From: an uncultured Bacteroidales bacterium
GTDB taxonomy: Bacteria; Bacteroidota; Bacteroidia; Bacteroidales; F082
DNA length: 64,000 nucleotides
Direction of reading: 5' to 3'
Assembly (NCBI GenBank): GCA_900315175.1
Contig: OMYA01000008.1
Coordinates: 1-64,000 of the forward strand
A program made the translations under genes and the position numbers. Within the stretch, counting starts at the first letter, position 1. The number at the start of each line of letters is the position of its first letter. This document shows positions 1-64,000 of the stretch, one piece after another. The notes under the pieces were generated by a model. That model saw only the letters and a list, made by a program, of their open reading frames with translations, searched no databases and was not told the origin of the DNA.

Positions 1-53
1 ATATTGTTGTACTTTAAATTTTTCTGTTCTACCTGGCGGATTCACCTGTTTCT

Positions 54-94
54 ATAGTCTCTTGGAATTTCAGGTTCCTTACCTTTCAGACTAT
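54..94 (-). other. Hairpin in untranslated leader at left edge
   Basis: Downstream of the outward promoter the minus-strand transcript contains 7-bp arms (bases 88-94 and 54-60, ATAGTCT/AGACTAT) that can pair, with a short GGAA/TTCC pair inside. No reading frame starts before the edge. It could be an attenuator, an RNA leader or the end of a mobile element; I do not recognise the family. Confidence 0.35.
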
Positions 95-153
95 GCTTTA
101 TTGGCTCATTGCTTTCAAAGAACTTCCACAATCTTTTTTGTTGATTGGGACTG

Positions 154-183
154 CAAAGATACGGCGATTTTTATTTCTGTCAA
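154..183 (-). promoter_or_regulatory. Outward-facing Bacteroidota promoter
   Basis: On the minus strand TATCTTTG (bases 161-154) matches the -7 consensus TAnnTTTG, and TTG at 183-181 lies 19 bases upstream. Transcription would run off the left edge of the window, so the gene served is not visible. Confidence 0.7.
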
Positions 184-324
184 GAAAAAAATGAAAATTT
201 TTTAAAATATTTTTTAAACATTGATTTTCAATAGGTTGCAAGGAAAAATTTTTCCATGAGGGGTGAAAAAATGGTCTAGAAGCCAACTTATAAGGCCTAA
301 TTTTAGCCCTTCCTTTCAAAATTT

Positions 325-960
325 TTACGCCAAATCGCCAGAAATGAAAAAAATCTTCTTATCGGTCATCTCCATTTTGACCATCCCGATGAGGATAAAA
401 TTGACCAGAATTCGCTCCGCGGTTTTCTTATTTAAATGAGAAATTTCCATAAATTCTTCAAAACTTATCTTTTTATGCTCGTTCAAATAGCGTAAAAGCA
501 GCATTTCCTCGTCCGTAAATGTGATTTGGATGTTGTTTTTGTCTTTTTCATGCTTCCATACCTTAATTAATATACTGTTGGCGACAATATTTTCATCTTT
601 AACGCGCACATACACCTTATATATATTATTATGGTCGGGAGCTTTATGTTTATGATGCCTGCTTTTGGGAATTATCACTTCAAGTACCGTTTTGCCGTTA
701 ATAATCCATTCTTTAGCGGTAAATTCAACCTCTGGGCGACAATACAACTGTGCGGCAGTCTGTATCATGTGTTTTTCTTCTTCGGATCTTATTCCGGAAA
801 TTGCGCCGTTGTCCTTAACACCTATTAATAATCGTCCGCCGTCGGTGTTTGCGAAGGCTACCAATGAGCGTGCGATTTTCCTGCTGTCAGAAACTTCAAA
901 TTTGAAATCCAACATTTGATGTTCACCCTCCGATATCAATTTTTGAATATGACCAGCCAT
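325..960 (-). CDS. AlbA_2 (Schlafen-type) domain protein with C-terminal winged helix
   Basis: A protein of about 211 residues. The N-terminal part has the AlbA_2/AAA_4 signature: an acidic LDFKFE-like stretch, then SLVAFANTDGGRLLIGVKD, the segment typical of putative DNA-binding proteins of this family. The last 60 residues (from FTDEEMLLLRYL) look like a winged-helix module. The ATG at 960 is preferred; a longer frame starting with TTG at 978 would begin inside the -7 element TATTTTTG (bases 983-976). Bacteroidales carry several such proteins as likely transcriptional regulators or nucleic-acid-binding factors; the target is unknown. The gene stands alone, divergent from the downstream XRE regulator. 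Confidence 0.75.
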   Translation of the reverse strand: MAGHIQKLISEGEHQMLDFKFEVSDSRKIARSLVAFANTDGGRLLIGVKDNGAISGIRSEEEKHMIQTAAQLYCRPEVEFTAKEWIINGKTVLEVIIPKSRHHKHKAPDHNNIYKVYVRVKDENIVANSILIKVWKHEKDKNNIQITFTDEEMLLLRYLNEHKKISFEEFMEISHLNKKTAERILVNFILIGMVKMEMTDKKIFFISGDLA

Positions 961-1592
961 ACGTTTGATTTTTTGCAAAAATATTAAAAATTTTCTCTCG
1001 CTGAAATTTAATCTGGAATTTTTGACAGGAGAGGGAGAAAACCGAATAAGTCATTTTTAGGCGTTTTAAGCGCATCAAAAAATCGGGGTGTAAGAATCTG
1101 TTTTTGGCGTAAAAAAGTGTCCCATATCCAAAATTTACAAATATAAAACAACAACCTTAACAGAAAAACCAAAAATTTACAAGAATAAAATGCATCATAT
1201 AACTTGATGAAATACAATGGGATAAAGATTTGTAAAATATTAAATTACAAATGTAAAACCAAATGTTAAAAATTACATAAATAAATAAATCCAAATGTTA
1301 ATAAAAATTTACATAATACACAGAAAATCAATTATAAAAGAAATATAATCAAAACAAACACTTTAGAAAATAAGATATTTTTTCAAAATTTAGTGTGAAG
1401 GTAGAGTTAAGTCATAAATAATTGTTATAAAAGAGTTTAATTGGAAATATCAAATGAAATTGTTGAAATAAATTTTACGGCATGGATGATTTACAAAAAT
1501 AAATTTCAAAAAATTAACTTTTGTATCATTTTTCTTTTTACTTTTGTAATCTCAAACGAAGTTAAAAACAAAATTTTCAGGAGGGACATACC
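961..1592. other. Long AT-rich intergenic region without a supported gene
   Basis: About 630 bases between the divergent AlbA_2 and XRE genes. It contains the promoter of the left gene (976-983) and a promoter for the right gene (TACTTTTG at 1539-1546). The short open frames here have no recognisable protein features and very AT-rich composition. Motifs close to AAATTTACAA recur at roughly 1131, 1177 and 1310, but I cannot assign them a role. Confidence 0.6.
1519..1546 (+). promoter_or_regulatory. Promoter of the XRE regulator
   Basis: TTTTG at 1519-1523 and TACTTTTG at 1539-1546 fit the Bacteroidota -33/-7 arrangement, with a slightly short spacer of 15. The predicted start site is about 40 bases before the start codon. 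Confidence 0.5.
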
Positions 1593-2036
1593 ATGGAAGA
1601 CATCAAAGACAGACTGGCTCATATTCTCAGAGCGAAAAATTTGACCGCAAAACAATTCGCCGAATTGATGAAAATTCAGCCTTCAAATGTGTCACATCTG
1701 CTCAATGGTAGAAATAGACCGAGTCTGGATTTTATTGCAAAACTGAAAGAAGTTTTTCCTGAATACAGCTTCGATTGGATCATACTGGGGAAAAAACCTA
1801 TTACGATAAACGAGCCAAATCCTGTTATTTCTGAAAGTCAAGAGATAAAATTTGATGAAAATGAAGATGAAAGAGTTATTGAATTCGATGATATTGATGA
1901 AAACTATCAAGAGCTTGAAGATGCGGACCCCAAAGTCATTGATAATCAGTCTGTAGGAATGGGGACATCTGACATTAAAAAAGTTCTTGTCATTTATTCA
2001 GATAAGACATTCGAAATCATGACACCACGCATTTAA
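1593..2036 (+). CDS. XRE-family helix-turn-helix regulator
   Basis: A 147-residue protein. Residues 1-70 form a Cro/C1-type helix-turn-helix: LTAKQFAELMKIQPSNVSHL covers the turn and recognition helix, and NGRNRPSLDF follows as in most XRE regulators. The C-terminal half is acidic and low-complexity, with no effector domain I recognise. An unusually clear Shine-Dalgarno (AGGAGGG) ends a few bases before the ATG at 1593, which fixes the start. The gene is followed closely by the promoter of nrnA, so it is probably monocistronic. Proteins of this shape are common in Bacteroidales; the DNA target cannot be told from the sequence. Confidence 0.8.
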   Translation: MEDIKDRLAHILRAKNLTAKQFAELMKIQPSNVSHLLNGRNRPSLDFIAKLKEVFPEYSFDWIILGKKPITINEPNPVISESQEIKFDENEDERVIEFDDIDENYQELEDADPKVIDNQSVGMGTSDIKKVLVIYSDKTFEIMTPRI

Positions 2037-2083
2037 TTTATGAAATCCATTGTTAAAAATAAAATTAAAAATATGTTTGGATA

Positions 2084-2113
2084 TTGATATATAAACAAAA
2101 TTTTGTATCTTTG
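2084..2113 (+). promoter_or_regulatory. Promoter of the nrnA-FKBP operon
   Basis: TTG at 2084-2086, a 19-base spacer and TATCTTTG at 2106-2113: a near-consensus Bacteroidota promoter about 25 bases before the nrnA start. Confidence 0.75.
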
Positions 2114-2138
2114 TTCTCTGAACAAATAGAATACGACA

Positions 2139-3167
2139 ATGTCTAAGCAATTGTTTTTCAATAACTTCCGAGATTTTATATCACAATTTAAGCGTGTGGT
2201 GATTGTTTCGCACGTTAATCCAGATGGCGATGCGATAGGGTCATCATTGGCATTTTATTATTTCCTATTAAAGCTTGGACTTGACGCAAAAGTGATTGTT
2301 CCTAACGACTTTCCTTCATTTTTGTCATGGATGCCTGGCGTTGAGAATATACTTGTTTATGATAAAAATCCGGAAAAAGGGGTTGAATGTCTGAATGATG
2401 CAGACTTGATATGTTATCTTGACTTTAATCATCCGTCACGTACTGGTTTGGTGCACAATGATTTGTGTCATTGTAAAAAGACTCCGAGATTGCTTATTGA
2501 CCATCATCGGGACACTGATTATTCACAATTTGCGATGTATTTGTCAGAGGCTGAGACCTCAAGCACATCTGAATTGGTTGCAGAACTTATTCAGTATCAT
2601 GGATTTGAAGAGTATTTGGATGACAAAATTGCGACTTGTCTTTTGGTTGGAATAATGACAGATACGGGTTCGTTCGCGCATTCAATATATCATCCTGAAA
2701 CATTTGAGATTTGTGGGAAAATGATTTCTCCTACAGTTAATTATCAATTGATACACAGTAAGATATATAATACATTTTCTGAAAACAGGCTGCGGCTGCT
2801 CGGATATTGCATCGGCAATAGAATGACAACGCTTAACGAATATAATACAGCATATATTTACCTGACTAAATCAGATTTGGAAGCATTCAACTATCAAGTT
2901 GGTGATACCGAAGGTGTGGTGAATTTCCCGCTTATGATTGATGATATTAAGATGGCTGTATTAATCACTGAGCGTCAGGGAGTTATAAGATTTTCGTTCA
3001 GATCTAAAGGTGATTTTTCGGTGCATGAGCTGGCTAAAGCGCATTTTAATGGAGGCGGTCATACTAATGCAGCCGGAGGCACGTTAGAATGTAGCATTGA
3101 ACAGGCAATTGAGAAGTTTTTGGAAGTTCTGCCACAGTATAAATCTTTATTGAATCAATCATGTTAA
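2139..3167 (+). CDS. nrnA: Bifunctional oligoribonuclease/PAP phosphatase NrnA (DHH family)
   Basis: A 342-residue DHH-DHHA1 phosphoesterase. Family knowledge: NrnA degrades nano-RNAs of 2-5 nucleotides and dephosphorylates 3'-phosphoadenosine 5'-phosphate in the cytoplasm, using Mn2+. Visible motifs are motif I VSHVNPDGDAIGSSLA (residues about 23-38), DHHRDTD (the DHH motif, around 125), and the DHHA1 substrate-binding NGGGHTNAAGG near residue 307. The length is normal. It is the first gene of an operon with three FKBP-type lipoproteins, overlapping the next gene by 7 bases. Bacteroidota often place an FKBP (GldI-like) gene next to nrnA, so the order is probably ancestral rather than a functional pathway. 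Confidence 0.93.
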   Translation: MSKQLFFNNFRDFISQFKRVVIVSHVNPDGDAIGSSLAFYYFLLKLGLDAKVIVPNDFPSFLSWMPGVENILVYDKNPEKGVECLNDADLICYLDFNHPSRTGLVHNDLCHCKKTPRLLIDHHRDTDYSQFAMYLSEAETSSTSELVAELIQYHGFEEYLDDKIATCLLVGIMTDTGSFAHSIYHPETFEICGKMISPTVNYQLIHSKIYNTFSENRLRLLGYCIGNRMTTLNEYNTAYIYLTKSDLEAFNYQVGDTEGVVNFPLMIDDIKMAVLITERQGVIRFSFRSKGDFSVHELAKAHFNGGGHTNAAGGTLECSIEQAIEKFLEVLPQYKSLLNQSC

Positions 3168-3718
3168 GGTTTTTATTGAAAATATTGACCGTTATTGCTG
3201 TTATGGGCGCCTTTTTTGTGATGGGAGCGTGCTCTGATGGTGCTGGACGCGTCTCCAAGACTGGTTTTGCTGATAACAAACAGAAAAAAGACAGTCTGGA
3301 AAACCTTAACAGATATCTTGTTTCACAGGAAAAAGAAGCCATAAATGAATATATTTCAAATACTGGAGCTGAATTTGAAAAAACTGGCACCGGATTATGC
3401 TATCGTATTGTAAATCAGGGAGATGGTGAATTGATTCAAACAGGAGATATTGTCACTTTGGATTACGAATTGAGACTTTTGGATGGTGATTTGGTGTATT
3501 CATCTCATGAAAACGGCTTGAAAGTGTTTGTCGTTGGGCGTGGCGGTGTTGAAAGCGGTTTGGAAGAGGCTGTGTTGTATTTACATAAAGGAGATGAGGC
3601 TGAAATCATTATTCCTTCGCATTTGGCGTATGGCTTGGCTGGTGACGGTGATAAGATTCCAATCAGATCGACTATTGTTTATAAATTGAAAGTTGTTGAA
3701 AATCATTCAAATAAATAA
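3161..3718 (+). CDS. FKBP-type peptidyl-prolyl isomerase lipoprotein, GldI-like
   Basis: A 185-residue lipoprotein. The N-terminus is hydrophobic and ends in a lipobox (VMGAC) giving a lipidated Cys near residue 24. Residues about 75-180 are one FKBP domain: GDIVTLDYELRLLDGDLVYS, then GVESGLEEAV, HLAYGL and IPIRSTIVYKLKV. The family catalyses cis-trans isomerisation of Xaa-Pro bonds and assists folding of exported proteins. Several FKBP12 pocket residues are replaced (the Trp of the VIPGW segment is Leu here), so activity may be low. The start codon overlaps the end of nrnA, which suggests translational coupling. Confidence 0.85.
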   Translation: MLRFLLKILTVIAVMGAFFVMGACSDGAGRVSKTGFADNKQKKDSLENLNRYLVSQEKEAINEYISNTGAEFEKTGTGLCYRIVNQGDGELIQTGDIVTLDYELRLLDGDLVYSSHENGLKVFVVGRGGVESGLEEAVLYLHKGDEAEIIIPSHLAYGLAGDGDKIPIRSTIVYKLKVVENHSNK

Positions 3719-3735
3719 ATTTTAAAATTAAAAAA

Positions 3736-4608
3736 ATGAAAAAGGTATTTTTAATGGTGACAGCATTCTGTGTAATGCTCTCAATGTTAACAGGTTGCGG
3801 CAATGGTAACGCACCAAAAGGTTATAAGGCGACAAATAGCGGCCTTTATTATCAATTCCATATCAATAATGGCGGAGAATTGCCGAACATGGGTGATTTA
3901 GTGGAAGTTACACTTGCTTGCTATGTAAATGACACAACAACAATCATCCCAGCTTCGAACAATATCCTTCAGCTGAGTGAGCCTACATTTGCTACAGATT
4001 TCATGGAAGGCGTTGCAATGATGCACAAAGGTGATTCAGCTTCGTTTATCGTGAATATCGACTCAACTTTTTACTATCTTTTCAGAGTTCCGGAACTACC
4101 AGCAGAGTTCAACAGCACTGATGTTATGAGATTTGATGTTAAAGTCAACGATTTCTACCCTGAAAGTGAATATGTGAATAAAATGGTTGAGGCAATAAAG
4201 GAACAATATCCTGAAGAAACTGCCAACGCTTATGCAGAAATGCAGCAGTATTTTGCAATGAACAATATTGTTGCAAGTCCCACAGCATCAGGACTTTACT
4301 ACGTGATGATTGAAGAAGGTAACGGTGAAATGCCAGCTAAAGGCGACAATGTGAAGGTTCATTACACAGGAATGTTGTTGGATGGCACAGTGTTCGATTC
4401 ATCAGTTGAACGTGGCGAACCTATTGAGGTTCAGATTGGAATGGGTTATGTTATTCCAGGATGGGATGAAGGTATCATGATGATGTCGAAAGGCGAAAAA
4501 GGTGTGCTTTATATTCCTTATTATCTCGGCTATGGTGATAGGGGAGCAGGCGCTGACATTCCGCCATTTGCAAACTTGATTTTTGAAGTTGAACTTATTG
4601 ATTTTTAA
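3736..4608 (+). CDS. Two-domain FKBP-type PPIase lipoprotein
   Basis: A 290-residue lipoprotein with lipobox LTGC near residue 21. Residues about 35-140 are a diverged FKBP-like domain lacking the pocket aromatic residues. Residues about 185-290 are a canonical FKBP domain: VKVHYTGMLLDGTVFDSS, VIPGWDEGI with the pocket Val-Ile-Trp, LGYGDRGAG and IPPFANLIFEVEL. This copy is therefore the best candidate for an active isomerase in the cluster. It is expected in the periplasm, anchored to a membrane. Spacing is 17 bases from the previous gene and 6 to the next. Confidence 0.88.
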   Translation: MKKVFLMVTAFCVMLSMLTGCGNGNAPKGYKATNSGLYYQFHINNGGELPNMGDLVEVTLACYVNDTTTIIPASNNILQLSEPTFATDFMEGVAMMHKGDSASFIVNIDSTFYYLFRVPELPAEFNSTDVMRFDVKVNDFYPESEYVNKMVEAIKEQYPEETANAYAEMQQYFAMNNIVASPTASGLYYVMIEEGNGEMPAKGDNVKVHYTGMLLDGTVFDSSVERGEPIEVQIGMGYVIPGWDEGIMMMSKGEKGVLYIPYYLGYGDRGAGADIPPFANLIFEVELIDF

Positions 4609-4614
4609 TAGTTT

Positions 4615-5940
4615 ATGAGAAGACTGCCATCATATTTTCTGTGTCTGATAGGCTGCCTGATTCTCGTTTCATGCGAAAAATCGGCATTTCGTGGCTTTGA
4701 CAAGATGGATAACGGCGCTTATATGCAGTTCCATGAAATCAACAAGCATGGCGAAATGCCCAAAATCGGGGATCATGTAATTGTTGACGTCAAACATTCA
4801 ATGGGCGAGACACTCTTCTATGCTTCTGAATTTGAAGATGAAAACGGCCTTGAGATGGAATTGACCGAGCCTTCTTTCATGGGAGATATGATGGCGGGAC
4901 TTCTGAATATGCATCTTAATGATTCGGCTACAGTCGTTCTTCTTGTTGACTCATTGTGTATCAAGTCGTTGGGAATGAACGAAGTGCCAGATTATCTTAC
5001 TGCAGGAATGCCTGTTTATATTGACATGAGGCTGAAAGAGATTATTCCTGCTGAAGAGGTGGCTGTACGGCAAAAACTTGAGTTGCAGCAAAGAAAACAA
5101 GATGATGAGGACCGTTTGGCAATGTATTATTCCGATGAGAATTATAAATTCACAAAAAGCGGACTTATCATATTGGGTGTCAAAGGGAAAGGTCGTGGGC
5201 CAAAAGAAGGTGAGATTTTAAACATCAATTTCAACCTGATAACTCTTGACGGTGACACTCTGTTGGATCTCTTTGATAGAGAGCCTGTTGCGGTTAGATA
5301 TGGCGATTTGGAACTCGGACAAGGCTTTGCGGAAGCGATGGGTTATGTGCCGGCCGGTGGGGAAGGGCATTTTGTAATACCTTCGTCGTTGGCTTTTGAC
5401 AGCGTTGGTCTTGAAAACTCAGTGCCGCCATTTACATCGATGATTTTAAATGTGAAAAACACAAGTATTCTTACACAAGAAGAATATGAAAATGAGCAAA
5501 TAAGGCTTCGTGAGCTTGAAGAAGCTGAAAACCAGAGGCGTTTGGAGGAAGAACCAGCCAGAATTGAGAAATTTGTTAAGGAGCACAACATAAAAGTGGC
5601 TCCAAGTCCGAGTGGCGTTTATTATCTTGAGATTGTTAAAGGAACAGGTGCCGTGGTTGACAATGGTGACATAGTGTCAATTCATTACAACCTTTATAAT
5701 ATAAATGATAAACTCATCGAGACGAGCTTCGGAGATGAACCTTTGCAGTTTGTTTATGGTAACAATGAAATGGTGCCAGGAATTGAGGAAGCTGTCGGAA
5801 ACATGAGGGTGGGAGGAAAGGCGACAATAATCGTGCCTGCTATGATGGGTTTTGGCGATATTGCCATCGATAAAGAACTGCCAGCTTATTCAACAGTGAT
5901 TTTTGACCTTGAACTTATTGACGTTCAGAAGGCTCGTTAG
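4615..5940 (+). CDS. Three-domain FKBP-like lipoprotein
   Basis: A 441-residue lipoprotein (lipobox LVSC near residue 20). Three FKBP-like units can be seen: residues about 40-140 (diverged), about 185-285 (ILNINFNLITLDGDTL to VPPFTSMILNVKN) and about 335-438 (DIVSIHYNLYNINDKL to ELPAYSTVIFDLELIDV). A charged, Glu-rich helical linker (residues about 285-320) joins units two and three. The pocket Trp is absent in the last unit (VPGIEEA), so the protein may be a chaperone more than an enzyme. It ends the operon and overlaps the 3' end of the convergent ligase-like gene by 26 bases. Confidence 0.83.
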   Translation: MRRLPSYFLCLIGCLILVSCEKSAFRGFDKMDNGAYMQFHEINKHGEMPKIGDHVIVDVKHSMGETLFYASEFEDENGLEMELTEPSFMGDMMAGLLNMHLNDSATVVLLVDSLCIKSLGMNEVPDYLTAGMPVYIDMRLKEIIPAEEVAVRQKLELQQRKQDDEDRLAMYYSDENYKFTKSGLIILGVKGKGRGPKEGEILNINFNLITLDGDTLLDLFDREPVAVRYGDLELGQGFAEAMGYVPAGGEGHFVIPSSLAFDSVGLENSVPPFTSMILNVKNTSILTQEEYENEQIRLRELEEAENQRRLEEEPARIEKFVKEHNIKVAPSPSGVYYLEIVKGTGAVVDNGDIVSIHYNLYNINDKLIETSFGDEPLQFVYGNNEMVPGIEEAVGNMRVGGKATIIVPAMMGFGDIAIDKELPAYSTVIFDLELIDVQKAR

Positions 5941-7372
5941 TATCGTAGAAACTTTCCTTGTCGGCATGGAAACAGTCGATGGCTGTGATTATTGCCATGC
6001 AACTCCACACTGGAATCGCTAATTTGTCGGTGTCGAGGAAGTTGTTTAATGTTCCATGCACATAATAACCGAACAAAGCCAGTGTTGCTGCAAGAACAAG
6101 AATCTTTGACTCTCTGTTTTTGGCTCTCCGGTATGTCATGAGTCCACTATACATGAAAACCACGACTATCGTTACAACGAGTAAAGCGCCGGGAACACCT
6201 TGCTCTGACAGCGTTCCGATATATTCGCTGTGCGCGTTGCCCATATCTCCGGAATTGGTGCTGATGATAGTTTTGTTTCTGGACTCTTGGAATGGCGCAT
6301 ATACGAATTGGTAAGTGCCTGGTCCCCATCCGAATAACGGTCTTTCCTTGAACATCCTTATTGCTGAATTCCAGCGGTTTATGCGTTCAAGATTGGATGC
6401 GTCTGTACTGATATTGGTCATTGACTGGATGTTCTCGGCAATATTTCCGGATGCATCCTGGTCGTTCTTTGACAATGAATCGAAGATTTGTTGCTGGAAT
6501 GTGAAGAACAATCCTATCAAGACCACTGAAATAGCAGCTATATACTTAAACCTTATCTTAAGAAGCACGCATATCAATACGCCGAGAGCGGCGATGAGGC
6601 TGATCCATGAGGCACGGCAGAACGATAAGATTATTGCGGTTATTAGTATACATAGTGCTATGATTACACCTATACGCCTGCTGCTCTTCATGTTAGGCAT
6701 AAACAGATAGGCAGCGCATAATACAATGTATATTGCCAAAGCGGCACCATAGGCGGTATGGTCGTTGTAGAATGGCGACATCACCCAGTGCGCAGTATCA
6801 CCGTCAAATCCGTGTGAAGCATGGACGGAAATAGTGTAAAACACAACGATAATCAGACCTGCAAGGTAAAACCATATGAATCTGTTTATGTTTCTAGGGT
6901 TTTTGAAAAGCTCAGCACCAAGAAAATAGGCTGGGATGATAAACCAAAGTCTCGATACGAAGAATTTCAGTGACACGATGGGCATCTCACTGGTTATAGT
7001 AGTGACTATCATCCATGTAAACATCATGTATATCACAATGGATATCGGATGTCTTGCGATTTTATAATCGAAATTCTTTTCGTAAATAAGTTTGGCGATG
7101 AATAGCACCAGAACACCGGCAAGCAAAGGCTCGACAGGTAATGAAACAGCAAGCCCGCCAGTGATTTTATCCAAATTTATCGATAGGGGAGTTAAAAATG
7201 CTATTAAAAGCAGAACTTTGTCCAATGAGAAAACATATAGCATCAGAATGCCGACGACAGCAGGAAGTGCAAAAGCGAGATAGGTGTCTTTTTTAATGGT
7301 AAAAAAGAGCCCTATCGCGACAACCAGTGCTGCGATGACATATAATGCGGCTGTTTTGACGAGTTTAGACAT
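5915..7372 (-). CDS. O-antigen ligase-like (WaaL/Wzy) membrane protein
   Basis: A 485-residue polytopic protein with about 11-12 hydrophobic segments and one large periplasmic loop (residues about 310-395) holding RPLFGWGPGTYQFV and NAHSEYIGTLSEQGVPGAL. These are the hallmarks of the Wzy_C/O-antigen ligase family, whose members move polymerised glycans onto lipid A core or other carriers, or polymerise O-units. Sequence alone does not separate ligase from polymerase. The start ATG at 7372 overlaps the last base of the upstream wzz-like gene, so the two are likely coupled. The 3' end overlaps the convergent FKBP gene. Confidence 0.8.
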   Translation of the reverse strand: MSKLVKTAALYVIAALVVAIGLFFTIKKDTYLAFALPAVVGILMLYVFSLDKVLLLIAFLTPLSINLDKITGGLAVSLPVEPLLAGVLVLFIAKLIYEKNFDYKIARHPISIVIYMMFTWMIVTTITSEMPIVSLKFFVSRLWFIIPAYFLGAELFKNPRNINRFIWFYLAGLIIVVFYTISVHASHGFDGDTAHWVMSPFYNDHTAYGAALAIYIVLCAAYLFMPNMKSSRRIGVIIALCILITAIILSFCRASWISLIAALGVLICVLLKIRFKYIAAISVVLIGLFFTFQQQIFDSLSKNDQDASGNIAENIQSMTNISTDASNLERINRWNSAIRMFKERPLFGWGPGTYQFVYAPFQESRNKTIISTNSGDMGNAHSEYIGTLSEQGVPGALLVVTIVVVFMYSGLMTYRRAKNRESKILVLAATLALFGYYVHGTLNNFLDTDKLAIPVWSCMAIITAIDCFHADKESFYDTNEPSERQ

Positions 7373-8319
7373 TATTTAAACAGATTCTTCTTGCTTTCCA
7401 TTATGTAAATAACAAGAATTGTAATGAAACAGGCTGCAAGTCCGCATAGAGCCACGACGACCCATCTTACAGGATAGGCTTTTTTGTCGGCCACAAAAGG
7501 AGCTGATACGACGTTGGAGAAGGTCATGTTTGCATTATAAAAGCGAAGTTCTTGCTCATAATCAAGTTTTACTTGGCTATAAGCCATGTTTTCGCTTTTA
7601 ATTAATTGCTCAAGGGCAATTATCTCAGGGCCGTATTTCTCGATGTTGGTTTTCATGGTGTCGACTCCATCGCTGTTTACTTTTGAGCCACCATCAGTTC
7701 TGAGATATCCTCTTGTAACTTCTCGTGTTTGGCTTTGATATTCGAGAACTCCGTAATTAGATGAAATATCAGCCATCCTGCGTTTTAGTGAGTCGATAAA
7801 AACTTGTTTTTCGTCCAATTGGCGTTTGTACATTTCAACAGTTTCAGCTCTCTTGACTTTGTGCATGAATCCAACTTTCCAATTGTACAATCTGATGATT
7901 TCGTTCACCATTGCGCAGGCTATTTCAGGGTCTTTGTCCATGACTTTCACCAAGACAGCGTCATAAGGTGTTCTTGAAATGCTTACATTGGTGCGATATT
8001 CGTCAATAAGAGCTGTTTTCCAATATTTGTATCCTTTGTCAATCTTGTAATGTTTCATCAGGTCGAATTTGATGACGACTGAATCCATTATCTCGTTTGA
8101 CTGCATGATTTGAAGCATTTGCTCGGTGAAAGTCTCATCTGAATAAGCTGAGACGTTGCTAGGGTAGAGGATTGCTTCAGATTTGTACATCGGGGTGATG
8201 AATCTTGAACCTGAGAAAATTGCGCCCAAAATCGCCGCCACCAAAGTAATTATGACTATGTGCCATTTCCATTTGAAGATGGTTTGAACCATTGAAGTGT
8301 TGTTAAAATAATTATCCAT
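7372..8319 (-). CDS. Wzz/chain-length-determinant-like protein
   Basis: About 315 residues. An N-terminal membrane helix (residues about 20-42) and a C-terminal one (about 285-308) enclose a periplasmic region rich in coiled coil, as in Wzz polysaccharide co-polymerases that set glycan chain length. The region after the first helix has the family's SEAILYPSN-like beta segment. ATG at 8319 is chosen because a longer frame beginning with TTG at 8340 would start in promoter-like sequence. No tyrosine-kinase domain is present. It pairs with the flippase upstream and the ligase-like gene downstream. Confidence 0.78.
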   Translation of the reverse strand: MDNYFNNTSMVQTIFKWKWHIVIITLVAAILGAIFSGSRFITPMYKSEAILYPSNVSAYSDETFTEQMLQIMQSNEIMDSVVIKFDLMKHYKIDKGYKYWKTALIDEYRTNVSISRTPYDAVLVKVMDKDPEIACAMVNEIIRLYNWKVGFMHKVKRAETVEMYKRQLDEKQVFIDSLKRRMADISSNYGVLEYQSQTREVTRGYLRTDGGSKVNSDGVDTMKTNIEKYGPEIIALEQLIKSENMAYSQVKLDYEQELRFYNANMTFSNVVSAPFVADKKAYPVRWVVVALCGLAACFITILVIYIMESKKNLFK

Positions 8320-8394
8320 TACGTTTTTATTTGAATGCAAAATATAATCTACAAAAATAGGGAAAATTCTTAAACAATTTCCAATTTTTGCAAA

Positions 8395-9864
8395 TTATTT
8401 CTTGATGTTTTTCATGGAGGAGACGACCAATTCTTTTATCTCATTGTAATTCAACATCTTAGTTATGAATGCGATTATGACGCACATGGCAGCTGCGATG
8501 AAGAATGAGGTAATCCACTTCAATTCCAATGTCGTTGACATATAAGTGGTTAGGCTGATCAAAACCAAGAATGCCGAAAGACGGAGCCAGTATGAAATGC
8601 CGAGTCTGAGGTTGAAGATTTTTTTTGCAATGAAGAATTGAATAACGCAGGTTACGAATTGCACGCAAAGGCTGGTGAATGCAGCTCCAATTGCTTTAAA
8701 ATGAGGTATGAAGATAAGATTCAGTGTGATATTGAGCACGACACCGCATGCGGCAACTATATTCAATTGTTTGAGGTTTCCGTTGGCAGTCAGAAGTGTT
8801 CCAAAGATGTAAGTCGTTGATATTGAGACAAAACTGCCCATTAAAATTTTTAAAATTGTAGATGATTCTTCGTTAAGTTGGTCGGGATACATCAGCTTCA
8901 TGAAATCGCTGCTGTAGAAAATGCATAACACTGCGATAATGCATGTCATCGACAGCATGATGCTAAACGATTGTTTCACAAGGCCTTGCAGGTCTTCTTT
9001 TTCTTTTATTATTGCTGCAAAAAGTGGCAGAAGAATGACTGAAAACAGATAGGAAATGTTGTTGCCGGCATCGAAAAGACGCCAGGCGCGGGCATAAACT
9101 CCTGCCTGAGTCGCTGCAATGTCTTCGGGCAGCAAACGCTCAATGAGGACTGGCTCAAGGCGGTTGTAGAAACTCATCAGTAGCACGAGCAATGCATAAG
9201 GAAGACTTTTTTTGATAATCATTATCACAAACGGGATGTTGATTCTTATCGTGAGTTTTCCGGTGTGTCTCAGCACGATGGCAACAGCAATGATTAGCGT
9301 GATGACGTACGATATTGTCTGGGCGTAGATATAACTGTAAATGTTGAAACTCGATTTCGGGAAGAATCCTGACCATAGTAAGAAGCTGCAAATCAATATC
9401 ATAAGCACCCGGTCGAGCACAGAAAGCATGCTGTCGGTCTTGAAAAGCAGCAAAGCTGATATATTGGAACGCACATATAGAATAAACGACAGCAACACCT
9501 GGTTGAAACCGAAAATTGCAAGCAACTTCAGCTGTTCGCCACGATATCCTATCAGCCATCCAATGACGAAAATAACAATAAAATATAGGATTGTGAGTAA
9601 AATCTTGGCTTGTGATATGCCTACGAAATGCTTCGACAGCAGTTGGTTGTTTTGGGCGATATTTCTGTTGTTGAAATTCGTCAGACCAAGGTCAAGCAAT
9701 ATATAAAATAGGTATGAGAATTGAGAAATGGCTAGATAAAGACCGTATGAGGTATCACCGACGAGATTCTGAACGGCAACGTCAACGCCAAGAATCCAGA
9801 ACGGTTTTATCAAAAGGTTGATAAAAAGTAAAAATATAATATTCTTTAAGAACTTATTATTCAT
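8395..9864 (-). CDS. Polysaccharide flippase (Wzx/MurJ-like, MOP superfamily)
   Basis: About 489 residues with 14 predicted membrane segments, typical of Wzx-type lipid-linked oligosaccharide flippases. The N-terminus has the family pattern of an amphipathic start followed by GDTSYGLYLAISQFSYLF, and the middle carries the charged NRLEPVLIERLL loop. The start is taken as ATG at 9864, two codons after a possible GTG. It is the first of three same-strand surface-glycan genes; no glycosyltransferase lies beside them, so this is a small export and assembly set rather than a full biosynthetic locus. Confidence 0.8.
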   Translation of the reverse strand: MNNKFLKNIIFLLFINLLIKPFWILGVDVAVQNLVGDTSYGLYLAISQFSYLFYILLDLGLTNFNNRNIAQNNQLLSKHFVGISQAKILLTILYFIVIFVIGWLIGYRGEQLKLLAIFGFNQVLLSFILYVRSNISALLLFKTDSMLSVLDRVLMILICSFLLWSGFFPKSSFNIYSYIYAQTISYVITLIIAVAIVLRHTGKLTIRINIPFVIMIIKKSLPYALLVLLMSFYNRLEPVLIERLLPEDIAATQAGVYARAWRLFDAGNNISYLFSVILLPLFAAIIKEKEDLQGLVKQSFSIMLSMTCIIAVLCIFYSSDFMKLMYPDQLNEESSTILKILMGSFVSISTTYIFGTLLTANGNLKQLNIVAACGVVLNITLNLIFIPHFKAIGAAFTSLCVQFVTCVIQFFIAKKIFNLRLGISYWLRLSAFLVLISLTTYMSTTLELKWITSFFIAAAMCVIIAFITKMLNYNEIKELVVSSMKNIKK

Positions 9865-9962
9865 CACCACTACTCAAACAGCTAACGACAGCGAAACTGA
9901 CATTATTATAATTTTAATCAAAAAAATACGTTACAAAAATAGTACATTTTGAATTATTTTCG

Positions 9963-9970
9963 TATATTTG
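9963..9970 (+). promoter_or_regulatory. -7 element for the RelA/SpoT homologue
   Basis: TATATTTG, followed by C, a consensus Bacteroidota -7 element. It would give a leader of only about a dozen bases before the TTG start codon at 9990. A clear -33 element at the usual distance is not seen. Confidence 0.6.
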
Positions 9971-9989
9971 CAAAGTAATTTTTTTAAAA

Positions 9990-12212
9990 TTGAAAAAATA
10001 TTCGGAAAACGAGATATTAGAGATTGAAAAATCGTATAACGAACTGATTCAGTCGGTGGGAGAGACGATGACTTTGGAAGAAGTCGGCTTCGTCAGGAAA
10101 GCTTACGAGTTGTGCTGTTCGAAATATGACGGTATGAAGATGCGCTCAGGCAGGCCGATGATGCTTCATGTGCTTGAAGTGGCTAAGATTTCCTATTCTG
10201 AGATGGGAATGCACAGTAAAACAATAGTATGTGCATTGCTTCACAATATAACCAAAGTTTCTGATGTCACTTTTGATGATATAAAAGAGCAATTTGGCGA
10301 GAGAGTTATGCTGATACTCAAGGGCTTGATTAAAGTGATGTCCTTGAATATGTCGCAGATTTCGACGCAATCAGACACTTTTAGAAAGCTTTTCCTGTCA
10401 ATGATTGACGACATCAGAGTGGTGATGCTGATAATCGCTCATTGTCTGTCAAATTGCCGTAATCAGGGCGACATAGATGTGCCAATAGAGATTAAACCTT
10501 CTGATAGTGAGGAAGTTACAATAAAGAAGAAGATTGACAGATTTTTTGACATCACAAAATACCTGATAATTCCGATAGTTCATCGACTTGGATTGTACAA
10601 TATCAAGAAGGACATGGAAGAGGCGGTGATGATTTACGAAAATCCCAAGGAATACGAGGAAATAAGTGAAAAAATCTCCATGTCGCACGTGATGCAGGAA
10701 GAGAAAATGGCCAATTTCCTTTTGCCGATACGTCAGGAATTGGGCAAGGAGGGCTTTGACTATACGATTAAATGGCGTACAAAGTCAATTCCGTCGATTT
10801 TTGCAAAAATGAAGGCTCAGGGAGTGCCATTTGAACAGGTATACGACCTTTTTGCCGTCAGAATCATTATAAATAACTCGAAAATCAAAGAGGAAAAAGC
10901 TGACTGTTGGAAGGTTTATTCCATTGTTACAAATCTGTATCAGCCTAATCCTCAGCGACTTAGAGATTGGATTACTAAGCCTAAGACATCTGGATATGAG
11001 TCGCTGCACACCACGGTGAAAAACGGCGTTGATTGGGTGGAAGTGCAAATTCGTACGTCGCGAATGGACGAGATAGCTGAAAAAGGCAACGCCTCACATT
11101 GGTCGTATAAAAGCCATAACGACAAGCATCAGACGGCAGATGCGTGGCTGAACCAAATCAGAAGTATTCTTGAGGCTACAAACCAATCGGATTTCAATCC
11201 TTTGGACGACAAACGTGCAGCTAAAGTAGGCAAATCCGATAAGATGTACATCATAACGCCTCAGGGCGAGGTGAAACAGTTGCCTGTAGGCTCCACTATC
11301 CTTGATTTTGCTTTTGAAGTGCATACCCAGGTGGGTAGCCATTGCATCGGAGCACGCGTGAACGGCAAAATGCAGCCGATACGTTATTTACTTAACAATG
11401 GCGACCGCGTTGAGATACAGATAAGCAAGCGCCAGACACCGAAAGCCGACTGGCTCAACTATGTTAATACCGAAAAGGCAAAATCAAAAATCCGCAGGTT
11501 TCTGAAGGACGAGGAGATGAAAGAGGCAGAACTCGGCAGCTCTATCTTCCACAGAAAGCTCAAAAACTGGAAAATTGCCTTTAATGATAAGATGTTCACA
11601 GAGTTAATTAAAAAGTATGACTGTGAATCAGGTATAGAATTTTATCATAATATCGCCACAAATCAGATTGATCTTGCCGAGTTGAAGGCGTTTATCTTAT
11701 CGCAGACCGAGGAAAAGGAGGTGCATAAGGTAGAGGAGGAGCAGAAGAAGGACAAACCTGTTGAGAATGACAATGATGCCATGAGCATTGGCGTGAATAT
11801 CAATGGTTTCGCATTCAAGATGGCTAAATGCTGCAACCCGATTCCTGGTGACAGTGTTTGCGGCTTTGTCAATGTGGGCGGAGGTATCACGATACATCGT
11901 GTCAATTGTAAGAACGCCATTGCGATGAAGAAACGCTATCCATATCGTTTGGTTGATGTGAAGTGGCAGGGTGATGTGCCTTCACGTGCTACTATCAAGG
12001 TTGTGGCAAAGGATAGTTTCGGTATTCTCAGCGATATCACGGAAGTGATGAAACAAATGGAGATCAATATCATAGATGCGTCAATGGGCACGCGAAACGG
12101 CATGTATGAAGGTCGTTTCGTGGTGCATGTGACGAGTGTGAGTTATCTGGAACAGCTCATTCGCAAGCTTCGTTCGTTGAATAATGTCACTGAAGTTCAG
12201 CGAATTGATTGA
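9990..12212 (+). CDS. relA: Long RelA/SpoT homologue, synthetase-only (p)ppGpp enzyme
   Basis: 740 residues with the full order HD hydrolase-like domain, synthetase, TGS, zinc-finger/RIS and ACT. The synthetase looks intact: R263/K265 in RTKSI, D286 in YDLFAVR, YESLHTTV and E351 in WVEVQIRT. The hydrolase site is lost: HDxxED reads H85-N86-I-T-K89-V90, and the later KLADRLHN-type Asp is replaced by an AHCLSNCRN segment. The inference is a RelA-like enzyme making (p)ppGpp from GTP/GDP and ATP on starved ribosomes, needing a separate hydrolase. TGS covers residues about 415-475; the Cys pairs in MAKCCNPIPGD and HRVNC mark the RIS; ACT is the last 75 residues. The start is TTG; the next ATG (10068) would cut off conserved sequence. 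Confidence 0.9.
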   Translation: MKKYSENEILEIEKSYNELIQSVGETMTLEEVGFVRKAYELCCSKYDGMKMRSGRPMMLHVLEVAKISYSEMGMHSKTIVCALLHNITKVSDVTFDDIKEQFGERVMLILKGLIKVMSLNMSQISTQSDTFRKLFLSMIDDIRVVMLIIAHCLSNCRNQGDIDVPIEIKPSDSEEVTIKKKIDRFFDITKYLIIPIVHRLGLYNIKKDMEEAVMIYENPKEYEEISEKISMSHVMQEEKMANFLLPIRQELGKEGFDYTIKWRTKSIPSIFAKMKAQGVPFEQVYDLFAVRIIINNSKIKEEKADCWKVYSIVTNLYQPNPQRLRDWITKPKTSGYESLHTTVKNGVDWVEVQIRTSRMDEIAEKGNASHWSYKSHNDKHQTADAWLNQIRSILEATNQSDFNPLDDKRAAKVGKSDKMYIITPQGEVKQLPVGSTILDFAFEVHTQVGSHCIGARVNGKMQPIRYLLNNGDRVEIQISKRQTPKADWLNYVNTEKAKSKIRRFLKDEEMKEAELGSSIFHRKLKNWKIAFNDKMFTELIKKYDCESGIEFYHNIATNQIDLAELKAFILSQTEEKEVHKVEEEQKKDKPVENDNDAMSIGVNINGFAFKMAKCCNPIPGDSVCGFVNVGGGITIHRVNCKNAIAMKKRYPYRLVDVKWQGDVPSRATIKVVAKDSFGILSDITEVMKQMEINIIDASMGTRNGMYEGRFVVHVTSVSYLEQLIRKLRSLNNVTEVQRID

Positions 12213-12219
12213 TAATCAG

Positions 12220-13494
12220 TTATTTAGTCATGATATCGATAATTTCGGTATCGGTTTCTTTCATGCCGATTGAGCCGACTAATCCCACGTTATTGATTGT
12301 GTCTTCGATGTCGCATCCGACAATGCCGTCGCCAGCTTCGAACTGCTGGCCGTTTTTATACATGTAATAGCCTAAGATTCCTGATTCCACTGATGCTGCG
12401 ATTTTTGCGGCGCATGATGCTTTAGCGCCGTCGCAGATGATTCCTGAAACGGTGACCACGGCGTTGCACAGTGTATGTTCAATAACATCAAGGCTTTCGC
12501 CTAGCAGGTATGCGATGCCGCAGGCTGCTGCGCAGCCTGCGCTGACAGCTCCACAATATGCTGAAAGCCTTCCGATGCGTGTTTTCTGGTGTATCGCAGT
12601 GAGGTTTGATACGACCAGGGCGCGATACAGTCTGTCGTCGCTGATTTTATATTCCTCTGCGTATGCAATAACAGGCATCGATACCGTAAGTCCTTGATTA
12701 CCACTGCCGGAGTTAATGATAACTGGTAGTTCGCATCCGTTCATACGGGCATCGGAACCTGCGGCTGCACGCGCTTTGGCTTTGACTTTGATGTCATTAC
12801 CATAATATTTTAACAATGTACTGCCGATGTTGGCGCCCCAATTGTTTTTCAAGCCTTCGTCAGAGATGGCTTTGTTGTATTCTATCTGGCGTCCGATGAT
12901 ATCTTTAATGTCTTGAATATCAAGGCTATCGGCGAAATCAACAATGCCTGATACGCTTAGGCAGCTGCGGTCGGTGAGCTCTTTGGCGGGCTTGCTGATG
13001 GTTTCGCTATGGAAGATAACTTCGTTGTCTTTCTGAATATGAACGATATTGGTGTGGAAACCGCAGATTCTAACGTCAGCATGATGTTCTCCACTATACT
13101 CAATTATTGTGACATCCAGTTGTTCCTGGCAGTTCACGTGTTTTACAATGATAGGGGTGGAGTTGAGGTATTTCTCTGTCTCCAGTTTTTGGTCAGGTGT
13201 CACGTTGGCAATCACTTCAAGAGCTTTGTCGGGGTTTCCTGCCACGATTCCAACTGCCACGGCTGCTTTTATTCCCTTCATTCCGTTGGTGTTAGGCACA
13301 ATAACGCTCTTCACATTCTTGATGATGTTGCCGCTAGCAAGTACTTCAACTCTGTCGGGTATTACGCCTAACACCTGATGCGCTTTGGCAGCGGCATAGG
13401 CGAGGCAGATTGGCTCGGTACAGCCCATTGCTGGCACTAATTCTTCTTTTAAGATGTTGATATACAATTGATAACGTGAATCTGACTTATTCAT
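12220..13494 (-). CDS. UPF0597 family protein (L-cysteine desulfidase/serine dehydratase-like)
   Basis: 424 residues, the normal length for UPF0597 (YhaM/CdsB-like) proteins. Family knowledge: relatives bind an oxygen-sensitive [4Fe-4S] cluster and release sulfide and ammonia from L-cysteine, or deaminate serine. The N-terminal MGCTEPICLAYA and the Cys-rich GAVSAGCAAACGIA segment near residue 315 carry candidate cluster ligands. NSGSGNQGLTVSMPV (residues about 258-272) is the other family signature. It is the last gene of a five-gene minus-strand operon, one base after the TPR gene, which says little about its role. The substrate is not decided here. Confidence 0.85.
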   Translation of the reverse strand: MNKSDSRYQLYINILKEELVPAMGCTEPICLAYAAAKAHQVLGVIPDRVEVLASGNIIKNVKSVIVPNTNGMKGIKAAVAVGIVAGNPDKALEVIANVTPDQKLETEKYLNSTPIIVKHVNCQEQLDVTIIEYSGEHHADVRICGFHTNIVHIQKDNEVIFHSETISKPAKELTDRSCLSVSGIVDFADSLDIQDIKDIIGRQIEYNKAISDEGLKNNWGANIGSTLLKYYGNDIKVKAKARAAAGSDARMNGCELPVIINSGSGNQGLTVSMPVIAYAEEYKISDDRLYRALVVSNLTAIHQKTRIGRLSAYCGAVSAGCAAACGIAYLLGESLDVIEHTLCNAVVTVSGIICDGAKASCAAKIAASVESGILGYYMYKNGQQFEAGDGIVGCDIEDTINNVGLVGSIGMKETDTEIIDIMTK

Positions 13495-13495
13495 A

Positions 13496-15523
13496 TTAAT
13501 TTCCTTTTGTTATTTCCATTGATATAATTTCTATATTGCCGTTTTCCGGTAGTATTTCAATCCAATTGTTATCTTCGCTGAACCATTTGTATTGTGAGCC
13601 GATTCTCACGATGAAGTCGTTAACATCTTGATTTTTAGGCACATTGACGGTAAAACCTCCATTTCTGCCGCTCTTACTGCCGTAAGATATGTACATGATG
13701 AACGGCTTGTCGCCCAGGTTCTTGGCTTTCAATAAAATATAGTTGCCACGACGTGTGGTGACGTCAACTGGTTCGAAATCGAAACGTTTGGTCTCGCTAG
13801 AGTTGATTGTTATGGAAGAGTTAACAAGTTCTACAAGCTTGTTGGCTGCCAGAATCTCGCCGATCTCCCTTATTTTATTGGCAGGATATGGATTGTCGAT
13901 GCCAACGCTCATGGCTTTTGTATATAACTCTATTGCCTTGTCGTAGTTTTTGGTTTGTAATTGTGCATCAGCCTTTGTGATATAGCCGTTGTATTCATTC
14001 TGAAGACCAGCGACACGCATGTTTTCGTTTTGTTGTGCTAGCGTAAGTTGTTGAGTGGCAGCCTCATCGCCAGGTTTATTGGTCAAAGCGATGTTGTATT
14101 GTCTGATGGCTTCAGCAAAATTCCTGCTGTCCATTGCATACTGTCCTTCCGACATTGCTCTGCTGTAATTTTCCTGTTTTTGACGCTGAATTTCTTCATA
14201 GAAACCAGCAATCAGGCCAAGCTTTTCTGTTGCGACGGCGTTGTTAGGATCCAAAACAAGAACCTGGTTGAATGTCTGTTCCGCTTCAGCGTATTGTTTT
14301 GATGTAAGTTGTTGGTTACCAGTGCTGATGAGGCTTTGGATCTGTTCTTTGCGCTGTTTTTCGGCTTCAGCTGCAGCCAAGCGTTCCTGTTCTTTGCGTT
14401 GTTGTTCGGTGTACAGAATCATATTCTCGGCATTCTCTTTCTTTGCAAGTGCGTCAGCGTTATTTGGCTTGAGTTCCAATGCTTTGGCGTAATAGGAGAG
14501 AGCCAATTCGTAGTTTTTGGTGCTCTCTGCATTTTCACCTTTGCTGATAAAGTTTGCAAAATCGCTGTCAATCTTTGCCTTGTCGCTCTGAATCTTGAGA
14601 TATTCTGGACTATTAACTATTTCGTCGACGCGCGCAATCATTCCCAAAGCGTAGGAATCATTAGGAATTACTGATAATGCATCTTGATATGCCGCTTTTG
14701 CCTCGTCATATGAACGGTCTTCGTAGAGTGCATCTGCCTCTGTGATTTTGGCATTGTAATTGTCCGCTACTTGTTTCATGGTTTGTAGTTCAGTTACCTT
14801 GTCGGAAATCTCTTTTGTATCAGGGAAAATTTGCAATGCCTGTTCGTATGCGTCAATTGCTTCGGCGTATTTTTTTCTTAAAGTAAATTCTTGACCTTGA
14901 GAGCAAAGTCTTTCAAATTCAGATACTTTCAAGTCATATACTTCTTTCTTGTTTTTGGCATCCTGATACTTTGATTTGGTGGCTGAATTGTTTGGATACA
15001 GCTTCAATGCCGATTCATATTGCATTACTGCTTCGGCATATTTTTCTTGTTTTAAGAGATTATCGCCCAGGGCAACCATCTCATTGAATGAAGCCAGTTT
15101 GTCCTTCTCGTCTTTGAGAATTGTTGTGATTTCTTGTTTCTTGCCCAAGGCATATTCGTCCTTCGGGAAAATTTCCAGAGCCTTATTATATTCTGCTATA
15201 GCTTTATCTAAGTCATTGTTAGAGTAGAAGTTGTCGCCGTTGTCGATATGCTCGAAAAACTGTTCTTCTTTTTTATTTTCCTCGCGTATTTTTTGCAGGG
15301 TGTTGTCCAGTTTGTTTTTTGCCGAGGCGTCATTAGGTTTTAATCGCAAAGCCTCCTGATAATATGTTTTTGCCTTTATATATTCCTTATTTGCGTATTC
15401 TTTGTCACCCGAAGCAATCAGCGATTGAAAAGAAGGGGCGTTCTCTTGCGAATACGCGCAAGTCGTTGAAAAACAAAGTATTCCAAACGATATTGCGAAG
15501 ATATATTTGATCAAACTTTTCAT
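13496..15523 (-). CDS. Exported TPR-repeat protein
   Basis: 675 residues. A signal peptide (hydrophobic stretch up to about residue 24, ending CAYSQ) is followed by many tetratricopeptide units with the pattern YxEAxxxYxxALxLxPNxxxA at about 34-67 residue spacing, from residue 30 to 560. A charged helical stretch rich in Glu, Gln and Lys sits near residue 370-400. The last 110 residues (from LVNSSITINSSETKRFDF) look like an all-beta domain. It is probably periplasmic and a protein-interaction scaffold; no enzyme motif is visible. It lies one base downstream of lolD in the same operon. Confidence 0.78.
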   Translation of the reverse strand: MKSLIKYIFAISFGILCFSTTCAYSQENAPSFQSLIASGDKEYANKEYIKAKTYYQEALRLKPNDASAKNKLDNTLQKIREENKKEEQFFEHIDNGDNFYSNNDLDKAIAEYNKALEIFPKDEYALGKKQEITTILKDEKDKLASFNEMVALGDNLLKQEKYAEAVMQYESALKLYPNNSATKSKYQDAKNKKEVYDLKVSEFERLCSQGQEFTLRKKYAEAIDAYEQALQIFPDTKEISDKVTELQTMKQVADNYNAKITEADALYEDRSYDEAKAAYQDALSVIPNDSYALGMIARVDEIVNSPEYLKIQSDKAKIDSDFANFISKGENAESTKNYELALSYYAKALELKPNNADALAKKENAENMILYTEQQRKEQERLAAAEAEKQRKEQIQSLISTGNQQLTSKQYAEAEQTFNQVLVLDPNNAVATEKLGLIAGFYEEIQRQKQENYSRAMSEGQYAMDSRNFAEAIRQYNIALTNKPGDEAATQQLTLAQQNENMRVAGLQNEYNGYITKADAQLQTKNYDKAIELYTKAMSVGIDNPYPANKIREIGEILAANKLVELVNSSITINSSETKRFDFEPVDVTTRRGNYILLKAKNLGDKPFIMYISYGSKSGRNGGFTVNVPKNQDVNDFIVRIGSQYKWFSEDNNWIEILPENGNIEIISMEITKGN

Positions 15524-15524
15524 T

Positions 15525-16175
15525 TTAATTGATTTTACCGTCTTTTATTGTTAAAATCCTGTCGGCCATCTGTGCGAGTTCAGGATTATGTGTTACTATA
15601 ACGAAAGTTTGTCCTGTTTGTTCTCTTAATTTGAAAAAAAGTTCATGAAGTTCTTTCGCGTTTTGAGAGTCGAGGTTTCCTGATGGCTCATCTGCTAGGA
15701 TCACTGACGGGTTGTTGATGAGTGCTCTTGCCACAGCAACGCGTTGTTGTTCGCCTCCTGAAAGCATTGATGGTTTATGGTTTGCTCTTTCAGTAAGATT
15801 AAGATAATCAAGTAATTTTGTTGCTTTACTTAAAGCATTACTTTTAGATTCTCCTGCGATAAAAGCAGGGATGCAGATATTCTCAAGAGCTGTAAATTCA
15901 GGCAAAAGATGATGGAATTGGAACACGAAGCCAATGTTTTTATTGCGGAAAGCGGCTAGTGCTTTCTGTCCCAGTTTGTTGACATTCTGACCGTTAATAA
16001 AAACGTCGCCTTTGTCGGCTTTTTCAAGTGTTCCGATGATTTGGAGCAATGTGGATTTGCCGGCACCTGATGCTCCGACGATAGTGACGATTTCGCCTTT
16101 ATCGATATGAATATCAATGCCTTTGATAACATCGACATTGCCAAATGACTTATATATGTTATTTGCCTTTATCAT
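15525..16175 (-). CDS. lolD: LolD-like ABC transporter ATP-binding protein
   Basis: A 216-residue ABC ATPase. Walker A is [11 protein letters not shown], the signature is [15 protein letters not shown] and Walker B is [12 protein letters not shown], with the switch His in VTHNPEL. The LolD/MacB subfamily is suggested by length, the [15 protein letters not shown] segment and the compact C-terminus. In that subfamily it powers release of lipoproteins from the inner membrane through LolCE, or works with FtsX-like permeases. No permease is encoded beside it, so its partner lies elsewhere. Its start overlaps the stop of the upstream gene (ATGA). Confidence 0.85.
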
Positions 16176-17386
16176 TCTTCTTCTTTTTTGCCGTTTGTTT
16201 GCAGTTTGGCTCTTGTGAAAGGCTTGTTTCTGTCAAAAAGATATCTGAAGGTGATATGTGTCTTATAATGTGTTGCGCCGGCTCTTTCCGCTATTTTGAG
16301 CATTGGGGGGTTGAAATCGCCTATCCAATTGAGCTGCAATTCTTTATACTTGAATTTCTTCTTGATGGCCTGAGCTTCAAGTGAGCAAACAAGTCCTGAT
16401 TCGAGGCCTTTTTTGCGATGTTCCGGCACGATTCCGAATACTAAGGAGATGGCTCTGTCGCAGATTCTTGATATTTTAATCCTCCAGAAAATGCGTAACT
16501 TATTGAATCCTTTATCGTTGCCATTCAAACCTTTGTAAATCTGGTTCAGGTCTATCATCATCAGGAAGAAGCCGACGGGTTCGCCTTTGTAGTATGCAAA
16601 ATGCATCAGGCGAGGGTCGATGATAGGTTTCAGGCTGTTTAGCAGCGCCAAAGCATGCTGGCGTGTGAGTTTTGCAGTGCCTGGAATTGAGCCCCATGAT
16701 TTGTTGTAAATCGTCAGGAAATCATCGGCATAGCGGTCGATTTTACGTTTGTCAAGAATTTCGAAAGTATAATCCGGGTTTTCGTAGATTCGAGCAGCTT
16801 TTTGATGCAGAATGGGGTCGAAACCGCCGGGGATGAGATTGCGACGGAATGTCAACTGCTTGAAATAATCCTTAAATCCGTAATTCTCAAAGAGTTGTCG
16901 GTAATAAGGATAGTTGTACGGCATATTGTAGATAGGGTCGGTGAAACCATCTACGAGGCAGCCCCAGAAATAATCGCGATCGCCGAAGTTTACTGGGCCA
17001 TCCATAGCTTCAAAGCCACGTTCTTCGAGCCATTTTTTGGCGGCATCGAATAGGATGTTGGCTGCTTCCTGGTTGTTGATACAGTCGAAAAAACCGCATC
17101 CACCTGTTTTTTGGCCGTTTTCCTCGTGTTCGTATACTTTTGAGGTCTTTTCATCATAGAAGACGGCTATTCTTCCGACAATTGTGCCGTTTTTGTCAGT
17201 CAGGTAATATCTTATGGCGTCACCATGGCGGAAAAGCTTGTTCTGATTTCTGTCGAACACCTTTTCCACCTCGTGATCAAGTGGTCTGACGTAATGGTTG
17301 TCGTTCTTGTATAATTTTGACGGAAATGCCAGCCATTGCTTGGTTTCCCGTTTGCTTAATACTTCGTGAAGTGTGTAATTTGGCAT
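16172..17386 (-). CDS. GNAT-superfamily acyltransferase-like protein
   Basis: 404 residues. The C-terminal half has the GNAT look: [20 protein letters not shown] as beta strands, then [20 protein letters not shown] resembling the acetyl-CoA-binding V/I-x-P-x-x-R-x-x-G turn. The N-terminal half ([41 protein letters not shown]) matches a widespread Bacteroidota family of unknown acceptor. The exact reaction cannot be given. It lies between the DUF2007 gene (12 bases upstream) and lolD (4-base overlap) in a shared operon. Confidence 0.68.
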
Positions 17387-17398
17387 TAAAACAATTCC

Positions 17399-17629
17399 CT
17401 ATTCGTTATTAAGATACGAGTCAACGACGGCTTTGGCTTTTTCTGCATCTTCAGTGTACACCAGCAATTCTGTGCTTTGTTCGGGGTTTCCGTCAGCCCA
17501 GCCGGCGCCCAAACTCGATTCGAAATTGTTGCGCACGAAACACTGTATGCTTTCTTCGTTGAGCATTGCCGCTATGTAGTTGGCCTCAATGTCTGTTCCA
17601 ATAAAAATTTTTTCAAGTCCTTTTTCCAT
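17399..17629 (-). CDS. DUF2007 small protein (putative signal-transducing)
   Basis: About 76 residues. The pattern EKIFIGTDIEANYIAAMLNE followed by IQCFVRNNF and an acidic C-terminal ELLVYTEDAEKAKAVVDSY fits DUF2007, whose fold resembles PII/ACT-like ferredoxin folds; the function is not known. ATG at 17629 is chosen; a longer frame from TTG at 17647 would start in promoter sequence. It heads the five-gene operon that continues to 12220. Confidence 0.75.
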   Translation of the reverse strand: MEKGLEKIFIGTDIEANYIAAMLNEESIQCFVRNNFESSLGAGWADGNPEQSTELLVYTEDAEKAKAVVDSYLNNE

Positions 17630-17641
17630 AATTATATTTTT

Positions 17642-17672
17642 TTGCAAAAATAAGCAAAATTTTGTAATTTTG
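17642..17672. promoter_or_regulatory. Overlapping divergent promoters
   Basis: Plus strand: TTG at 17642-17644, a 20-base spacer and TAATTTTG at 17665-17672, driving nth. Minus strand: a TATTTTTG element inside the same 30 bases, driving the DUF2007-lolD operon. The two polymerase sites overlap, so the operons probably compete. Confidence 0.65.
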
Positions 17673-17690
17673 TTGTGAAATTTTAAAAAA

Positions 17691-18350
17691 ATGAAAAAGA
17701 TTGATATTCAGGGGAAATACGATAAATTTATCGAATATTTTGAGGTGGCGATGCCTGTTGCAGAGTCGGAGTTGAAGTTTATGAATCCTTATCAGTTGCT
17801 GGTCGCAGTGATTCTTTCTGCTCAGTGTACCGACAAACGTGTAAACATGACAACACCTGCGTTTTTTGAGCGTTTTCCGGATGCGAAGACGTTGTCGGAA
17901 GCTACTCAAGATGAAGTGTATCAATTGATTAAGTCTATTTCTTATCCAAATAACAAAGCCAAGAATTTGATAGGGATGGCAAAGGGTTTGGTGTCTGATT
18001 TTGATGGTGTAGTGCCAGATAACATTGAGGATTTGCAAAAATTGCCTGGGGTAGGACGTAAAACGGCAAATGTGGTGGTCGCTGTAGCATTCGACAAACC
18101 TGCAATGCCTGTAGATACTCATGTTTTCAGAGTCTCGGCAAGAATCGGGTTGAGTAAAAACGCTAAAACGCCTTTCGATACTGAGAAACAGCTCGTTGAA
18201 CATATACCTCAAAACATCCTTTCGAAAGCTCATCATTGGCTGATTTTGCACGGCAGATACGTCTGTCTGGCGCGCAAGCCGAAATGCGTGGAATGCGGAA
18301 TAAAGGAAATTTGTGATTTTTATCAAAAAAACACCAAAAAAGTTTGCTGA
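17691..18350 (+). CDS. nth: Endonuclease III (Nth) DNA glycosylase/AP lyase
   Basis: 219 residues. The protein removes oxidised pyrimidines and cleaves abasic sites in base-excision repair. Visible are LSAQCTDKRVN (helix with the catalytic Lys), the helix-hairpin-helix LPGVGRKTANVV (residues about 115-127) and PVDTHVFRVSARIGL, which contains the catalytic Asp. A C-terminal four-Cys [4Fe-4S] loop, C-x6-C-x2-C-x5-C, runs from CLARKPKC to ICDF. The length is normal. It is transcribed from its own promoter, divergent from the DUF2007 gene, 115 bases before recA. Confidence 0.95.
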   Translation: MKKIDIQGKYDKFIEYFEVAMPVAESELKFMNPYQLLVAVILSAQCTDKRVNMTTPAFFERFPDAKTLSEATQDEVYQLIKSISYPNNKAKNLIGMAKGLVSDFDGVVPDNIEDLQKLPGVGRKTANVVVAVAFDKPAMPVDTHVFRVSARIGLSKNAKTPFDTEKQLVEHIPQNILSKAHHWLILHGRYVCLARKPKCVECGIKEICDFYQKNTKKVC

Positions 18351-18373
18351 TTAGAAAAAAATGTTTAAATTTG
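18343..18373 (+). promoter_or_regulatory. recA promoter
   Basis: TTTG at 18343-18346 (inside the end of nth) and TAAATTTG at 18366-18373 give a good -33/-7 pair, leaving a leader of about 85 bases before the recA ATG. No LexA-type palindrome is evident. Confidence 0.6.
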
Positions 18374-18464
18374 TAGCGTTACAGTTTGATTAAAAACTCG
18401 TCAAAATCAGGCTGCAGAATATGGAATTTTGGTATTAACTTATTGATTTAAAATTATTTAGAAA

Positions 18465-19499
<1,035 letters not shown>

Positions 19500-19514
19500 C
19501 ATATTGAACATCAG

Positions 19515-20510
19515 ATGCTAATTAAAAAAGTTTTTCTGGCATTGGCTTGCATGCTGCTGCTCGCAAGCTGCACCGAAAGTGCTAATAACGACGGTAAATC
19601 AAAAGGGACTCAACAAGTCGAGTCTGATATCGATAAGCCAGTTGACACATTGGATATGAACGGCTATATCAACAGAGCACGTTGGTATCTTGCCAATGAG
19701 CAGGTTGGCTACGCTATTCGTGACATCAACAGCGCCTTGTCCGTTGACGGCAAGAATATTGATGCATTGCTCGTCTTAGCTGATATTTATTATGCCTTGG
19801 GCGATCAGGATAACATTTTGCTGACATTGAACAAAGCGACGGAGATAGATCCTCTGGATTCAAGACCGTTGGTAAAATTGGCGGAGCTCAGTTTCCTTCA
19901 GGGAAATTCAGCTATGGCAAATGCATATCTTGACAAAGCATTGCAACTCAATGGCATAAATCCTCAGGCATATTATATGCGAGGGATTATTAGCATGTCG
20001 AAAAATGATACAGTTCAGGCGCTTAAACAATTCATGAAAGCGAGAAACCAGGATGATACTTTTATTGACCCGGTTCTTCAGATTGCCAGTATTTATTCGG
20101 CACAGCGTAATCCAATGGCAAAAGACTTCTATGGCTTGGCGCTACAAATGGAGCCTGATAATAATGCCATATTTTATGATTTGGCGATGTATATGCAGGA
20201 TAATGGCGAGCCTGAGAAAGCTTTGGAAATTTACGATACTTTGGATGCCAGAATGCCTGGCAGTTATCAGGTTTTGTTTAACAAAGGCTATGTGAATCTG
20301 GTTTACCTTCTTGATTATGACCAGGCTATCGTTGAGTTTGACAAAGCTCTACAAGTCAATCCAAAATCAGTGGATGCATTGCTGAACAAAGGTGTTGCAT
20401 ACGAACAAAAAGGTGATTACAAGCAAGCGAAAAGCATCTATCTCCAGATTTTGAAAGATAATCCAAATTATCAGCTGGCGATAGATGCTTTATACAGAAT
20501 AGGTGAGTGA
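19515..20510 (+). CDS. TPR-repeat lipoprotein
   Basis: 331 residues. The signal peptide ends with a lipobox (LLASC, Cys near residue 19). From residue about 48 to the end there are about eight tetratricopeptide units, such as YDQAIVEFDKALQVNPKSVDAL and LLNKGVAYEQKGDYKQAKSI. It is probably periplasmic-facing, membrane-anchored and involved in protein contacts. It lies 15 bases after recA and may be cotranscribed with it. It ends 5 bases before the stop of the convergent phosphohexomutase gene; both stop codons lie in or beside an inverted repeat. Confidence 0.82.
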   Translation: MLIKKVFLALACMLLLASCTESANNDGKSKGTQQVESDIDKPVDTLDMNGYINRARWYLANEQVGYAIRDINSALSVDGKNIDALLVLADIYYALGDQDNILLTLNKATEIDPLDSRPLVKLAELSFLQGNSAMANAYLDKALQLNGINPQAYYMRGIISMSKNDTVQALKQFMKARNQDDTFIDPVLQIASIYSAQRNPMAKDFYGLALQMEPDNNAIFYDLAMYMQDNGEPEKALEIYDTLDARMPGSYQVLFNKGYVNLVYLLDYDQAIVEFDKALQVNPKSVDALLNKGVAYEQKGDYKQAKSIYLQILKDNPNYQLAIDALYRIGE

Positions 20511-20522
20511 TTCACCTATTCT
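20496..20522. terminator. Inverted repeat across convergent stops (possible bidirectional terminator)
   Basis: Perfect 11-bp arms AGAATAGGTGA (20496-20506) and TCACCTATTCT (20512-20522) with a 5-base loop. The hairpin lies across the ends of two convergent genes. There is no strong T-run on either side, so it may block transcription only weakly or protect RNA ends. Confidence 0.55.
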
Positions 20523-22273
20523 TCCTTTGGCTCTTCTTTAGGCTCGGTAAACAATTTAGCGAGCTGTTCGAGGTTTTCGTCGAGTTCCTGCTCAACACCG
20601 GTAAGCTCATTGATGTTTTCAAGAGGCTCGTTCATGCTGAAATAGAACTTGATCTTGGGCTCTGTGCCAGAAGGTCTTACACTAACTTTAATGCCGTCTT
20701 CTGTAAAGAACTGAAGCACATCGGACTTTGGCAGGTTGATGATTGTTTCAACGCCGAAGTTCATGTCTTTGCTGATACCAAGTTTATAGTCGCGAATCTC
20801 AGTGACTTTTGAGCCAAGCAGAGTTTTGGGCGGGTCTTTTCTGAAATCAAGCATAATCTGTTTGATTTCCTCGATTCCGCTGATGCCTTTCTTGGTTAAT
20901 GAGACGAGTTTTTCGCGATACACGCCGTATTCTTTGTATATGTCTTTGAGAATCTGATACAATGTTTTGCCTTGTTCGGCTGCCCAAGAGGTGGCTTCGG
21001 CAAGCATGAAGCATGTGATGATGGCGTCTTTGTCGCGAACGAAGTCACCAACGAGGAAGCCGTAGCTTTCCTCACCGCCGCAGATGAATTTTTCATCAGG
21101 TTTGTTAAGAATCTTGTCTGCTATATACTTGAATCCGGTGAGCACATCGTAGGTCTTGACATTAAAACTATTTGCAATCTTTAACAGCAAGTCGCTGGTT
21201 ACTATAGTTTTAACTATGAATTCATTGCCGGTGAGTTTTCCCAGTTCTTCCCAGCGTGTGAGGATGTAATATGTGAGGATGTTTGCGGTCTGGTTGCCGT
21301 TGAGTAGGATGAAGTCGCCGTTGTCGTCTCTTACAGCAAGTCCTACGCGGTCTGCGTCAGGGTCTGTGGCAAGGACGAGGTCGGCTTTCATGGCTTTCGC
21401 TTTTTCAATAGCCATGTTCATTGCTGCCTTCTCCTCAGGGTTTGGAGATACTACAGTCGGGAAATTGCCATCTGTAACCATCTGCTCCTCAACAGGATAG
21501 AAGTTTTTGAATCCTGCCTTGGCGAACAATTTCGGCATTACCTGGCCGCCTGTTCCATGGATTGGAGTATAGACGAAAGAAAGGTTTTTGTGTTTTTTGA
21601 TAAGTTTTGGAGACAGCGAAAGGCTCATAACTTTATCAAGATAGATTTCATCGAAATTGTCGTCGAGCATTTCAATGAGTTTGGCGTTTCTTTTGCGTTT
21701 AACCATTGAAATGTCGGTGATTTTCTGCACTTCGGCAATGATGTTTTTGTCATGTGGAGCCACAATCTGACCGCCGTCTTCCCAATAAACCTTATATCCG
21801 TTGTATTCTTTCGGGTTGTGTGATGCAGTCACCACAATTCCTGATTGGCATTTCAGCTCGCGGATTGCGAAGGAAAGCTCTGGTGTCGGACGTAAGGCGC
21901 TGAATAAGAACACTTTAATACCGTTGGCAGTCATTACGTCTGCAGTGATTTTGGCAAATTCTTTGCTATTGTTGCGGCAGTCGTATGCTATGGCAATCTG
22001 TGGGGTTTTCATGTCGGCAAACTTCATTTTGATGTAATTTGCCAAACCTTGTGTAGCCATTGCCACTGTGTAAATGTTCATTCTGTTTGTTCCGACGCCC
22101 ATTATTCCTCTCAAACCACCTGTTCCAAATTCAAGAATGCGATAGAAGCTTTCGGTAAGTTCATTAGGGTCATTGTCAATGAGATGCTGAACTTGTTTTC
22201 TGGTTTCTTCATCGTATTGGTCTGATAACCAAGACTTTGCCTTTGCAAGTACTTCCGGAGAGATGTTGTCCAT
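20516..22273 (-). CDS. Alpha-phosphohexomutase (phosphoglucomutase/phosphomannomutase)
   Basis: A 585-residue phospho-sugar mutase of the PGM2/PgcA type. It interconverts hexose 1- and 6-phosphates through a phosphoserine. The catalytic serine loop is VVTASHNPKEYNGYKVYW, the metal loop DPDADRVG, the sugar loop GGEESYGFLVGD and the phosphate-binding loop VRPSGTEPKIKFY. All four active-site loops are intact. The product would feed glycogen synthesis (operon at 30.9-40.7 kb) and surface glycans. The C-terminus ends in a Glu-Pro-Lys rich tail. Confidence 0.93.
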   Translation of the reverse strand: MDNISPEVLAKAKSWLSDQYDEETRKQVQHLIDNDPNELTESFYRILEFGTGGLRGIMGVGTNRMNIYTVAMATQGLANYIKMKFADMKTPQIAIAYDCRNNSKEFAKITADVMTANGIKVFLFSALRPTPELSFAIRELKCQSGIVVTASHNPKEYNGYKVYWEDGGQIVAPHDKNIIAEVQKITDISMVKRKRNAKLIEMLDDNFDEIYLDKVMSLSLSPKLIKKHKNLSFVYTPIHGTGGQVMPKLFAKAGFKNFYPVEEQMVTDGNFPTVVSPNPEEKAAMNMAIEKAKAMKADLVLATDPDADRVGLAVRDDNGDFILLNGNQTANILTYYILTRWEELGKLTGNEFIVKTIVTSDLLLKIANSFNVKTYDVLTGFKYIADKILNKPDEKFICGGEESYGFLVGDFVRDKDAIITCFMLAEATSWAAEQGKTLYQILKDIYKEYGVYREKLVSLTKKGISGIEEIKQIMLDFRKDPPKTLLGSKVTEIRDYKLGISKDMNFGVETIINLPKSDVLQFFTEDGIKVSVRPSGTEPKIKFYFSMNEPLENINELTGVEQELDENLEQLAKLFTEPKEEPKEE

Positions 22274-22284
22274 AATGCAATATT

Positions 22285-23292
22285 TTAGTTACTAATTTTT
22301 TTGTCTTTATTATCAACTGCAAATTTATATAAAAAAGTGATACCGAGCGACTCTTTGAACTGAAGAATTGGTTTTTGTTGGTTGTCAACTGTAAATTTTA
22401 CGTTGTCGTCATAAATCAAATGGACGTTGATAATCGTTGATATACTTTTACTTACAGTGAATTTTATGCCTGTTTCCCAATCCACGTCAATATTCCAACG
22501 ATTGGAACGGTTAACGTCCATATAGTTGTTGTAAAGGTTAAGATTTGAGAAAATACTGACATTGTTTTTGAACTCCTGCTTGTATTTTATCAAAATATTG
22601 AAGCCGAGCTCGGCAAGAAATCTCTTTCCTGGAATCCAGGTACTGTCGCCCTCAACGATGTTCCAATAACCGGCTTCGACGCCGAAAGAGCCTTTGTCGG
22701 CAAGTATCTGGTCGTTGACAAATGTGAGCTTTCCTGCAGCGGGACTCATGAAAATACTTACAATATCATGAATGTTGTATGTGTAACCTATTGATATTGT
22801 TAGATATGCAGGTGCGAAAAACTTTGAGATGGGAATGGAATCGTTAGGATAACGATAACCATTTGTAAACTGTGTTTTTAACATTGTTAACGCAGTAAAT
22901 GTGAGGTTTTTCTTGTTGTTGTGGGTCATAGTCATCGCAAGTTCCAAACGGTCCTCGGTTTTTTCGAATCTTTTGCTTTTCGGAAAACTCTGCGCGCCAT
23001 ACATGAAAAGACCGGTCGTTACGTAATTGAACAAGCTCCTGTTGTACGTGTATTTGAAATTCGCCGAAGCTTTCCCACTCATATTGCTTTCACCACCGGC
23101 AGCCCAATATGTAATAGCTAACTGATTAACAGTCAATCCAACAGTCCCTTCAAGCATATGCCAATTAACCCTATTTTCGTTAGCAATAGTGTCCTGTGAC
23201 AGACATCTATCCGGATTTAAAAACAAAAACACAAATAGCATGCCTGCGGCTAATACATTGATTATCTTCAAATTAGCTTTGAATATTGGCAT
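22285..23292 (-). CDS. DUF3078 family outer-membrane-like protein
   Basis: About 335 residues. A signal peptide (hydrophobic residues about 10-27) is followed by the DUF3078 opening VNWHMLEGTVGLTVNQLAIT and then alternating beta-strand sequence ending FLYKF, consistent with a small outer-membrane beta-barrel. The function is unknown; the family is widespread in Bacteroidota. ATG at 23292 is taken in preference to GTG at 23316, which lies inside an inverted repeat upstream. It follows the divergent DUF1963 gene's control region. Confidence 0.75.
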   Translation of the reverse strand: MPIFKANLKIINVLAAGMLFVFLFLNPDRCLSQDTIANENRVNWHMLEGTVGLTVNQLAITYWAAGGESNMSGKASANFKYTYNRSLFNYVTTGLFMYGAQSFPKSKRFEKTEDRLELAMTMTHNNKKNLTFTALTMLKTQFTNGYRYPNDSIPISKFFAPAYLTISIGYTYNIHDIVSIFMSPAAGKLTFVNDQILADKGSFGVEAGYWNIVEGDSTWIPGKRFLAELGFNILIKYKQEFKNNVSIFSNLNLYNNYMDVNRSNRWNIDVDWETGIKFTVSKSISTIINVHLIYDDNVKFTVDNQQKPILQFKESLGITFLYKFAVDNKDKKISN

Positions 23293-23309
23293 TTTAACAA
23301 AAATAAAGA

Positions 23310-23338
23310 TTTGCACTCGCTTTTCAAGTGCAAAATTA
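23310..23338. promoter_or_regulatory. Operator-like inverted repeat in divergent control region
   Basis: Perfect 8-bp arms TTTGCACT (23310-23317) and AGTGCAAA (23327-23334). The right arm overlaps a minus-strand -7 element TAATTTTG (23338-23331) for the DUF3078 gene. A plus-strand -7 element TATATTTG follows at 23351-23358. This is a candidate regulator site for either gene. Confidence 0.4.
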
Positions 23339-23372
23339 CAATATATTAATTATATTTGCAAAAAATTATTGT

Positions 23373-23990
23373 ATGGATTCTATAAAAATTTGTTTTGAAA
23401 AATCAGACGACGACCTTTTCATGAAGAGTAAGTGGTTGGGGAATCCTGATGTGCCGCAAAACTTTGATGTTCCTGACGATTTGACATTTATTTGCCAAAT
23501 AAGATGTGATGAGATTGCAAAGTTTGATGAGGAAAACTTGCTCCCTCACAAGGGGATGTTGTATTTTTTCGCTGCAATCGATTATTATTTCGGGCATTTC
23601 GATGCGTATTATCCCGTGGATTTTTATTGGAATAATGATGATGTCAAGGTTTTTTATGTGGAAGATATTGAAAACCAGACGTTTGAACAAGTGGTTTTTG
23701 TTGATGATGACAATCAGCCTGTAGCTTTGAAAGAGTTAAAAATCACTTTTGCGAAGGCTGGAGCACTTTGTGATGGAAATAAAATGCTCGGTGAACCATA
23801 TAATCGGGAATGGGAAGATTGGGATGAGCCGTATGATGGTTGGATTGAGCTTTTACAAGTCGATTCTGATGATTATGATGAATGCAATTTGAATTTTATT
23901 GACTGGGGAATGCTGCATATTTTAATAAATTGTAATGATTTGAAAAACAAAGATTTCACCAATGTCACTTCGTGTATTTGTTCAACATAA
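23373..23990 (+). CDS. DUF1963 (YwqG-like) protein
   Basis: About 205 residues. Trp/Tyr/Asp-rich sequence with KWLGNPDVPQ near the start, LTFICQIRCDEIAKFD and GMLYFFAAIDYYFG in the middle, and a closing NFIDWGMLHILINCNDLKN. These match the DUF1963/YwqG family, a structurally defined fold of unknown function in which the C-terminal segment resembles CDLQFGDSGMLYFFI repeats of cytosolic proteins. ATG at 23373 is preferred because it follows the -7 element TATATTTG at 23351. It is probably cotranscribed with the small acidic gene 6 bases downstream. Confidence 0.78.
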   Translation: MDSIKICFEKSDDDLFMKSKWLGNPDVPQNFDVPDDLTFICQIRCDEIAKFDEENLLPHKGMLYFFAAIDYYFGHFDAYYPVDFYWNNDDVKVFYVEDIENQTFEQVVFVDDDNQPVALKELKITFAKAGALCDGNKMLGEPYNREWEDWDEPYDGWIELLQVDSDDYDECNLNFIDWGMLHILINCNDLKNKDFTNVTSCICST

Positions 23991-23996
23991 AAAGAT

Positions 23997-24263
23997 ATGA
24001 AAAAAACTTTTCACGACGAGTATGAGGAGCAGGATTTTGAAGTGGAAATTCCTGACGAATTATACAAAAAGGCATACGAAAAGAATGATTCTGATGCCTT
24101 GTATGAGATAGGAATAATTTTAGAAACCGAAACCGAGATTTCGCTTGCCGCTGTTGCTGAAATCATGGAGGAAGCATATGCTGACGGTGAAGGAAGCCAG
24201 GATGCATACGAATGGCTGTTGGATTACCGTCATCCTGATGGCGGCTATGATGCTTGGGCTTAG
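23997..24263 (+). CDS. Small acidic hypothetical protein
   Basis: 88 residues with a strongly acidic composition (Asp/Glu about one third). The sequence DALYEIGIILETETEISLAA followed by a DGEGSQDAYEWLLDYRHPDGG segment resembles one helical hairpin of Sel1/TPR type, but one unit is not enough to be sure. It lies 6 bases after the DUF1963 gene, so a partner role is possible. It overlaps the 3' end of uvrA by 4 bases on the other strand. Confidence 0.6.
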   Translation: MKKTFHDEYEEQDFEVEIPDELYKKAYEKNDSDALYEIGIILETETEISLAAVAEIMEEAYADGEGSQDAYEWLLDYRHPDGGYDAWA

Positions 24264-27046
24264 CTCAGCTTCTTAGCTAAAACTTCAGCGGTGTAGCTTT
24301 CCTTGCATTTTGCCAGATCTTCTGGAGTGCCAGCAAACACTAAGTATCCGCCTTTATCTCCACCTTCCGGACCGAGGTCGATTATCCAGTCCGCTGTCTT
24401 TATCACGTCAGGGTCGTGCTCTATGACGATGAGCGAATGTCCGTTGTTTATCAATGCCTCAAAAGCTTTCAAAAGTTTGTTGACATCGTGGAAGTGCAAG
24501 CCTGTAGTTGGCTCGTCGAAGATGAAAAGAGTGGGTCTCTCATTCGTTCCGTTGACTAAGAACGATGCCAGTTTGATGCGTTGAGCCTCACCGCCCGATA
24601 GGGTTGATGAAGGTTGTCCCATCTTGAGGTAGCCAAGTCCTACATCTTGTAAAGGTTTGAGCTTCAATACAATACGGTCAGTAATGTTTTTATATTCATT
24701 TGGCTGACCGAAGAATTCTATAGCTTCGTTAACGCTCATCTCGAGGATGTCGAAGATGTTTTTGTCGAGGAATTTTATCTCGAGGGCTTCTTCTTTATAG
24801 CGTTTACCGTGGCAGACGTCGCATTCCAGGTAAACATCGGCCATGAATTGCATCTCCACTTTGAGGATTCCTTCGCCTTCACAATTGTCGCAGCGGCCTC
24901 CCGGGACGTTAAATGAGAAATAACCGGCTTTGTTGCCGCGCATTTTAGCAAGTTTCTGCTCTGCAAACAGTGCTCTTATATCATCAAATGCTTTTACGTA
25001 AGTCACTGGGTTTGAACGCGTTGACTTGCCGATAGGGTTCTGGTCTATCATCTCTATCGACTGAATTGCTTGAATGCTTCCGTGCATCGTGCCGAATGAT
25101 CCGGTTTTATCAGCTGTGCCGCCGAAATGCTTCTTTAGCGAAGTGTAAATGATGTTGTTCACAAGCGATGACTTGCCTGAACCGCTGACACCTGTCACGA
25201 CAGTGAGCACATTCAAAGGTATTTTGACGTTGATATTCTTGAGGTTATGCTCAAGGCAACCGCAAAACTCGATTGAATTGTTCCATTTGCGGCGATATTT
25301 GGGCACTGGAATTTCCATTTTGCCAGTGATATATTGAGCGGTAAGCGATTTGCCACTTTTCTCCATGGCTTTGATATCACCTTGGAATACCAGCTCGCCT
25401 CCGAAACGACCGGCATACGGCCCGATGTCGACAATCTGGTCGGCTGCACGGATGATTTCTTCGTCATGTTCGACAACGATAACTGTGTTCCCGATATCGC
25501 GTAGGCGTCTTAATACTTTTATAAGTTGTTGAGTGTCACGGGAATGAAGGCCAATGCTTGGTTCGTCAAGGATGTATGTCGAGCCGACAAGGCTGCTGCC
25601 GAGAGATGTCGCCAAATTGATTCTTTGTGCTTCACCGCCCGAAAGTGTGTTGGATGCACGGTTCAATGTCAAATAGCCGAGACCGACTTCAATCAAAAAT
25701 CCGATGCGGTTTTTGATTTCGACGAGAAGTCTTTCAACAATGGAACTCTCTGATTCTGAGAGCTTTATGTTGTTAAAAAACTTTTGCAGCTCACTGATGG
25801 ACATTGTTGCCAAGTCGGTGATGCTTTTGCCGTTTATTTTTACATAGTTAGCTTCGGGACGCAGCCTTTTTCCGTGACAATCGGGGCAGGTGGTTTTGCC
25901 GCGATAACGCGACAGCATCACGCGATACTGAATCTTATATGATTGATTTTCAACGTCTTTGAAGAAATCATTAATGCCCATGAAATACTTATTGCCCTTC
26001 CATAGCGTCTCTTTTTGTTCTTCAGAAAGTTCGAAATATGGTTTGTGGACTGGAAAGTCAAAATAATGCGCTTTGTTTACGAGTTCGTCGCGGAACCAGC
26101 TCATTTTATCACCTCGCCAGCAGGCAATGGCGTTGTCGTAAACCGACAGTGACTTGTCGGGAACAACCAGATCCTCGTCGATTCCGATGATTGTGCCGAA
26201 TCCTTCGCAGGTCTTGCAGGCACCGAAAGGGTTGTTAAAAGCAAAAAGATGAGTGGTAGGCGGCTCAAAAGTGATGCCATCTGCTTCAAAACGCGATGAA
26301 AAAGAGAATTCCTGGTCGTCTACCAAGATTATGCAAGTGTCTTTGCCTTCATACAAAGCTGTCTGGACCGAATCTGAAAGCTGACCGATAAGCACTGAAG
26401 AGTCTTTGCTGACTTTCAAGCGGTCAACCATGATGCGGACGTCTTTCGGTTTGTCTTTGCCTTTTTCTTTGAGATAGTCCTCAATTCTAATAGCTTTGCC
26501 TTTGACAATCAATCTGTTAAAACCTTGTTGGAGAAGTATGTTCAGGTGTTCCTCTAGTGTTCTGCCTTCTGGGATGACTATAGGGGCTAGGATATATACG
26601 GCTTTGCCTGTTTGTTCGAGAATAAAATCAACGATATCGCTCACCTGATTGCGTTTCACTTCCTTGCCAGAGACTGGCGAATATGTTTTTCCGATTCTGG
26701 CATAGAGAAGCTTGAGATATTCATATATTTCAGTGGTAGTCCCTACAGTTGAACGCGGGTTGCTCGTCATGGTGCGCTGCTGAATGGCGATGGCAGGCGA
26801 GAGGCCGGTTATCAAATCCACGTCAGGTTTGCTGAGACGCCCCATAAACTGGCGGGCATAAGCACTCAAACTCTCAACATATCGTCTCTGACCTTCGGCA
26901 TATATCGTGTCGAAAGCCAATGACGACTTCCCTGAGCCAGACAAGCCTGTTATCACAATGAGTTTGTTCTTTGGAATGCTTAAGTCAATGTTTTTCAAGT
27001 TGTTGACTCTCGCACCGTGGATTTCTAGATTCTCTAATTTATTCAT
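24260..27046 (-). CDS. uvrA: Excinuclease ABC subunit A (UvrA)
   Basis: About 928 residues, normal for UvrA. In nucleotide excision repair the dimer finds lesions and loads UvrB. Two ABC ATPase halves are visible: Walker [13 protein letters not shown] and [13 protein letters not shown], signatures [16 protein letters not shown] and [15 protein letters not shown]. Zinc modules include [24 protein letters not shown] and [11 protein letters not shown] at 27046 is chosen over an upstream TTG. It stands alone on the minus strand with an AT-rich upstream region shared with the divergent sigma factor gene. Confidence 0.97.
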
Positions 27047-27117
27047 CTGCAACTAATATACTTCAAAAAAATTGCACGAAAATACAAAAAAAAATGGCAT
27101 CGTATTAAAAAATGTTG

Positions 27118-27125
27118 TACATTTG
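27118..27125 (+). promoter_or_regulatory. -7 element for the sigma factor gene
   Basis: TACATTTG, followed by C, about 105 bases before the start codon. It implies a leader of roughly 95 bases that includes AGGAGAGACG, not next to the ATG, and GGGGGA directly before it. Confidence 0.55.
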
Positions 27126-27229
27126 CAAAAATTTTGACACTAAATATTGTTCAACCAATAAAATTATAGGAGAGACGCTATAGAAAATTTTTACCCTTTT
27201 TGATTGTATAACCTAAAAAAGGGGGACTA

Positions 27230-27817
27230 ATGTCTGAAATATTAAACGATAGAGAACTGGTGCTGCGTTATCAGAATGGTGATGTGGCGAGTTTCGAAGT
27301 ATTGGTTGACCGTTACCAGAATAAAGTTTTTTCGTACATTGCTATGCTTGTCAAGGATAAGCAGCTCGCTGATGATATTTTTCAGGACACTTTTTTGAAG
27401 ATTATCAGAACGATCAAGGCGGGAGCATACAAAGAAGAGGGCAAGTTCATACAGTTCGCGATGCGTATCGCGCACAACCTTATTATAGATTATTTCCGCA
27501 AGGCAAAGCGTCTGCCAATGGTGGATCCGGCAAAGGAAGACTATGATATGCTTGACAATGCGAGGTTCACCGACCCTTCGATAGAAGAGCAGATCATCAC
27601 AGATCAGATTCACGACGACATTCGCAAGATGATAGAATATCTTCCGGAAGAGCAACGTGAGGTTCTCAATATGAGAATGTATGCCGACATGTCGTTCAAG
27701 GAGATTGCCGACATTACAAATGTGAGTATCAATACTGCTCTCGGACGAATGCGCTATGCGTTGATTAATCTTCGTAAGATGGCTAAAACAAAGAACCTGC
27801 AGCTGACGTTAAGATAA
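27230..27817 (+). CDS. Sigma-70 family (ECF-type) RNA polymerase sigma factor
   Basis: 195 residues with the two-domain ECF layout. Region 2 is residues about 20-90 (FEVLVDRYQNKVFSYIAMLV, then DDIFQDTFLKIIR as the core-binding/-10 region). Region 4 is residues about 130-190 (EYLPEEQREVLNMRMYADMS, then FKEIADITNVSINTALGRMR as the helix-turn-helix). No anti-sigma gene follows, unlike FecI/FecR or SigW/RsiW pairs, so control is probably at expression level. A GGGGGA stretch precedes the ATG. The downstream genes (a small protein and a GreB-like factor) also touch RNA polymerase. Confidence 0.9.
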   Translation: MSEILNDRELVLRYQNGDVASFEVLVDRYQNKVFSYIAMLVKDKQLADDIFQDTFLKIIRTIKAGAYKEEGKFIQFAMRIAHNLIIDYFRKAKRLPMVDPAKEDYDMLDNARFTDPSIEEQIITDQIHDDIRKMIEYLPEEQREVLNMRMYADMSFKEIADITNVSINTALGRMRYALINLRKMAKTKNLQLTLR

Positions 27818-27910
27818 TTGTTAAAATTTTTTAACTTTTTTTTCACAGTTGTAAAATAAAAGAATGTTAATAGGCGTTAAGATTTCAAAAATAAACGAAA
27901 TCGAGTGCCT

Positions 27911-28081
27911 ATGGGTTTAATTTCTACACTGTTATTTGAAGATGAGGTCAAAGAGGCGTTATGTGATATGTGCGCCGACATGAAACCGAGCCGCAGGGCT
28001 TTAAACAACATTCTTCAATTTGCCGCCACTTACGATTGTGTAAGTACAAAATTCGGTGCGGTTGACCTTATGCTTAACTGA
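27911..28081 (+). CDS. 56-residue small protein coupled to the GreB-Nudix gene
   Basis: A reading frame of 57 codons including stop. It starts with ATG at 27911 (MGLISTLLFEDEVKEALCDM) and ends with TGA at 28079-28081, sharing one base with the ATG of the next gene (TGATG), so the two are probably translationally coupled. It has two Cys in a CDMCADM motif and a basic helix KPSRRALNNILQFAATYD. I do not recognise a family. The clean coding pattern and stop/start overlap support a real gene. Confidence 0.6.
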   Translation: MGLISTLLFEDEVKEALCDMCADMKPSRRALNNILQFAATYDCVSTKFGAVDLMLN

Positions 28082-29136
28082 TGAGCAGAGGTTTTATCAA
28101 AGAAGGCGACCAGGAAGAGATTCCGATGGTGCCGCCAAGGGCTCATCTGCCGAAAGGCATGCCAAACTACGTGACGCGTGAAGGTCTGGAAGCGTTGAAT
28201 AAAGAACGTGAAGACCTCGAAAATGAACGTGTCGCGGCAAATGGAAACTACATAATGAGCAATTTCATCGATGCAAAGATGAAGTTGCTCATTAATCGTA
28301 TTAATACCGCTGTGGAAGTGGATATGACCAAAGCCAATAAAGAAACCGTGAGTTTCGGAGCTTATGTGAAATACAATGGACGCACCGTGAGAATAGTAGG
28401 CGTTGATGAGGCTGATTTCTCGAAAGGCCTGCTGTCGTTTGTCTCTCCGGTGGCAAAAGCTTTGGTCGGGAAAAAGGTGGGTGACAAGTTCGAGATAAAA
28501 ATCCCTAAGGGTACGGAAAATATTGAGATTCAGGGGATTTGGTATGAACGGCAAGAGCTGGCATCGCAAGAAACGTTACATACAGATGGGATTCCTCGCT
28601 GCGCTCGGAATGACAAGTGTGATGGCGTGAAAACGTTTAATTCAAATGAGATTCCTCGACTCCCTACGGTCGCTCGGAATGACAGCAGTGTTAATGTCAT
28701 TTCGACCGAAGCGGAGCGAAGTGGAGAAATCTCAAACAAAATTGATGTTTTCGCACCGGAGGAAAACATCATGGAGTTCCTGCCGGTTGTCAATGAACGC
28801 GGCATTATTGTCGGGCGAGCTTTGCAGATGGAACTTCATAAAGGCAATAAAATACTACATCCTTCAGTGCATCTGCACGTTATAAATAATAAAGGTGAGA
28901 CTGTCAGGAGATATTGGTGGCATGTGGCATTTGGCGATGCTCCGGAAAAGACCCTTAAACGCAAAATTACGGAAACATTAGGAATATCTGGCGTTAAGCC
29001 GAAATTGAAGAGACAATATATCCGAGAAACCAAGACTGAAAAAGAGCTGGTTTACGTCTTTGTTTTAAATTCTGAAGAAAATTTGCTGAAAACTCCCGAA
29101 GTGAAAGAATATTTTGATATTTTTGCAAAAGATTAG
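28081..29136 (+). CDS. GreA/GreB-like elongation factor fused to degenerate Nudix domain, linker made of repeats
   Basis: 351 residues. Residues 1-160 are GreA/GreB-like: a helical hairpin segment (EGLEALNKEREDLENERVAA) and the C-terminal Gre fold with FVSPVAKALVGKKVGDKFEI. Gre factors enter the RNA polymerase secondary channel and stimulate transcript cleavage. Residues about 169-218 are encoded by three palindromic repeat copies. Residues about 225-351 resemble a Nudix domain (FLPVVNERGIIVGRAL, HPSVHLHVINNKGE), but the Nudix box reads GDAPEKTLKRKITETLGI, keeping only part of the REUxEE set, so hydrolysis is unlikely. The split could also mean two ancestral genes joined through repeats. It overlaps the preceding small gene by one base. 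Confidence 0.72.
   Translation: MSRGFIKEGDQEEIPMVPPRAHLPKGMPNYVTREGLEALNKEREDLENERVAANGNYIMSNFIDAKMKLLINRINTAVEVDMTKANKETVSFGAYVKYNGRTVRIVGVDEADFSKGLLSFVSPVAKALVGKKVGDKFEIKIPKGTENIEIQGIWYERQELASQETLHTDGIPRCARNDKCDGVKTFNSNEIPRLPTVARNDSSVNVISTEAERSGEISNKIDVFAPEENIMEFLPVVNERGIIVGRALQMELHKGNKILHPSVHLHVINNKGETVRRYWWHVAFGDAPEKTLKRKITETLGISGVKPKLKRQYIRETKTEKELVYVFVLNSEENLLKTPEVKEYFDIFAKD
28588..28614. repeat. Palindromic repeat S1, inside coding sequence
   Basis: A GATTCCTCGCTGCGCTCGGA-type copy, the short form of the repeat, translated in frame as IPRCARND within the GreB-Nudix linker. Confidence 0.7.
28648..28684 (-). repeat. Palindromic repeat S2, inside coding sequence
   Basis: A copy running from GAGATTCCTCGACT to TCGGAATGAC, translated as EIPRLPTVARND. 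Its orientation is opposite to S3 just downstream, so S2 and S3 can pair as a long hairpin in the mRNA. Confidence 0.75.
28695..28733 (+). repeat. Palindromic repeat S3, inside coding sequence
   Basis: A copy beginning TGTCATTTCGACCGAAGC and ending GTGGAGAAATCTC, translated in frame as VISTEAERSGEIS. The same sequence occurs between genes at 40788. Confidence 0.8.
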
Positions 29137-29156
29137 GATTCGTAAAAATATTGAAA

Positions 29157-30851
29157 ATGGTTTTTTCTCCGAAACTTTTTAAATGCCTGAAAAACTATGA
29201 CAAAACGCAGTTTTCGGCAGATGCGATGGCTGGACTTATTGTTGGAATCGTGGCGTTGCCTTTGGCAATCGCATTTGGTATTGCCTCTGGTGTCGGCCCT
29301 ACGGAAGGTCTTGTGACGGCTATCATTGCAGGATTTCTCATATCGTTTTTGGGCGGCAGCAAGGTGCAGATTGGCGGCCCGACTGGCGCATTTATCGTAA
29401 TCATTTACGGCATCATCCAGCAACACGGGTTGGGTGGACTTATGATTGCCACCATCATGGCTGGTATCATCTTGATTTTAATTGGAGTTTTCAAACTCGG
29501 AAACGTGATTAAATTCGTGCCATACCCGGTGGTTGTCGGCTTTACAGGCGGTATCGCGCTGACCATTTTCTCCACACAGATGAACGATATGTTCGGTCTC
29601 GAAATTAAAAATGTGCCAGCTAACTTTATAGAAAAATGGATTTGTTATTTCCAGAATATAACAAATATCAATTGGTGGGCTTTCGGTATCGGTGTCGTGA
29701 GTCTGCTGATTATCATTTACAGTCCGAAGATTTCGAGAAAGATACCGGGGTCGCTTGTTGCGATTGTGCTTGTGACGTTGATAGTGTGGGTGTTGGAGCG
29801 TTTCTCCGGCGTGACGGGCATCACCAAGATCGGTGATTTGTATGAGCTGCCGACTTCGATACCGGCGCCGAAAATGCCGAGTCTGGGCTTGGGTGACGGC
29901 AAGACGTTGATTCAGCTTATGACAGACCTTGCGCCGTCGGCATTCACAATAGCAATGCTTGGCGCTATCGAATCGTTGCTTTCTGCAATGGTTGCTGATG
30001 GTGTGATAGGTGACAAACATGATTCAAACACTGAGCTTATTGCGCAGGGTATAGCAAACATTGCGAGTCCGTTGTTTGGCGGCATTCCGGCAACGGGAGC
30101 CATTGCACGTACCATGACGAACATCAACAATGGAGGCAAAACACCTGTCGCCGGCTTGATTCACGCTGTGGTGCTGCTTCTGGTGCTGCTTCTGTTGGGC
30201 AGATTGGTCGGCTTGATTCCAATGCCGTGCCTCGCAGCGGTGCTTATAATGGTGTCGTATAACATGAGCGGCTGGCGTACCTTCAAGATGCTGGCAAAAA
30301 ACCCTAAATCAGATTTCGCCGTCCTTATCATGACGTTCCTCCTGACAGTGATTTTCGACCTGACAATAGCAATAGAATTGGGACTTGTCGCATCAATCGC
30401 ATTGTTCCTGAAACGTACCAATGAGGCTACAGTTATCCGTTCCTTCCATGATGAGATTGATCCAGGCGATAACACCGACATTGCCATGAGCAGTGAAGAA
30501 AAGCTGCAGATTCCTGAAGGTGTTGAAGTTTATGAGATTGACGGGCCATATTTTTTCGGTATTGCCAATAAATTCGATGAGATTGACAAATCTGTGATCG
30601 GCAAGGAATACAAGGTGCGAATCATCAGGATGAGGAAAGTTTCATTCATCGACAGTACTGGTATTCACAATCTGGAGTTGCTTTGTGATACGTGTAAGCA
30701 GCGTGGCATGATTGTGGTGCTTTCGGGTGTTAACGTTCATGTTCGCGCAACGTTGGAAAAGGCTGGATTCATAAAGAAACTGGGAGAGGAGAACGTTTGT
30801 TCGCATATCAACATCGCGCTGAAGCGGGCTGAAGAGATAGTTTCTTGCTAA
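29157..30851 (+). CDS. SulP-family anion transporter with STAS domain
   Basis: About 564 residues. The N-terminus carries the SulP opening DAMAGLIVGIVALPLAIAFG and GGPTGAFIVIIYGI; there are 10-14 membrane segments to residue about 430. A C-terminal STAS domain follows (VEVYEIDGPYFFGIANKFDE, then RKVSFIDSTGIHNLELL, which has the DSTG loop). SulP proteins move sulfate, bicarbonate or dicarboxylates by proton or sodium symport or exchange; the substrate cannot be fixed here. ATG at 29157 is preferred to TTG at 29151. It lies 20 bases after the GreB-Nudix gene. Confidence 0.9.
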   Translation: MVFSPKLFKCLKNYDKTQFSADAMAGLIVGIVALPLAIAFGIASGVGPTEGLVTAIIAGFLISFLGGSKVQIGGPTGAFIVIIYGIIQQHGLGGLMIATIMAGIILILIGVFKLGNVIKFVPYPVVVGFTGGIALTIFSTQMNDMFGLEIKNVPANFIEKWICYFQNITNINWWAFGIGVVSLLIIIYSPKISRKIPGSLVAIVLVTLIVWVLERFSGVTGITKIGDLYELPTSIPAPKMPSLGLGDGKTLIQLMTDLAPSAFTIAMLGAIESLLSAMVADGVIGDKHDSNTELIAQGIANIASPLFGGIPATGAIARTMTNINNGGKTPVAGLIHAVVLLLVLLLLGRLVGLIPMPCLAAVLIMVSYNMSGWRTFKMLAKNPKSDFAVLIMTFLLTVIFDLTIAIELGLVASIALFLKRTNEATVIRSFHDEIDPGDNTDIAMSSEEKLQIPEGVEVYEIDGPYFFGIANKFDEIDKSVIGKEYKVRIIRMRKVSFIDSTGIHNLELLCDTCKQRGMIVVLSGVNVHVRATLEKAGFIKKLGEENVCSHINIALKRAEEIVSC

Positions 30852-30869
30852 AAAAACACAACTTTTTTC

Positions 30870-30900
30870 TTGCAAATTTAAAAAATAAGCCATATATTTG
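30870..30900 (+). promoter_or_regulatory. Promoter of the glycogen operon
   Basis: TTG at 30870-30872, a 20-base spacer and TATATTTG at 30893-30900: near-consensus, 33 bases before the debranching enzyme start. Confidence 0.75.
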
Positions 30901-30932
30901 CGCTTTGTTAATATGGGCAAATAGTTTGTATT

Positions 30933-32936
30933 ATGGCTTATATCTCTTTTGAAAAACGGCAATTGGTGAACCTCGAGTTCGCGATGAACAGAGAGATTCT
31001 GCGCTCGAACCGTCTTGGCGCTTTTTATAACACCACAATAATTTGTTGTAACACAAGAAAATACCATGGCTTGTTGGTCGTCCCTCAGCCTCAGCTTGAC
31101 AATAACAATCATGTGCTGCTGTCGTCGATTGATGAGACGATAATTGCCAACAAGGAGGAATTCCATCTTGGAGTTCATGAATATCAGGATGGTACTATTG
31201 CACCACGTGGACACAAATATTTGAGAGAGTTCACGGCAGTGCCAATTCCAAAGTTAAGATATCGCATCGGAAGCTCTATTTTGACAAAAGAGCTGATTTT
31301 CGGTGAGAAAGAGTCACGTGTGCTTATACGTTACACTCTTGAAGAGGCGACACAGCCAATTGTTTTGCGTCTCACGCCATTTCTCGCCTTCCGAAACGTC
31401 CATATGTTGACGCATGAGAACTATGTGGCAAACCGTAAATATATCCCTTTGAAAAATGGTGCTGCTTGGCAGATGTATGAAAACTATGATCATCTGTGTT
31501 TCCAGCTCTCGAAAACGACGGAATACACTCATTGTCCGGATTGGTATCGTAATGTGTTTTATATCAGAGAGTTTGAGCGCGGCTATGATGCTGTCGAAGA
31601 TCTTTACGTGCCAGGGTTCTTTGAGGTGACACTGAAACCGGGCGAGAATGTTGTGGTTTCTGCTGGACTTGATGAGAGAAACCCCGCCATTTTGAAGAAA
31701 CATTTTGAAGACCAGATCGATCACCGCATCCCTTGTGACGATTTTGAACATTGCCTGCAGAATTCAGCTTTGCAGTTTATCATAAGAGGCGAGGAGGGGA
31801 CTCGTATGTATGCGGGATTCCCTTGGTTCGGCTCATGCAGTCGCGACACCTTCCTGTCGCTGCCGGGCATCTGTCTTGCCAACGATGACGAGAAGACGTT
31901 CAAAGAGATGCTTAAGTATTTCATCAGAAGGATGCAAGGACCGTTTTTCCCGCACAGATATTATCAAAAGAGTTTGTATTACACAGCTGTTGACTCACCG
32001 TTATGGTTCATCGTGAATCTTCAGAAATATGAGTCGATGCTGGGCAAAGACAGGAAAGCCATCTGGCGTGAATATGGTGATGTCGTGACAAATATTTTGG
32101 ACAGTTTCATCAAAGGAACCGATTTCAATGTGAAGGCGCAGGATAACGGACTGCTTTATGCCGGAAATGAAAACCTTGCCCTCACTTGGATGAACGTGTT
32201 CTGCGATGGTAAGCCATGGACACCGAGAACCGGATATGCTATAGAGATTAATGCATTGTGGTACAATGCGTTACGTTATGGCGTGGAATTGCTTAAAGCA
32301 GCGGATAAGAATAATTCTCGCTGTAAAGAATGGGAAAAATATACCGATAAGATTGAAAATTCGTTTGTGGAGACGTTCTATGATGACAAAAACGACAGGT
32401 TTTATGATTATGTCAACGAGAACGAGAAAAACGATATGGTGCGACCAAACATGCTGATTGCCGCCTCGTTGCGTTATTCTCCGCTTAACGACCATTTGAA
32501 GAAACGTGTTCTTGATATAACACGCTCTGAATTGCTGACAATCAGAGGGTTGCGCTCGCTGTCACCGAGAGATGTCAATTATAAAGGTGTGACCATCGGC
32601 AATCACCGTGAACGCGAGCAGGCATATCATAATGGAAGCGTATTCCCTTGGTTAATAATGCCTTACACTGATTTGTGCGTTCGTCTATACAGAAGAACAG
32701 CACTGCCTTATCTTGAAGATTTATACCAAGGCTTCGAGCAGTCGATTTTTGAGAATGGCATCGGCAGCATCTCTGAGATTTATGATGGCAATCCGCCTCA
32801 TGAGGCGCGAGGCTGCATCTCGCAGTCGACGAGCGTGGCGGCGTTGCTGTATATGAAATATGTGATAAACTGGCTGAAATACGCCACTGATGCCAATTTG
32901 TCGCGTTTTGATATTGATAACTCTAATATTATTTAG
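30933..32936 (+). CDS. Glycogen debranching enzyme (amylo-alpha-1,6-glucosidase, GH133-like)
   Basis: 667 residues. The N-terminal domain (LGAFYNTTIICCNTRKYHGL, then LVVPQPQLDNNNHVLLSSID) is the GDE_N sandwich. The C-terminal alpha/alpha barrel has AGFPWFGSCSRDTFLSLPGI, which holds the likely catalytic Asp, and AYHNGSVFPWLIMPY near residue 570. The enzyme removes alpha-1,6-linked glucose left at branch points. It is the first gene of the glycogen operon and ends two bases before the GT4 gene. Confidence 0.92.
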   Translation: MAYISFEKRQLVNLEFAMNREILRSNRLGAFYNTTIICCNTRKYHGLLVVPQPQLDNNNHVLLSSIDETIIANKEEFHLGVHEYQDGTIAPRGHKYLREFTAVPIPKLRYRIGSSILTKELIFGEKESRVLIRYTLEEATQPIVLRLTPFLAFRNVHMLTHENYVANRKYIPLKNGAAWQMYENYDHLCFQLSKTTEYTHCPDWYRNVFYIREFERGYDAVEDLYVPGFFEVTLKPGENVVVSAGLDERNPAILKKHFEDQIDHRIPCDDFEHCLQNSALQFIIRGEEGTRMYAGFPWFGSCSRDTFLSLPGICLANDDEKTFKEMLKYFIRRMQGPFFPHRYYQKSLYYTAVDSPLWFIVNLQKYESMLGKDRKAIWREYGDVVTNILDSFIKGTDFNVKAQDNGLLYAGNENLALTWMNVFCDGKPWTPRTGYAIEINALWYNALRYGVELLKAADKNNSRCKEWEKYTDKIENSFVETFYDDKNDRFYDYVNENEKNDMVRPNMLIAASLRYSPLNDHLKKRVLDITRSELLTIRGLRSLSPRDVNYKGVTIGNHREREQAYHNGSVFPWLIMPYTDLCVRLYRRTALPYLEDLYQGFEQSIFENGIGSISEIYDGNPPHEARGCISQSTSVAALLYMKYVINWLKYATDANLSRFDIDNSNII

Positions 32937-32938
32937 TT

Positions 32939-34225
32939 ATGAGAGTCTTGATGTTTGGTTGGGAGTTTCCGCCTCATATCACAGGCGGTCTCGGCACGGC
33001 TTGTTTTGGTATGACTAAAGGTCTCGCCAAGAACGGCGTGGATGTGCTTTTCGTGGTGCCTAAGGCTTTCGGCGACGAGGACCAGACCAACGTGCGAATC
33101 CTCAACGCCAGCGACGTGACTGTCGATATCGACCACGAGACGGAGCGAAGCTATTGGGATAGAGTGCAATATATGGAGATTGGCTCGAATATCATCCCTT
33201 ACGTGGGACCTGAGCAATATGCCACGATGTTTGAGGAACAGCGTCATGCCACGCAAGGCTTTCATAGCTCGGTGTTCGCGCCAAGATACGAGTTCTCGGG
33301 CAAATACGGCGCCAACCTCATGGAAGAGGTGGCACGTTACGCCCTCATCGGCTCGTCACTCGCAACGAAATATGACTTCGACGTGATTCATGCCCACGAC
33401 TGGCTGACGTATTCGGCAGGAATAGCCGCGAAAGAGACGACAGGCAAGCCTCTCGTGGTGCACATGCACGCCACCGAGTTCGACCGCTCAGGCGAGAACA
33501 TCAACACCGACGTTTATGCCATCGAAAAGAGAGGCATGGAGGCAGCAGACCTCGTTATAACGGTGAGCGACTGGACACGAAATATTGTCATCGAAAAGTA
33601 CGGAATCAACCCCGACAAGGTCATCACTGTGCATAACGCTGTGGAACCAAGCGACAAGTCACTCGACGAATACGAGAGCAGCGGCCTGAAAAACAAGGTG
33701 GTGACGTTCCTCGGACGTATAACATACCAGAAAGGCCCAGAGTATTTCGTGGAAGCGGCATACAAAATCCTGCAGGTTGACCCGACCATACATTTCGTGA
33801 TGGCAGGCACAGGCGACCTCCTGCAGAAGATGGTAAAACGTGTGGCGCAGCTCAAGATAGGAGCTAATTTCCATTTCACGGGTTTCCTCAAAGGCAACGA
33901 CGTCGACCAGATGTTCGCCATGACAGATGTCTTCGTAATGCCTTCAATATCAGAGCCTTTCGGCATCGTGCCTCTTGAGGCTATGCGACTGAAGGTGCCG
34001 GTTGTCATCTCGAAGCAGTCGGGAGTGTCGGAAGTGGTCGAACATGCACTGAAAGTCGATTTTTGGGACATCAACGGACTCGCCGACGCCATATACGGCA
34101 TCTGCAAATACAAGGCTGTGAACGACATTTTCCGTAAGGAAGGAAAAGAGGAAGTCGACAACCTCAAGTGGGAGTATGCGGCAAAAAAAATAAAGGCTGT
34201 ATATGAACGTGCCATCGGTCTGTAA
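32939..34225 (+). CDS. GT4-family glycosyltransferase of the glycogen operon
   Basis: 428 residues. The N-terminal MRVLMFGWEFPPHITGGLGT is the GT-B nucleotide-sugar enzyme opening. VVTFLGRITYQKGPEYFVEA and the EPFGIVPLEAM loop (residues about 338-348) form the donor site. It resembles glycogen/starch synthases that use ADP- or UDP-glucose; a member of this type sits beside the debranching enzyme in many Bacteroidales. Codon use is C-rich compared with neighbours, which suggests high expression. It probably elongates alpha-1,4-glucan, possibly alongside the GT3-like domain of the fusion downstream. Confidence 0.85.
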   Translation: MRVLMFGWEFPPHITGGLGTACFGMTKGLAKNGVDVLFVVPKAFGDEDQTNVRILNASDVTVDIDHETERSYWDRVQYMEIGSNIIPYVGPEQYATMFEEQRHATQGFHSSVFAPRYEFSGKYGANLMEEVARYALIGSSLATKYDFDVIHAHDWLTYSAGIAAKETTGKPLVVHMHATEFDRSGENINTDVYAIEKRGMEAADLVITVSDWTRNIVIEKYGINPDKVITVHNAVEPSDKSLDEYESSGLKNKVVTFLGRITYQKGPEYFVEAAYKILQVDPTIHFVMAGTGDLLQKMVKRVAQLKIGANFHFTGFLKGNDVDQMFAMTDVFVMPSISEPFGIVPLEAMRLKVPVVISKQSGVSEVVEHALKVDFWDINGLADAIYGICKYKAVNDIFRKEGKEEVDNLKWEYAAKKIKAVYERAIGL

Positions 34226-34270
34226 AAACACATCGAATGCGTAAAATTTATTTATAAAATAACAACAATA

Positions 34271-35365
34271 ATGAAAAAATTAGTCATATCAATCATCTTT
34301 ATTATTACAATGATTCCGGCGTTTGCGCAGATCGAGGATGAGATACAGCAAACCAAGAAGGTGAAAATCGAGAACGGCAGGGCGTATCTCCTTGAAAAAT
34401 TCCTCGATCGCGACTATGAAAAGGTTAAGGAAATCAAGGATTATTTGAAAGGATTGGAGGATGACAACTATTGCGCTTTTTATCCTTGGGAGTTGTGGCA
34501 ATTATTGTATTGGACAAGCGAATTTGATGCATTATCGGTGGAATTCAGTGTTGATTCTACAGATTTCCACGCCTTGGACAATAAGGTTATGCCTACTAAA
34601 GATCAGCTAAATCAGCAACTTTATATACATTCGATTGAGGATGAGCATATTTTGCGTTCCAATCTTCAGGATGCTCAGCTGTCAGACGAAGACGATGATT
34701 TCTTTACCATATTCTTGGATTGGAATTTAAAACCGTTAAGCTCTGAAAATCAAGAGATTGTCAATGGAAAGATTGACGATTTTCTGAAAACTTATCCTGA
34801 CAGCCGTTATGAATGGGTAGCTAAAAATGTTGTTCACAGACCATATTTGGGGGAGTCTGATTGGGGATTTGGATTCGGATTGAGTTTTGGCACAGGATTT
34901 ACAACAGGTAAGTTACAACAACCAATTTTTGCTTTGGAAATATGTGTAGGAGTTGTATATAAAAAATTTGAGCTTGATTTTGGTGTAAATGTTACATCGT
35001 TGAAGACACTATATGAGCAATCACTACCAAATGATAGCATATATCCCAAGGGTTCATCAGCAAGTGGTTTTATGCCATTTTTTTCTTTGAGTTATAATGT
35101 TTTTAAAAAAAAGTGGATAGGGATTACACCATCTGTGGGCATTGGCTTTTTGAGAGAAGGATATCCTACCAAAGATAATCCTAATAATAAGTATTTGGAT
35201 AAAAAATATACTGTTTCGCGGGCAGGTGTGGCTATTGATATAAGATTTGTGAGAATCAGATATGATTTTGGGATTACTGGTTTGGGTAAAGGAGATGGGT
35301 CTACAATGCATACTATATCATTAGGAATTGCAGGAATTGGTAGAATTCAAAAATATATTGAATAA
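34271..35365 (+). CDS. Outer-membrane-like hypothetical protein within the glycogen operon
   Basis: 364 residues. The signal peptide MKKLVISIIFIITMIPAFAQ is followed by an acidic alpha-helical region (residues 25-185, with YLLEKFLDRDYEKVKEIKDYL) and a C-terminal stretch of alternating hydrophobic strands (GFGFGLSFGTGFTTG onward) that looks like an eight-strand beta-barrel. I recognise no family. Its base composition is clearly more AT-rich than the glycogen genes on both sides, and it has no role in cytosolic glycogen metabolism, so it is probably a later insertion. No clear promoter of its own is visible in the 45-base gap before it. Confidence 0.65.
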   Translation: MKKLVISIIFIITMIPAFAQIEDEIQQTKKVKIENGRAYLLEKFLDRDYEKVKEIKDYLKGLEDDNYCAFYPWELWQLLYWTSEFDALSVEFSVDSTDFHALDNKVMPTKDQLNQQLYIHSIEDEHILRSNLQDAQLSDEDDDFFTIFLDWNLKPLSSENQEIVNGKIDDFLKTYPDSRYEWVAKNVVHRPYLGESDWGFGFGLSFGTGFTTGKLQQPIFALEICVGVVYKKFELDFGVNVTSLKTLYEQSLPNDSIYPKGSSASGFMPFFSLSYNVFKKKWIGITPSVGIGFLREGYPTKDNPNNKYLDKKYTVSRAGVAIDIRFVRIRYDFGITGLGKGDGSTMHTISLGIAGIGRIQKYIE

Positions 35366-35380
35366 TAAACACTTATAGAT

Positions 35381-36511
35381 ATGAGAAATCTTTGTTTTTA
35401 CTTCCAGGTGCATCAGCCGTACAGGCTCCGCACGTATCGTTTCTTCGATATCGGGAAACGTCATTTCTATTATGACGACTACAAAAACCGCATCACAATG
35501 CAGCGTGTGGCTGAGAGATGCTATATTCCGATGAACAACTTGATGCTCAAGAAGATAGCGGAACTTGGGAACAAGATGAAGTTCGCGATTTCGTTCTCGG
35601 GAGTCGGCATCGAACAGATGGAGGTGTACGCGCCTTATGCCTTGGAAAGCTTCAAAAAGCTTGTGGCGACAGGCAATGTGGAGGTGCTGGCAGAGACATA
35701 TTCGCATTCGGTGGCGTCGCTGATGAATAAGGACGCTTTCAAGATGGAAGTCGCTGAGCATAAACGACTTATGAAAGAGATTTTCAATGTCCGTCCGAAG
35801 ACTTTCCATAACACCGAGCTCATATATTCAAACGAAATAGGTGCTGACGTTGCAGAAATGGGCTTTGACCTCATGCTGACAGAAGGTGCAAAGCACGTGT
35901 TGGGCTGGAAGAGTCCTAACTATCTGTATGTCAATGCAATAAATCCAAAACTTAAAGTGATGCTTCGTAATTGGAAGATGAGCGACGAGATTGCTTTTAA
36001 GTTTTCGCATGAGAATTTCAAGGTAGATGATTTTGTCAATTGGCTCAACTCGATACCGGAAGAGGAGGAGGTTGTCAGTGTTTTCATTGATTACGAGACT
36101 TTCGGAGAGGCTTTGGACGCTTCGACAGGCATATTCGAGTTTATGAATTATCTGCCTGACGCGGTCTTGAAGGACACTGATTTCCAGTTGGTTACGCCGC
36201 ATCAAGTTATTGACAAGCTGCAGCCGACAGGGGTGTTCGACGCACCGATTCCGCTATCATGCCGCGATGAGGAACGTGACCTGTCAACATGGATGGGTAA
36301 CGACATGCAGGACGATGCGCTGGCGACATTGTACGGATGCTTCAAGAAGGTGAAAGCATCTAAGGATGAGGAGCTTAAGCGCGATTGGCGCACGCTTCAG
36401 GCGGCAGAGAACTTTGCTGCGATGTGCAGCAAACATGCGGGCGGGACGCCATACGACTATTACATCAATTACATGAATATTTTAACAGATTTTATTAACA
36501 GAATGAAATAA
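35381..36511 (+). CDS. GH57-family alpha-glucan hydrolase/transferase
   Basis: 376 residues. The opening LCFYFQVHQPYRLRTYRFFD has the GH57 HQP motif. KMKFAISFSGVGIEQ is motif 2, and KTFHNTELIYSNEIG holds the likely nucleophile Glu. VSVFIDYETFGEALDASTGI has the acid/base-type Asp. Family members include alpha-amylases, 4-alpha-glucanotransferases and branching enzymes; this short form sits beside glycogen phosphorylase fusions in Bacteroidales and probably trims or remodels glycogen. It abuts the following gene with no gap. Confidence 0.86.
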   Translation: MRNLCFYFQVHQPYRLRTYRFFDIGKRHFYYDDYKNRITMQRVAERCYIPMNNLMLKKIAELGNKMKFAISFSGVGIEQMEVYAPYALESFKKLVATGNVEVLAETYSHSVASLMNKDAFKMEVAEHKRLMKEIFNVRPKTFHNTELIYSNEIGADVAEMGFDLMLTEGAKHVLGWKSPNYLYVNAINPKLKVMLRNWKMSDEIAFKFSHENFKVDDFVNWLNSIPEEEEVVSVFIDYETFGEALDASTGIFEFMNYLPDAVLKDTDFQLVTPHQVIDKLQPTGVFDAPIPLSCRDEERDLSTWMGNDMQDDALATLYGCFKKVKASKDEELKRDWRTLQAAENFAAMCSKHAGGTPYDYYINYMNILTDFINRMK

Positions 36512-39500
36512 ATGAAAACTGATTATTTGTTTGAAACGAGTTGGGAAGTCTGCAACATGGTGGGCGGTATTTACACCGTCATATCAACTAAAGCGGACGA
36601 AATAAAGCAACTTCTTGAAGATCATTATATTACAATAGGTCCTGACGTGGTGAAGGAAGCCCACGAGACCATGTATTTCGTTGAAGACACATCATTGTTT
36701 CCTGAATGGCGCGAGAAAGTGTCGGAGCAGCTTGGCGTGAAGGTGCGTATCGGAAGATGGAAGATATCAGCCAAACCGATAGCCATCCTCATCGACTATA
36801 CCTCGATGTATTCCATTAAGAATGAGATACTTGCCCATCTTTGGGAGAAGTATCAGCTCGACTCTATCCAAGGCCAGTGGGACTACATCGAGCCTGTGGT
36901 GTTCGGCTATGCTGCCGGTAAGGTCATAGAAAGCTTCGTGGAGTGGAATGTGGGTCCGGACGATAATGTCGTGGCACAGTTCCATGAGTGGATGACAGGC
37001 GCAGGAGTGCTTTACATAAGAGAGCATTGCCCATATATCTCAACGGTTTTCACCACCCACGCAACATATCTCGGACGCGCGATAAGTGGCAACGGACTGC
37101 CGCTTTACAGTCAGCTCGAATCGTACAACTGGCAGACCATGGCGAGCCGTTTCAACATCGTCTCACAGCAGTCGATGGAGATGAAATCAGCCCAAAACGC
37201 TGACGTTTTCACCACAGTGAGCGACATCACCGCACAGGAATGCAAGCAGTTTTTGCAGAGAAAACCTGATTTTATCACGATAAACGGTATTAATTCGGAC
37301 TTCGTGACGAAAGTTGAAAACAGCAGCAAATGCAGGGAAAATAGCAGAGCGAAGATTTTTGAAATCATCGATGCCCTTTGCGGAAAAGAAGTCCCGCGTG
37401 ACTCGATGCTGCTGATAAACAGTGGCCGCTACGAGTTCCATAACAAAGGTACTGACTTGTATATCAAAATGTTGGCCAAGCTGAACCACGACGAGAGCCT
37501 GAAACGTGACATCGTGGCAGTGATAGCTGTCCCGGGCAACATCGCCGGCCCTTCGAAGGATTTGATGCATCGTCTTAATAAAGAGGTGGAGATAAACGGC
37601 CATACTGATTATCCAAGCACTCATTATATTCATGATTATCAATGGGATATGGTGCTTAATGCCTTGCGAGACAACGGCCTTCAAAATAACGAAGGCGACC
37701 GCGTGAAGGTGATGTTCATCCCGGCATATCTGAACGGCAACGACGGCGTTTTCAACATAAAATACAACGAATTCCTGTATGGATTCGACCTCGCCGTGTT
37801 CCCGTCATATTATGAGCCATGGGGCTACACCCCGCTCGAGAGCATCGCCCACGGCATCCCGACGATAACAATGGACGTGTCGGGATTTGGCAAGTATATC
37901 CAAGATAAAAACATTGACAATGAAGCAGTTGCTGTCATCCATCGTGAAGAAGGAAACGAAGATTCTGTCGTCAACGAGATGGAGAAAGTGGTGCTGAAGA
38001 TGGCATCGCATTCTGACAAAGAGACAGCGGAAATCTCTAAAAAAGCTATCGAGATAGCATCATCGTTGACATGGAAGGACTTGATTGTCAATTACTTTAA
38101 TGCCTATGACCTCGCTGTTACGAAATCTGAAGGGAAGGAGTATCTGAAGCAAACCAGGAATTATTCGGAAGTGTTGAGGAATTTCGACTATAAGAAACAG
38201 GATTCTCCGACTTGGAAGAAGATTTTGATTGATCCTGTGTATTCTGAGCAGATGAAGAAACTGCAGGAGCTCTCCAACAACCTGTGGTGGTGCTGGAACA
38301 TGGATGCCGTCGAACTGTTCGAAAGCATTGACCCTGTTGCGTTTGAGCGCCTTGAACAGAACCCGATAGCACTCATGAAGAGCCTGTCAAAATCGCAGAT
38401 TGAGGACCTTGAACAAGACGAGAGATTCGTCAACAGACTAAATGCTGTTTATGACAGGTTTAAGAAATATATGTCGGTGAAGCCTGCCGATAACAACAAA
38501 ATAGCTTATTTCTCGATGGAATACGGACTGCAGAAGTCGTTGAAGATATACTCCGGCGGCCTCGGCATCCTGGCAGGCGACTACCTCAAACAGGCATCCG
38601 ACTCGAACGCTAACTTATTGGCTATCGGACTGTTATATCGTTACGGCTACTTCAATCAGGACCTTTCGGTGTCGGGCGAGCAGCTCTCGCAGTACCTGCC
38701 ACAGAAGTTCTCGGAACTCCCGATTGAGCCTGTGCGCGACCAAGACGGCAACTGGGTGACCATCAGCATCGCATTCCCGGGCAGAAGCGTTTACGCAAAA
38801 GCTTGGAAAGTCAGCGTAGGTAGGATAAGCCTCTACCTTCTCGACACCGATATCGAGCAGAACTCGCCTGAAGACAGAGCAATCACAGGACAGCTCTACG
38901 GCGGCGACAGCGAGATGCGTATCAAACAGGAGGTGTTCCTCGGCATCGGCGGCATCAGGATGCTTAACGCATTGAATATCAAGCCTACGATATACCACTG
39001 CAACGAAGGACATGCCGCATTCTGCGGACTCGAGAGGCTGAGTAAATACGTCACAAAACATAACCTCGACTTCGACGTGGCCAAGGAGCTTGTCAGAACT
39101 TCGACCTTGTTCACGACACATACTCCGGTTCCTGCAGGCCACGACGCCTTTGAGGAAAATCTGATGAGGACTTATCTTTCGCATTTCCCGGGCAGAGTCA
39201 ACATCTCATGGGAAGAGTTCATGAACATGGGACGCATACGCCGCGACGACCCGAACGAGAAGTTCTCGATGAGCGTTCTGGCGGTGAACCTCAGCCAGGA
39301 AGTCAACGGAGTGAGTAAGATTCACGGCCGCGTGAGCCGCGAGATGTTCCAGAAGATGTGGCCAGGCTATTTCGCCGAAGAGAACCACATCGGATACGTC
39401 ACCAACGGCGTGCATCTCCCGACATGGGCCGACAAACATTGGCAATGCCTGTATAATGACGTGCTTGGCAAGGATTATCTTGACAACCAGTCGGATCCGA

Positions 39501-40738
39501 CAGTCTGGAAGAAGATACAGGATGTCCCTGCCAAAGACTTTTGGGCAATACGTAAAGAGCTGAAACACAACCTGATAGAGTTTGTCAAGGTGAGAGTCGC
39601 CGATGATATGCGCCGTCGCTCAGAGAGCCCGAAACTCATCATTGAGACGATGGAGAAACTCAATGAAAACGCTGTGATTATAGGTTTTGCAAGACGTTTC
39701 GCGACATACAAACGCGCGCATCTGCTGTTCAGCAACATTGAGAGATTGGCTGAGATTGTCAACGACCCTAATCGTCCGGTGATTTTCCTGTTTGCAGGTA
39801 AGGCACACCCTAACGACAAAGCAGGTCAGGATTTGATTAAAAATATCATCGAAGTCAGCAGAAGAAAGGAATTTATCGGTAAGGTGGTGTTTATCAACAA
39901 CTACGACATGGAGATCGGCAAGCTCCTGACTTCGAGTGTCGATGTCTGGATGAACACGCCGACACGTCCGTTGGAGGCTTCCGGAACATCGGGAGAGAAG
40001 GCTGCGATGAACGGGACACTCAATTTGTCGGTGCTCGACGGATGGTGGGCTGAAGGCTATCGTCCGAAGGCAGGCTGGGCAATAAAAGAGGAGCGCTCCT
40101 ACGACGACCAGCGTTATCAGGATGAGCTCGATGCCGAGATAATTTACGACATCATTGAAAATGAGATTGTTCAGCTGTATTTCAACAGAGACAAAGACGG
40201 CGTGCCATGCGAATGGATTCAGTATATGAAGAACGACATGATGCAGATTGCGCCGTTCTACACCATGAAACGCATGCTCGACGACTATTTCAGCCAGTAT
40301 TACACCAAGCTTATCGAGCGCACCAACTGGATGAAGGCTAACAGATACGCCAAGGCATTCGAAATCGTCGAATGGAAACGCAACATCCAGGCTAACTGGG
40401 ACAAGATTGAGGTGGAATCCATCAAGGTGCCTGATCCTGATGTGCGTCCGCTGAACTATGGCGATGTCATGATTGCTGAAATCACGCTGAAGACGCCGGG
40501 ATTGCAGAAAGGCGATGTGGGCATTGAGCTTGTTGTAGCGACGAAGACCAACGATGTGGTAGACAAGCTCGTGCGTGTCGACCCGTTGCAGCTTGTCGAC
40601 GCCGGCGATGGCTGGGCCCGTTATTACATTGGCGTGCCTATCAACAGGGCAGGGGTGTTCAACTACACGTTCAGAATCTTCCCGACCAACGCGATGCTGC
40701 CACACAGACAGGATCTGCCGTTGGTAAAATGGATTTAG
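36512..40738 (+). CDS. glgP: Glycogen synthase (GT3-like) - alpha-glucan phosphorylase fusion
   Basis: 1408 residues. Residues 1-545 resemble eukaryote-type GT3 glycogen synthase: LFETSWEVCNMVGGIYTVIS at the start, QFHEWMTGAGVLYI, TTHATYLGRAISGNG, and YYEPWGYTPLESIAHG as the donor loop. Residues about 565-655 are DUF3417 (NNLWWCWNMDAVELF). Residues about 660-1240 are a GT35 phosphorylase: IAYFSMEYGL, GLGILAGDYLKQASD, HCNEGHAAF and the PLP site EASGTSGEKAAMNG, with Lys1163 as the likely Schiff-base residue. The last 120 residues look like a carbohydrate-binding beta domain. One polypeptide thus combines building and phosphorolysis of glycogen. The fusion is known in Bacteroidota. Last gene of the operon. 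Confidence 0.92.
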   Translation: MKTDYLFETSWEVCNMVGGIYTVISTKADEIKQLLEDHYITIGPDVVKEAHETMYFVEDTSLFPEWREKVSEQLGVKVRIGRWKISAKPIAILIDYTSMYSIKNEILAHLWEKYQLDSIQGQWDYIEPVVFGYAAGKVIESFVEWNVGPDDNVVAQFHEWMTGAGVLYIREHCPYISTVFTTHATYLGRAISGNGLPLYSQLESYNWQTMASRFNIVSQQSMEMKSAQNADVFTTVSDITAQECKQFLQRKPDFITINGINSDFVTKVENSSKCRENSRAKIFEIIDALCGKEVPRDSMLLINSGRYEFHNKGTDLYIKMLAKLNHDESLKRDIVAVIAVPGNIAGPSKDLMHRLNKEVEINGHTDYPSTHYIHDYQWDMVLNALRDNGLQNNEGDRVKVMFIPAYLNGNDGVFNIKYNEFLYGFDLAVFPSYYEPWGYTPLESIAHGIPTITMDVSGFGKYIQDKNIDNEAVAVIHREEGNEDSVVNEMEKVVLKMASHSDKETAEISKKAIEIASSLTWKDLIVNYFNAYDLAVTKSEGKEYLKQTRNYSEVLRNFDYKKQDSPTWKKILIDPVYSEQMKKLQELSNNLWWCWNMDAVELFESIDPVAFERLEQNPIALMKSLSKSQIEDLEQDERFVNRLNAVYDRFKKYMSVKPADNNKIAYFSMEYGLQKSLKIYSGGLGILAGDYLKQASDSNANLLAIGLLYRYGYFNQDLSVSGEQLSQYLPQKFSELPIEPVRDQDGNWVTISIAFPGRSVYAKAWKVSVGRISLYLLDTDIEQNSPEDRAITGQLYGGDSEMRIKQEVFLGIGGIRMLNALNIKPTIYHCNEGHAAFCGLERLSKYVTKHNLDFDVAKELVRTSTLFTTHTPVPAGHDAFEENLMRTYLSHFPGRVNISWEEFMNMGRIRRDDPNEKFSMSVLAVNLSQEVNGVSKIHGRVSREMFQKMWPGYFAEENHIGYVTNGVHLPTWADKHWQCLYNDVLGKDYLDNQSDPTVWKKIQDVPAKDFWAIRKELKHNLIEFVKVRVADDMRRRSESPKLIIETMEKLNENAVIIGFARRFATYKRAHLLFSNIERLAEIVNDPNRPVIFLFAGKAHPNDKAGQDLIKNIIEVSRRKEFIGKVVFINNYDMEIGKLLTSSVDVWMNTPTRPLEASGTSGEKAAMNGTLNLSVLDGWWAEGYRPKAGWAIKEERSYDDQRYQDELDAEIIYDIIENEIVQLYFNRDKDGVPCEWIQYMKNDMMQIAPFYTMKRMLDDYFSQYYTKLIERTNWMKANRYAKAFEIVEWKRNIQANWDKIEVESIKVPDPDVRPLNYGDVMIAEITLKTPGLQKGDVGIELVVATKTNDVVDKLVRVDPLQLVDAGDGWARYYIGVPINRAGVFNYTFRIFPTNAMLPHRQDLPLVKWI

Positions 40739-40747
40739 ACAGGCTTG

Positions 40748-40785
40748 TTTATTAGACAGGATTAACAAGATTTACAAGATTTTTT
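40748..40785 (+). repeat. Direct repeat D1
   Basis: TTTATTAGACAGGATTAACA followed by AGATTTACAAGATTTTT. A near-identical copy lies at 41415-41451; the two flank the YqiA-like gene. Confidence 0.8.
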
Positions 40786-40787
40786 CC

Positions 40788-40825
40788 GTCATTTCGACCG
40801 AAGCGAAGCGGAGTGGAAAAATCTC
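40788..40825 (+). repeat. Palindromic repeat S4, intergenic
   Basis: A copy of the GTCATTTCGACCGAAGCG-GTGGAAAAATCTC family in the short gap between the phosphorylase fusion and the yqiA-like gene, eight bases before the latter's ATG. Confidence 0.8.
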
Positions 40826-40833
40826 ATTAAAAT

Positions 40834-41412
40834 ATGGAAAAACCTAAAATAATATACATTCATGGTTTCGGAGGCTCGCCGTTCACGCAGACGGTGGGCT
40901 TCCTGAACCTTTATTATCCTGATTATGAATGGTGTGCGCTTGAGGTGGACCATCATGCAGGAGCTTCGATAAAGAAAATCAACGATTTCGCGAAGGAGAA
41001 CGAGGTCTTTGCGATGATGGGCACGTCGTTGGGCGGTTTTTATGTGCTTTGCAGCGATTTCACTGGTCCTAAGCTGGTGATAAACCCTGTCATCGAGCCT
41101 ATGAAGTCGTTGAAGAATAGCGTGGGCACGGTGCAGTATCATGCCCGACGCAGCGGCGGCGCCACTTCGTTTAAGTTCACGATGCAGGATTTGTTTGAGT
41201 TTAAGAAATTCAAATTCGTTGTAAATGATAATGTTACGTGTCATCATACAGAGCACGACGAGCTTCTTGGCGACGACATCAAGAGGGATTACGAGAAAAT
41301 CTTCAAGAACCGCAAGATGTGTCCGAAGAAGACGTTGCCGTCGCATATCATCAGCGAGAGCTATGTGAAGCACGAGGTCGGGGAGTGGCTGTCAAACATA
41401 AGACAGGATTGA
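40834..41412 (+). CDS. YqiA/UPF0227-type alpha/beta-hydrolase esterase
   Basis: 192 residues. The opening IIYIHGFGGSPFTQT is the oxyanion-hole segment, MGTSLGGFYVL contains the nucleophile Ser (residue about 69), and HDELL and SHIISESY supply plausible Asp and His. The family (UPF0227/YqiA) hydrolyses short acyl esters, possibly acyl-CoA; the natural substrate is unknown. The start codon follows repeat S4 by eight bases, so the repeat forms its leader. It lies between direct repeats D1 and D2, which suggests the segment was moved or duplicated as a unit. Confidence 0.82.
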   Translation: MEKPKIIYIHGFGGSPFTQTVGFLNLYYPDYEWCALEVDHHAGASIKKINDFAKENEVFAMMGTSLGGFYVLCSDFTGPKLVINPVIEPMKSLKNSVGTVQYHARRSGGATSFKFTMQDLFEFKKFKFVVNDNVTCHHTEHDELLGDDIKRDYEKIFKNRKMCPKKTLPSHIISESYVKHEVGEWLSNIRQD

Positions 41413-41414
41413 GT

Positions 41415-41451
41415 TTTATTAGACAGGATTAACAAGATTAACAAGATTTTT
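41415..41451 (+). repeat. Direct repeat D2
   Basis: The second copy of D1, with AGATTAACAAGATTTTT at its end, directly after the yqiA-like stop codon. Confidence 0.8.
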
Positions 41452-41463
41452 GCCGATACTGGT

Positions 41464-41520
41464 GCCGCTGCCATTAAAGCCGTTAAAGCCATTAATGGCA
41501 TTAAGGCCCTTAAAAGCGGC
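41464..41520. repeat. Palindromic GCC/TTAA repeat R1
   Basis: A 57-bp imperfect palindrome with outer arms GCCGC/GCGGC and central GCCATTAATGGC. Related copies are R2 (47469-47526) and R3 (48857-48904). It lies at the left border of the AT-rich helicase island. Confidence 0.75.
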
Positions 41521-41552
41521 GGCATTAATCTCAAACAAAATTTCACAATTTC

Positions 41553-41584
41553 TTGACTTTTTTAGGAAAAAACTTTTATTTTTG
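41553..41584 (+). promoter_or_regulatory. Promoter of candidate ncRNA
   Basis: TTGAC at 41553-41557 and TATTTTTG at 41577-41584, followed by C. It predicts a start site near 41592 and no start codon for almost 300 bases. Confidence 0.7.
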
Positions 41585-41591
41585 CAGTGTT

Positions 41592-41812
41592 AATTCATAA
41601 AAAAATTAAAAGAAACAGAAATAGTTAAAAGAATTTAAAGAAATATAAAAGGCGTTTTCGCTTTTCTTGGAAAACTCGAAACCTAGGAAATTTCGGAAAG
41701 TAACATCAGAAGAAAGTTGAAACGCTCACGAGTATTTACCGTGGGCTTTCTTGTTGATGTTACAGGTACTCCTAGGACCTCGAGTTTAACAAAAAGTTCG
41801 CGGTTTTTTTTA
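41592..41812 (+). ncRNA. Candidate rod-shaped non-coding RNA (6S-like)
   Basis: After an A-rich unpaired leader (to about 41650) the transcript can fold into a long hairpin. AAACTCGA (41672-41679) pairs with TCGAGTTT (41780-41787). CCTAGGA (41682-41688) pairs with TCCTAGG (41770-41776). There is then an asymmetric internal bubble (12 and 7 bases), TAACATCA (41701-41708) with TGATGTTA (41755-41762), and GCTCACG (41724-41730) with CGTGGGC (41740-41746, one G-U). A T-run at about 41804-41811 would end the RNA. All four stems are perfect or nearly so. A rod with a central bubble is the shape of 6S RNA; the Bacteroidales-1 motif is another candidate. The family is not proven. Confidence 0.68.
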
Positions 41813-41890
41813 TTTCTGTAGATCCTGTTTGAATGTCATACCACAAAATATCATAACTGTCATGTTTTTATAACTAATATATAGATAATT

Positions 41891-44560
41891 ATGGCAAACT
41901 TTATAGTTAACCAGAAATACATAATGCATGTCAAATATATTGACACTTTTAATGGAAGGCAGAGTTATGTCGTTGAGTACGAAGGTGTAGAGTATCGTGT
42001 GCGAAAATATGAGCATCAATCTGTTAATCGTACTGAAATTGATGTGGAATACTTGGGTGACAACGCTTGTGGAAAACCAAAATTCGATCAGAATTACACA
42101 GGCGTCCTACATGAGGTTTATGCAGAGGGCTGTACATATCCTTTCAAAATAACAGATGAATGTATTGATCCAAACTCACAAGCTTTTTATTATGCAGTCT
42201 CAGACCAATACGGATTCAAACACAGAGTTTATGCCCTGCAAAATCCGTTGTTTAAGGTTGGTGACGAAGTAGAGTGCGAAGTTGTTGCTATTGAAAACAA
42301 ACATTTAAGCATGCATCTTATTCCTAAAAAAGCAACAACAGCTTCATATACTATTGGCGATGTTGTCGATTTAAATAGTGTTGTAAGCAATGGGGATGGT
42401 ATAGATTTTTCTATGCTGAATCCCGAATACGACACAACTCTTAGAGATTATCAAATTGACAACAAACGCAAAATATACAAAGCATGGCAGAAATGCAGAG
42501 CTGTTATGCTGCAGATGCCGACAGGCACAGGTAAAACTCGTTTATTTGTATCAATAGCCCGCGATTTACACAACTATGGCGTTGAGCGCAAGAAAGCTAT
42601 AAAGATTTTATTTCTCGCTCATCGCAAAGAACTTATAGATCAGATTTCTGACCATGTTGGAGTAAAGTACCATTTGGCTCATGGTCTGATTGTCGCTCAA
42701 AATATGGAACAAAAGAATCTGCCAGTACAGATAGGCTCTGTTCCAACATTGAATCGAAGATTGGAAGGTTGGGGTGACAAGGATTTTGATGTCATAATCA
42801 TTGATGAAGCTCATCATGTCAAAGCTATGAGCTACAAGAAAATTATCGACTTTTTTCCTAGGGCAAAGATTCTTGGTGTAACTGCAACTCCATATCGTCT
42901 CAATGGAGCGGGATTCCGTTCTGAATTTGATGAACTTATTATATCCGCCTCGGTAGCCGAATTTATTAAAAAACGCTATCTATGTGAATATGTATATTAT
43001 TCGATTAAACCTACATCTGAGCTCCAAAAAGAGATTGATAAGATGAAGCTTGATTTCCAAGGTGATTATATGGAAACAGAAATGATGGGCGTGATGGATA
43101 GAGATTTTATTAGAGCGGGCATATTATCTTCTTATCAGAAATATGCAAAAAATAAAAAAGGAATTGTCTATACAATTAGCCGGGTTCATAGTACACATCT
43201 GACAAAAGAATTCGACGCGGCAGGTATAAAGTCGGCAGCCATAGATAGTGAAACACCAAAAGAAAGAAGAGCAGAACTTGTAAGTAAATTCCGCAACGGT
43301 GAAATTCAAGTGCTGTTTAACGTAAATATATTCAGCGAGGGTTTCGATTGCCCAGACGTTGAAGTCATTCAGCTTGCTAGGCCAACCAAATCGCTCGCCA
43401 TGTACTTGCAGCAAGTTGGACGTGGCCTTCGCCCCTCAGAAGGCAAGGATAATCTCATCATTCTTGACAACGTTGGCCTTTTCAACAAGTTTGGATTTCC
43501 GTCTGCACGTAGAAAATGGAAGGATCATTTTGAAGGGCGCACAATAGATGAATCTCCAGAAGCTCAGCGTTTAGACAATGAGAGTGATGAAGAAAGAGAA
43601 GTTTACGATATTTCCGAAGGAGACGAGGATGTTGAGGTCTTACACGACTCAAGAACAGAAGATGTTGGACAATCGGCATTGGATAGTATTGAGCATGACT
43701 ATGAGCAAAGTTTCCTTGATTACGCAGTGAAGTTGTTGAATGTTAATACCGCTCAGAGCTATGCTCGCACTATTCGACAACATCTGGATTTTTACATTCG
43801 AGAACACATTGATACAACTTTCAAAAGTTTATTCAATATAATTGACAGAGAAACATTGAACTCAATCGCTGATGATTTAAAGTCGAATGAAGATTTTCGT
43901 GAGTATAACAGAGAAAAGCATAATATTTATACAGCATCGCTAAATCGTTACTTGGACTTTGCTGAATGGTATACAAATAATCAAACTGGAGATATTCCAG
44001 ATGTTCCGATGGAAACTAAAGAAGAATCACATTCTGAACAACCATATTCGAATATTGATGACGACGATATAGATAGTGAAATTACCTCAATGGAAAAGGT
44101 CATAACTTTTCATAAGAATAAGAAATTCCCGATACCAGAAGAATTATTGTTGGAACTCGAAAGGCTGCGCAAGTTAAAAGCTGTGCGTTCTCGGGAAGCA
44201 CTTGCCAAAGAAATAGAAGACGACATAATTGGCAATTATGACCTGTCTAAAATAGACACCATTACCTATAATATGGGTTCAGAAAATCTGGATGTAAGAG
44301 CTGGTTTTGACTATAAGGCTGAATTATGTGATGAAGATGACATGATGGAACTTACACATATTATGAAAAAACTTAATCTTGAGTTGTCTTATGTGATAAG
44401 AGATAAGCTCAAACTGTTAGACAAGGCAAGAAACATCCACCAGATAGAACAACAGCTTTCTGCAGACATCAAACAATATGTTGAATTGAAGAAAGAAATG
44501 GGGGTAAATATTCAATCTATCTATTATTCTAAAGAAGACGGAGTTATCGTTGATTTATAA
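41891..44560 (+). CDS. DEAH-box SF2 helicase with N-terminal OB-like and C-terminal core-binding-like domains
   Basis: 889 residues. Residues 1-160 look like OB-fold/S1-type beta domains. The SF2 core starts with Walker A MPTGTGKTRL (Lys215), has the DEAH box IIIDEAHHV (Asp305), motif III GVTATPYRLNG, and the second RecA domain with FSEGFDCPDVEVIQLARPTK and the arginine-finger motif QQVGRGLRP. Residues about 610-690 (SYARTIRQHLDFYIREHID, then SLNRYLDFAEWY) resemble the SAM-like core-binding domain of tyrosine recombinases. The C-terminus is helical and acidic. It probably remodels nucleic acid; DNA or RNA is not settled. It is 13 bases from the second helicase gene and downstream of the ncRNA, with no other clear promoter in between. 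Confidence 0.83.
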   Translation: MANFIVNQKYIMHVKYIDTFNGRQSYVVEYEGVEYRVRKYEHQSVNRTEIDVEYLGDNACGKPKFDQNYTGVLHEVYAEGCTYPFKITDECIDPNSQAFYYAVSDQYGFKHRVYALQNPLFKVGDEVECEVVAIENKHLSMHLIPKKATTASYTIGDVVDLNSVVSNGDGIDFSMLNPEYDTTLRDYQIDNKRKIYKAWQKCRAVMLQMPTGTGKTRLFVSIARDLHNYGVERKKAIKILFLAHRKELIDQISDHVGVKYHLAHGLIVAQNMEQKNLPVQIGSVPTLNRRLEGWGDKDFDVIIIDEAHHVKAMSYKKIIDFFPRAKILGVTATPYRLNGAGFRSEFDELIISASVAEFIKKRYLCEYVYYSIKPTSELQKEIDKMKLDFQGDYMETEMMGVMDRDFIRAGILSSYQKYAKNKKGIVYTISRVHSTHLTKEFDAAGIKSAAIDSETPKERRAELVSKFRNGEIQVLFNVNIFSEGFDCPDVEVIQLARPTKSLAMYLQQVGRGLRPSEGKDNLIILDNVGLFNKFGFPSARRKWKDHFEGRTIDESPEAQRLDNESDEEREVYDISEGDEDVEVLHDSRTEDVGQSALDSIEHDYEQSFLDYAVKLLNVNTAQSYARTIRQHLDFYIREHIDTTFKSLFNIIDRETLNSIADDLKSNEDFREYNREKHNIYTASLNRYLDFAEWYTNNQTGDIPDVPMETKEESHSEQPYSNIDDDDIDSEITSMEKVITFHKNKKFPIPEELLLELERLRKLKAVRSREALAKEIEDDIIGNYDLSKIDTITYNMGSENLDVRAGFDYKAELCDEDDMMELTHIMKKLNLELSYVIRDKLKLLDKARNIHQIEQQLSADIKQYVELKKEMGVNIQSIYYSKEDGVIVDL

Positions 44561-44572
44561 ATTTGACACACC

Positions 44573-46357
44573 ATGAAAGAATCATTAATTCAAGTAGCAG
44601 AAGCAATCAAGGGAGCTCAACCTATATACAGTGAAGAGCATATTCCTGTTGTAGCCAGAATACATGGCGATTTTGATGGTAAGGAAAAAACTCTTTGGTT
44701 CCAAATCGGTGCATTAAATAAGTCTATGTTATCTATGTCGCCACAAGTACAAAGTCTGGGAAGAATAGTTTCGAAAAACTCATACATTGCAACCAGGATA
44801 TTAAATAGCAATGTGGGGGACAACATCGATTATCAACAGAGAAGCGAACTTAGAAGGCTGGAAAATCATCATATAAGAACCACGTCTAAAGCTGACTTGG
44901 AAAACAGAGAAATATCAATATGCGATGATTCTCAGAAATACACGTATATTGATATAAATACGTTCTTAGAAGCTTTGAGAGTAAACAAGGCAGAAATTGA
45001 AAGGGTAGATAAAGAGATTGCAGAGCAAAGACGAAGATATGATGCTCTTAAAGAACAAGATAAAGATAATACGGCTCATGAACGTGGTATAATAACCAAG
45101 GGAATTAAGAAGATTGAAGAGGAACGTCGTATTCTTACTTTACAGCAAGAGGAAATGGAACAGTTGACAAGGTACATTCGTCAGCAAGGAAAACTGCGTT
45201 TTAACCCAATACTTGATCCTGTTCAAAATAGAATTAAAACACAAAACCTTTTCAATGGTGTAACTGTTGTCATTGATGGTGGTCCAGGTACAGGAAAAAC
45301 CACAACAATGATACAGCGTTTGAAATATCTAACTGATTGGAATGCCATTGAAGAAGACTTTGTTAATGAAACAAGTCAGTATCAGCTTACTGCTTCTCAG
45401 CGTGATCACTTAAATGAAGCAATTAAAGAACATAGAGATTGGATGTTTTTCTCTCCTTCAAAACTTTTGAAGGAATACCTGAAAGATGCCATGAATCGTG
45501 AAGGTTTGGCAAATACCAGTGCAAAGGTTTGGAGCTGGGCTGAATACAGAAATGTTGTATTACTTGAAGATTATCAACTCTTTGATCTGTCAAATGATGC
45601 CGCACCGTTTAAAGCAGGGCGTAGTACAGAAGTCTTGTTTAATAATTGTTACGGGATAATAAAAAGCTTCTCTGAATATTTTATCGACAGTTTAAAAGTC
45701 AAGAATAAACTTCCAAAGTTAGAGGAAAACGACCAAAAGTATCGTTGGGAGAATATAGCTGTTAATATTAAGAAAAGATTAGATGAAGCTGAAGATTACA
45801 ACAAAATATCACAATTTATACAACTTTTCAATTCTCTTGAACAACTGTACAGTAGAGATTGTTTAGATTTAATATCTGAAAGCAGAACTATATTAAAACA
45901 AATATCAGAAGAAATATATCTACTTGGCAAAGAGAATAAATCAATATATGACAAACTGATTTCATTGGCCAACATACAGTTGGGAGAACAAAATGATGAT
46001 GTGGAAGAAGATCAGGAATCTGTTGATATTTTAGAGGTTAAGAATGAAGAATATGATACAAAGATTATCGACATGATTCGCACATGGTTCAAACGCTTGT
46101 GTCATAGTAAGAAAAACAAGGATATAAACTTAACTCAAAGACAAGAACAATTAAGTGAACTTTTAATGCCTATTGTTACAGAAGAACACAAAAATAAGAT
46201 GGATAGAGTTGGAGAATTAGCTCTTTTTGAACAATATGCAAAATATACCAGAGGGTTGAGAAGTAACTTGTTTGTCGGATTAGCAGGAAAATACAAACGC
46301 TTTCGTCGTCAAGCCTTGACACAAATGGAACCTGGAAGAATTGGAGGCGATGCTTAA
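44573..46357 (+). pseudogene. UvrD/HelD-like SF1 helicase, N-terminal part (frameshifted)
   Basis: 594 residues up to a premature stop. Residues 130-205 are a charged coiled coil (VDKEIAEQRRRYDALKEQDK). Walker A is VIDGGPGTGKTTTMIQRLKY (Lys242). The stretch to residue 594 is the 1A/1B region of an SF1 helicase, with LFVGLAGKYKRFRRQALTQ directly before the break. Walker B and motifs IV-VI are in the next reading frame, so the two ORFs together make one enzyme of about 900 residues. A coiled coil before Walker A recalls HelD, which releases stalled RNA polymerase, but similarity to UvrD-type DNA helicases is equally possible. It follows the DEAH helicase in the same operon. Confidence 0.75.
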
Positions 46358-47255
46358 ACGTAGAAGTGGAAACGAATTACATCCACAAGAGCAATCGTTG
46401 CTTATAGGTTTTATAAATAATCTTGTAAAAGAAGTACTTCGTATAAACAGAGAAAAAATAAATCATCCATTTATTGAAGCATATCAAGAATTAGCTCGTC
46501 CTATTATTGGAGTTGATGAAGTAACAGACTTTAGCGAATGTGATATTTATGCAATGCAGTCGTTGCTATATAATGATTATAACTCATTTACCTTATGCGG
46601 TGATATGATGCAAAGACTTACTCATCATGGCATTACATCATGGAATAGCATACAACCGTATGTTGGCAATATGAAATTAATGAAAATGACTACTTCGTAT
46701 CGTCAAAGTTCAAGTTTGCTTAAAGTAGCTCGGGCACTGTATTCTGATACTATAGGAGAAGAGCCGGATTATAAAGCGTACATGAAATCAACAAAAGTGC
46801 CAGAACCTTTAACTTTTATATCAACAAATGAATCCACAAAGATTGATTGGATTGAAAAAAGGATAAAAGAGGTTTATATTGCTTACGGCAAAAAGCTCCC
46901 TTCAATTGCAATTTTTATGAATAACAAATATGCCATAGCAGAATTTGTTGACAAATTAAAAAATACGGATTTTATTCTTGATTCTGGCATAGAGATTGTT
47001 GATGGCAGTGGAGGAAATGTTTTGGAAAGTAATCATCAAATAAGAGTTTATCCAATAGATGTTGTTAAAGGTATGGAGTTTGATGTTGTCTTTTTCCACA
47101 ATATTGATAATGCTATTGGTGATACCGAATTAATAAAGCGTTATATTTATGTGGGCGTATCTCGTGCGGCATTTTTCTTGGGAATAACACTCAATTCTGA
47201 CCGACAAGATATTACTAAATATTTTAAGGAGGGACTTAACTGGTCGAAAGTATAG
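46341..47255 (+). pseudogene. UvrD/HelD-like SF1 helicase, C-terminal part (frameshifted)
   Basis: The remaining 304 residues in the +1 frame. Reading back to 46320 in this frame gives KWNLEELEAMLKRRSGNELH, a natural continuation of the upstream protein. Walker B is IIGVDEVTDFSECDIYAMQS. FTLCGDMMQRL and TTSYRQSSSLLKVARALY are motifs III and IV. VVKGMEFDVVFF and YIYVGVSRAAFFLGI are motifs V and VI (UvrD_C). An in-frame stop at 46317-46319 in this frame places the shift between about 46320 and 46354. The TTG at 46341 is not a convincing start. The shift may be a real mutation, a sequencing error or a programmed event. Confidence 0.75.
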
Positions 47256-47332
47256 AGTGTTGAAATGCAATCTGAGACAAGATATATTATCATTTGTTTA
47301 ATATGTAAATACCAATCCGAATCACCAGCCTT

Positions 47333-47412
47333 GAGAGTGTAATTGGTAGTGTAATCTGAACTGTGTCAGGCTACAATAAATAGTAGAATGACAAAGTTTG
47401 ATTTACACTCTC
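47333..47412. repeat. Inverted repeat pair downstream of the helicase genes
   Basis: GAGAGTGTAA (47333-47342) and TTACACTCTC (47403-47412): perfect 10-bp arms 60 bases apart, enclosing no gene. Directly after the right arm, AACTACA/TGTAGTT (47418-47424 and 47431-47437) can form a small hairpin that might end the helicase transcript. Confidence 0.5.
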
Positions 47413-47468
47413 TATTTAACTACAGTATTTTGTAGTTTTAGCTTCACACTATGATAAAACCACCCTCA

Positions 47469-47526
47469 GCGGCTGCCTTAAAGGCTTTAACGGCGTTAAT
47501 GGCATTAACGCCATTTAGGTTGCCGC
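47469..47526. repeat. Palindromic GCC/TTAA repeat R2
   Basis: A 58-bp imperfect palindrome with outer arms GCGGC/GCCGC, related to R1 and R3. It abuts the 3' end of the ORF6N pseudogene and could serve as a hairpin terminator for it. Confidence 0.72.
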
Positions 47527-47527
47527 T

Positions 47528-47949
47528 TTAATCAATTGTTCTTTTCATGAGCGCTTCCACCATCCATTTGTCGTTGATCAAACTCACCGCAAAACACTTC
47601 TTTCCAGCGTCTTTTATTGAGGCGCTGTTTAACACCGATGCCAACATAGAGACTCCTTGCTCAGTGAAGGCGTAAGGATTAGATGTGGAATGCTTTAACT
47701 TGTTGAACCGGTCACAATTTATGACCAGTTTGTCTAATTCATTATCAGACAGTTGAAATCTGTAACGTTCAGGAAATCGTTCAATATTTCTTTTAACAGT
47801 TTGATTTAATACCTTGGTTCTGCCAAGTCGCTGTCAATCATGACATTAACTCCCCTTATGCAGAAGATTCTGTCTTCAATGTCTTTGAGGGAATCCATCG
47901 CATTATACAATATTACGCCGCTATTGTCCGTGTTTTTTAAAGGCTCCAT
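47528..47949 (-). pseudogene. ORF6N-domain protein, frameshifted
   Basis: Reading the minus strand from ATG at 47949 gives an ORF6N-type start (DSLKDIEDRIFCIRGVNVMI, then DSDLAE) followed by a stop. The next frame continues TKVLNQTVKRNIERFPERYR, then PYAFTEQGVSMLASVLNSAS and a stop at 47528. Together this is the ORF6N/KilA-N DNA-binding domain, known from phages and mobile elements, with a few residues deleted and the frame shifted after DLAE. A minus-strand -7 element (TATTTTTG, near 47975) remains upstream. It marks past mobile DNA in the island. Confidence 0.75.
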
Positions 47950-48012
47950 AAATTCATGAATTTAATATTACGTTGCAAAAATACCAAATATTCTATATAA
48001 ATCAAATGTTTT

Positions 48013-48107
48013 TTTGTCTTGAACGTATTTGCATGATAATCAACGTCGAATTTTAAAATTATTTTAAAAAATAGGCTGAGCGTCTGAAAAATTGTTGTAT
48101 CTTTGCA
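48013..48107 (+). repeat. 95-bp direct repeat, copy 1, with promoter
   Basis: It begins TTTGTCTTGAACGTATTTGC and ends with TATCTTTG (48098-48105) plus CA. It is about 90 percent identical by eye to copy 2 at 48905-48998. Transcription from this promoter would enter the 177-residue gene antisense. Confidence 0.8.
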
Positions 48108-48132
48108 GTGTGAAAGTCAATTCCGTATGTGT

Positions 48133-48666
48133 TCATTCATTTGTTAACGCTTTGTACGGTTGGCTTTTTTCTTTTATATCGATTTTGTTAACGCAATACT
48201 GTACATGCTTTGCACTTGCTTTTATGCCGATTGTTAATCTGGCTTTGAAATTCAAGTAGTCAATATTAGGATCAACAAAGTCATAATATAGAATGGCTAT
48301 GTTTTTATAATGAAATTTGGATTGAGTTCCTTTTTTGGGCGCAAAGAATACAATCGTGTTTTCTTCACAACGAGCATTTTTAACAACATCTTCAAGATGT
48401 TTAACTGCATATGTTGATTGCCAATTCTTAGATGCGGTATTGATGGTCTTTTTATCGCTTTCTTTTTCTACGATATACACATCAACTCCAAGATAATTGT
48501 TGAAGATTTTATTGGATCTTCCTTCTTTCTGTAGTTTTTTCCATAAGTTTGAATAATACTTCTTAATCAAATCAATTCTTTCTCTGCTTTTGTTTTTAGC
48601 CGTCGGAATGCCTTGAATGTATTCCGGAAATGCGTTGTTTTTGTTATTATTATCATTAGTTGTCAT
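48133..48666 (-). CDS. Unidentified 177-residue protein
   Basis: The first 35 residues are Asn/Lys-rich and low-complexity. The core (residues about 50-170) includes LGVDVYIVEKESDKKTINTA, NWQSTYAVKHLEDVVKNARC, a TIVFFAPKKGTQSKFHYKN stretch and LTIGIKASAKHVQYCVNKID. The Lys/His pattern and the short beta strands are reminiscent of polyvalent-protein nuclease domains (BECR-like) seen in Bacteroidota mobile elements, but I cannot confirm this. It lies between two 95-bp direct repeats and has its own minus-strand promoter about 115 bases upstream. No partner gene is adjacent on its strand. Confidence 0.6.
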   Translation of the reverse strand: MTTNDNNNKNNAFPEYIQGIPTAKNKSRERIDLIKKYYSNLWKKLQKEGRSNKIFNNYLGVDVYIVEKESDKKTINTASKNWQSTYAVKHLEDVVKNARCEENTIVFFAPKKGTQSKFHYKNIAILYYDFVDPNIDYLNFKARLTIGIKASAKHVQYCVNKIDIKEKSQPYKALTNE

Positions 48667-48786
48667 ATCGTTAAAAGCTTAAAAGATAAATAAATAATAA
48701 AATTCCAGCAGGCAATCTGGCGATTACTTCTGTGGTTAATAATAAATTTACGATACTCTGGATGGAGGGAATTCAAAAATCTGGTG

Positions 48787-48794
48787 CAAAGATA
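48787..48794 (-). promoter_or_regulatory. -7 element for the 177-residue gene
   Basis: TATCTTTG on the minus strand, followed by CACC. The predicted leader to the ATG at 48666 is about 115 bases. Confidence 0.6.
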
Positions 48795-48856
48795 CACTTT
48801 TTTCGGACAAAAAATGCCAAAATGTTTTTGGTTTAAAAAGCCATAACCACCTTCAT

Positions 48857-48904
48857 CGGCTGCCATAATGGCTTTAATGGCCTTAACGCCATTAAGGTCG
48901 CCGC
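48857..48904. repeat. Palindromic GCC/TTAA repeat R3
   Basis: A 48-bp copy related to R1 and R2, from CGGCTGCC to CGCCGC. It directly abuts copy 2 of the 95-bp direct repeat. Confidence 0.72.
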
Positions 48905-48998
48905 TTTGTCTTGAACGTATTTACATGATAATCAACGCCGAATTTTAAAATTTTTTTAAAAATAGGCTGCGCGTTTGAAAAATTGTTGTATCTTTGCA
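48905..48998 (+). repeat. 95-bp direct repeat, copy 2, with promoter
   Basis: A near-copy of 48013-48107, again ending in TATCTTTG (48989-48996) plus CA. It points toward the toxin-antitoxin genes, about 110 bases before the toxin start. Confidence 0.8.
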
Positions 48999-49047
48999 AC
49001 AAGAACCGAAACAAAATAGTTTCAGGTTTTGATGTTAAAAAAAATAT

Positions 49048-49086
49048 TTCACTTTTAAGTGAAGTTTAAAATTATTTGTATATTTG
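49048..49086 (+). promoter_or_regulatory. Palindromic operator and promoter of the toxin-antitoxin pair
   Basis: TTCACTT-TT-AAGTGAA (49048-49063) is a perfect 7-bp inverted repeat over the -33 region of a promoter with -7 element TATATTTG (49079-49086). Its position suggests autorepression by the XRE antitoxin encoded downstream. Confidence 0.6.
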
Positions 49087-49108
49087 CAAACTTGAAATTT
49101 GTGGAGCT

Positions 49109-49588
49109 ATGAGAAGAAAAATGACTTTGAAAACAATAGAACAGAACGATATAGTTTGTCTTTATTCTATTTGTTTTGAGGGGGATGAAAAAAGCGAATT
49201 TGAGAAATTTCTTGCTGAATTTAAAGATAATGCGAGATTAAATAAGGATTTTCAAACGATTATTTTTGCTTTGAAAAAAATTATTGAAAAAGGAGCCTTG
49301 GAACGTTTTTTCAGGATGGAAGGCAAGATGAAAGATAGTATTTGTGCATTGTCGCTCGATTCAAGGTGCTTGAGGTTGTATTGTTTAAGGATATCCGATC
49401 AGGTTTTGATTCTCGGAAATGGAGGGGAAAAGGTTACAAGAACGTATGAGGAAAATGAAAAACTTAGCGGTTATGTTTTGGACCTTCAAAAATTTGACTT
49501 TTTGTTGAAAGAAGCAAGGAAAAACGGCAAAGTTAAAGTTGAAAATAATATTATTACAGGAATTGATAAAACAGTATTTGAATTATGA
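49109..49588 (+). CDS. Putative HigB-like type II toxin
   Basis: About 159 residues from ATG at 49109 (GGAGCT just before it); another possible ATG is at 49121. The middle, MKDSICALSLDSRCLRLYCL then RISDQVLILGNGGEKVTRTY, matches a Bacteroidota family that always precedes an XRE-type partner and resembles HigB/RelE mRNA interferases. Catalytic residues cannot be named with certainty. The stop codon overlaps the antitoxin start by 4 bases, the usual toxin-first HigBA arrangement. Confidence 0.7.
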   Translation: MRRKMTLKTIEQNDIVCLYSICFEGDEKSEFEKFLAEFKDNARLNKDFQTIIFALKKIIEKGALERFFRMEGKMKDSICALSLDSRCLRLYCLRISDQVLILGNGGEKVTRTYEENEKLSGYVLDLQKFDFLLKEARKNGKVKVENNIITGIDKTVFEL

Positions 49589-49920
49589 TACAAAATAAGT
49601 CGTTTCGAGATTGTATAGCTGCTATCCCAGAAGACCGTATGGCTGAGTTTGAGCTTTCGTTTTCGATTGCTGAAAGAATTGTGGAAGTTCTGAAACAAAA
49701 AGGTATGACCCGCCGTGATTTGGCAAACAGGCTTGGCAAACGTGAATCGGAAATCAGCAAATGGCTTACTGGTCGCCATAATTTTACGATTAGTACCTTG
49801 TCGCATATTAGTTTGGCCTTAAGACAAGACATTATTATGGTTACAAGTCAGAATTATGATGTCGCGAATGAAAAATGCCCGATGGTCGCTGAGGATCAAC
49901 AACCATACGGAGATAAATAA
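49585..49920 (+). CDS. HigA-like XRE antitoxin
   Basis: 111 residues. The N-terminal 45 residues (FRDCIAAIPEDRMAEFELSF) probably wrap the toxin. Residues about 50-90 are an XRE helix-turn-helix: GMTRRDLANRLGKRESEISK, then WLTGRHNFTISTLSHISLAL. It would neutralise the upstream toxin and repress the shared promoter through the TTCACTT palindrome. It ends 3 bases before the stop of the convergent exonuclease gene. Confidence 0.8.
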   Translation: MIQNKSFRDCIAAIPEDRMAEFELSFSIAERIVEVLKQKGMTRRDLANRLGKRESEISKWLTGRHNFTISTLSHISLALRQDIIMVTSQNYDVANEKCPMVAEDQQPYGDK

Positions 49921-49923
49921 CAA

Positions 49924-50487
49924 TTATTGATTGAACACCTCCATCGCTATCTTCGCGCACGCCTCCGCATCAGCCAGCGCGTTGTGATGCTTGTTCTTCT
50001 TGTCAAACTCATAGCCGCAGGCTGAAGCCGCTGTCTGCAGCTTGTGGTTCTCCAAGTCAGGAAACACTATCTCTGAGGCGCGTTTCGTGTCGTAAATCTT
50101 GAAGCGCTTGCGTCCCATCTTGTAGTATTCGAACAGCGAGTTCAGGCAGCGTTTCTCGAACTCGTAGCCGTGCGCCACGAAAGGCAACCCCTTGAGTTTC
50201 TTCTCAACCTGATTCCACACCTGAGGGAAGATGGGCGCGTCGTCGGTGTCTTTTTTCTTGATGCCGTGAATCTTGCTCGTGTAGAAGTCATAGTAGTTGG
50301 GCACGGGCTTCACGAGGCTGTAAAACTCCTCCACAATCTCGCGGCCGCGCACAATGACGATTCCCACGCTGCACACGCTGGTGGTGGCAGCATTAGCCGC
50401 CTCGAAGTCGATGGCGACGAAGTCGGGGAGGTCGGGTAAGACGTTATCTTCAGCCTTTGATTTCGCAGTAGTAGATGTCAATGCCAT
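49924..50487 (-). CDS. DnaQ-like 3'-5' exonuclease
   Basis: About 187 residues. The DEDDh motifs are all visible: DFVAIDFEAAN (Exo I, Asp/Glu), FVAHGYEFEKRCLN (Exo II), and HHNALADAEACAKI (Exo III, His and Asp). The proteins of this group proofread or trim DNA or RNA 3' ends. ATG at 50487 is taken; it still overlaps the upstream gene by 38 bases, and a longer start at 50508 is possible. The overlap with the 103-residue gene suggests translational coupling. Confidence 0.83.
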   Translation of the reverse strand: MALTSTTAKSKAEDNVLPDLPDFVAIDFEAANAATTSVCSVGIVIVRGREIVEEFYSLVKPVPNYYDFYTSKIHGIKKKDTDDAPIFPQVWNQVEKKLKGLPFVAHGYEFEKRCLNSLFEYYKMGRKRFKIYDTKRASEIVFPDLENHKLQTAASACGYEFDKKNKHHNALADAEACAKIAMEVFNQ

Positions 50488-50761
50488 CGTCTTCAAACAT
50501 TGCCTCACTCAAACAATACTGTCCCGGACGGTCGTCCTCCTGATAAAGATATACCGATGCCTTGTGGAATGTGACAGGCTTCTGGTCGGCCGACAGTTTC
50601 TGCACCGTTTCATATGATATGCCTTCAATCTTGCAGAGCTTCATCATCGCCGCAAGGTCGAGGTCGACATTCAAAAACATGTCCTTTTTGCCCTCTTTCC
50701 ACGCAATGCTGATGATTCCCGTGGTGTAAAGCTCAAAATCTTTGATTTCTACCTTCTTCAT
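50450..50761 (-). CDS. 103-residue hypothetical protein
   Basis: Acidic, soluble sequence of 103 residues with WKEGKKDMFLNVDLDLAAMM in the N-terminal half and YLYQEDDRPGQYCLSEAMFE near the end. I recognise no domain. The first codons follow a gap containing a short TCGCC/GGCGA hairpin (about 50780-50792). Its 3' end overlaps the start of the exonuclease gene, so a functional link to that enzyme is possible but unproved. Confidence 0.55.
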   Translation of the reverse strand: MKKVEIKDFELYTTGIISIAWKEGKKDMFLNVDLDLAAMMKLCKIEGISYETVQKLSADQKPVTFHKASVYLYQEDDRPGQYCLSEAMFEDDGIDIYYCEIKG

Positions 50762-50880
50762 TGATTGTTATTTTTTTGTCGCCTTTGGCGAGAAATCTTT
50801 CAAAATTTTCTACGAAGATTATTTTTTTGATTTTTAATTAGATTTTGTTGGATTTCTGCCTATAAGGGCACCGAATAAAA

Positions 50881-52209
50881 CTATATTTTTAAATTCTTCC
50901 AGTTTGCAAATTTAATGTAAATTATTGATACTATAGCAATTAAGCCTCCGTAGAGATATTCGCAAGTCCAGACCCATTCCACATGGGTGGTGACATTGGT
51001 CAAAACCCAGATGTAGACGATGTAAAGCAAGAGTATGCCAAACTCCAGCCACAATGCAGCTTGGGTGTTGCCTGTTCCCGACACCGACTCGAACGCGATT
51101 GCGCCGATGGCTTGAAAGATGATGGCGCCGCAAATCACGTAAACCGACGGGATAGCCGAGCTGGCGAGCGTCATGTCGTCGGTGTATATGCTCATCACAG
51201 CGGTGGGGAAGAAGACGCACACCAAAATCAACGGTATGCAGCATAAAACACAGTTGAAAATTATTCTGAATACCGTCTTAAGCACTTCGTCGGCTTGTCC
51301 CGCCCCGATGATACGGCTCGTAAGCGTGTTTGACGTGGCGAGGAAACCGAAGACAGGGATGAACAGAATCATATACACGCTTCGTGCTATCGAAGAGATT
51401 CCAATAGCCTGTTCGCCCATCTTCTCAACCAAGATGAAGAAGATAAACCATGCGCTAAATGAGAACAGCTTCTGGAACATGGTCGGGGTGGCGATACGTA
51501 CTATGTTGAGCGTCAATTCCTTATTAAAGCCATGATGCTTGAAAAGCTCGTATTCGCTCTTGCCTAATTTAACGTATGTGTAAACGAAGAAGAACGTCGT
51601 GGCGGTGACCTCGGCTATCAAAGATGCCAACGCCGCTCCGGCGATACCCATCTCAGGTAGGCCCCAGTGACCGAAAATCAGGCAGTAGTCAAGGATGATA
51701 TTGACGGTGGCCATGATTATCGTGGAATATGTGATGACTTTCGTGTCGGAAAGCCCTGTGTACAAAGCCCGAAACAGGTAGTTGAAGCACACGAAGACGA
51801 TGCCGAACTGCCGCACGTTGATGTATTCCATCGCGCCTGCGTAGATGTTGTCCGACTCAATGATGAAATCGAGCAGCGAGTTTGAGAAAATCCTCATTAT
51901 CATGAACAAAAGCAGTCCGAAAATGAGTATCGACACGGCTCCGTGCTGGAAGATGCTGCCGATTTGATTGTATTCCTTCGCACCGAAACGTCGGGCTATA
52001 ATTATCTGAATGCCAATGGCCAAGCCCATCGCCATGGTGGTGAACACGAAATAATACATGCCCGCCATCATCGAAGCCCCGAGAGCAACCACGCCGAGAT
52101 GCCCAAGAAACGCCGTGTCGGTGAACGTGATGAGCGTCTGCGCCAGGTTTCCAATCATTATCGGAACCGCAATACGCCAAATTTCCTTAGTTGAGATACT
52201 TGTATTCAT
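50881..52209 (-). CDS. MATE-family multidrug/Na+ antiporter
   Basis: 442 residues with 12 membrane segments in two homologous halves. AVPIMIGNLAQTLITFTDTA opens the first half, with the family's GHLGVVALGASMM segment following. QPEMG-like loops are replaced by GLPEMGIAGAALASLIAE. MATE proteins export cationic drugs or metabolites in exchange for Na+ or H+; the substrate is unknown. Its promoter is a minus-strand TATTTTTG at 52225-52218, with the start only about 8 bases further on, so the transcript is nearly leaderless. Confidence 0.9.
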   Translation of the reverse strand: MNTSISTKEIWRIAVPIMIGNLAQTLITFTDTAFLGHLGVVALGASMMAGMYYFVFTTMAMGLAIGIQIIIARRFGAKEYNQIGSIFQHGAVSILIFGLLLFMIMRIFSNSLLDFIIESDNIYAGAMEYINVRQFGIVFVCFNYLFRALYTGLSDTKVITYSTIIMATVNIILDYCLIFGHWGLPEMGIAGAALASLIAEVTATTFFFVYTYVKLGKSEYELFKHHGFNKELTLNIVRIATPTMFQKLFSFSAWFIFFILVEKMGEQAIGISSIARSVYMILFIPVFGFLATSNTLTSRIIGAGQADEVLKTVFRIIFNCVLCCIPLILVCVFFPTAVMSIYTDDMTLASSAIPSVYVICGAIIFQAIGAIAFESVSGTGNTQAALWLEFGILLLYIVYIWVLTNVTTHVEWVWTCEYLYGGLIAIVSIIYIKFANWKNLKI

Positions 52210-52259
52210 AATCGTTGCAAAAATACGAAATTTTATGATGCAATTTGCGTTAATATTGT

Positions 52260-52267
52260 TATATTTG
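52260..52267 (+). promoter_or_regulatory. -7 element of the HEAT-thioredoxin-GH3 operon
   Basis: TATATTTG, about 78 bases before the HEAT-repeat gene. It lies 35 bases from the divergent MATE promoter. Confidence 0.6.
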
Positions 52268-52344
52268 TAAATTGAAAAGTTATCTCTTGAAAAAGAGTTT
52301 TGCTTTTGTAAAATATTGAATAATAAAGAGTTAATAAATTTTTT

Positions 52345-53907
52345 ATGAAGAGCTTAAAAAATATTGTTTTGGTTTTCGCTGTTTTGGCGATGCTTCCAAT
52401 GATGTCTGTTGCGCAAAAAACAGAAAAAATTACCTGCAAGAATGAAAGATGTGTCTTGGAAACACTTGAGAAATTAAAGTCGCCTGATCCAACGACGGTG
52501 TCTGAGGCGAAGGCGCAGGTTGACATCTGGGCGAATCATGTAAGGTATACGGGGGATCCGGAGATGAAAGATGTTCTGAAGGAGGCTGTTTTCGTGTTCG
52601 TGGAGAAAAATGCCGACAGTAAAGTCAGTGAATACCTGTTTTCGGTCCTTCCTCAGTTTTGCAACAAATATGATGCCGATGATATTCTGCGGCTTGCCTT
52701 CGTTGAGCCGATAGCTGGCGCGGCAATAAGGTGTATCGGCGATATTCCGGGTTCGCAGAAAGCTATAATGAAATATATCGACGCACATCAGGATAATCTG
52801 CAACATAAGGATGCGTTGGCGTATGCCGTCGGCAAACTCCAAATCACGAGCATGGAAGACATGCTTGTTTCATGGCTTGATGATGCCGACGATCCGACAA
52901 AGATTGAGATTTATAACGCTTTGATGATTATAAAAAGCAGCGATGAAACGACAGCCATTATTGAAAAAGGAGCTAAAAAGCTTAATAAAAGTAAGGCCGC
53001 TGACAGCAAGATCGCCGGTATGCGTCTGCTGGTGGCTTTAAATGGCGAAAAAGAGATTCCGATACTTTATAAGGCATTGAAAAACAAAGACGGGAAGGTG
53101 CGTAAGGCGGCACTTGAACTGTTGAAACCTTATGCAAATGATGATGTTGCACAAGTTGTTGTGAAAAAATGCAAAAAAGGCGATGCCGCTGTTGACGCCG
53201 TCGACTGGCTCGGAGATGTTAAAAACGGCTCACAGATGGATTTCGTGATGAAACAGTTCTCATCAAAGGACCCGAAAGCCGTTGACGCTGCCATCCGTAC
53301 CGTATTCAAACTCGACTATGCAGAAGGTATAAAAGCGGTGAAACCATTGTTCGGCGGAGAACATCAAGAGGTTATAAAAGAGTCGTTGATTGCTTACGAA
53401 GGCAATTATGTCATATTCTTGAGCGATATGATGAGACTGGGTGATAATGAGCAAAAATATGCGGCACTGCAGATCGTGGAATGCCGTCCTGTGGCGAATT
53501 TTGCCACCCCAGTGAGAGAACTTACCAATTCTACAAATCCTGACGTAAAAGCCGAGGCATTTAAACTGCTCAGACTGGTGATGACACCGGCAGAGGCACA
53601 GTATCTGATGACGCTTCTTGAATATTGCGATGACAAATATGTCGAGGATGTGCAGCTTGCCATAAAAAATGTCACCCAAAAGATGCCTGACAAGACCAAA
53701 GATGAATTTGCCTCGACGCTTAAGCATGTCAGATCGGATCTGATGCCCCGCTACTATAATGTTTTCGCTTATTTCGGCACAGAGCTGTGCGTCAACAAAC
53801 TAATAGATGCCTATCAAAACGGTGCTTATCAATTTGAGGCGAAGGAAGCACTTCTCCTCGTTGAAAACGATAAGTTTAAAGAAATGATTGACAACATTTT
53901 GAAATAA
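52345..53907 (+). CDS. Exported HEAT-repeat protein
   Basis: 520 residues. The signal peptide (KNIVLVFAVLAMLPMMSVAQ) is followed by repeated helical pairs of about 30-40 residues with the HEAT pattern, such as LYKALKNKDGKVRKAALELL and AVRELTNSTNPDVKAEAFKL. It is probably a periplasmic scaffold or binding protein; there is no enzyme motif. It lies 16 bases before the thioredoxin-like gene and shares its operon. Confidence 0.8.
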   Translation: MKSLKNIVLVFAVLAMLPMMSVAQKTEKITCKNERCVLETLEKLKSPDPTTVSEAKAQVDIWANHVRYTGDPEMKDVLKEAVFVFVEKNADSKVSEYLFSVLPQFCNKYDADDILRLAFVEPIAGAAIRCIGDIPGSQKAIMKYIDAHQDNLQHKDALAYAVGKLQITSMEDMLVSWLDDADDPTKIEIYNALMIIKSSDETTAIIEKGAKKLNKSKAADSKIAGMRLLVALNGEKEIPILYKALKNKDGKVRKAALELLKPYANDDVAQVVVKKCKKGDAAVDAVDWLGDVKNGSQMDFVMKQFSSKDPKAVDAAIRTVFKLDYAEGIKAVKPLFGGEHQEVIKESLIAYEGNYVIFLSDMMRLGDNEQKYAALQIVECRPVANFATPVRELTNSTNPDVKAEAFKLLRLVMTPAEAQYLMTLLEYCDDKYVEDVQLAIKNVTQKMPDKTKDEFASTLKHVRSDLMPRYYNVFAYFGTELCVNKLIDAYQNGAYQFEAKEALLLVENDKFKEMIDNILK

Positions 53908-53923
53908 TTAGAAAAAAGTGTTT

Positions 53924-54736
53924 ATGAGAGTTAAGACGTTGATTATAATAGTGTTGCTGTTTGCTTTCTCAATGACGAGAGCGCAGATGAACGACGCTTT
54001 ACTCGAGAGAATCGACTTTAACGACACTACTTTGATAAACACGGATTTTTTAAATTCCACGTTGGCTGACTATATCGATTCCGCCCAAAATCAAGAGCTG
54101 TCGGCGGAAAGTCAGATGTATAATTACATCTTGGCAGCCGACAATATTTTGAAAAACTGCACGACCTATCCGATGTATAAGTATGTGTATCAATATCTTA
54201 TAAGCGGATTTTCTGAGTTGGGCGCGAATCTTGTGGTTGATTACATGGTCAGACTGCCTCATTTGGAATATCTTGATGCCAATGATGAACAGCTGAATGA
54301 GATTATCAGTATTGCAGAATCGTATAATAGAGTTAAAATAGGATGTAAAGCCCCTGATATTGAATGTGTTACGATTGATGATAAGCTTTTTAATCTGTAC
54401 GCTGTCGAGGATAGGTTCACAATAATTTTGTTTTGGTCGTATTCCTGCCCGCATTGCCGTGACTTGATTAAGGAACTTGCTGAATTTGCTGATAAAAACG
54501 AACATATTACAGTAGTGACAGTGAATGTTTCAGGTGATTTGAAGAAAGTGAGACGTTTGCTGAAAAAGACAGGTTCGAAAAAATACCACAACATTTTTGA
54601 AAGCGAAGGTTGGAAGTCGCAAATCGTTGAAGATTATGCCGTTGACATGACTCCGTCGCTGTTTTTGCTGGACGAAGACAAGGTGATAATTGCAAAACCA
54701 TTTGATATTGATGAAATAATAGAATTTTTTGATTGA
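53924..54736 (+). CDS. Exported thioredoxin-like protein
   Basis: About 270 residues. The signal peptide is LIIIVLLFAFSMTRAQ. Residues about 25-140 are a helical domain as in Bacteroidota TlpA/DUF5106-type proteins. The thioredoxin fold follows, with FWSYSCPHCRDLIKELAEFA containing the CPHC active site and DMTPSLFLLDED with the cis-Pro. It is expected to handle periplasmic disulfides. The start is taken as ATG at 53924, two codons after a GTG. Its stop overlaps the next ATG (TGATG). Confidence 0.85.
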   Translation: MRVKTLIIIVLLFAFSMTRAQMNDALLERIDFNDTTLINTDFLNSTLADYIDSAQNQELSAESQMYNYILAADNILKNCTTYPMYKYVYQYLISGFSELGANLVVDYMVRLPHLEYLDANDEQLNEIISIAESYNRVKIGCKAPDIECVTIDDKLFNLYAVEDRFTIILFWSYSCPHCRDLIKELAEFADKNEHITVVTVNVSGDLKKVRRLLKKTGSKKYHNIFESEGWKSQIVEDYAVDMTPSLFLLDEDKVIIAKPFDIDEIIEFFD

Positions 54737-57621
54737 TGAGAAAGATATATATATTTATCGCGTTTTTGGCTGTAAGTTTAGCAGCTGCCGCCCAGTCTGA
54801 CGAAGACCGTTGGGTGGATTCGGTTTACAATTCTTTGACGGATGAGCAGCGTGTCGGGCAGCTTGTCAATGTAAGGGCGAATCTGCCTAATAAGGCATAT
54901 TTTGCTGATATACAACAACTTATAGAGAAATACAACATCGGAGGAGTGACGTTTTTCCGCACTGATGCGGAGCCTTTGCTTAAGCAGGCCAACCAATGGC
55001 AGGCGATGGCGCAGACACCTTTGATGGTGGCTATTGATGGAGAATGGGGACTTGGGATGCGTATCAATGACGGAAAGTCGTATCCTTATCAGATGACGCT
55101 TGGAGCTATCAGAAATAAGGAACTCATTGCAGATATGGGCGTTCAGATTGCCGAACAATGCCGCCGTATTGGAATAAATGTAAACTTTGCACCGGATATC
55201 GACGTGAACAACGAGCCGACAAACCCGGTGATTGGTATGCGAAGCTTTGGCGAGAACCCTAAGGCTGTGGCAGAATACGGTGCTAAGTATGCGCTGGCGT
55301 TGCAAAACAACGGAGTACTGCCTACAATCAAACATTTCCCTGGTCATGGTGACACAAAAACCGACTCTCATGAGACATTGCCGAAAGTTGACAAAAATCT
55401 TAGCGAGATAAAGAAAACAGAGTTGTATCCTTTTGAATATCTGATAGATAAAGGCGTCGACGGTGTGATGGTAGGACATCTTTACATGCCGGCTTTAGAG
55501 CCAGTGAAAAACCTCTCATCGTCGGTGTCAAAAAACGTCGTGACAGGACTTCTGAAGGACAAGATGGGCTTCGACGGCCTCATTTTCAGCGATGCGATGG
55601 AGATGAAGGGTGCCTATAAAGGAGTTCATCCAGATAGCGTGGGACTTAAGTCTATAATGGCGGGAATCGATGTTGTGCTGATGCCGATAGACCCTGAAAA
55701 TACAATCCAAATCATTGTAAATCAATTAGATAATGAAGAGGTTGCACAAAGGGTAGAGGAGAGTTGCAAAAAAGTTTTGAGATATAAATATCGTCTCGGA
55801 TTGAATAACTATGTGCCGCAACCGGAAGTCGGCGTGGAAAATGATTTGCATCAGCTGAGATACGACAATCTTAAACAAAGGCTTTATAATGAGGCGGTTA
55901 CGATGCTCCGAAACGACAAGGAAATGCTGCCTCTCGACAAATCGCAAAGCGTCGCCGTGGTGACTTTCGGCAAAAAAGACGATGTCGCCAACAAACTGAA
56001 AAACGAAGGCTATGACGTGTGTTCTTATCTTGTAGAGAAAGACCTGAATAAAGGGGAAAAACAACGGTTCGTCAACGAGTTGAAGAATTACCGACAGATT
56101 GTCGTGAACATCCAAAACACCTCGATTTATGCCACAAGAGACTTCGGCATCACTGATAATATGGTTGATGTTGTCAAGGCTTTGAGCGGCAAAAACAACA
56201 GGATGGTTTTCAACCTGTTCGCTTGCCCTTACGCCATGAAGTTGTTCAAATTCAAGAAAAATCCGGCGGTTGTGATTATTGCGTATGAAGACACTCCTTA
56301 TGCTGTAAATGCCGTAGTCGGCGTGATGGCCGGGAAGATTAATCCTATTGGAAAACTGCCCGTCACAATCAGTAAGCAATTCAGGGTCGGAAGCGGATTG
56401 AGTTTTGAAAATATGCTGACGCCAGAAACGTTGCCTGTCGAACTGATTGATAATGAATATATTGCAGAAATAGACTCAATAGCTCAAAACGGCATTGACA
56501 TCGGCGCATATCCAGGCTGTCAGATTCTCGCGATGAAGGACGGAAAGATTATTTATGAGAAGAATTTCGGCCATTTCACCTATGATGATGAAGGTCATGA
56601 GGTTCAGAGCGATGATGTTTATGATATCGCCTCCCTGACCAAAGTCTTTGCGACAACATTTGCCATAATGAAGCTTTACGACGACGGCAAAATCAGTCTG
56701 GATGGCAAACTCGGCGATTATTTCCCATACCTTAAAAATACTGACAAAGCCAATATCAGACTGATAGAAATCATGACACATCAGGCAGGATTGACAGCCT
56801 GGCTCCCGCTGTATCAGGACATGATGAAAAATGGCAAGCCTGACCCTGACATTTTCAGAAAAGCCATCGACGAAGACCATACTGTCCGAGTGGCAAAAGA
56901 AATGTATATCTCAGAGGATTTCAGATTTGAATTCTATGAGACGGTTAAAGAGTCTGAACCCATAGAAAAGAGGTATAAATATAGCGATTTGGGCTTTTAT
57001 TACCTGCCTCAAATAGTGGAGATGGTGACAAATATGCCGTTTGAGAAATATCTTGAAGTGAATTTCTACGAGCCGCTTAATCTGAATCATATTTATTATA
57101 AACCTTTGAAACACATTGAGATAGATAAGATTGCACCGACAGAAAACGACAATTATTTCAGGATGCAGCAGCTTCAAGGCGACGTTCACGACCAAGCCGC
57201 GGCATTGTTGGGAGGTGTAGCAGGTCATGCCGGACTCTTTGCCAACGCACGCGACCTCGCCGTGATGATGCAACTGCTTCTTAATGATGGATATGCCAAC
57301 AACAGACAGTTCCTTTCGGAGTTTACGGTCAGGAAATTTACCAATGCTCCTTTCATCGAAAACATGAACCGCCGTGGCATCGGATTCGACAAACCTGAAG
57401 TCGACCCGACAGTGAAGTACTACACCCCGGCAAAACAATCGTCAATGAAAAGCTTCGGACATACAGGATTTACAGGCACTTTCGTGTGGGCCGACCCAGC
57501 CAACAACCTGATTGTGGTGTTCCTGTCAAACAGAGTTTATCCTGATGCATCCAACAATAAACTGTCAAAAAACGACATCAGGACGAAGATTCATGAATTG
57601 TTTTATGACGCAGTTAAATAA
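54736..57621 (+). CDS. NagZ-like GH3 - serine beta-lactamase-type fusion
   Basis: 961 residues. The signal peptide (to about residue 20) leads into a GH3 domain with the NagZ-type His-Asp dyad motif KHFPGHGDTKTDSHETLP (His200-His204) and nucleophile Asp286 in FSDAMEMKG. A GH3 C-terminal domain continues to about residue 560. The C-terminal part is a class C beta-lactamase-like serine hydrolase: Ser633-x-x-Lys636 in IASLTKVFATT, YSDLGFY in place of YxN, and HTGFTGT in place of KTG. It would cut GlcNAc from peptidoglycan fragments and act on peptide or amide bonds in the periplasm. Its operon continues the HEAT/thioredoxin genes. Confidence 0.88.
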   Translation: MRKIYIFIAFLAVSLAAAAQSDEDRWVDSVYNSLTDEQRVGQLVNVRANLPNKAYFADIQQLIEKYNIGGVTFFRTDAEPLLKQANQWQAMAQTPLMVAIDGEWGLGMRINDGKSYPYQMTLGAIRNKELIADMGVQIAEQCRRIGINVNFAPDIDVNNEPTNPVIGMRSFGENPKAVAEYGAKYALALQNNGVLPTIKHFPGHGDTKTDSHETLPKVDKNLSEIKKTELYPFEYLIDKGVDGVMVGHLYMPALEPVKNLSSSVSKNVVTGLLKDKMGFDGLIFSDAMEMKGAYKGVHPDSVGLKSIMAGIDVVLMPIDPENTIQIIVNQLDNEEVAQRVEESCKKVLRYKYRLGLNNYVPQPEVGVENDLHQLRYDNLKQRLYNEAVTMLRNDKEMLPLDKSQSVAVVTFGKKDDVANKLKNEGYDVCSYLVEKDLNKGEKQRFVNELKNYRQIVVNIQNTSIYATRDFGITDNMVDVVKALSGKNNRMVFNLFACPYAMKLFKFKKNPAVVIIAYEDTPYAVNAVVGVMAGKINPIGKLPVTISKQFRVGSGLSFENMLTPETLPVELIDNEYIAEIDSIAQNGIDIGAYPGCQILAMKDGKIIYEKNFGHFTYDDEGHEVQSDDVYDIASLTKVFATTFAIMKLYDDGKISLDGKLGDYFPYLKNTDKANIRLIEIMTHQAGLTAWLPLYQDMMKNGKPDPDIFRKAIDEDHTVRVAKEMYISEDFRFEFYETVKESEPIEKRYKYSDLGFYYLPQIVEMVTNMPFEKYLEVNFYEPLNLNHIYYKPLKHIEIDKIAPTENDNYFRMQQLQGDVHDQAAALLGGVAGHAGLFANARDLAVMMQLLLNDGYANNRQFLSEFTVRKFTNAPFIENMNRRGIGFDKPEVDPTVKYYTPAKQSSMKSFGHTGFTGTFVWADPANNLIVVFLSNRVYPDASNNKLSKNDIRTKIHELFYDAVK

Positions 57622-57625
57622 TTCA

Positions 57626-57653
57626 TGTCATTTCGACTTCGGTGAATAAATCC
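57626..57653 (+). repeat. Palindromic repeat S5, partial, intergenic
   Basis: TGTCATTTCGACTTCGGTGA then ATAAATCC, a truncated copy of the S family, in the gap after the GH3-beta-lactamase gene. Confidence 0.6.
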
Positions 57654-57725
57654 TAAAAAAAAGATAAAACATTAAATATTTTTATTTAATTTTGTAACTC
57701 GTATTGTGAGCGAAATAGTAAAACT

Positions 57726-59132
57726 ATGTCAAACCAAGCAAAATATGACTCTTTGAGGGAGACGTTCGAGTCTTTCTGCTATCAAGATTTTCATTATTCT
57801 TTGGAAAACGATGAATTTTTTGCAAGTTTTGACTTTGTATTATCACCATCCAGTAATTTAGACCGAAGCGAAACTGAGCGGAAAAATCTCCAACAAGTAA
57901 CGTTTAAGCCATATTTTAGAATTCCTGCACGCTCATTTTACCACTGGGACGAAATTCCCAAACCTCTTCTCGACAACCTGGTCTTTCACATCGGAATGAT
58001 TGAGCTGATAAGCTATTGGAAAATAGCATGCCCTAAGAAGGTGATTATCATGCCTTTTGCGCTTGACGATGAGCAGGTGAAATGGTGGAAGAAACTGTAT
58101 TTCAATGGGTTAGGGGAGTTTTTCTATGTCAATGGGATTAAGACGGATATCAAAGAATTTATGACTTTAACGTCATGTCGACCGGAGCGTAGCGGAGTGG
58201 AGACATCTCCGGCATACAATTTGTTGCACGAACGCACTTTGATTCCTGTCGGCGGCGGTAAGGACTCGGTTGTCACCCTTGAGCTGCTGAAGAACCGTAT
58301 GCCTGCTATCCCGTTGATTATCAACCCGAGAGGCGCTACAAACGAATGTGTCGCAGCGGCAGGTTTCACTGAAGAGCAGACGGCCATCGTGAAGCGCACT
58401 CTCGACCCGACGATGCTACGAATGAACGCCGAAGGCTATCTCAACGGCCACACTCCCTTCTCGGCAATGCTCGCATTCTATACCATTTTGCTTGGTTTTG
58501 CGACAAAATCGAAGTATATAGCATTGTCAAACGAGTCTTCAGCAAACGAACCTACCGTGCCTGATACAGAAATCAACCACCAGTACAGCAAGTCGGTGGC
58601 GTTTGAAAACGACTTCAGACATTATGTTGCAAAATATATCGACGCTGATATTCAATACTTTAGCTTCCTGCGACCGTTGAATGAACTGCAAATTGCAAAA
58701 CTGTTTAGTCGCGCTAAGGATTATCACAAGGTTTTCAAGAGCTGCAACGCCGGCTCGAAGACTGACTCATGGTGCGGAAAATGCCCTAAATGCATGTTCA
58801 CATGGCTCGCATTGTCACCGTTCATCACAAGAAAAGAGTTGTCCGATATTTTCGGTAAGGATTTATTGATTGACAATGACTTACGTCCAATCTTGGATCA
58901 GCTTGACGGCTCTGTGGAAGTGAAGCCTTTTGAATGTGTGGGGACAGTGGGCGAGGTGCGCGCTTGCGTCAATGATATATTGCAACACGATGATAATCTG
59001 AAAGATACGATTCTCGACGGCGTTGCAAAAACCGATGATCTGACGGTTGCCGATTACATTGCGCAGTTCGATGAAGGCAACAACCTGCCGACGATATTTA
59101 AAAACATCTTGAAGGAGGGTTTAAATGCTTAG
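57726..59132 (+). CDS. murL: UDP-MurNAc-L-Ala-L-Glu epimerase MurL
   Basis: 468 residues. Family knowledge: MurL changes L-Glu to D-Glu in UDP-MurNAc-L-Ala-L-Glu, an alternative to MurI glutamate racemase, using ATP and metal. Visible are the P-loop-like LIPVGGGKDSVVTLELLKNR (residues about 175-195), SNESSANEPTVPDTEINHQY and the Cys cluster SWCGKCPKCMFTWLALS. Two segments derived from the S palindromic repeat are in frame at residues about 46-55 and 149-162. It overlaps the following ligase gene by 8 bases, the arrangement expected for MurL-MurD2. A promoter TAATTTTG lies at 57687-57694. Confidence 0.85.
   Translation: MSNQAKYDSLRETFESFCYQDFHYSLENDEFFASFDFVLSPSSNLDRSETERKNLQQVTFKPYFRIPARSFYHWDEIPKPLLDNLVFHIGMIELISYWKIACPKKVIIMPFALDDEQVKWWKKLYFNGLGEFFYVNGIKTDIKEFMTLTSCRPERSGVETSPAYNLLHERTLIPVGGGKDSVVTLELLKNRMPAIPLIINPRGATNECVAAAGFTEEQTAIVKRTLDPTMLRMNAEGYLNGHTPFSAMLAFYTILLGFATKSKYIALSNESSANEPTVPDTEINHQYSKSVAFENDFRHYVAKYIDADIQYFSFLRPLNELQIAKLFSRAKDYHKVFKSCNAGSKTDSWCGKCPKCMFTWLALSPFITRKELSDIFGKDLLIDNDLRPILDQLDGSVEVKPFECVGTVGEVRACVNDILQHDDNLKDTILDGVAKTDDLTVADYIAQFDEGNNLPTIFKNILKEGLNA
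57861..57890 (+). repeat. Palindromic repeat S6, inside murL
   Basis: GACCGAAGCGAAACTGAGCG then GAAAAATCTC, translated as DRSETERKNL. It lacks the first dozen bases of the full repeat. Confidence 0.7.
58171..58210 (+). repeat. Palindromic repeat S7, inside murL
   Basis: CGTCATGTCGACCGGAGCGT then AGCGGAGTGGAGACATCTCC, a full-length copy translated as SCRPERSGVETSP. Confidence 0.8.
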
Positions 59133-60420
59133 CAACAGCGTCATATTCAAACGGCTTCGCGGAAAACGCATCCTGATTCTCGGTTTCGGACGCGAAGGCA
59201 AGTCGTCGCTGGCATTTATTAAAAAGTTTCTTCCTCACGCTGTCGTTGGTGTCGCTGATAAGAACGCTGAAGCGACGAAGGACTTGGACAGCAGTGTCGC
59301 GGTATATTCTGGTGAGAATTATTTGGATGCCGTAAATGACTATGACATCGTCCTTAAAACCCCTGGTATTTCTTTACTTGGCAAAAACATTGACCTTTCA
59401 AAAATCACTTCGCAAACCGATTTGTTTTTGGAGGAGTTTCATAGCCAGATAATAGGAATCACCGGGACAAAAGGCAAAAGCACCACTTCCACATTGATTT
59501 ATCATCTGCTGAAAGAGTCGGGGAGAGACGCGATTTTGGCTGGAAACATTGGCATTCCGATATTCGATGTCATCGAAAAAATCAGCAATAGGACCATAGT
59601 CGTGTTTGAACTCTCCGCGCATCAGCTGCAGTTCATCCATCAAAGCCCGCATATAGGAATCTTACTTAATGTATTTGAGGAACATCTCGACCATTTCGGG
59701 ACTTTCGAAGCTTATCGTGATGCTAAGTTGAACATTATCAGGAAGATGGAAGATAATGACTGGGCCGTCACCAATGATGAGTTCTGCTATGAGGCAGATA
59801 AAATTATGATAAAATCGCTCAATTACCAGTATTATGATTTTGGTGTTAATTGGGATGATGTGCCTCTTAAAGGCGACCATAACCGCTTGAATGTCAAGGC
59901 TGCACTGTGTGCGATTTACGCATTCGGCATCCCTGCTGACGAGGTGATACCTTATTTATATACTTTCCATCCGTTGGAGCATCGTCAGGAGCTGGTGGGC
60001 ACTTTCGGCGGCGTGACATTCTATAATGACAGTATTTCCACCATTCCGCAGGCCGCCATTGCTGCAATGCAGACCGTCAAAAATGTGACGTTCCTGCTTC
60101 TCGGTGGTTTCGACCGCGAGATTGACTACACTCCTTTAATCGTATATCTGCAAAAGAATCCTGTCCCGCATATCCTTTATACCGGCAAGGCTGGTAAACG
60201 AATGTGCGATATGCTGCAGTCGGCTGGTTATCAGGGGGATATAAAAAATTTCAAAGACCTCAATGAAGCCTTTGAAATTATTAAGGGTTTATCAAAAAAC
60301 GGCGATGTTTGCCTGCTTTCGCCAGCCGCCGCCAGCTATGATCAATACAAGAATTTTGAGGAACGCGGGCGCATTTTCAAAGAATTGTCAAGAGTTTTTT
60401 CCGGATCATTTTTGAAATAG
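59125..60420 (+). CDS. murD: MurD-type ligase (MurD2), predicted UDP-MurNAc-L-Ala:L-Glu ligase
   Basis: 431 residues. A cytoplasmic Mur ligase: an N-terminal Rossmann-like UDP domain (RILILGFGREGKSSLAFIKK), ATP loop GITGTKGKSTTSTLIYHLL (residues about 110-128), then ELSAHQLQFI and a HPLEHRQE segment as in MurD. Ordinary MurD uses D-Glu; next to MurL the family precedent (MurD2) is addition of L-Glu, later epimerised. The overlap with murL and the AAGGAGGG ribosome site just before ATG support coupling. Substrate choice cannot be read from sequence alone. Confidence 0.87.
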   Translation: MLSNSVIFKRLRGKRILILGFGREGKSSLAFIKKFLPHAVVGVADKNAEATKDLDSSVAVYSGENYLDAVNDYDIVLKTPGISLLGKNIDLSKITSQTDLFLEEFHSQIIGITGTKGKSTTSTLIYHLLKESGRDAILAGNIGIPIFDVIEKISNRTIVVFELSAHQLQFIHQSPHIGILLNVFEEHLDHFGTFEAYRDAKLNIIRKMEDNDWAVTNDEFCYEADKIMIKSLNYQYYDFGVNWDDVPLKGDHNRLNVKAALCAIYAFGIPADEVIPYLYTFHPLEHRQELVGTFGGVTFYNDSISTIPQAAIAAMQTVKNVTFLLLGGFDREIDYTPLIVYLQKNPVPHILYTGKAGKRMCDMLQSAGYQGDIKNFKDLNEAFEIIKGLSKNGDVCLLSPAAASYDQYKNFEERGRIFKELSRVFSGSFLK

Positions 60421-61121
60421 AACAACAGAATCTCATTCCACTGGTTTAATGCGAGTCGCTTGCCGCAAATGATATTTTCATCTTGTTTATACTTGTACAC
60501 CGATAAAGTGATGATGGTGTCCTGAGTTTCAGAAATCGGGATAGTATCGTTGATGTCAGCGTAATGGTTGAAATTCTCTGTAAGATAATTGTTTAAGAGA
60601 TAACTCACTGACGGTCTGATATATACATCTGATTCTTCGTAAGCTCCGTTATTAAAGAAGAAGTCCATTTCGCCGCAAGCGTAAGAATATCCCTGACTGC
60701 CTGTATATTGGTAAACTAGCTTGCCTTCTGGGTTGTAACCTGAATTATAAGGTCTTCCATAAAGTGCTCTGATTCTTTCGGAGCTGCATCCGAACTCGAA
60801 TGTGGGCTGAGTGAAAAGAGCGACATTCACATCAACTGTCATTTCTTCGTAGCCGTTTGATAAAGACACCTTGGCATTGCCAACATTTTTACCATAAATA
60901 TTTCCGCTGCCAGACACTGTTATGACTTCTATATGCGGGTCGCTGTTTATGGCTGAATATGAAATGTCATAATCAGATGATGCTGCAATTTGATGATTGC
61001 CCTGAAGTACCATTGAGATGGGGTCGGAGTCACTGTAATTCAATGACTTGGACTTTTTGTTATTCTTACAACCTGTAGCCAAAACGGCTAAAATCATCAT
61101 AAAAAACAATGTCTTTTTCAT
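60342..61121 (-). CDS. Hypothetical lipoprotein
   Basis: 259 residues. The signal peptide (MKKTLFFMMILAVLATGCKN) has a lipobox ATGC. Residues about 50-110 look like a beta-rich Ig-like unit (NGYEEMTVDVNVALF) and the rest is Tyr/Asn-rich without a domain I know. It is convergent with murD and overlaps its last 79 bases on the other strand, which is long for such overlaps. Confidence 0.65.
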   Translation of the reverse strand: MKKTLFFMMILAVLATGCKNNKKSKSLNYSDSDPISMVLQGNHQIAASSDYDISYSAINSDPHIEVITVSGSGNIYGKNVGNAKVSLSNGYEEMTVDVNVALFTQPTFEFGCSSERIRALYGRPYNSGYNPEGKLVYQYTGSQGYSYACGEMDFFFNNGAYEESDVYIRPSVSYLLNNYLTENFNHYADINDTIPISETQDTIITLSVYKYKQDENIICGKRLALNQWNEILLFYFKNDPEKTLDNSLKMRPRSSKFLY

Positions 61122-61164
61122 ATTTTTTAAATTTATGATGCAAAATTATAAAAAAAATCTTAAG

Positions 61165-61188
61165 TTTGAAGAAAAAAAATTAAATTTG
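61165..61188 (+). promoter_or_regulatory. gcvP promoter
   Basis: TTG at 61165-61167 and TAAATTTG at 61181-61188, spacer slightly short at 13. The leader to the ATG at 61227 is about 30 bases, too short for a glycine riboswitch. Confidence 0.55.
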
Positions 61189-61226
61189 CACGTTTGGAAA
61201 TAAATGACAAATCAAAATATAAATCT

Positions 61227-64000
61227 ATGATTAACAATAACTTCATTAAACGTCACAATGGTCCGACAGAAGCAGATGTTGAAAAAATGCTTAAGGTCAT
61301 TGGCGTGAAATCGACCGAACAACTCGTCGATGAGATTATTTCTCCGGATATTCGTCTGAAAAAAGACCTCAATATCGGTCGCGGAATGAACGAATACGAA
61401 TGCATCAGCCATCTTAAGGCTCTCGGCGCAAAGAACAAACAGTTCCGCAGCTACATCGGAATGGGTTACTACAACGTGATTACTCCTGGCGTCATCACAC
61501 GTAACATTCTTGAGAACCCGGGCTGGTACACATCATATACTCCTTATCAGGCTGAGGTTTCACAGGGCCGTCTTGAGGCTTTGCTCAATTTCCAGACTGT
61601 TATCAGCGATATGACAGCAATGCCTTTGGCAAACGCTTCATTGCTCGACGAAGCTACAGCAGCAGCTGAGACAATGCTCATGTTCTACCACGAGCGTACA
61701 CGTGCTCAGGTGAAAGCCGATGTCCGTAAGATTTTCGTGGCAAACGACATGTTCCCACAGACTATCGAGGTTATCAAGACAAGAGCTCATTTCCTCGGAA
61801 TCGAGGTCGTTGTTGACGACATCAAGAACTTCAGCGCAGGTGAGGAATACTTCGGCGTCATCGTCCAGAACCCTAACCAGTTTGGTGAAGTCATCGATTA
61901 TCGTGAGTCAGTGAAGGCTTGGAAAGAGAAAGGCATGCAGGTTGGTGTCGCAGCCGACTTGATGAGCTTGGCTCTCATCACACCTCCAGGTGAATGGGGT
62001 GCTGACGTGGTGTTCGGCAGCAACCAGCGTTTCGGTCTTCCGATGGGCTTCGGCGGTCCTCACGCAGGTTACTTTGCAACAACAGAGGCTTACAAACGTT
62101 CGATGCCAGGCCGTATCATTGGTATCTCGAAAGACGCTCTCGGCAATCCGGCTTACCGTCTTGCATTGCAGACACGTGAGCAGCACATCAAACGTGAAAA
62201 AGCTACTTCAAATATCTGCACAGCTCAGGCTTTGCTCGCCATCATGTCAGGATTTTACGCAATCTATCACGGACAGGAAGGCATCAAAGAAATCGCACAT
62301 CATATCAACTGTCTCGCAGGAAAACTCGCCAAAGAGTTGGAAAAATACGGCGTGAAACAGCTCAACAAACACTTCTTCGACACTCTGTTGTTCGAGTTGC
62401 CGGAAGGTGCTTGCACATGCAAAGTGAAAGAAGCAGCTGAGAAACACTGCATGAACTTCCGTATCATCGACAAGCAGCACTTTGGCATCAGTATTGATGA
62501 GACGACATGCAAGGAAGACCTCGACGAAATCGGAATGGTCATCGCTGAAGCTCTTGGCAAGGCACATCAGCCACTCGTTTGCGACCCTAACTGCCAGAGT
62601 TTCTGTGGTATCCAGGAAGGCATGAGAAGAACCTCAGCATTCTTGACAGCTCCTGTGTTCTCTAAGTATCGCAGCGAGACCGACATGATGCGTTACATGA
62701 AACAGCTCGAAAACCGCGACCTCAGCTTGAACCGCTGCATGATTCCGCTTGGCTCATGCACCATGAAGCTGAACCCGGCAACGTCAATGTTCGCACTCAG
62801 CTGGCCTGAATTCGGCAATATCCACCCATTCGTGCCGGCAGAACAGGCTGAAGGTTATCTCGAGATGATTAACGAGATGGAGAAAGACCTCTGCGAAATC
62901 ACAGGCTTCAAAGGTATCTCGTTCATGCCTAACTCAGGTGCTAGCGGTGAATACGCAGGCTTGATGACAATCCGCCGTTACCAGGAGGCAAAAGGCGAAG
63001 GTCATCGTAACATCTGCCTGATCCCAGCATCAGCACACGGAACAAACCCGGCATCAGCAGCCATGGCAGGTCTTCAGGTCGTCGTCGTGAAATGTGATGA
63101 CCACGGTAACATCGACCTCGCCGACGCTAAAGAGAAAGCCGAACAATATAAGGACACTCTCGCCGCATTCATGGTGACATATCCTTCAACACACGGTATC
63201 TATGAAGACGGCATCCGCACCCTCGTGAAACTCGTTCACGACAATGGTGGTCAGGTCTACATGGACGGTGCCAACATGAACGCACAGGTCGGCCTCACAT
63301 GCCCAGGCTTCATCGGTGCTGACGTATGCCACCTCAACCTGCACAAGACATTCGCTATCCCTCACGGCGGTGGCGGTCCTGGCGTAGGTCCTATCGGCGT
63401 TGCAGAACACCTCGTCCCATTCCTGCCAAGCCATGTGTGCTTCAAGACCGGCGGCTCAGAGCAGAAAGGCGCAGTGTCTGCAGCTCCATTCGGTAGCGCA
63501 CAGATCCTCACAATCACTTATTGCTACCTCAAGATGTTGGGCGGCGAAGGTCTCAAGAAAGCTACAATGGGCGCTATCCTCAACGCTAACTACCTGAAAG
63601 ACAGACTTAAAGATTACTATCCGATCCTCTATACCGGCAACCACGGTCACGTTGCACACGAGATGATTCTCGACATCAACCAGATCAACAAGACAACTGG
63701 CGTTGCCGCTATCGACATCGCAAAACGTTTGATGGACTACGGCTTCCACGCACCGACAGTGGCATTCCCGGTTCACGAGACTTTGATGGTCGAACCTACC
63801 GAGAGCGAGCCATTGGCAGAACTCGACAGATTCGTCGACGCCATGATTAAGATCCGTCAGGAAATCAAGGATATCGAGGATGGCAAGGCACCTCAGGGCG
63901 ACAACATCATCTCACACGCTCCTTATACAGCTGAGATGTTGATGGCAAACGAATGGAACTTCCCATTCAGCCGCGAAGAGGCAGGCTTCCCGCTCAAGAG
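61227..64000 (+). CDS. gcvP: Glycine dehydrogenase (decarboxylating), P protein; 3' end cut off
   Basis: The single-chain P protein of the glycine cleavage system, which decarboxylates glycine and passes the aminomethyl group to the H protein lipoyl arm. The frame opens with ATG at 61227 (MINNNFIKRHNGPTEADVEK) and remains open to the window edge, about 924 codons of an expected 950 or so. Seen are the GMGYYNVITPGVITRNILE segment, LLDEATAAAETM, and the PLP lysine K707 in NLHKTFAIPHGGGGPG. Codons are strongly C-ending and differ from most neighbours, which suggests high expression. The missing C-terminus is a window limit, not a defect. Confidence 0.96.
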   Translation, partial: MINNNFIKRHNGPTEADVEKMLKVIGVKSTEQLVDEIISPDIRLKKDLNIGRGMNEYECISHLKALGAKNKQFRSYIGMGYYNVITPGVITRNILENPGWYTSYTPYQAEVSQGRLEALLNFQTVISDMTAMPLANASLLDEATAAAETMLMFYHERTRAQVKADVRKIFVANDMFPQTIEVIKTRAHFLGIEVVVDDIKNFSAGEEYFGVIVQNPNQFGEVIDYRESVKAWKEKGMQVGVAADLMSLALITPPGEWGADVVFGSNQRFGLPMGFGGPHAGYFATTEAYKRSMPGRIIGISKDALGNPAYRLALQTREQHIKREKATSNICTAQALLAIMSGFYAIYHGQEGIKEIAHHINCLAGKLAKELEKYGVKQLNKHFFDTLLFELPEGACTCKVKEAAEKHCMNFRIIDKQHFGISIDETTCKEDLDEIGMVIAEALGKAHQPLVCDPNCQSFCGIQEGMRRTSAFLTAPVFSKYRSETDMMRYMKQLENRDLSLNRCMIPLGSCTMKLNPATSMFALSWPEFGNIHPFVPAEQAEGYLEMINEMEKDLCEITGFKGISFMPNSGASGEYAGLMTIRRYQEAKGEGHRNICLIPASAHGTNPASAAMAGLQVVVVKCDDHGNIDLADAKEKAEQYKDTLAAFMVTYPSTHGIYEDGIRTLVKLVHDNGGQVYMDGANMNAQVGLTCPGFIGADVCHLNLHKTFAIPHGGGGPGVGPIGVAEHLVPFLPSHVCFKTGGSEQKGAVSAAPFGSAQILTITYCYLKMLGGEGLKKATMGAILNANYLKDRLKDYYPILYTGNHGHVAHEMILDINQINKTTGVAAIDIAKRLMDYGFHAPTVAFPVHETLMVEPTESEPLAELDRFVDAMIKIRQEIKDIEDGKAPQGDNIISHAPYTAEMLMANEWNFPFSREEAGFPLK

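Follow-up and report, generated by a model that had tools for sequence, protein, structure and literature searches.

The intergenic region before the helicase genes

The analysis concerned a 64,000-nt stretch of DNA, referred to here as the window, in which an intergenic gap of 480 nt separated an esterase-like gene (40834-41412) from a helicase gene (41891-44560). The gap contained a promoter, a structured RNA and a U-run, all on the + strand. The promoter, of the Bacteroidota type, was recognized by its sequence at 41553-41584, where TTG (41553-41555) was followed after 21 nt by TATTTTTG (41577-41584); transcription would be expected to start near 41591-41592. Short near-repeats, GATTAACAAGATTAACAAGATT and then GCCATTAAAGCCGTTAAAGCCATTAATGGCATTAAGG, were noticed ahead of the promoter and 3' of the esterase-like gene (41413-41535), and a similar GGACTAACAAGGACTAACAAGGAC was present 3' of the RNA at another locus (L072).

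The RNA began with an A-rich leader (41592-41646), judged from its sequence to be unstructured, in which a AAGAAACAG stretch was kept in the genus alignment. The leader was followed by the P0 hairpin (41648-41665), whose 5' arm was designated switching segment 1 with segment 2 as its alternative partner, and by a long rod P1-P5 (41672-41787), which was assigned by minimum free energy (MFE) and covariation and proposed to be an antiterminator. Within the rod, P1 paired 41672-41679 with 41780-41787, P2 paired 41682-41688 with 41770-41776, P3 and P4 extended from 41700, and P5 lay at 41724-41730 with its 3' arm at the rod tip. Two alternative hairpins were also identified. The 5' hairpin of segments 1 and 2 (41651-41726), mutually exclusive with the rod, was weak in the window fold and was assigned by family covariation. 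The 3' hairpin (41738-41804), formed by segment 3 ACCGUGGGC and segment 4 GUUCGCGGU, was assigned by fold and covariation and proposed as the stem of an intrinsic terminator. The U-run was located at the foot of this hairpin (41804-41811).

The first downstream gene encoded an 889-aa SSL2/ResIII-type helicase, the nearest PADLOC models being a type IV restriction enzyme and PbeA. Next to it, a UvrD-like helicase (44573-47255) was spread over two overlapping frames, with the AAA_19 part in the N-terminal one (44573-46357) and the UvrD_C part in the C-terminal one (46341-47255). This is possibly a frameshifted gene, and an assembly error or a programmed shift could account for the split as well. 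The similarity of the helicase operon to defence proteins was weak to moderate.

Structure and distribution of the RNA

The region 41592-41812 folded with -58.2 kcal/mol (z = -4.45), and none of the 200 shuffles was as good. When the 3' tail was left off, the rod (41647-41795) gave an MFE of -52.8 (z = -5.5). A sequence-only reading of this DNA had proposed a structured RNA behind a promoter and before the helicases, and that proposal was borne out, the promoter, the rod and the U-run all falling within 41553-41811. The stems which it had placed at 41672-41787 started and ended as claimed, and the asymmetric bubble it described was recovered as asymmetric internal loops at the P1/P2 and P2/P3 junctions. 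Its T-run after the rod was upheld in part: the U-run was present, but instead of being closed by the rod it followed a tail whose pairing partner is the 3' arm of the rod tip.

The compensatory changes anticipated in homologues were also found. Two-sided changes were recorded in 21 of the 40 rod pairs among 29 sequences, and in 35 of the 40 when 89 non-redundant copies were aligned. In the larger alignment 96.3% of the cells were paired and 862 cells were two-sided, against 228 in shuffles; sliding the partners by 1-3 columns lowered the pairing to 47% or less. Although the 89-copy alignment had been fitted to a covariance model, which favours rod pairing, the effect size leaves no doubt that the rod covaries. 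Stems P1, P2 and P3 varied freely with covariation, whereas P0, the P5 tip (CGCUCACG..CGUGGGC) and the internal loops were nearly fixed. G-U wobbles occurred throughout P5 in the 89-copy alignment, which fits an RNA of the + strand better than a hairpin in DNA. On each strand, P2 was flanked by two further small hairpins (GAAA..UUUC and GGY..RCC) that looked conserved and may form kissing loops; in the GGY..RCC hairpin, compensatory changes were seen by eye (GGU/ACC, GGC/GCC, AGC/GCU).

Homologues were first found by a DNA search in the same genus, several per genome. Of 99 genomes of the genus, 94 contained the RNA according to the covariance model R1, all 46 near-complete ones among them; absence of the structure from close relatives would have refuted the earlier reading. 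Across the order, the same model found it in 91 of 295 sampled genomes, and the broader model R2 in 57 of 396 sampled from the phylum. A degenerate pattern scan of named genomes returned 91 stretches, 89 of them, where the titles were readable, in records titled Bacteroidota or its subgroups; one title says only uncultured bacterium. Carriers included Rikenella microfusus, Millionella massiliensis, Alistipes sp. and Chitinophaga silvatica. The genome studied here had at least five copies at E <= 0.001 (two strong and three weaker), two sister species had at least 23 to at least 25, and at least 36 were counted in G370 by fuller scoring, the counts per genome being limited by the number of candidates scored. 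Copies within one genome were diverged, each standing before a different gene. Two weak copies in the own genome (L206 and L207, on C14 and C15) carried an extra hairpin of ~60 nt in the P5 tip.

No family of Rfam 15 covered the RNA, and the assignment to a known family looked for by a covariance scan was not obtained: at gathering and loose thresholds only chance matches were returned on the window. A published description was found nowhere in the main text of the open-access literature searched. The RNA is a real, phylum-wide, multi-copy cis-regulatory RNA family of Bacteroidota and is probably new to description.

A second fold and the position before genes

It was observed that the tail 5' of the U-run imitated the 5' arm of P4-P5 and can therefore take the place of that arm on the 3' arm. 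The pairing was examined in 90 non-redundant copies. Segment 3 paired with its own segment 4 at -13.1 dG, compared with -11.2 for mismatched partners (z -10.4; 0 of 20,000 permutations), while the control pairings 2:4 and 1:3 gave z values of -1.5 and -0.6. The base after CACG in segments 3:4 occurred in all four Watson-Crick types, and in seven copies segment 3 matched segment 4 better than segment 2. The matched-versus-mismatched z was -5.4 for the outer 3:4 stem, and -11.0 and -5.6 for the outer part and the core of the 1:2 hairpin, respectively. These permutations preserve composition and not ancestry, and the tests are accordingly strong but not phylogeny-free. A further control, the P0 arm with the tail, also departed from chance (z -3.4). 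This departure was attributed to the tail mimicking segment 2, and it indicates that some relatedness is left in the permutation test. The P0 5' arm and the tail (S1:S4) were also considered as a closing stem, a pairing that was rejected for its lack of covariation (z -0.5).

The two halves of the RNA were also folded separately. The 3' half cut out alone formed the 3:4 stem onto the U-run in 86 of the 86 copies parsed (mean z -4.0), and the 5' half beat its shuffles in most copies (mean z -2.75). For the window copy, the 3' hairpin had -25.0 kcal/mol (z -3.83), and the 5' hairpin was no better than shuffles (z -0.3). The rod was estimated at -53.0 kcal/mol versus -41.5 kcal/mol for both hairpins together.

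The surroundings of the copies were compared further. Among 143 distinct copies, 135 could be scored because a downstream ORF was near enough; it was on the same strand in 131 of them and not in four; the ORF start was placed at a median of 53 nt 3' of the RNA. A same-strand ORF was also found downstream of 38 of 40 further copies (18 from G070, 20 from G370 and 2 from G000). Upstream ORFs were on the same strand in 89 of 129 cases and on the opposite strand in 40. The ORFs were called by length only, and individual cases may be wrong. In the 160 nt upstream of the RNA, the motif TANNTTTG was present for 114 of 140 copies; in the 160 nt downstream it was present for 15 of 138, compared with about 11 in shuffles, and a promoter between the RNA and the gene was thus not enriched over those 138 copies. 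Hence, the gene apparently relies on the promoter before the RNA, in which case transcription must cross the U-run, and a U-run of at least 5 nt was retained in 129 of 138 copies. The suggestion that the RNA is a long 5' leader of the helicase genes was supported by this arrangement. In several copies of same-class genomes (L208-L228, families f121-f124), a divergent small HTH-like gene was located upstream, and short inverted matches, TGCGATACTTCA and TAGTATCGCA, lay on either side of the RNA; these could be regulator sites or mark an invertible segment.

We proposed that the helicase operon has a 5' leader in which this RNA probably serves as a transcription attenuator acting in cis. Its four segments follow the order known from classic attenuators: 2 and 3 pair in the tip of the long rod P1-P5, and this pairing excludes both 1:2 and 3:4. 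Alternatively, segment 1 pairs with segment 2 in the 5' hairpin and segment 3 with segment 4 in the 3' hairpin, directly before the U-run. With the rod formed, transcription would read through into the gene; with the two hairpins formed, it would stop and release a leader of ~220 nt. The 3' hairpin is a putative terminator of transcription, and a ligand, a protein or a condition presumably shifts the balance between the folds. Since the rod is lower in energy, it would win once its 3' arm was made, and read-through would be the resting state unless a factor held the 5' hairpin or folding was too slow.

Two mutually exclusive conserved folds, as in a transcription attenuator, were found, and a terminator hairpin with a U-run was predicted from the sequence between promoter and gene. 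Points against an attenuator are the long loop of the 3' hairpin, the weak 5' hairpin of the window copy, the control pairing that departed from chance, and a simple terminator scan that made no call at this site; the loop limit of the scan was 8, and the hairpin here is long.

The same order of segments, exclusive folds (1:2/3:4 versus 2:3) and a hairpin followed by a U-run before the gene are shared with trp-type leaders, T-box leaders and terminator riboswitches. T-boxes occur in many copies per genome, as does this RNA. In contrast to known attenuators, the 2:3 state here takes the form of a 100-nt rod, three of whose stems are variable and covary, the genes targeted are surface and defence genes without relation to each other, no leader peptide was seen in the window copy, and the RNA is without a known ligand. 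The DUF805b (RF02914) and DUF805 (RF03081) motifs are likewise cis-regulatory 5' leaders of Bacteroidota, but they differ in sequence and structure (35 and 68 nt). They were rejected as the identity of the RNA, as no model match was obtained at the element, the matches elsewhere lying downstream of the RNA and not on it. All seven DUF805b matches in G248 lay 28-42 nt 3' of an RNA copy, and some were so placed in other genomes (G139, G370, G000:C15); both motifs followed the RNA at L091 and L109. By a loose pattern, one or the other followed 6 of 139 copies and was absent in the window. Their position ~30-40 nt after the RNA suggests that the known small motifs may belong to longer leaders.

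Alternative explanations and target genes

A 6S RNA had been suggested for this locus; it was considered together with a 6S-like RNA polymerase decoy, and the long rod with asymmetric, open internal loops does resemble 6S and 6S-Flavo; moreover, no other 6S was found in the genus by the RF00013/RF01685 search. However, neither model matched in the window or the genome, and the RNA did not behave as an independent few-copy gene without a tie to its downstream gene. Unlike 6S, it was multi-copy and stood immediately before a same-strand gene in nearly every case; its downstream genes were diverse, and its conserved second fold breaks the rod. The 6S explanation was therefore abandoned as extremely improbable. 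The other family suggested, Bacteroidales-1 (RF01693), which is similar in order and in length (~180 nt), was not supported either: its model had no match in the window or this genome, with weak matches at other loci in two sister genomes, G003 and G007.

An unlikely explanation is that of a stand-alone small RNA of ~220 nt, acting in trans, for which the place before genes would be incidental or a matter of RNA pairing. It would account for the RNA's own promoter and U-run, and a terminated product of ~220 nt is expected in either case; the same-strand gene directly 3' of nearly every copy, the lack of promoter enrichment after the RNA and the many diverged copies with a different gene each argue against it. 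It is also improbable that the leader uses both folds to act on translation or mRNA stability without a stop at the U-run. The short and regular distance to the ATG would suit such a leader, but the U-run was retained precisely at the base of the 3' hairpin. An element acting at the DNA level, such as a recombination site or the end of a mobile element with hairpins working as single-stranded DNA, was considered very unlikely. The multiple copies and the accessory-type genes downstream (restriction systems, surface proteins) would be consistent with it; against it stand the divergence of copies within a genome, the strand-specific G-U pairs, the oriented promoter and U-run, and the absence of a match in phage records, plasmids and a pattern scan of viral contigs. 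Retrons, group II elements and integron attC sites were considered and dropped, as the copies are dispersed, have their own promoter and contain G-U pairs.

The proteins encoded downstream (103 different ones of 131 after a redundancy filter) shared no metabolic pathway. Common Pfam families were BspA-type leucine-rich repeats, the T9SS sorting domain, Ig-like, PKD, ResIII/DEAD helicases, DNA methylases and LytTR, and among the PADLOC models were an HKD+Snf2 helicase as well as restriction enzymes and methyltransferases of types I and IIG. A simple hydropathy rule classed 67% of these proteins as signal-peptide-like, compared with 26% of the other ORFs of at least 150 aa in the same loci (Fisher p = 6e-11). 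In a sub-family of the RNA (the GCGTTTTTGC form; L023-type genus copies, e.g. L037, L041 and L060), a PLD-nuclease/SNF2-helicase gene (MSTKFFNN..) recurred downstream with a second gene after it, and genes named ORF6N-, RhuM-, DUF1016- or AAA-like by sequence resemblance only were often located upstream. These loci are a possible defence island.

If the attenuator proposal is true, accessory genes of Bacteroidota from the gut, the rumen and the environment are, as a large class, under the control of one undescribed RNA device, namely those for T9SS and leucine-rich-repeat surface proteins, for lipoproteins, and for restriction-modification and helicase systems. The promoter, both folds and the stop site are predicted to the base. 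Tentatively, a single signal or RNA-binding factor could be common to all copies, which would then form a phylum-wide RNA regulon, T-box-like in its layout, and switch the surface, secreted and anti-phage genes together; the variable stems would prevent pairing between neighbouring copies. The trigger, once identified, would reveal what the target genes respond to.
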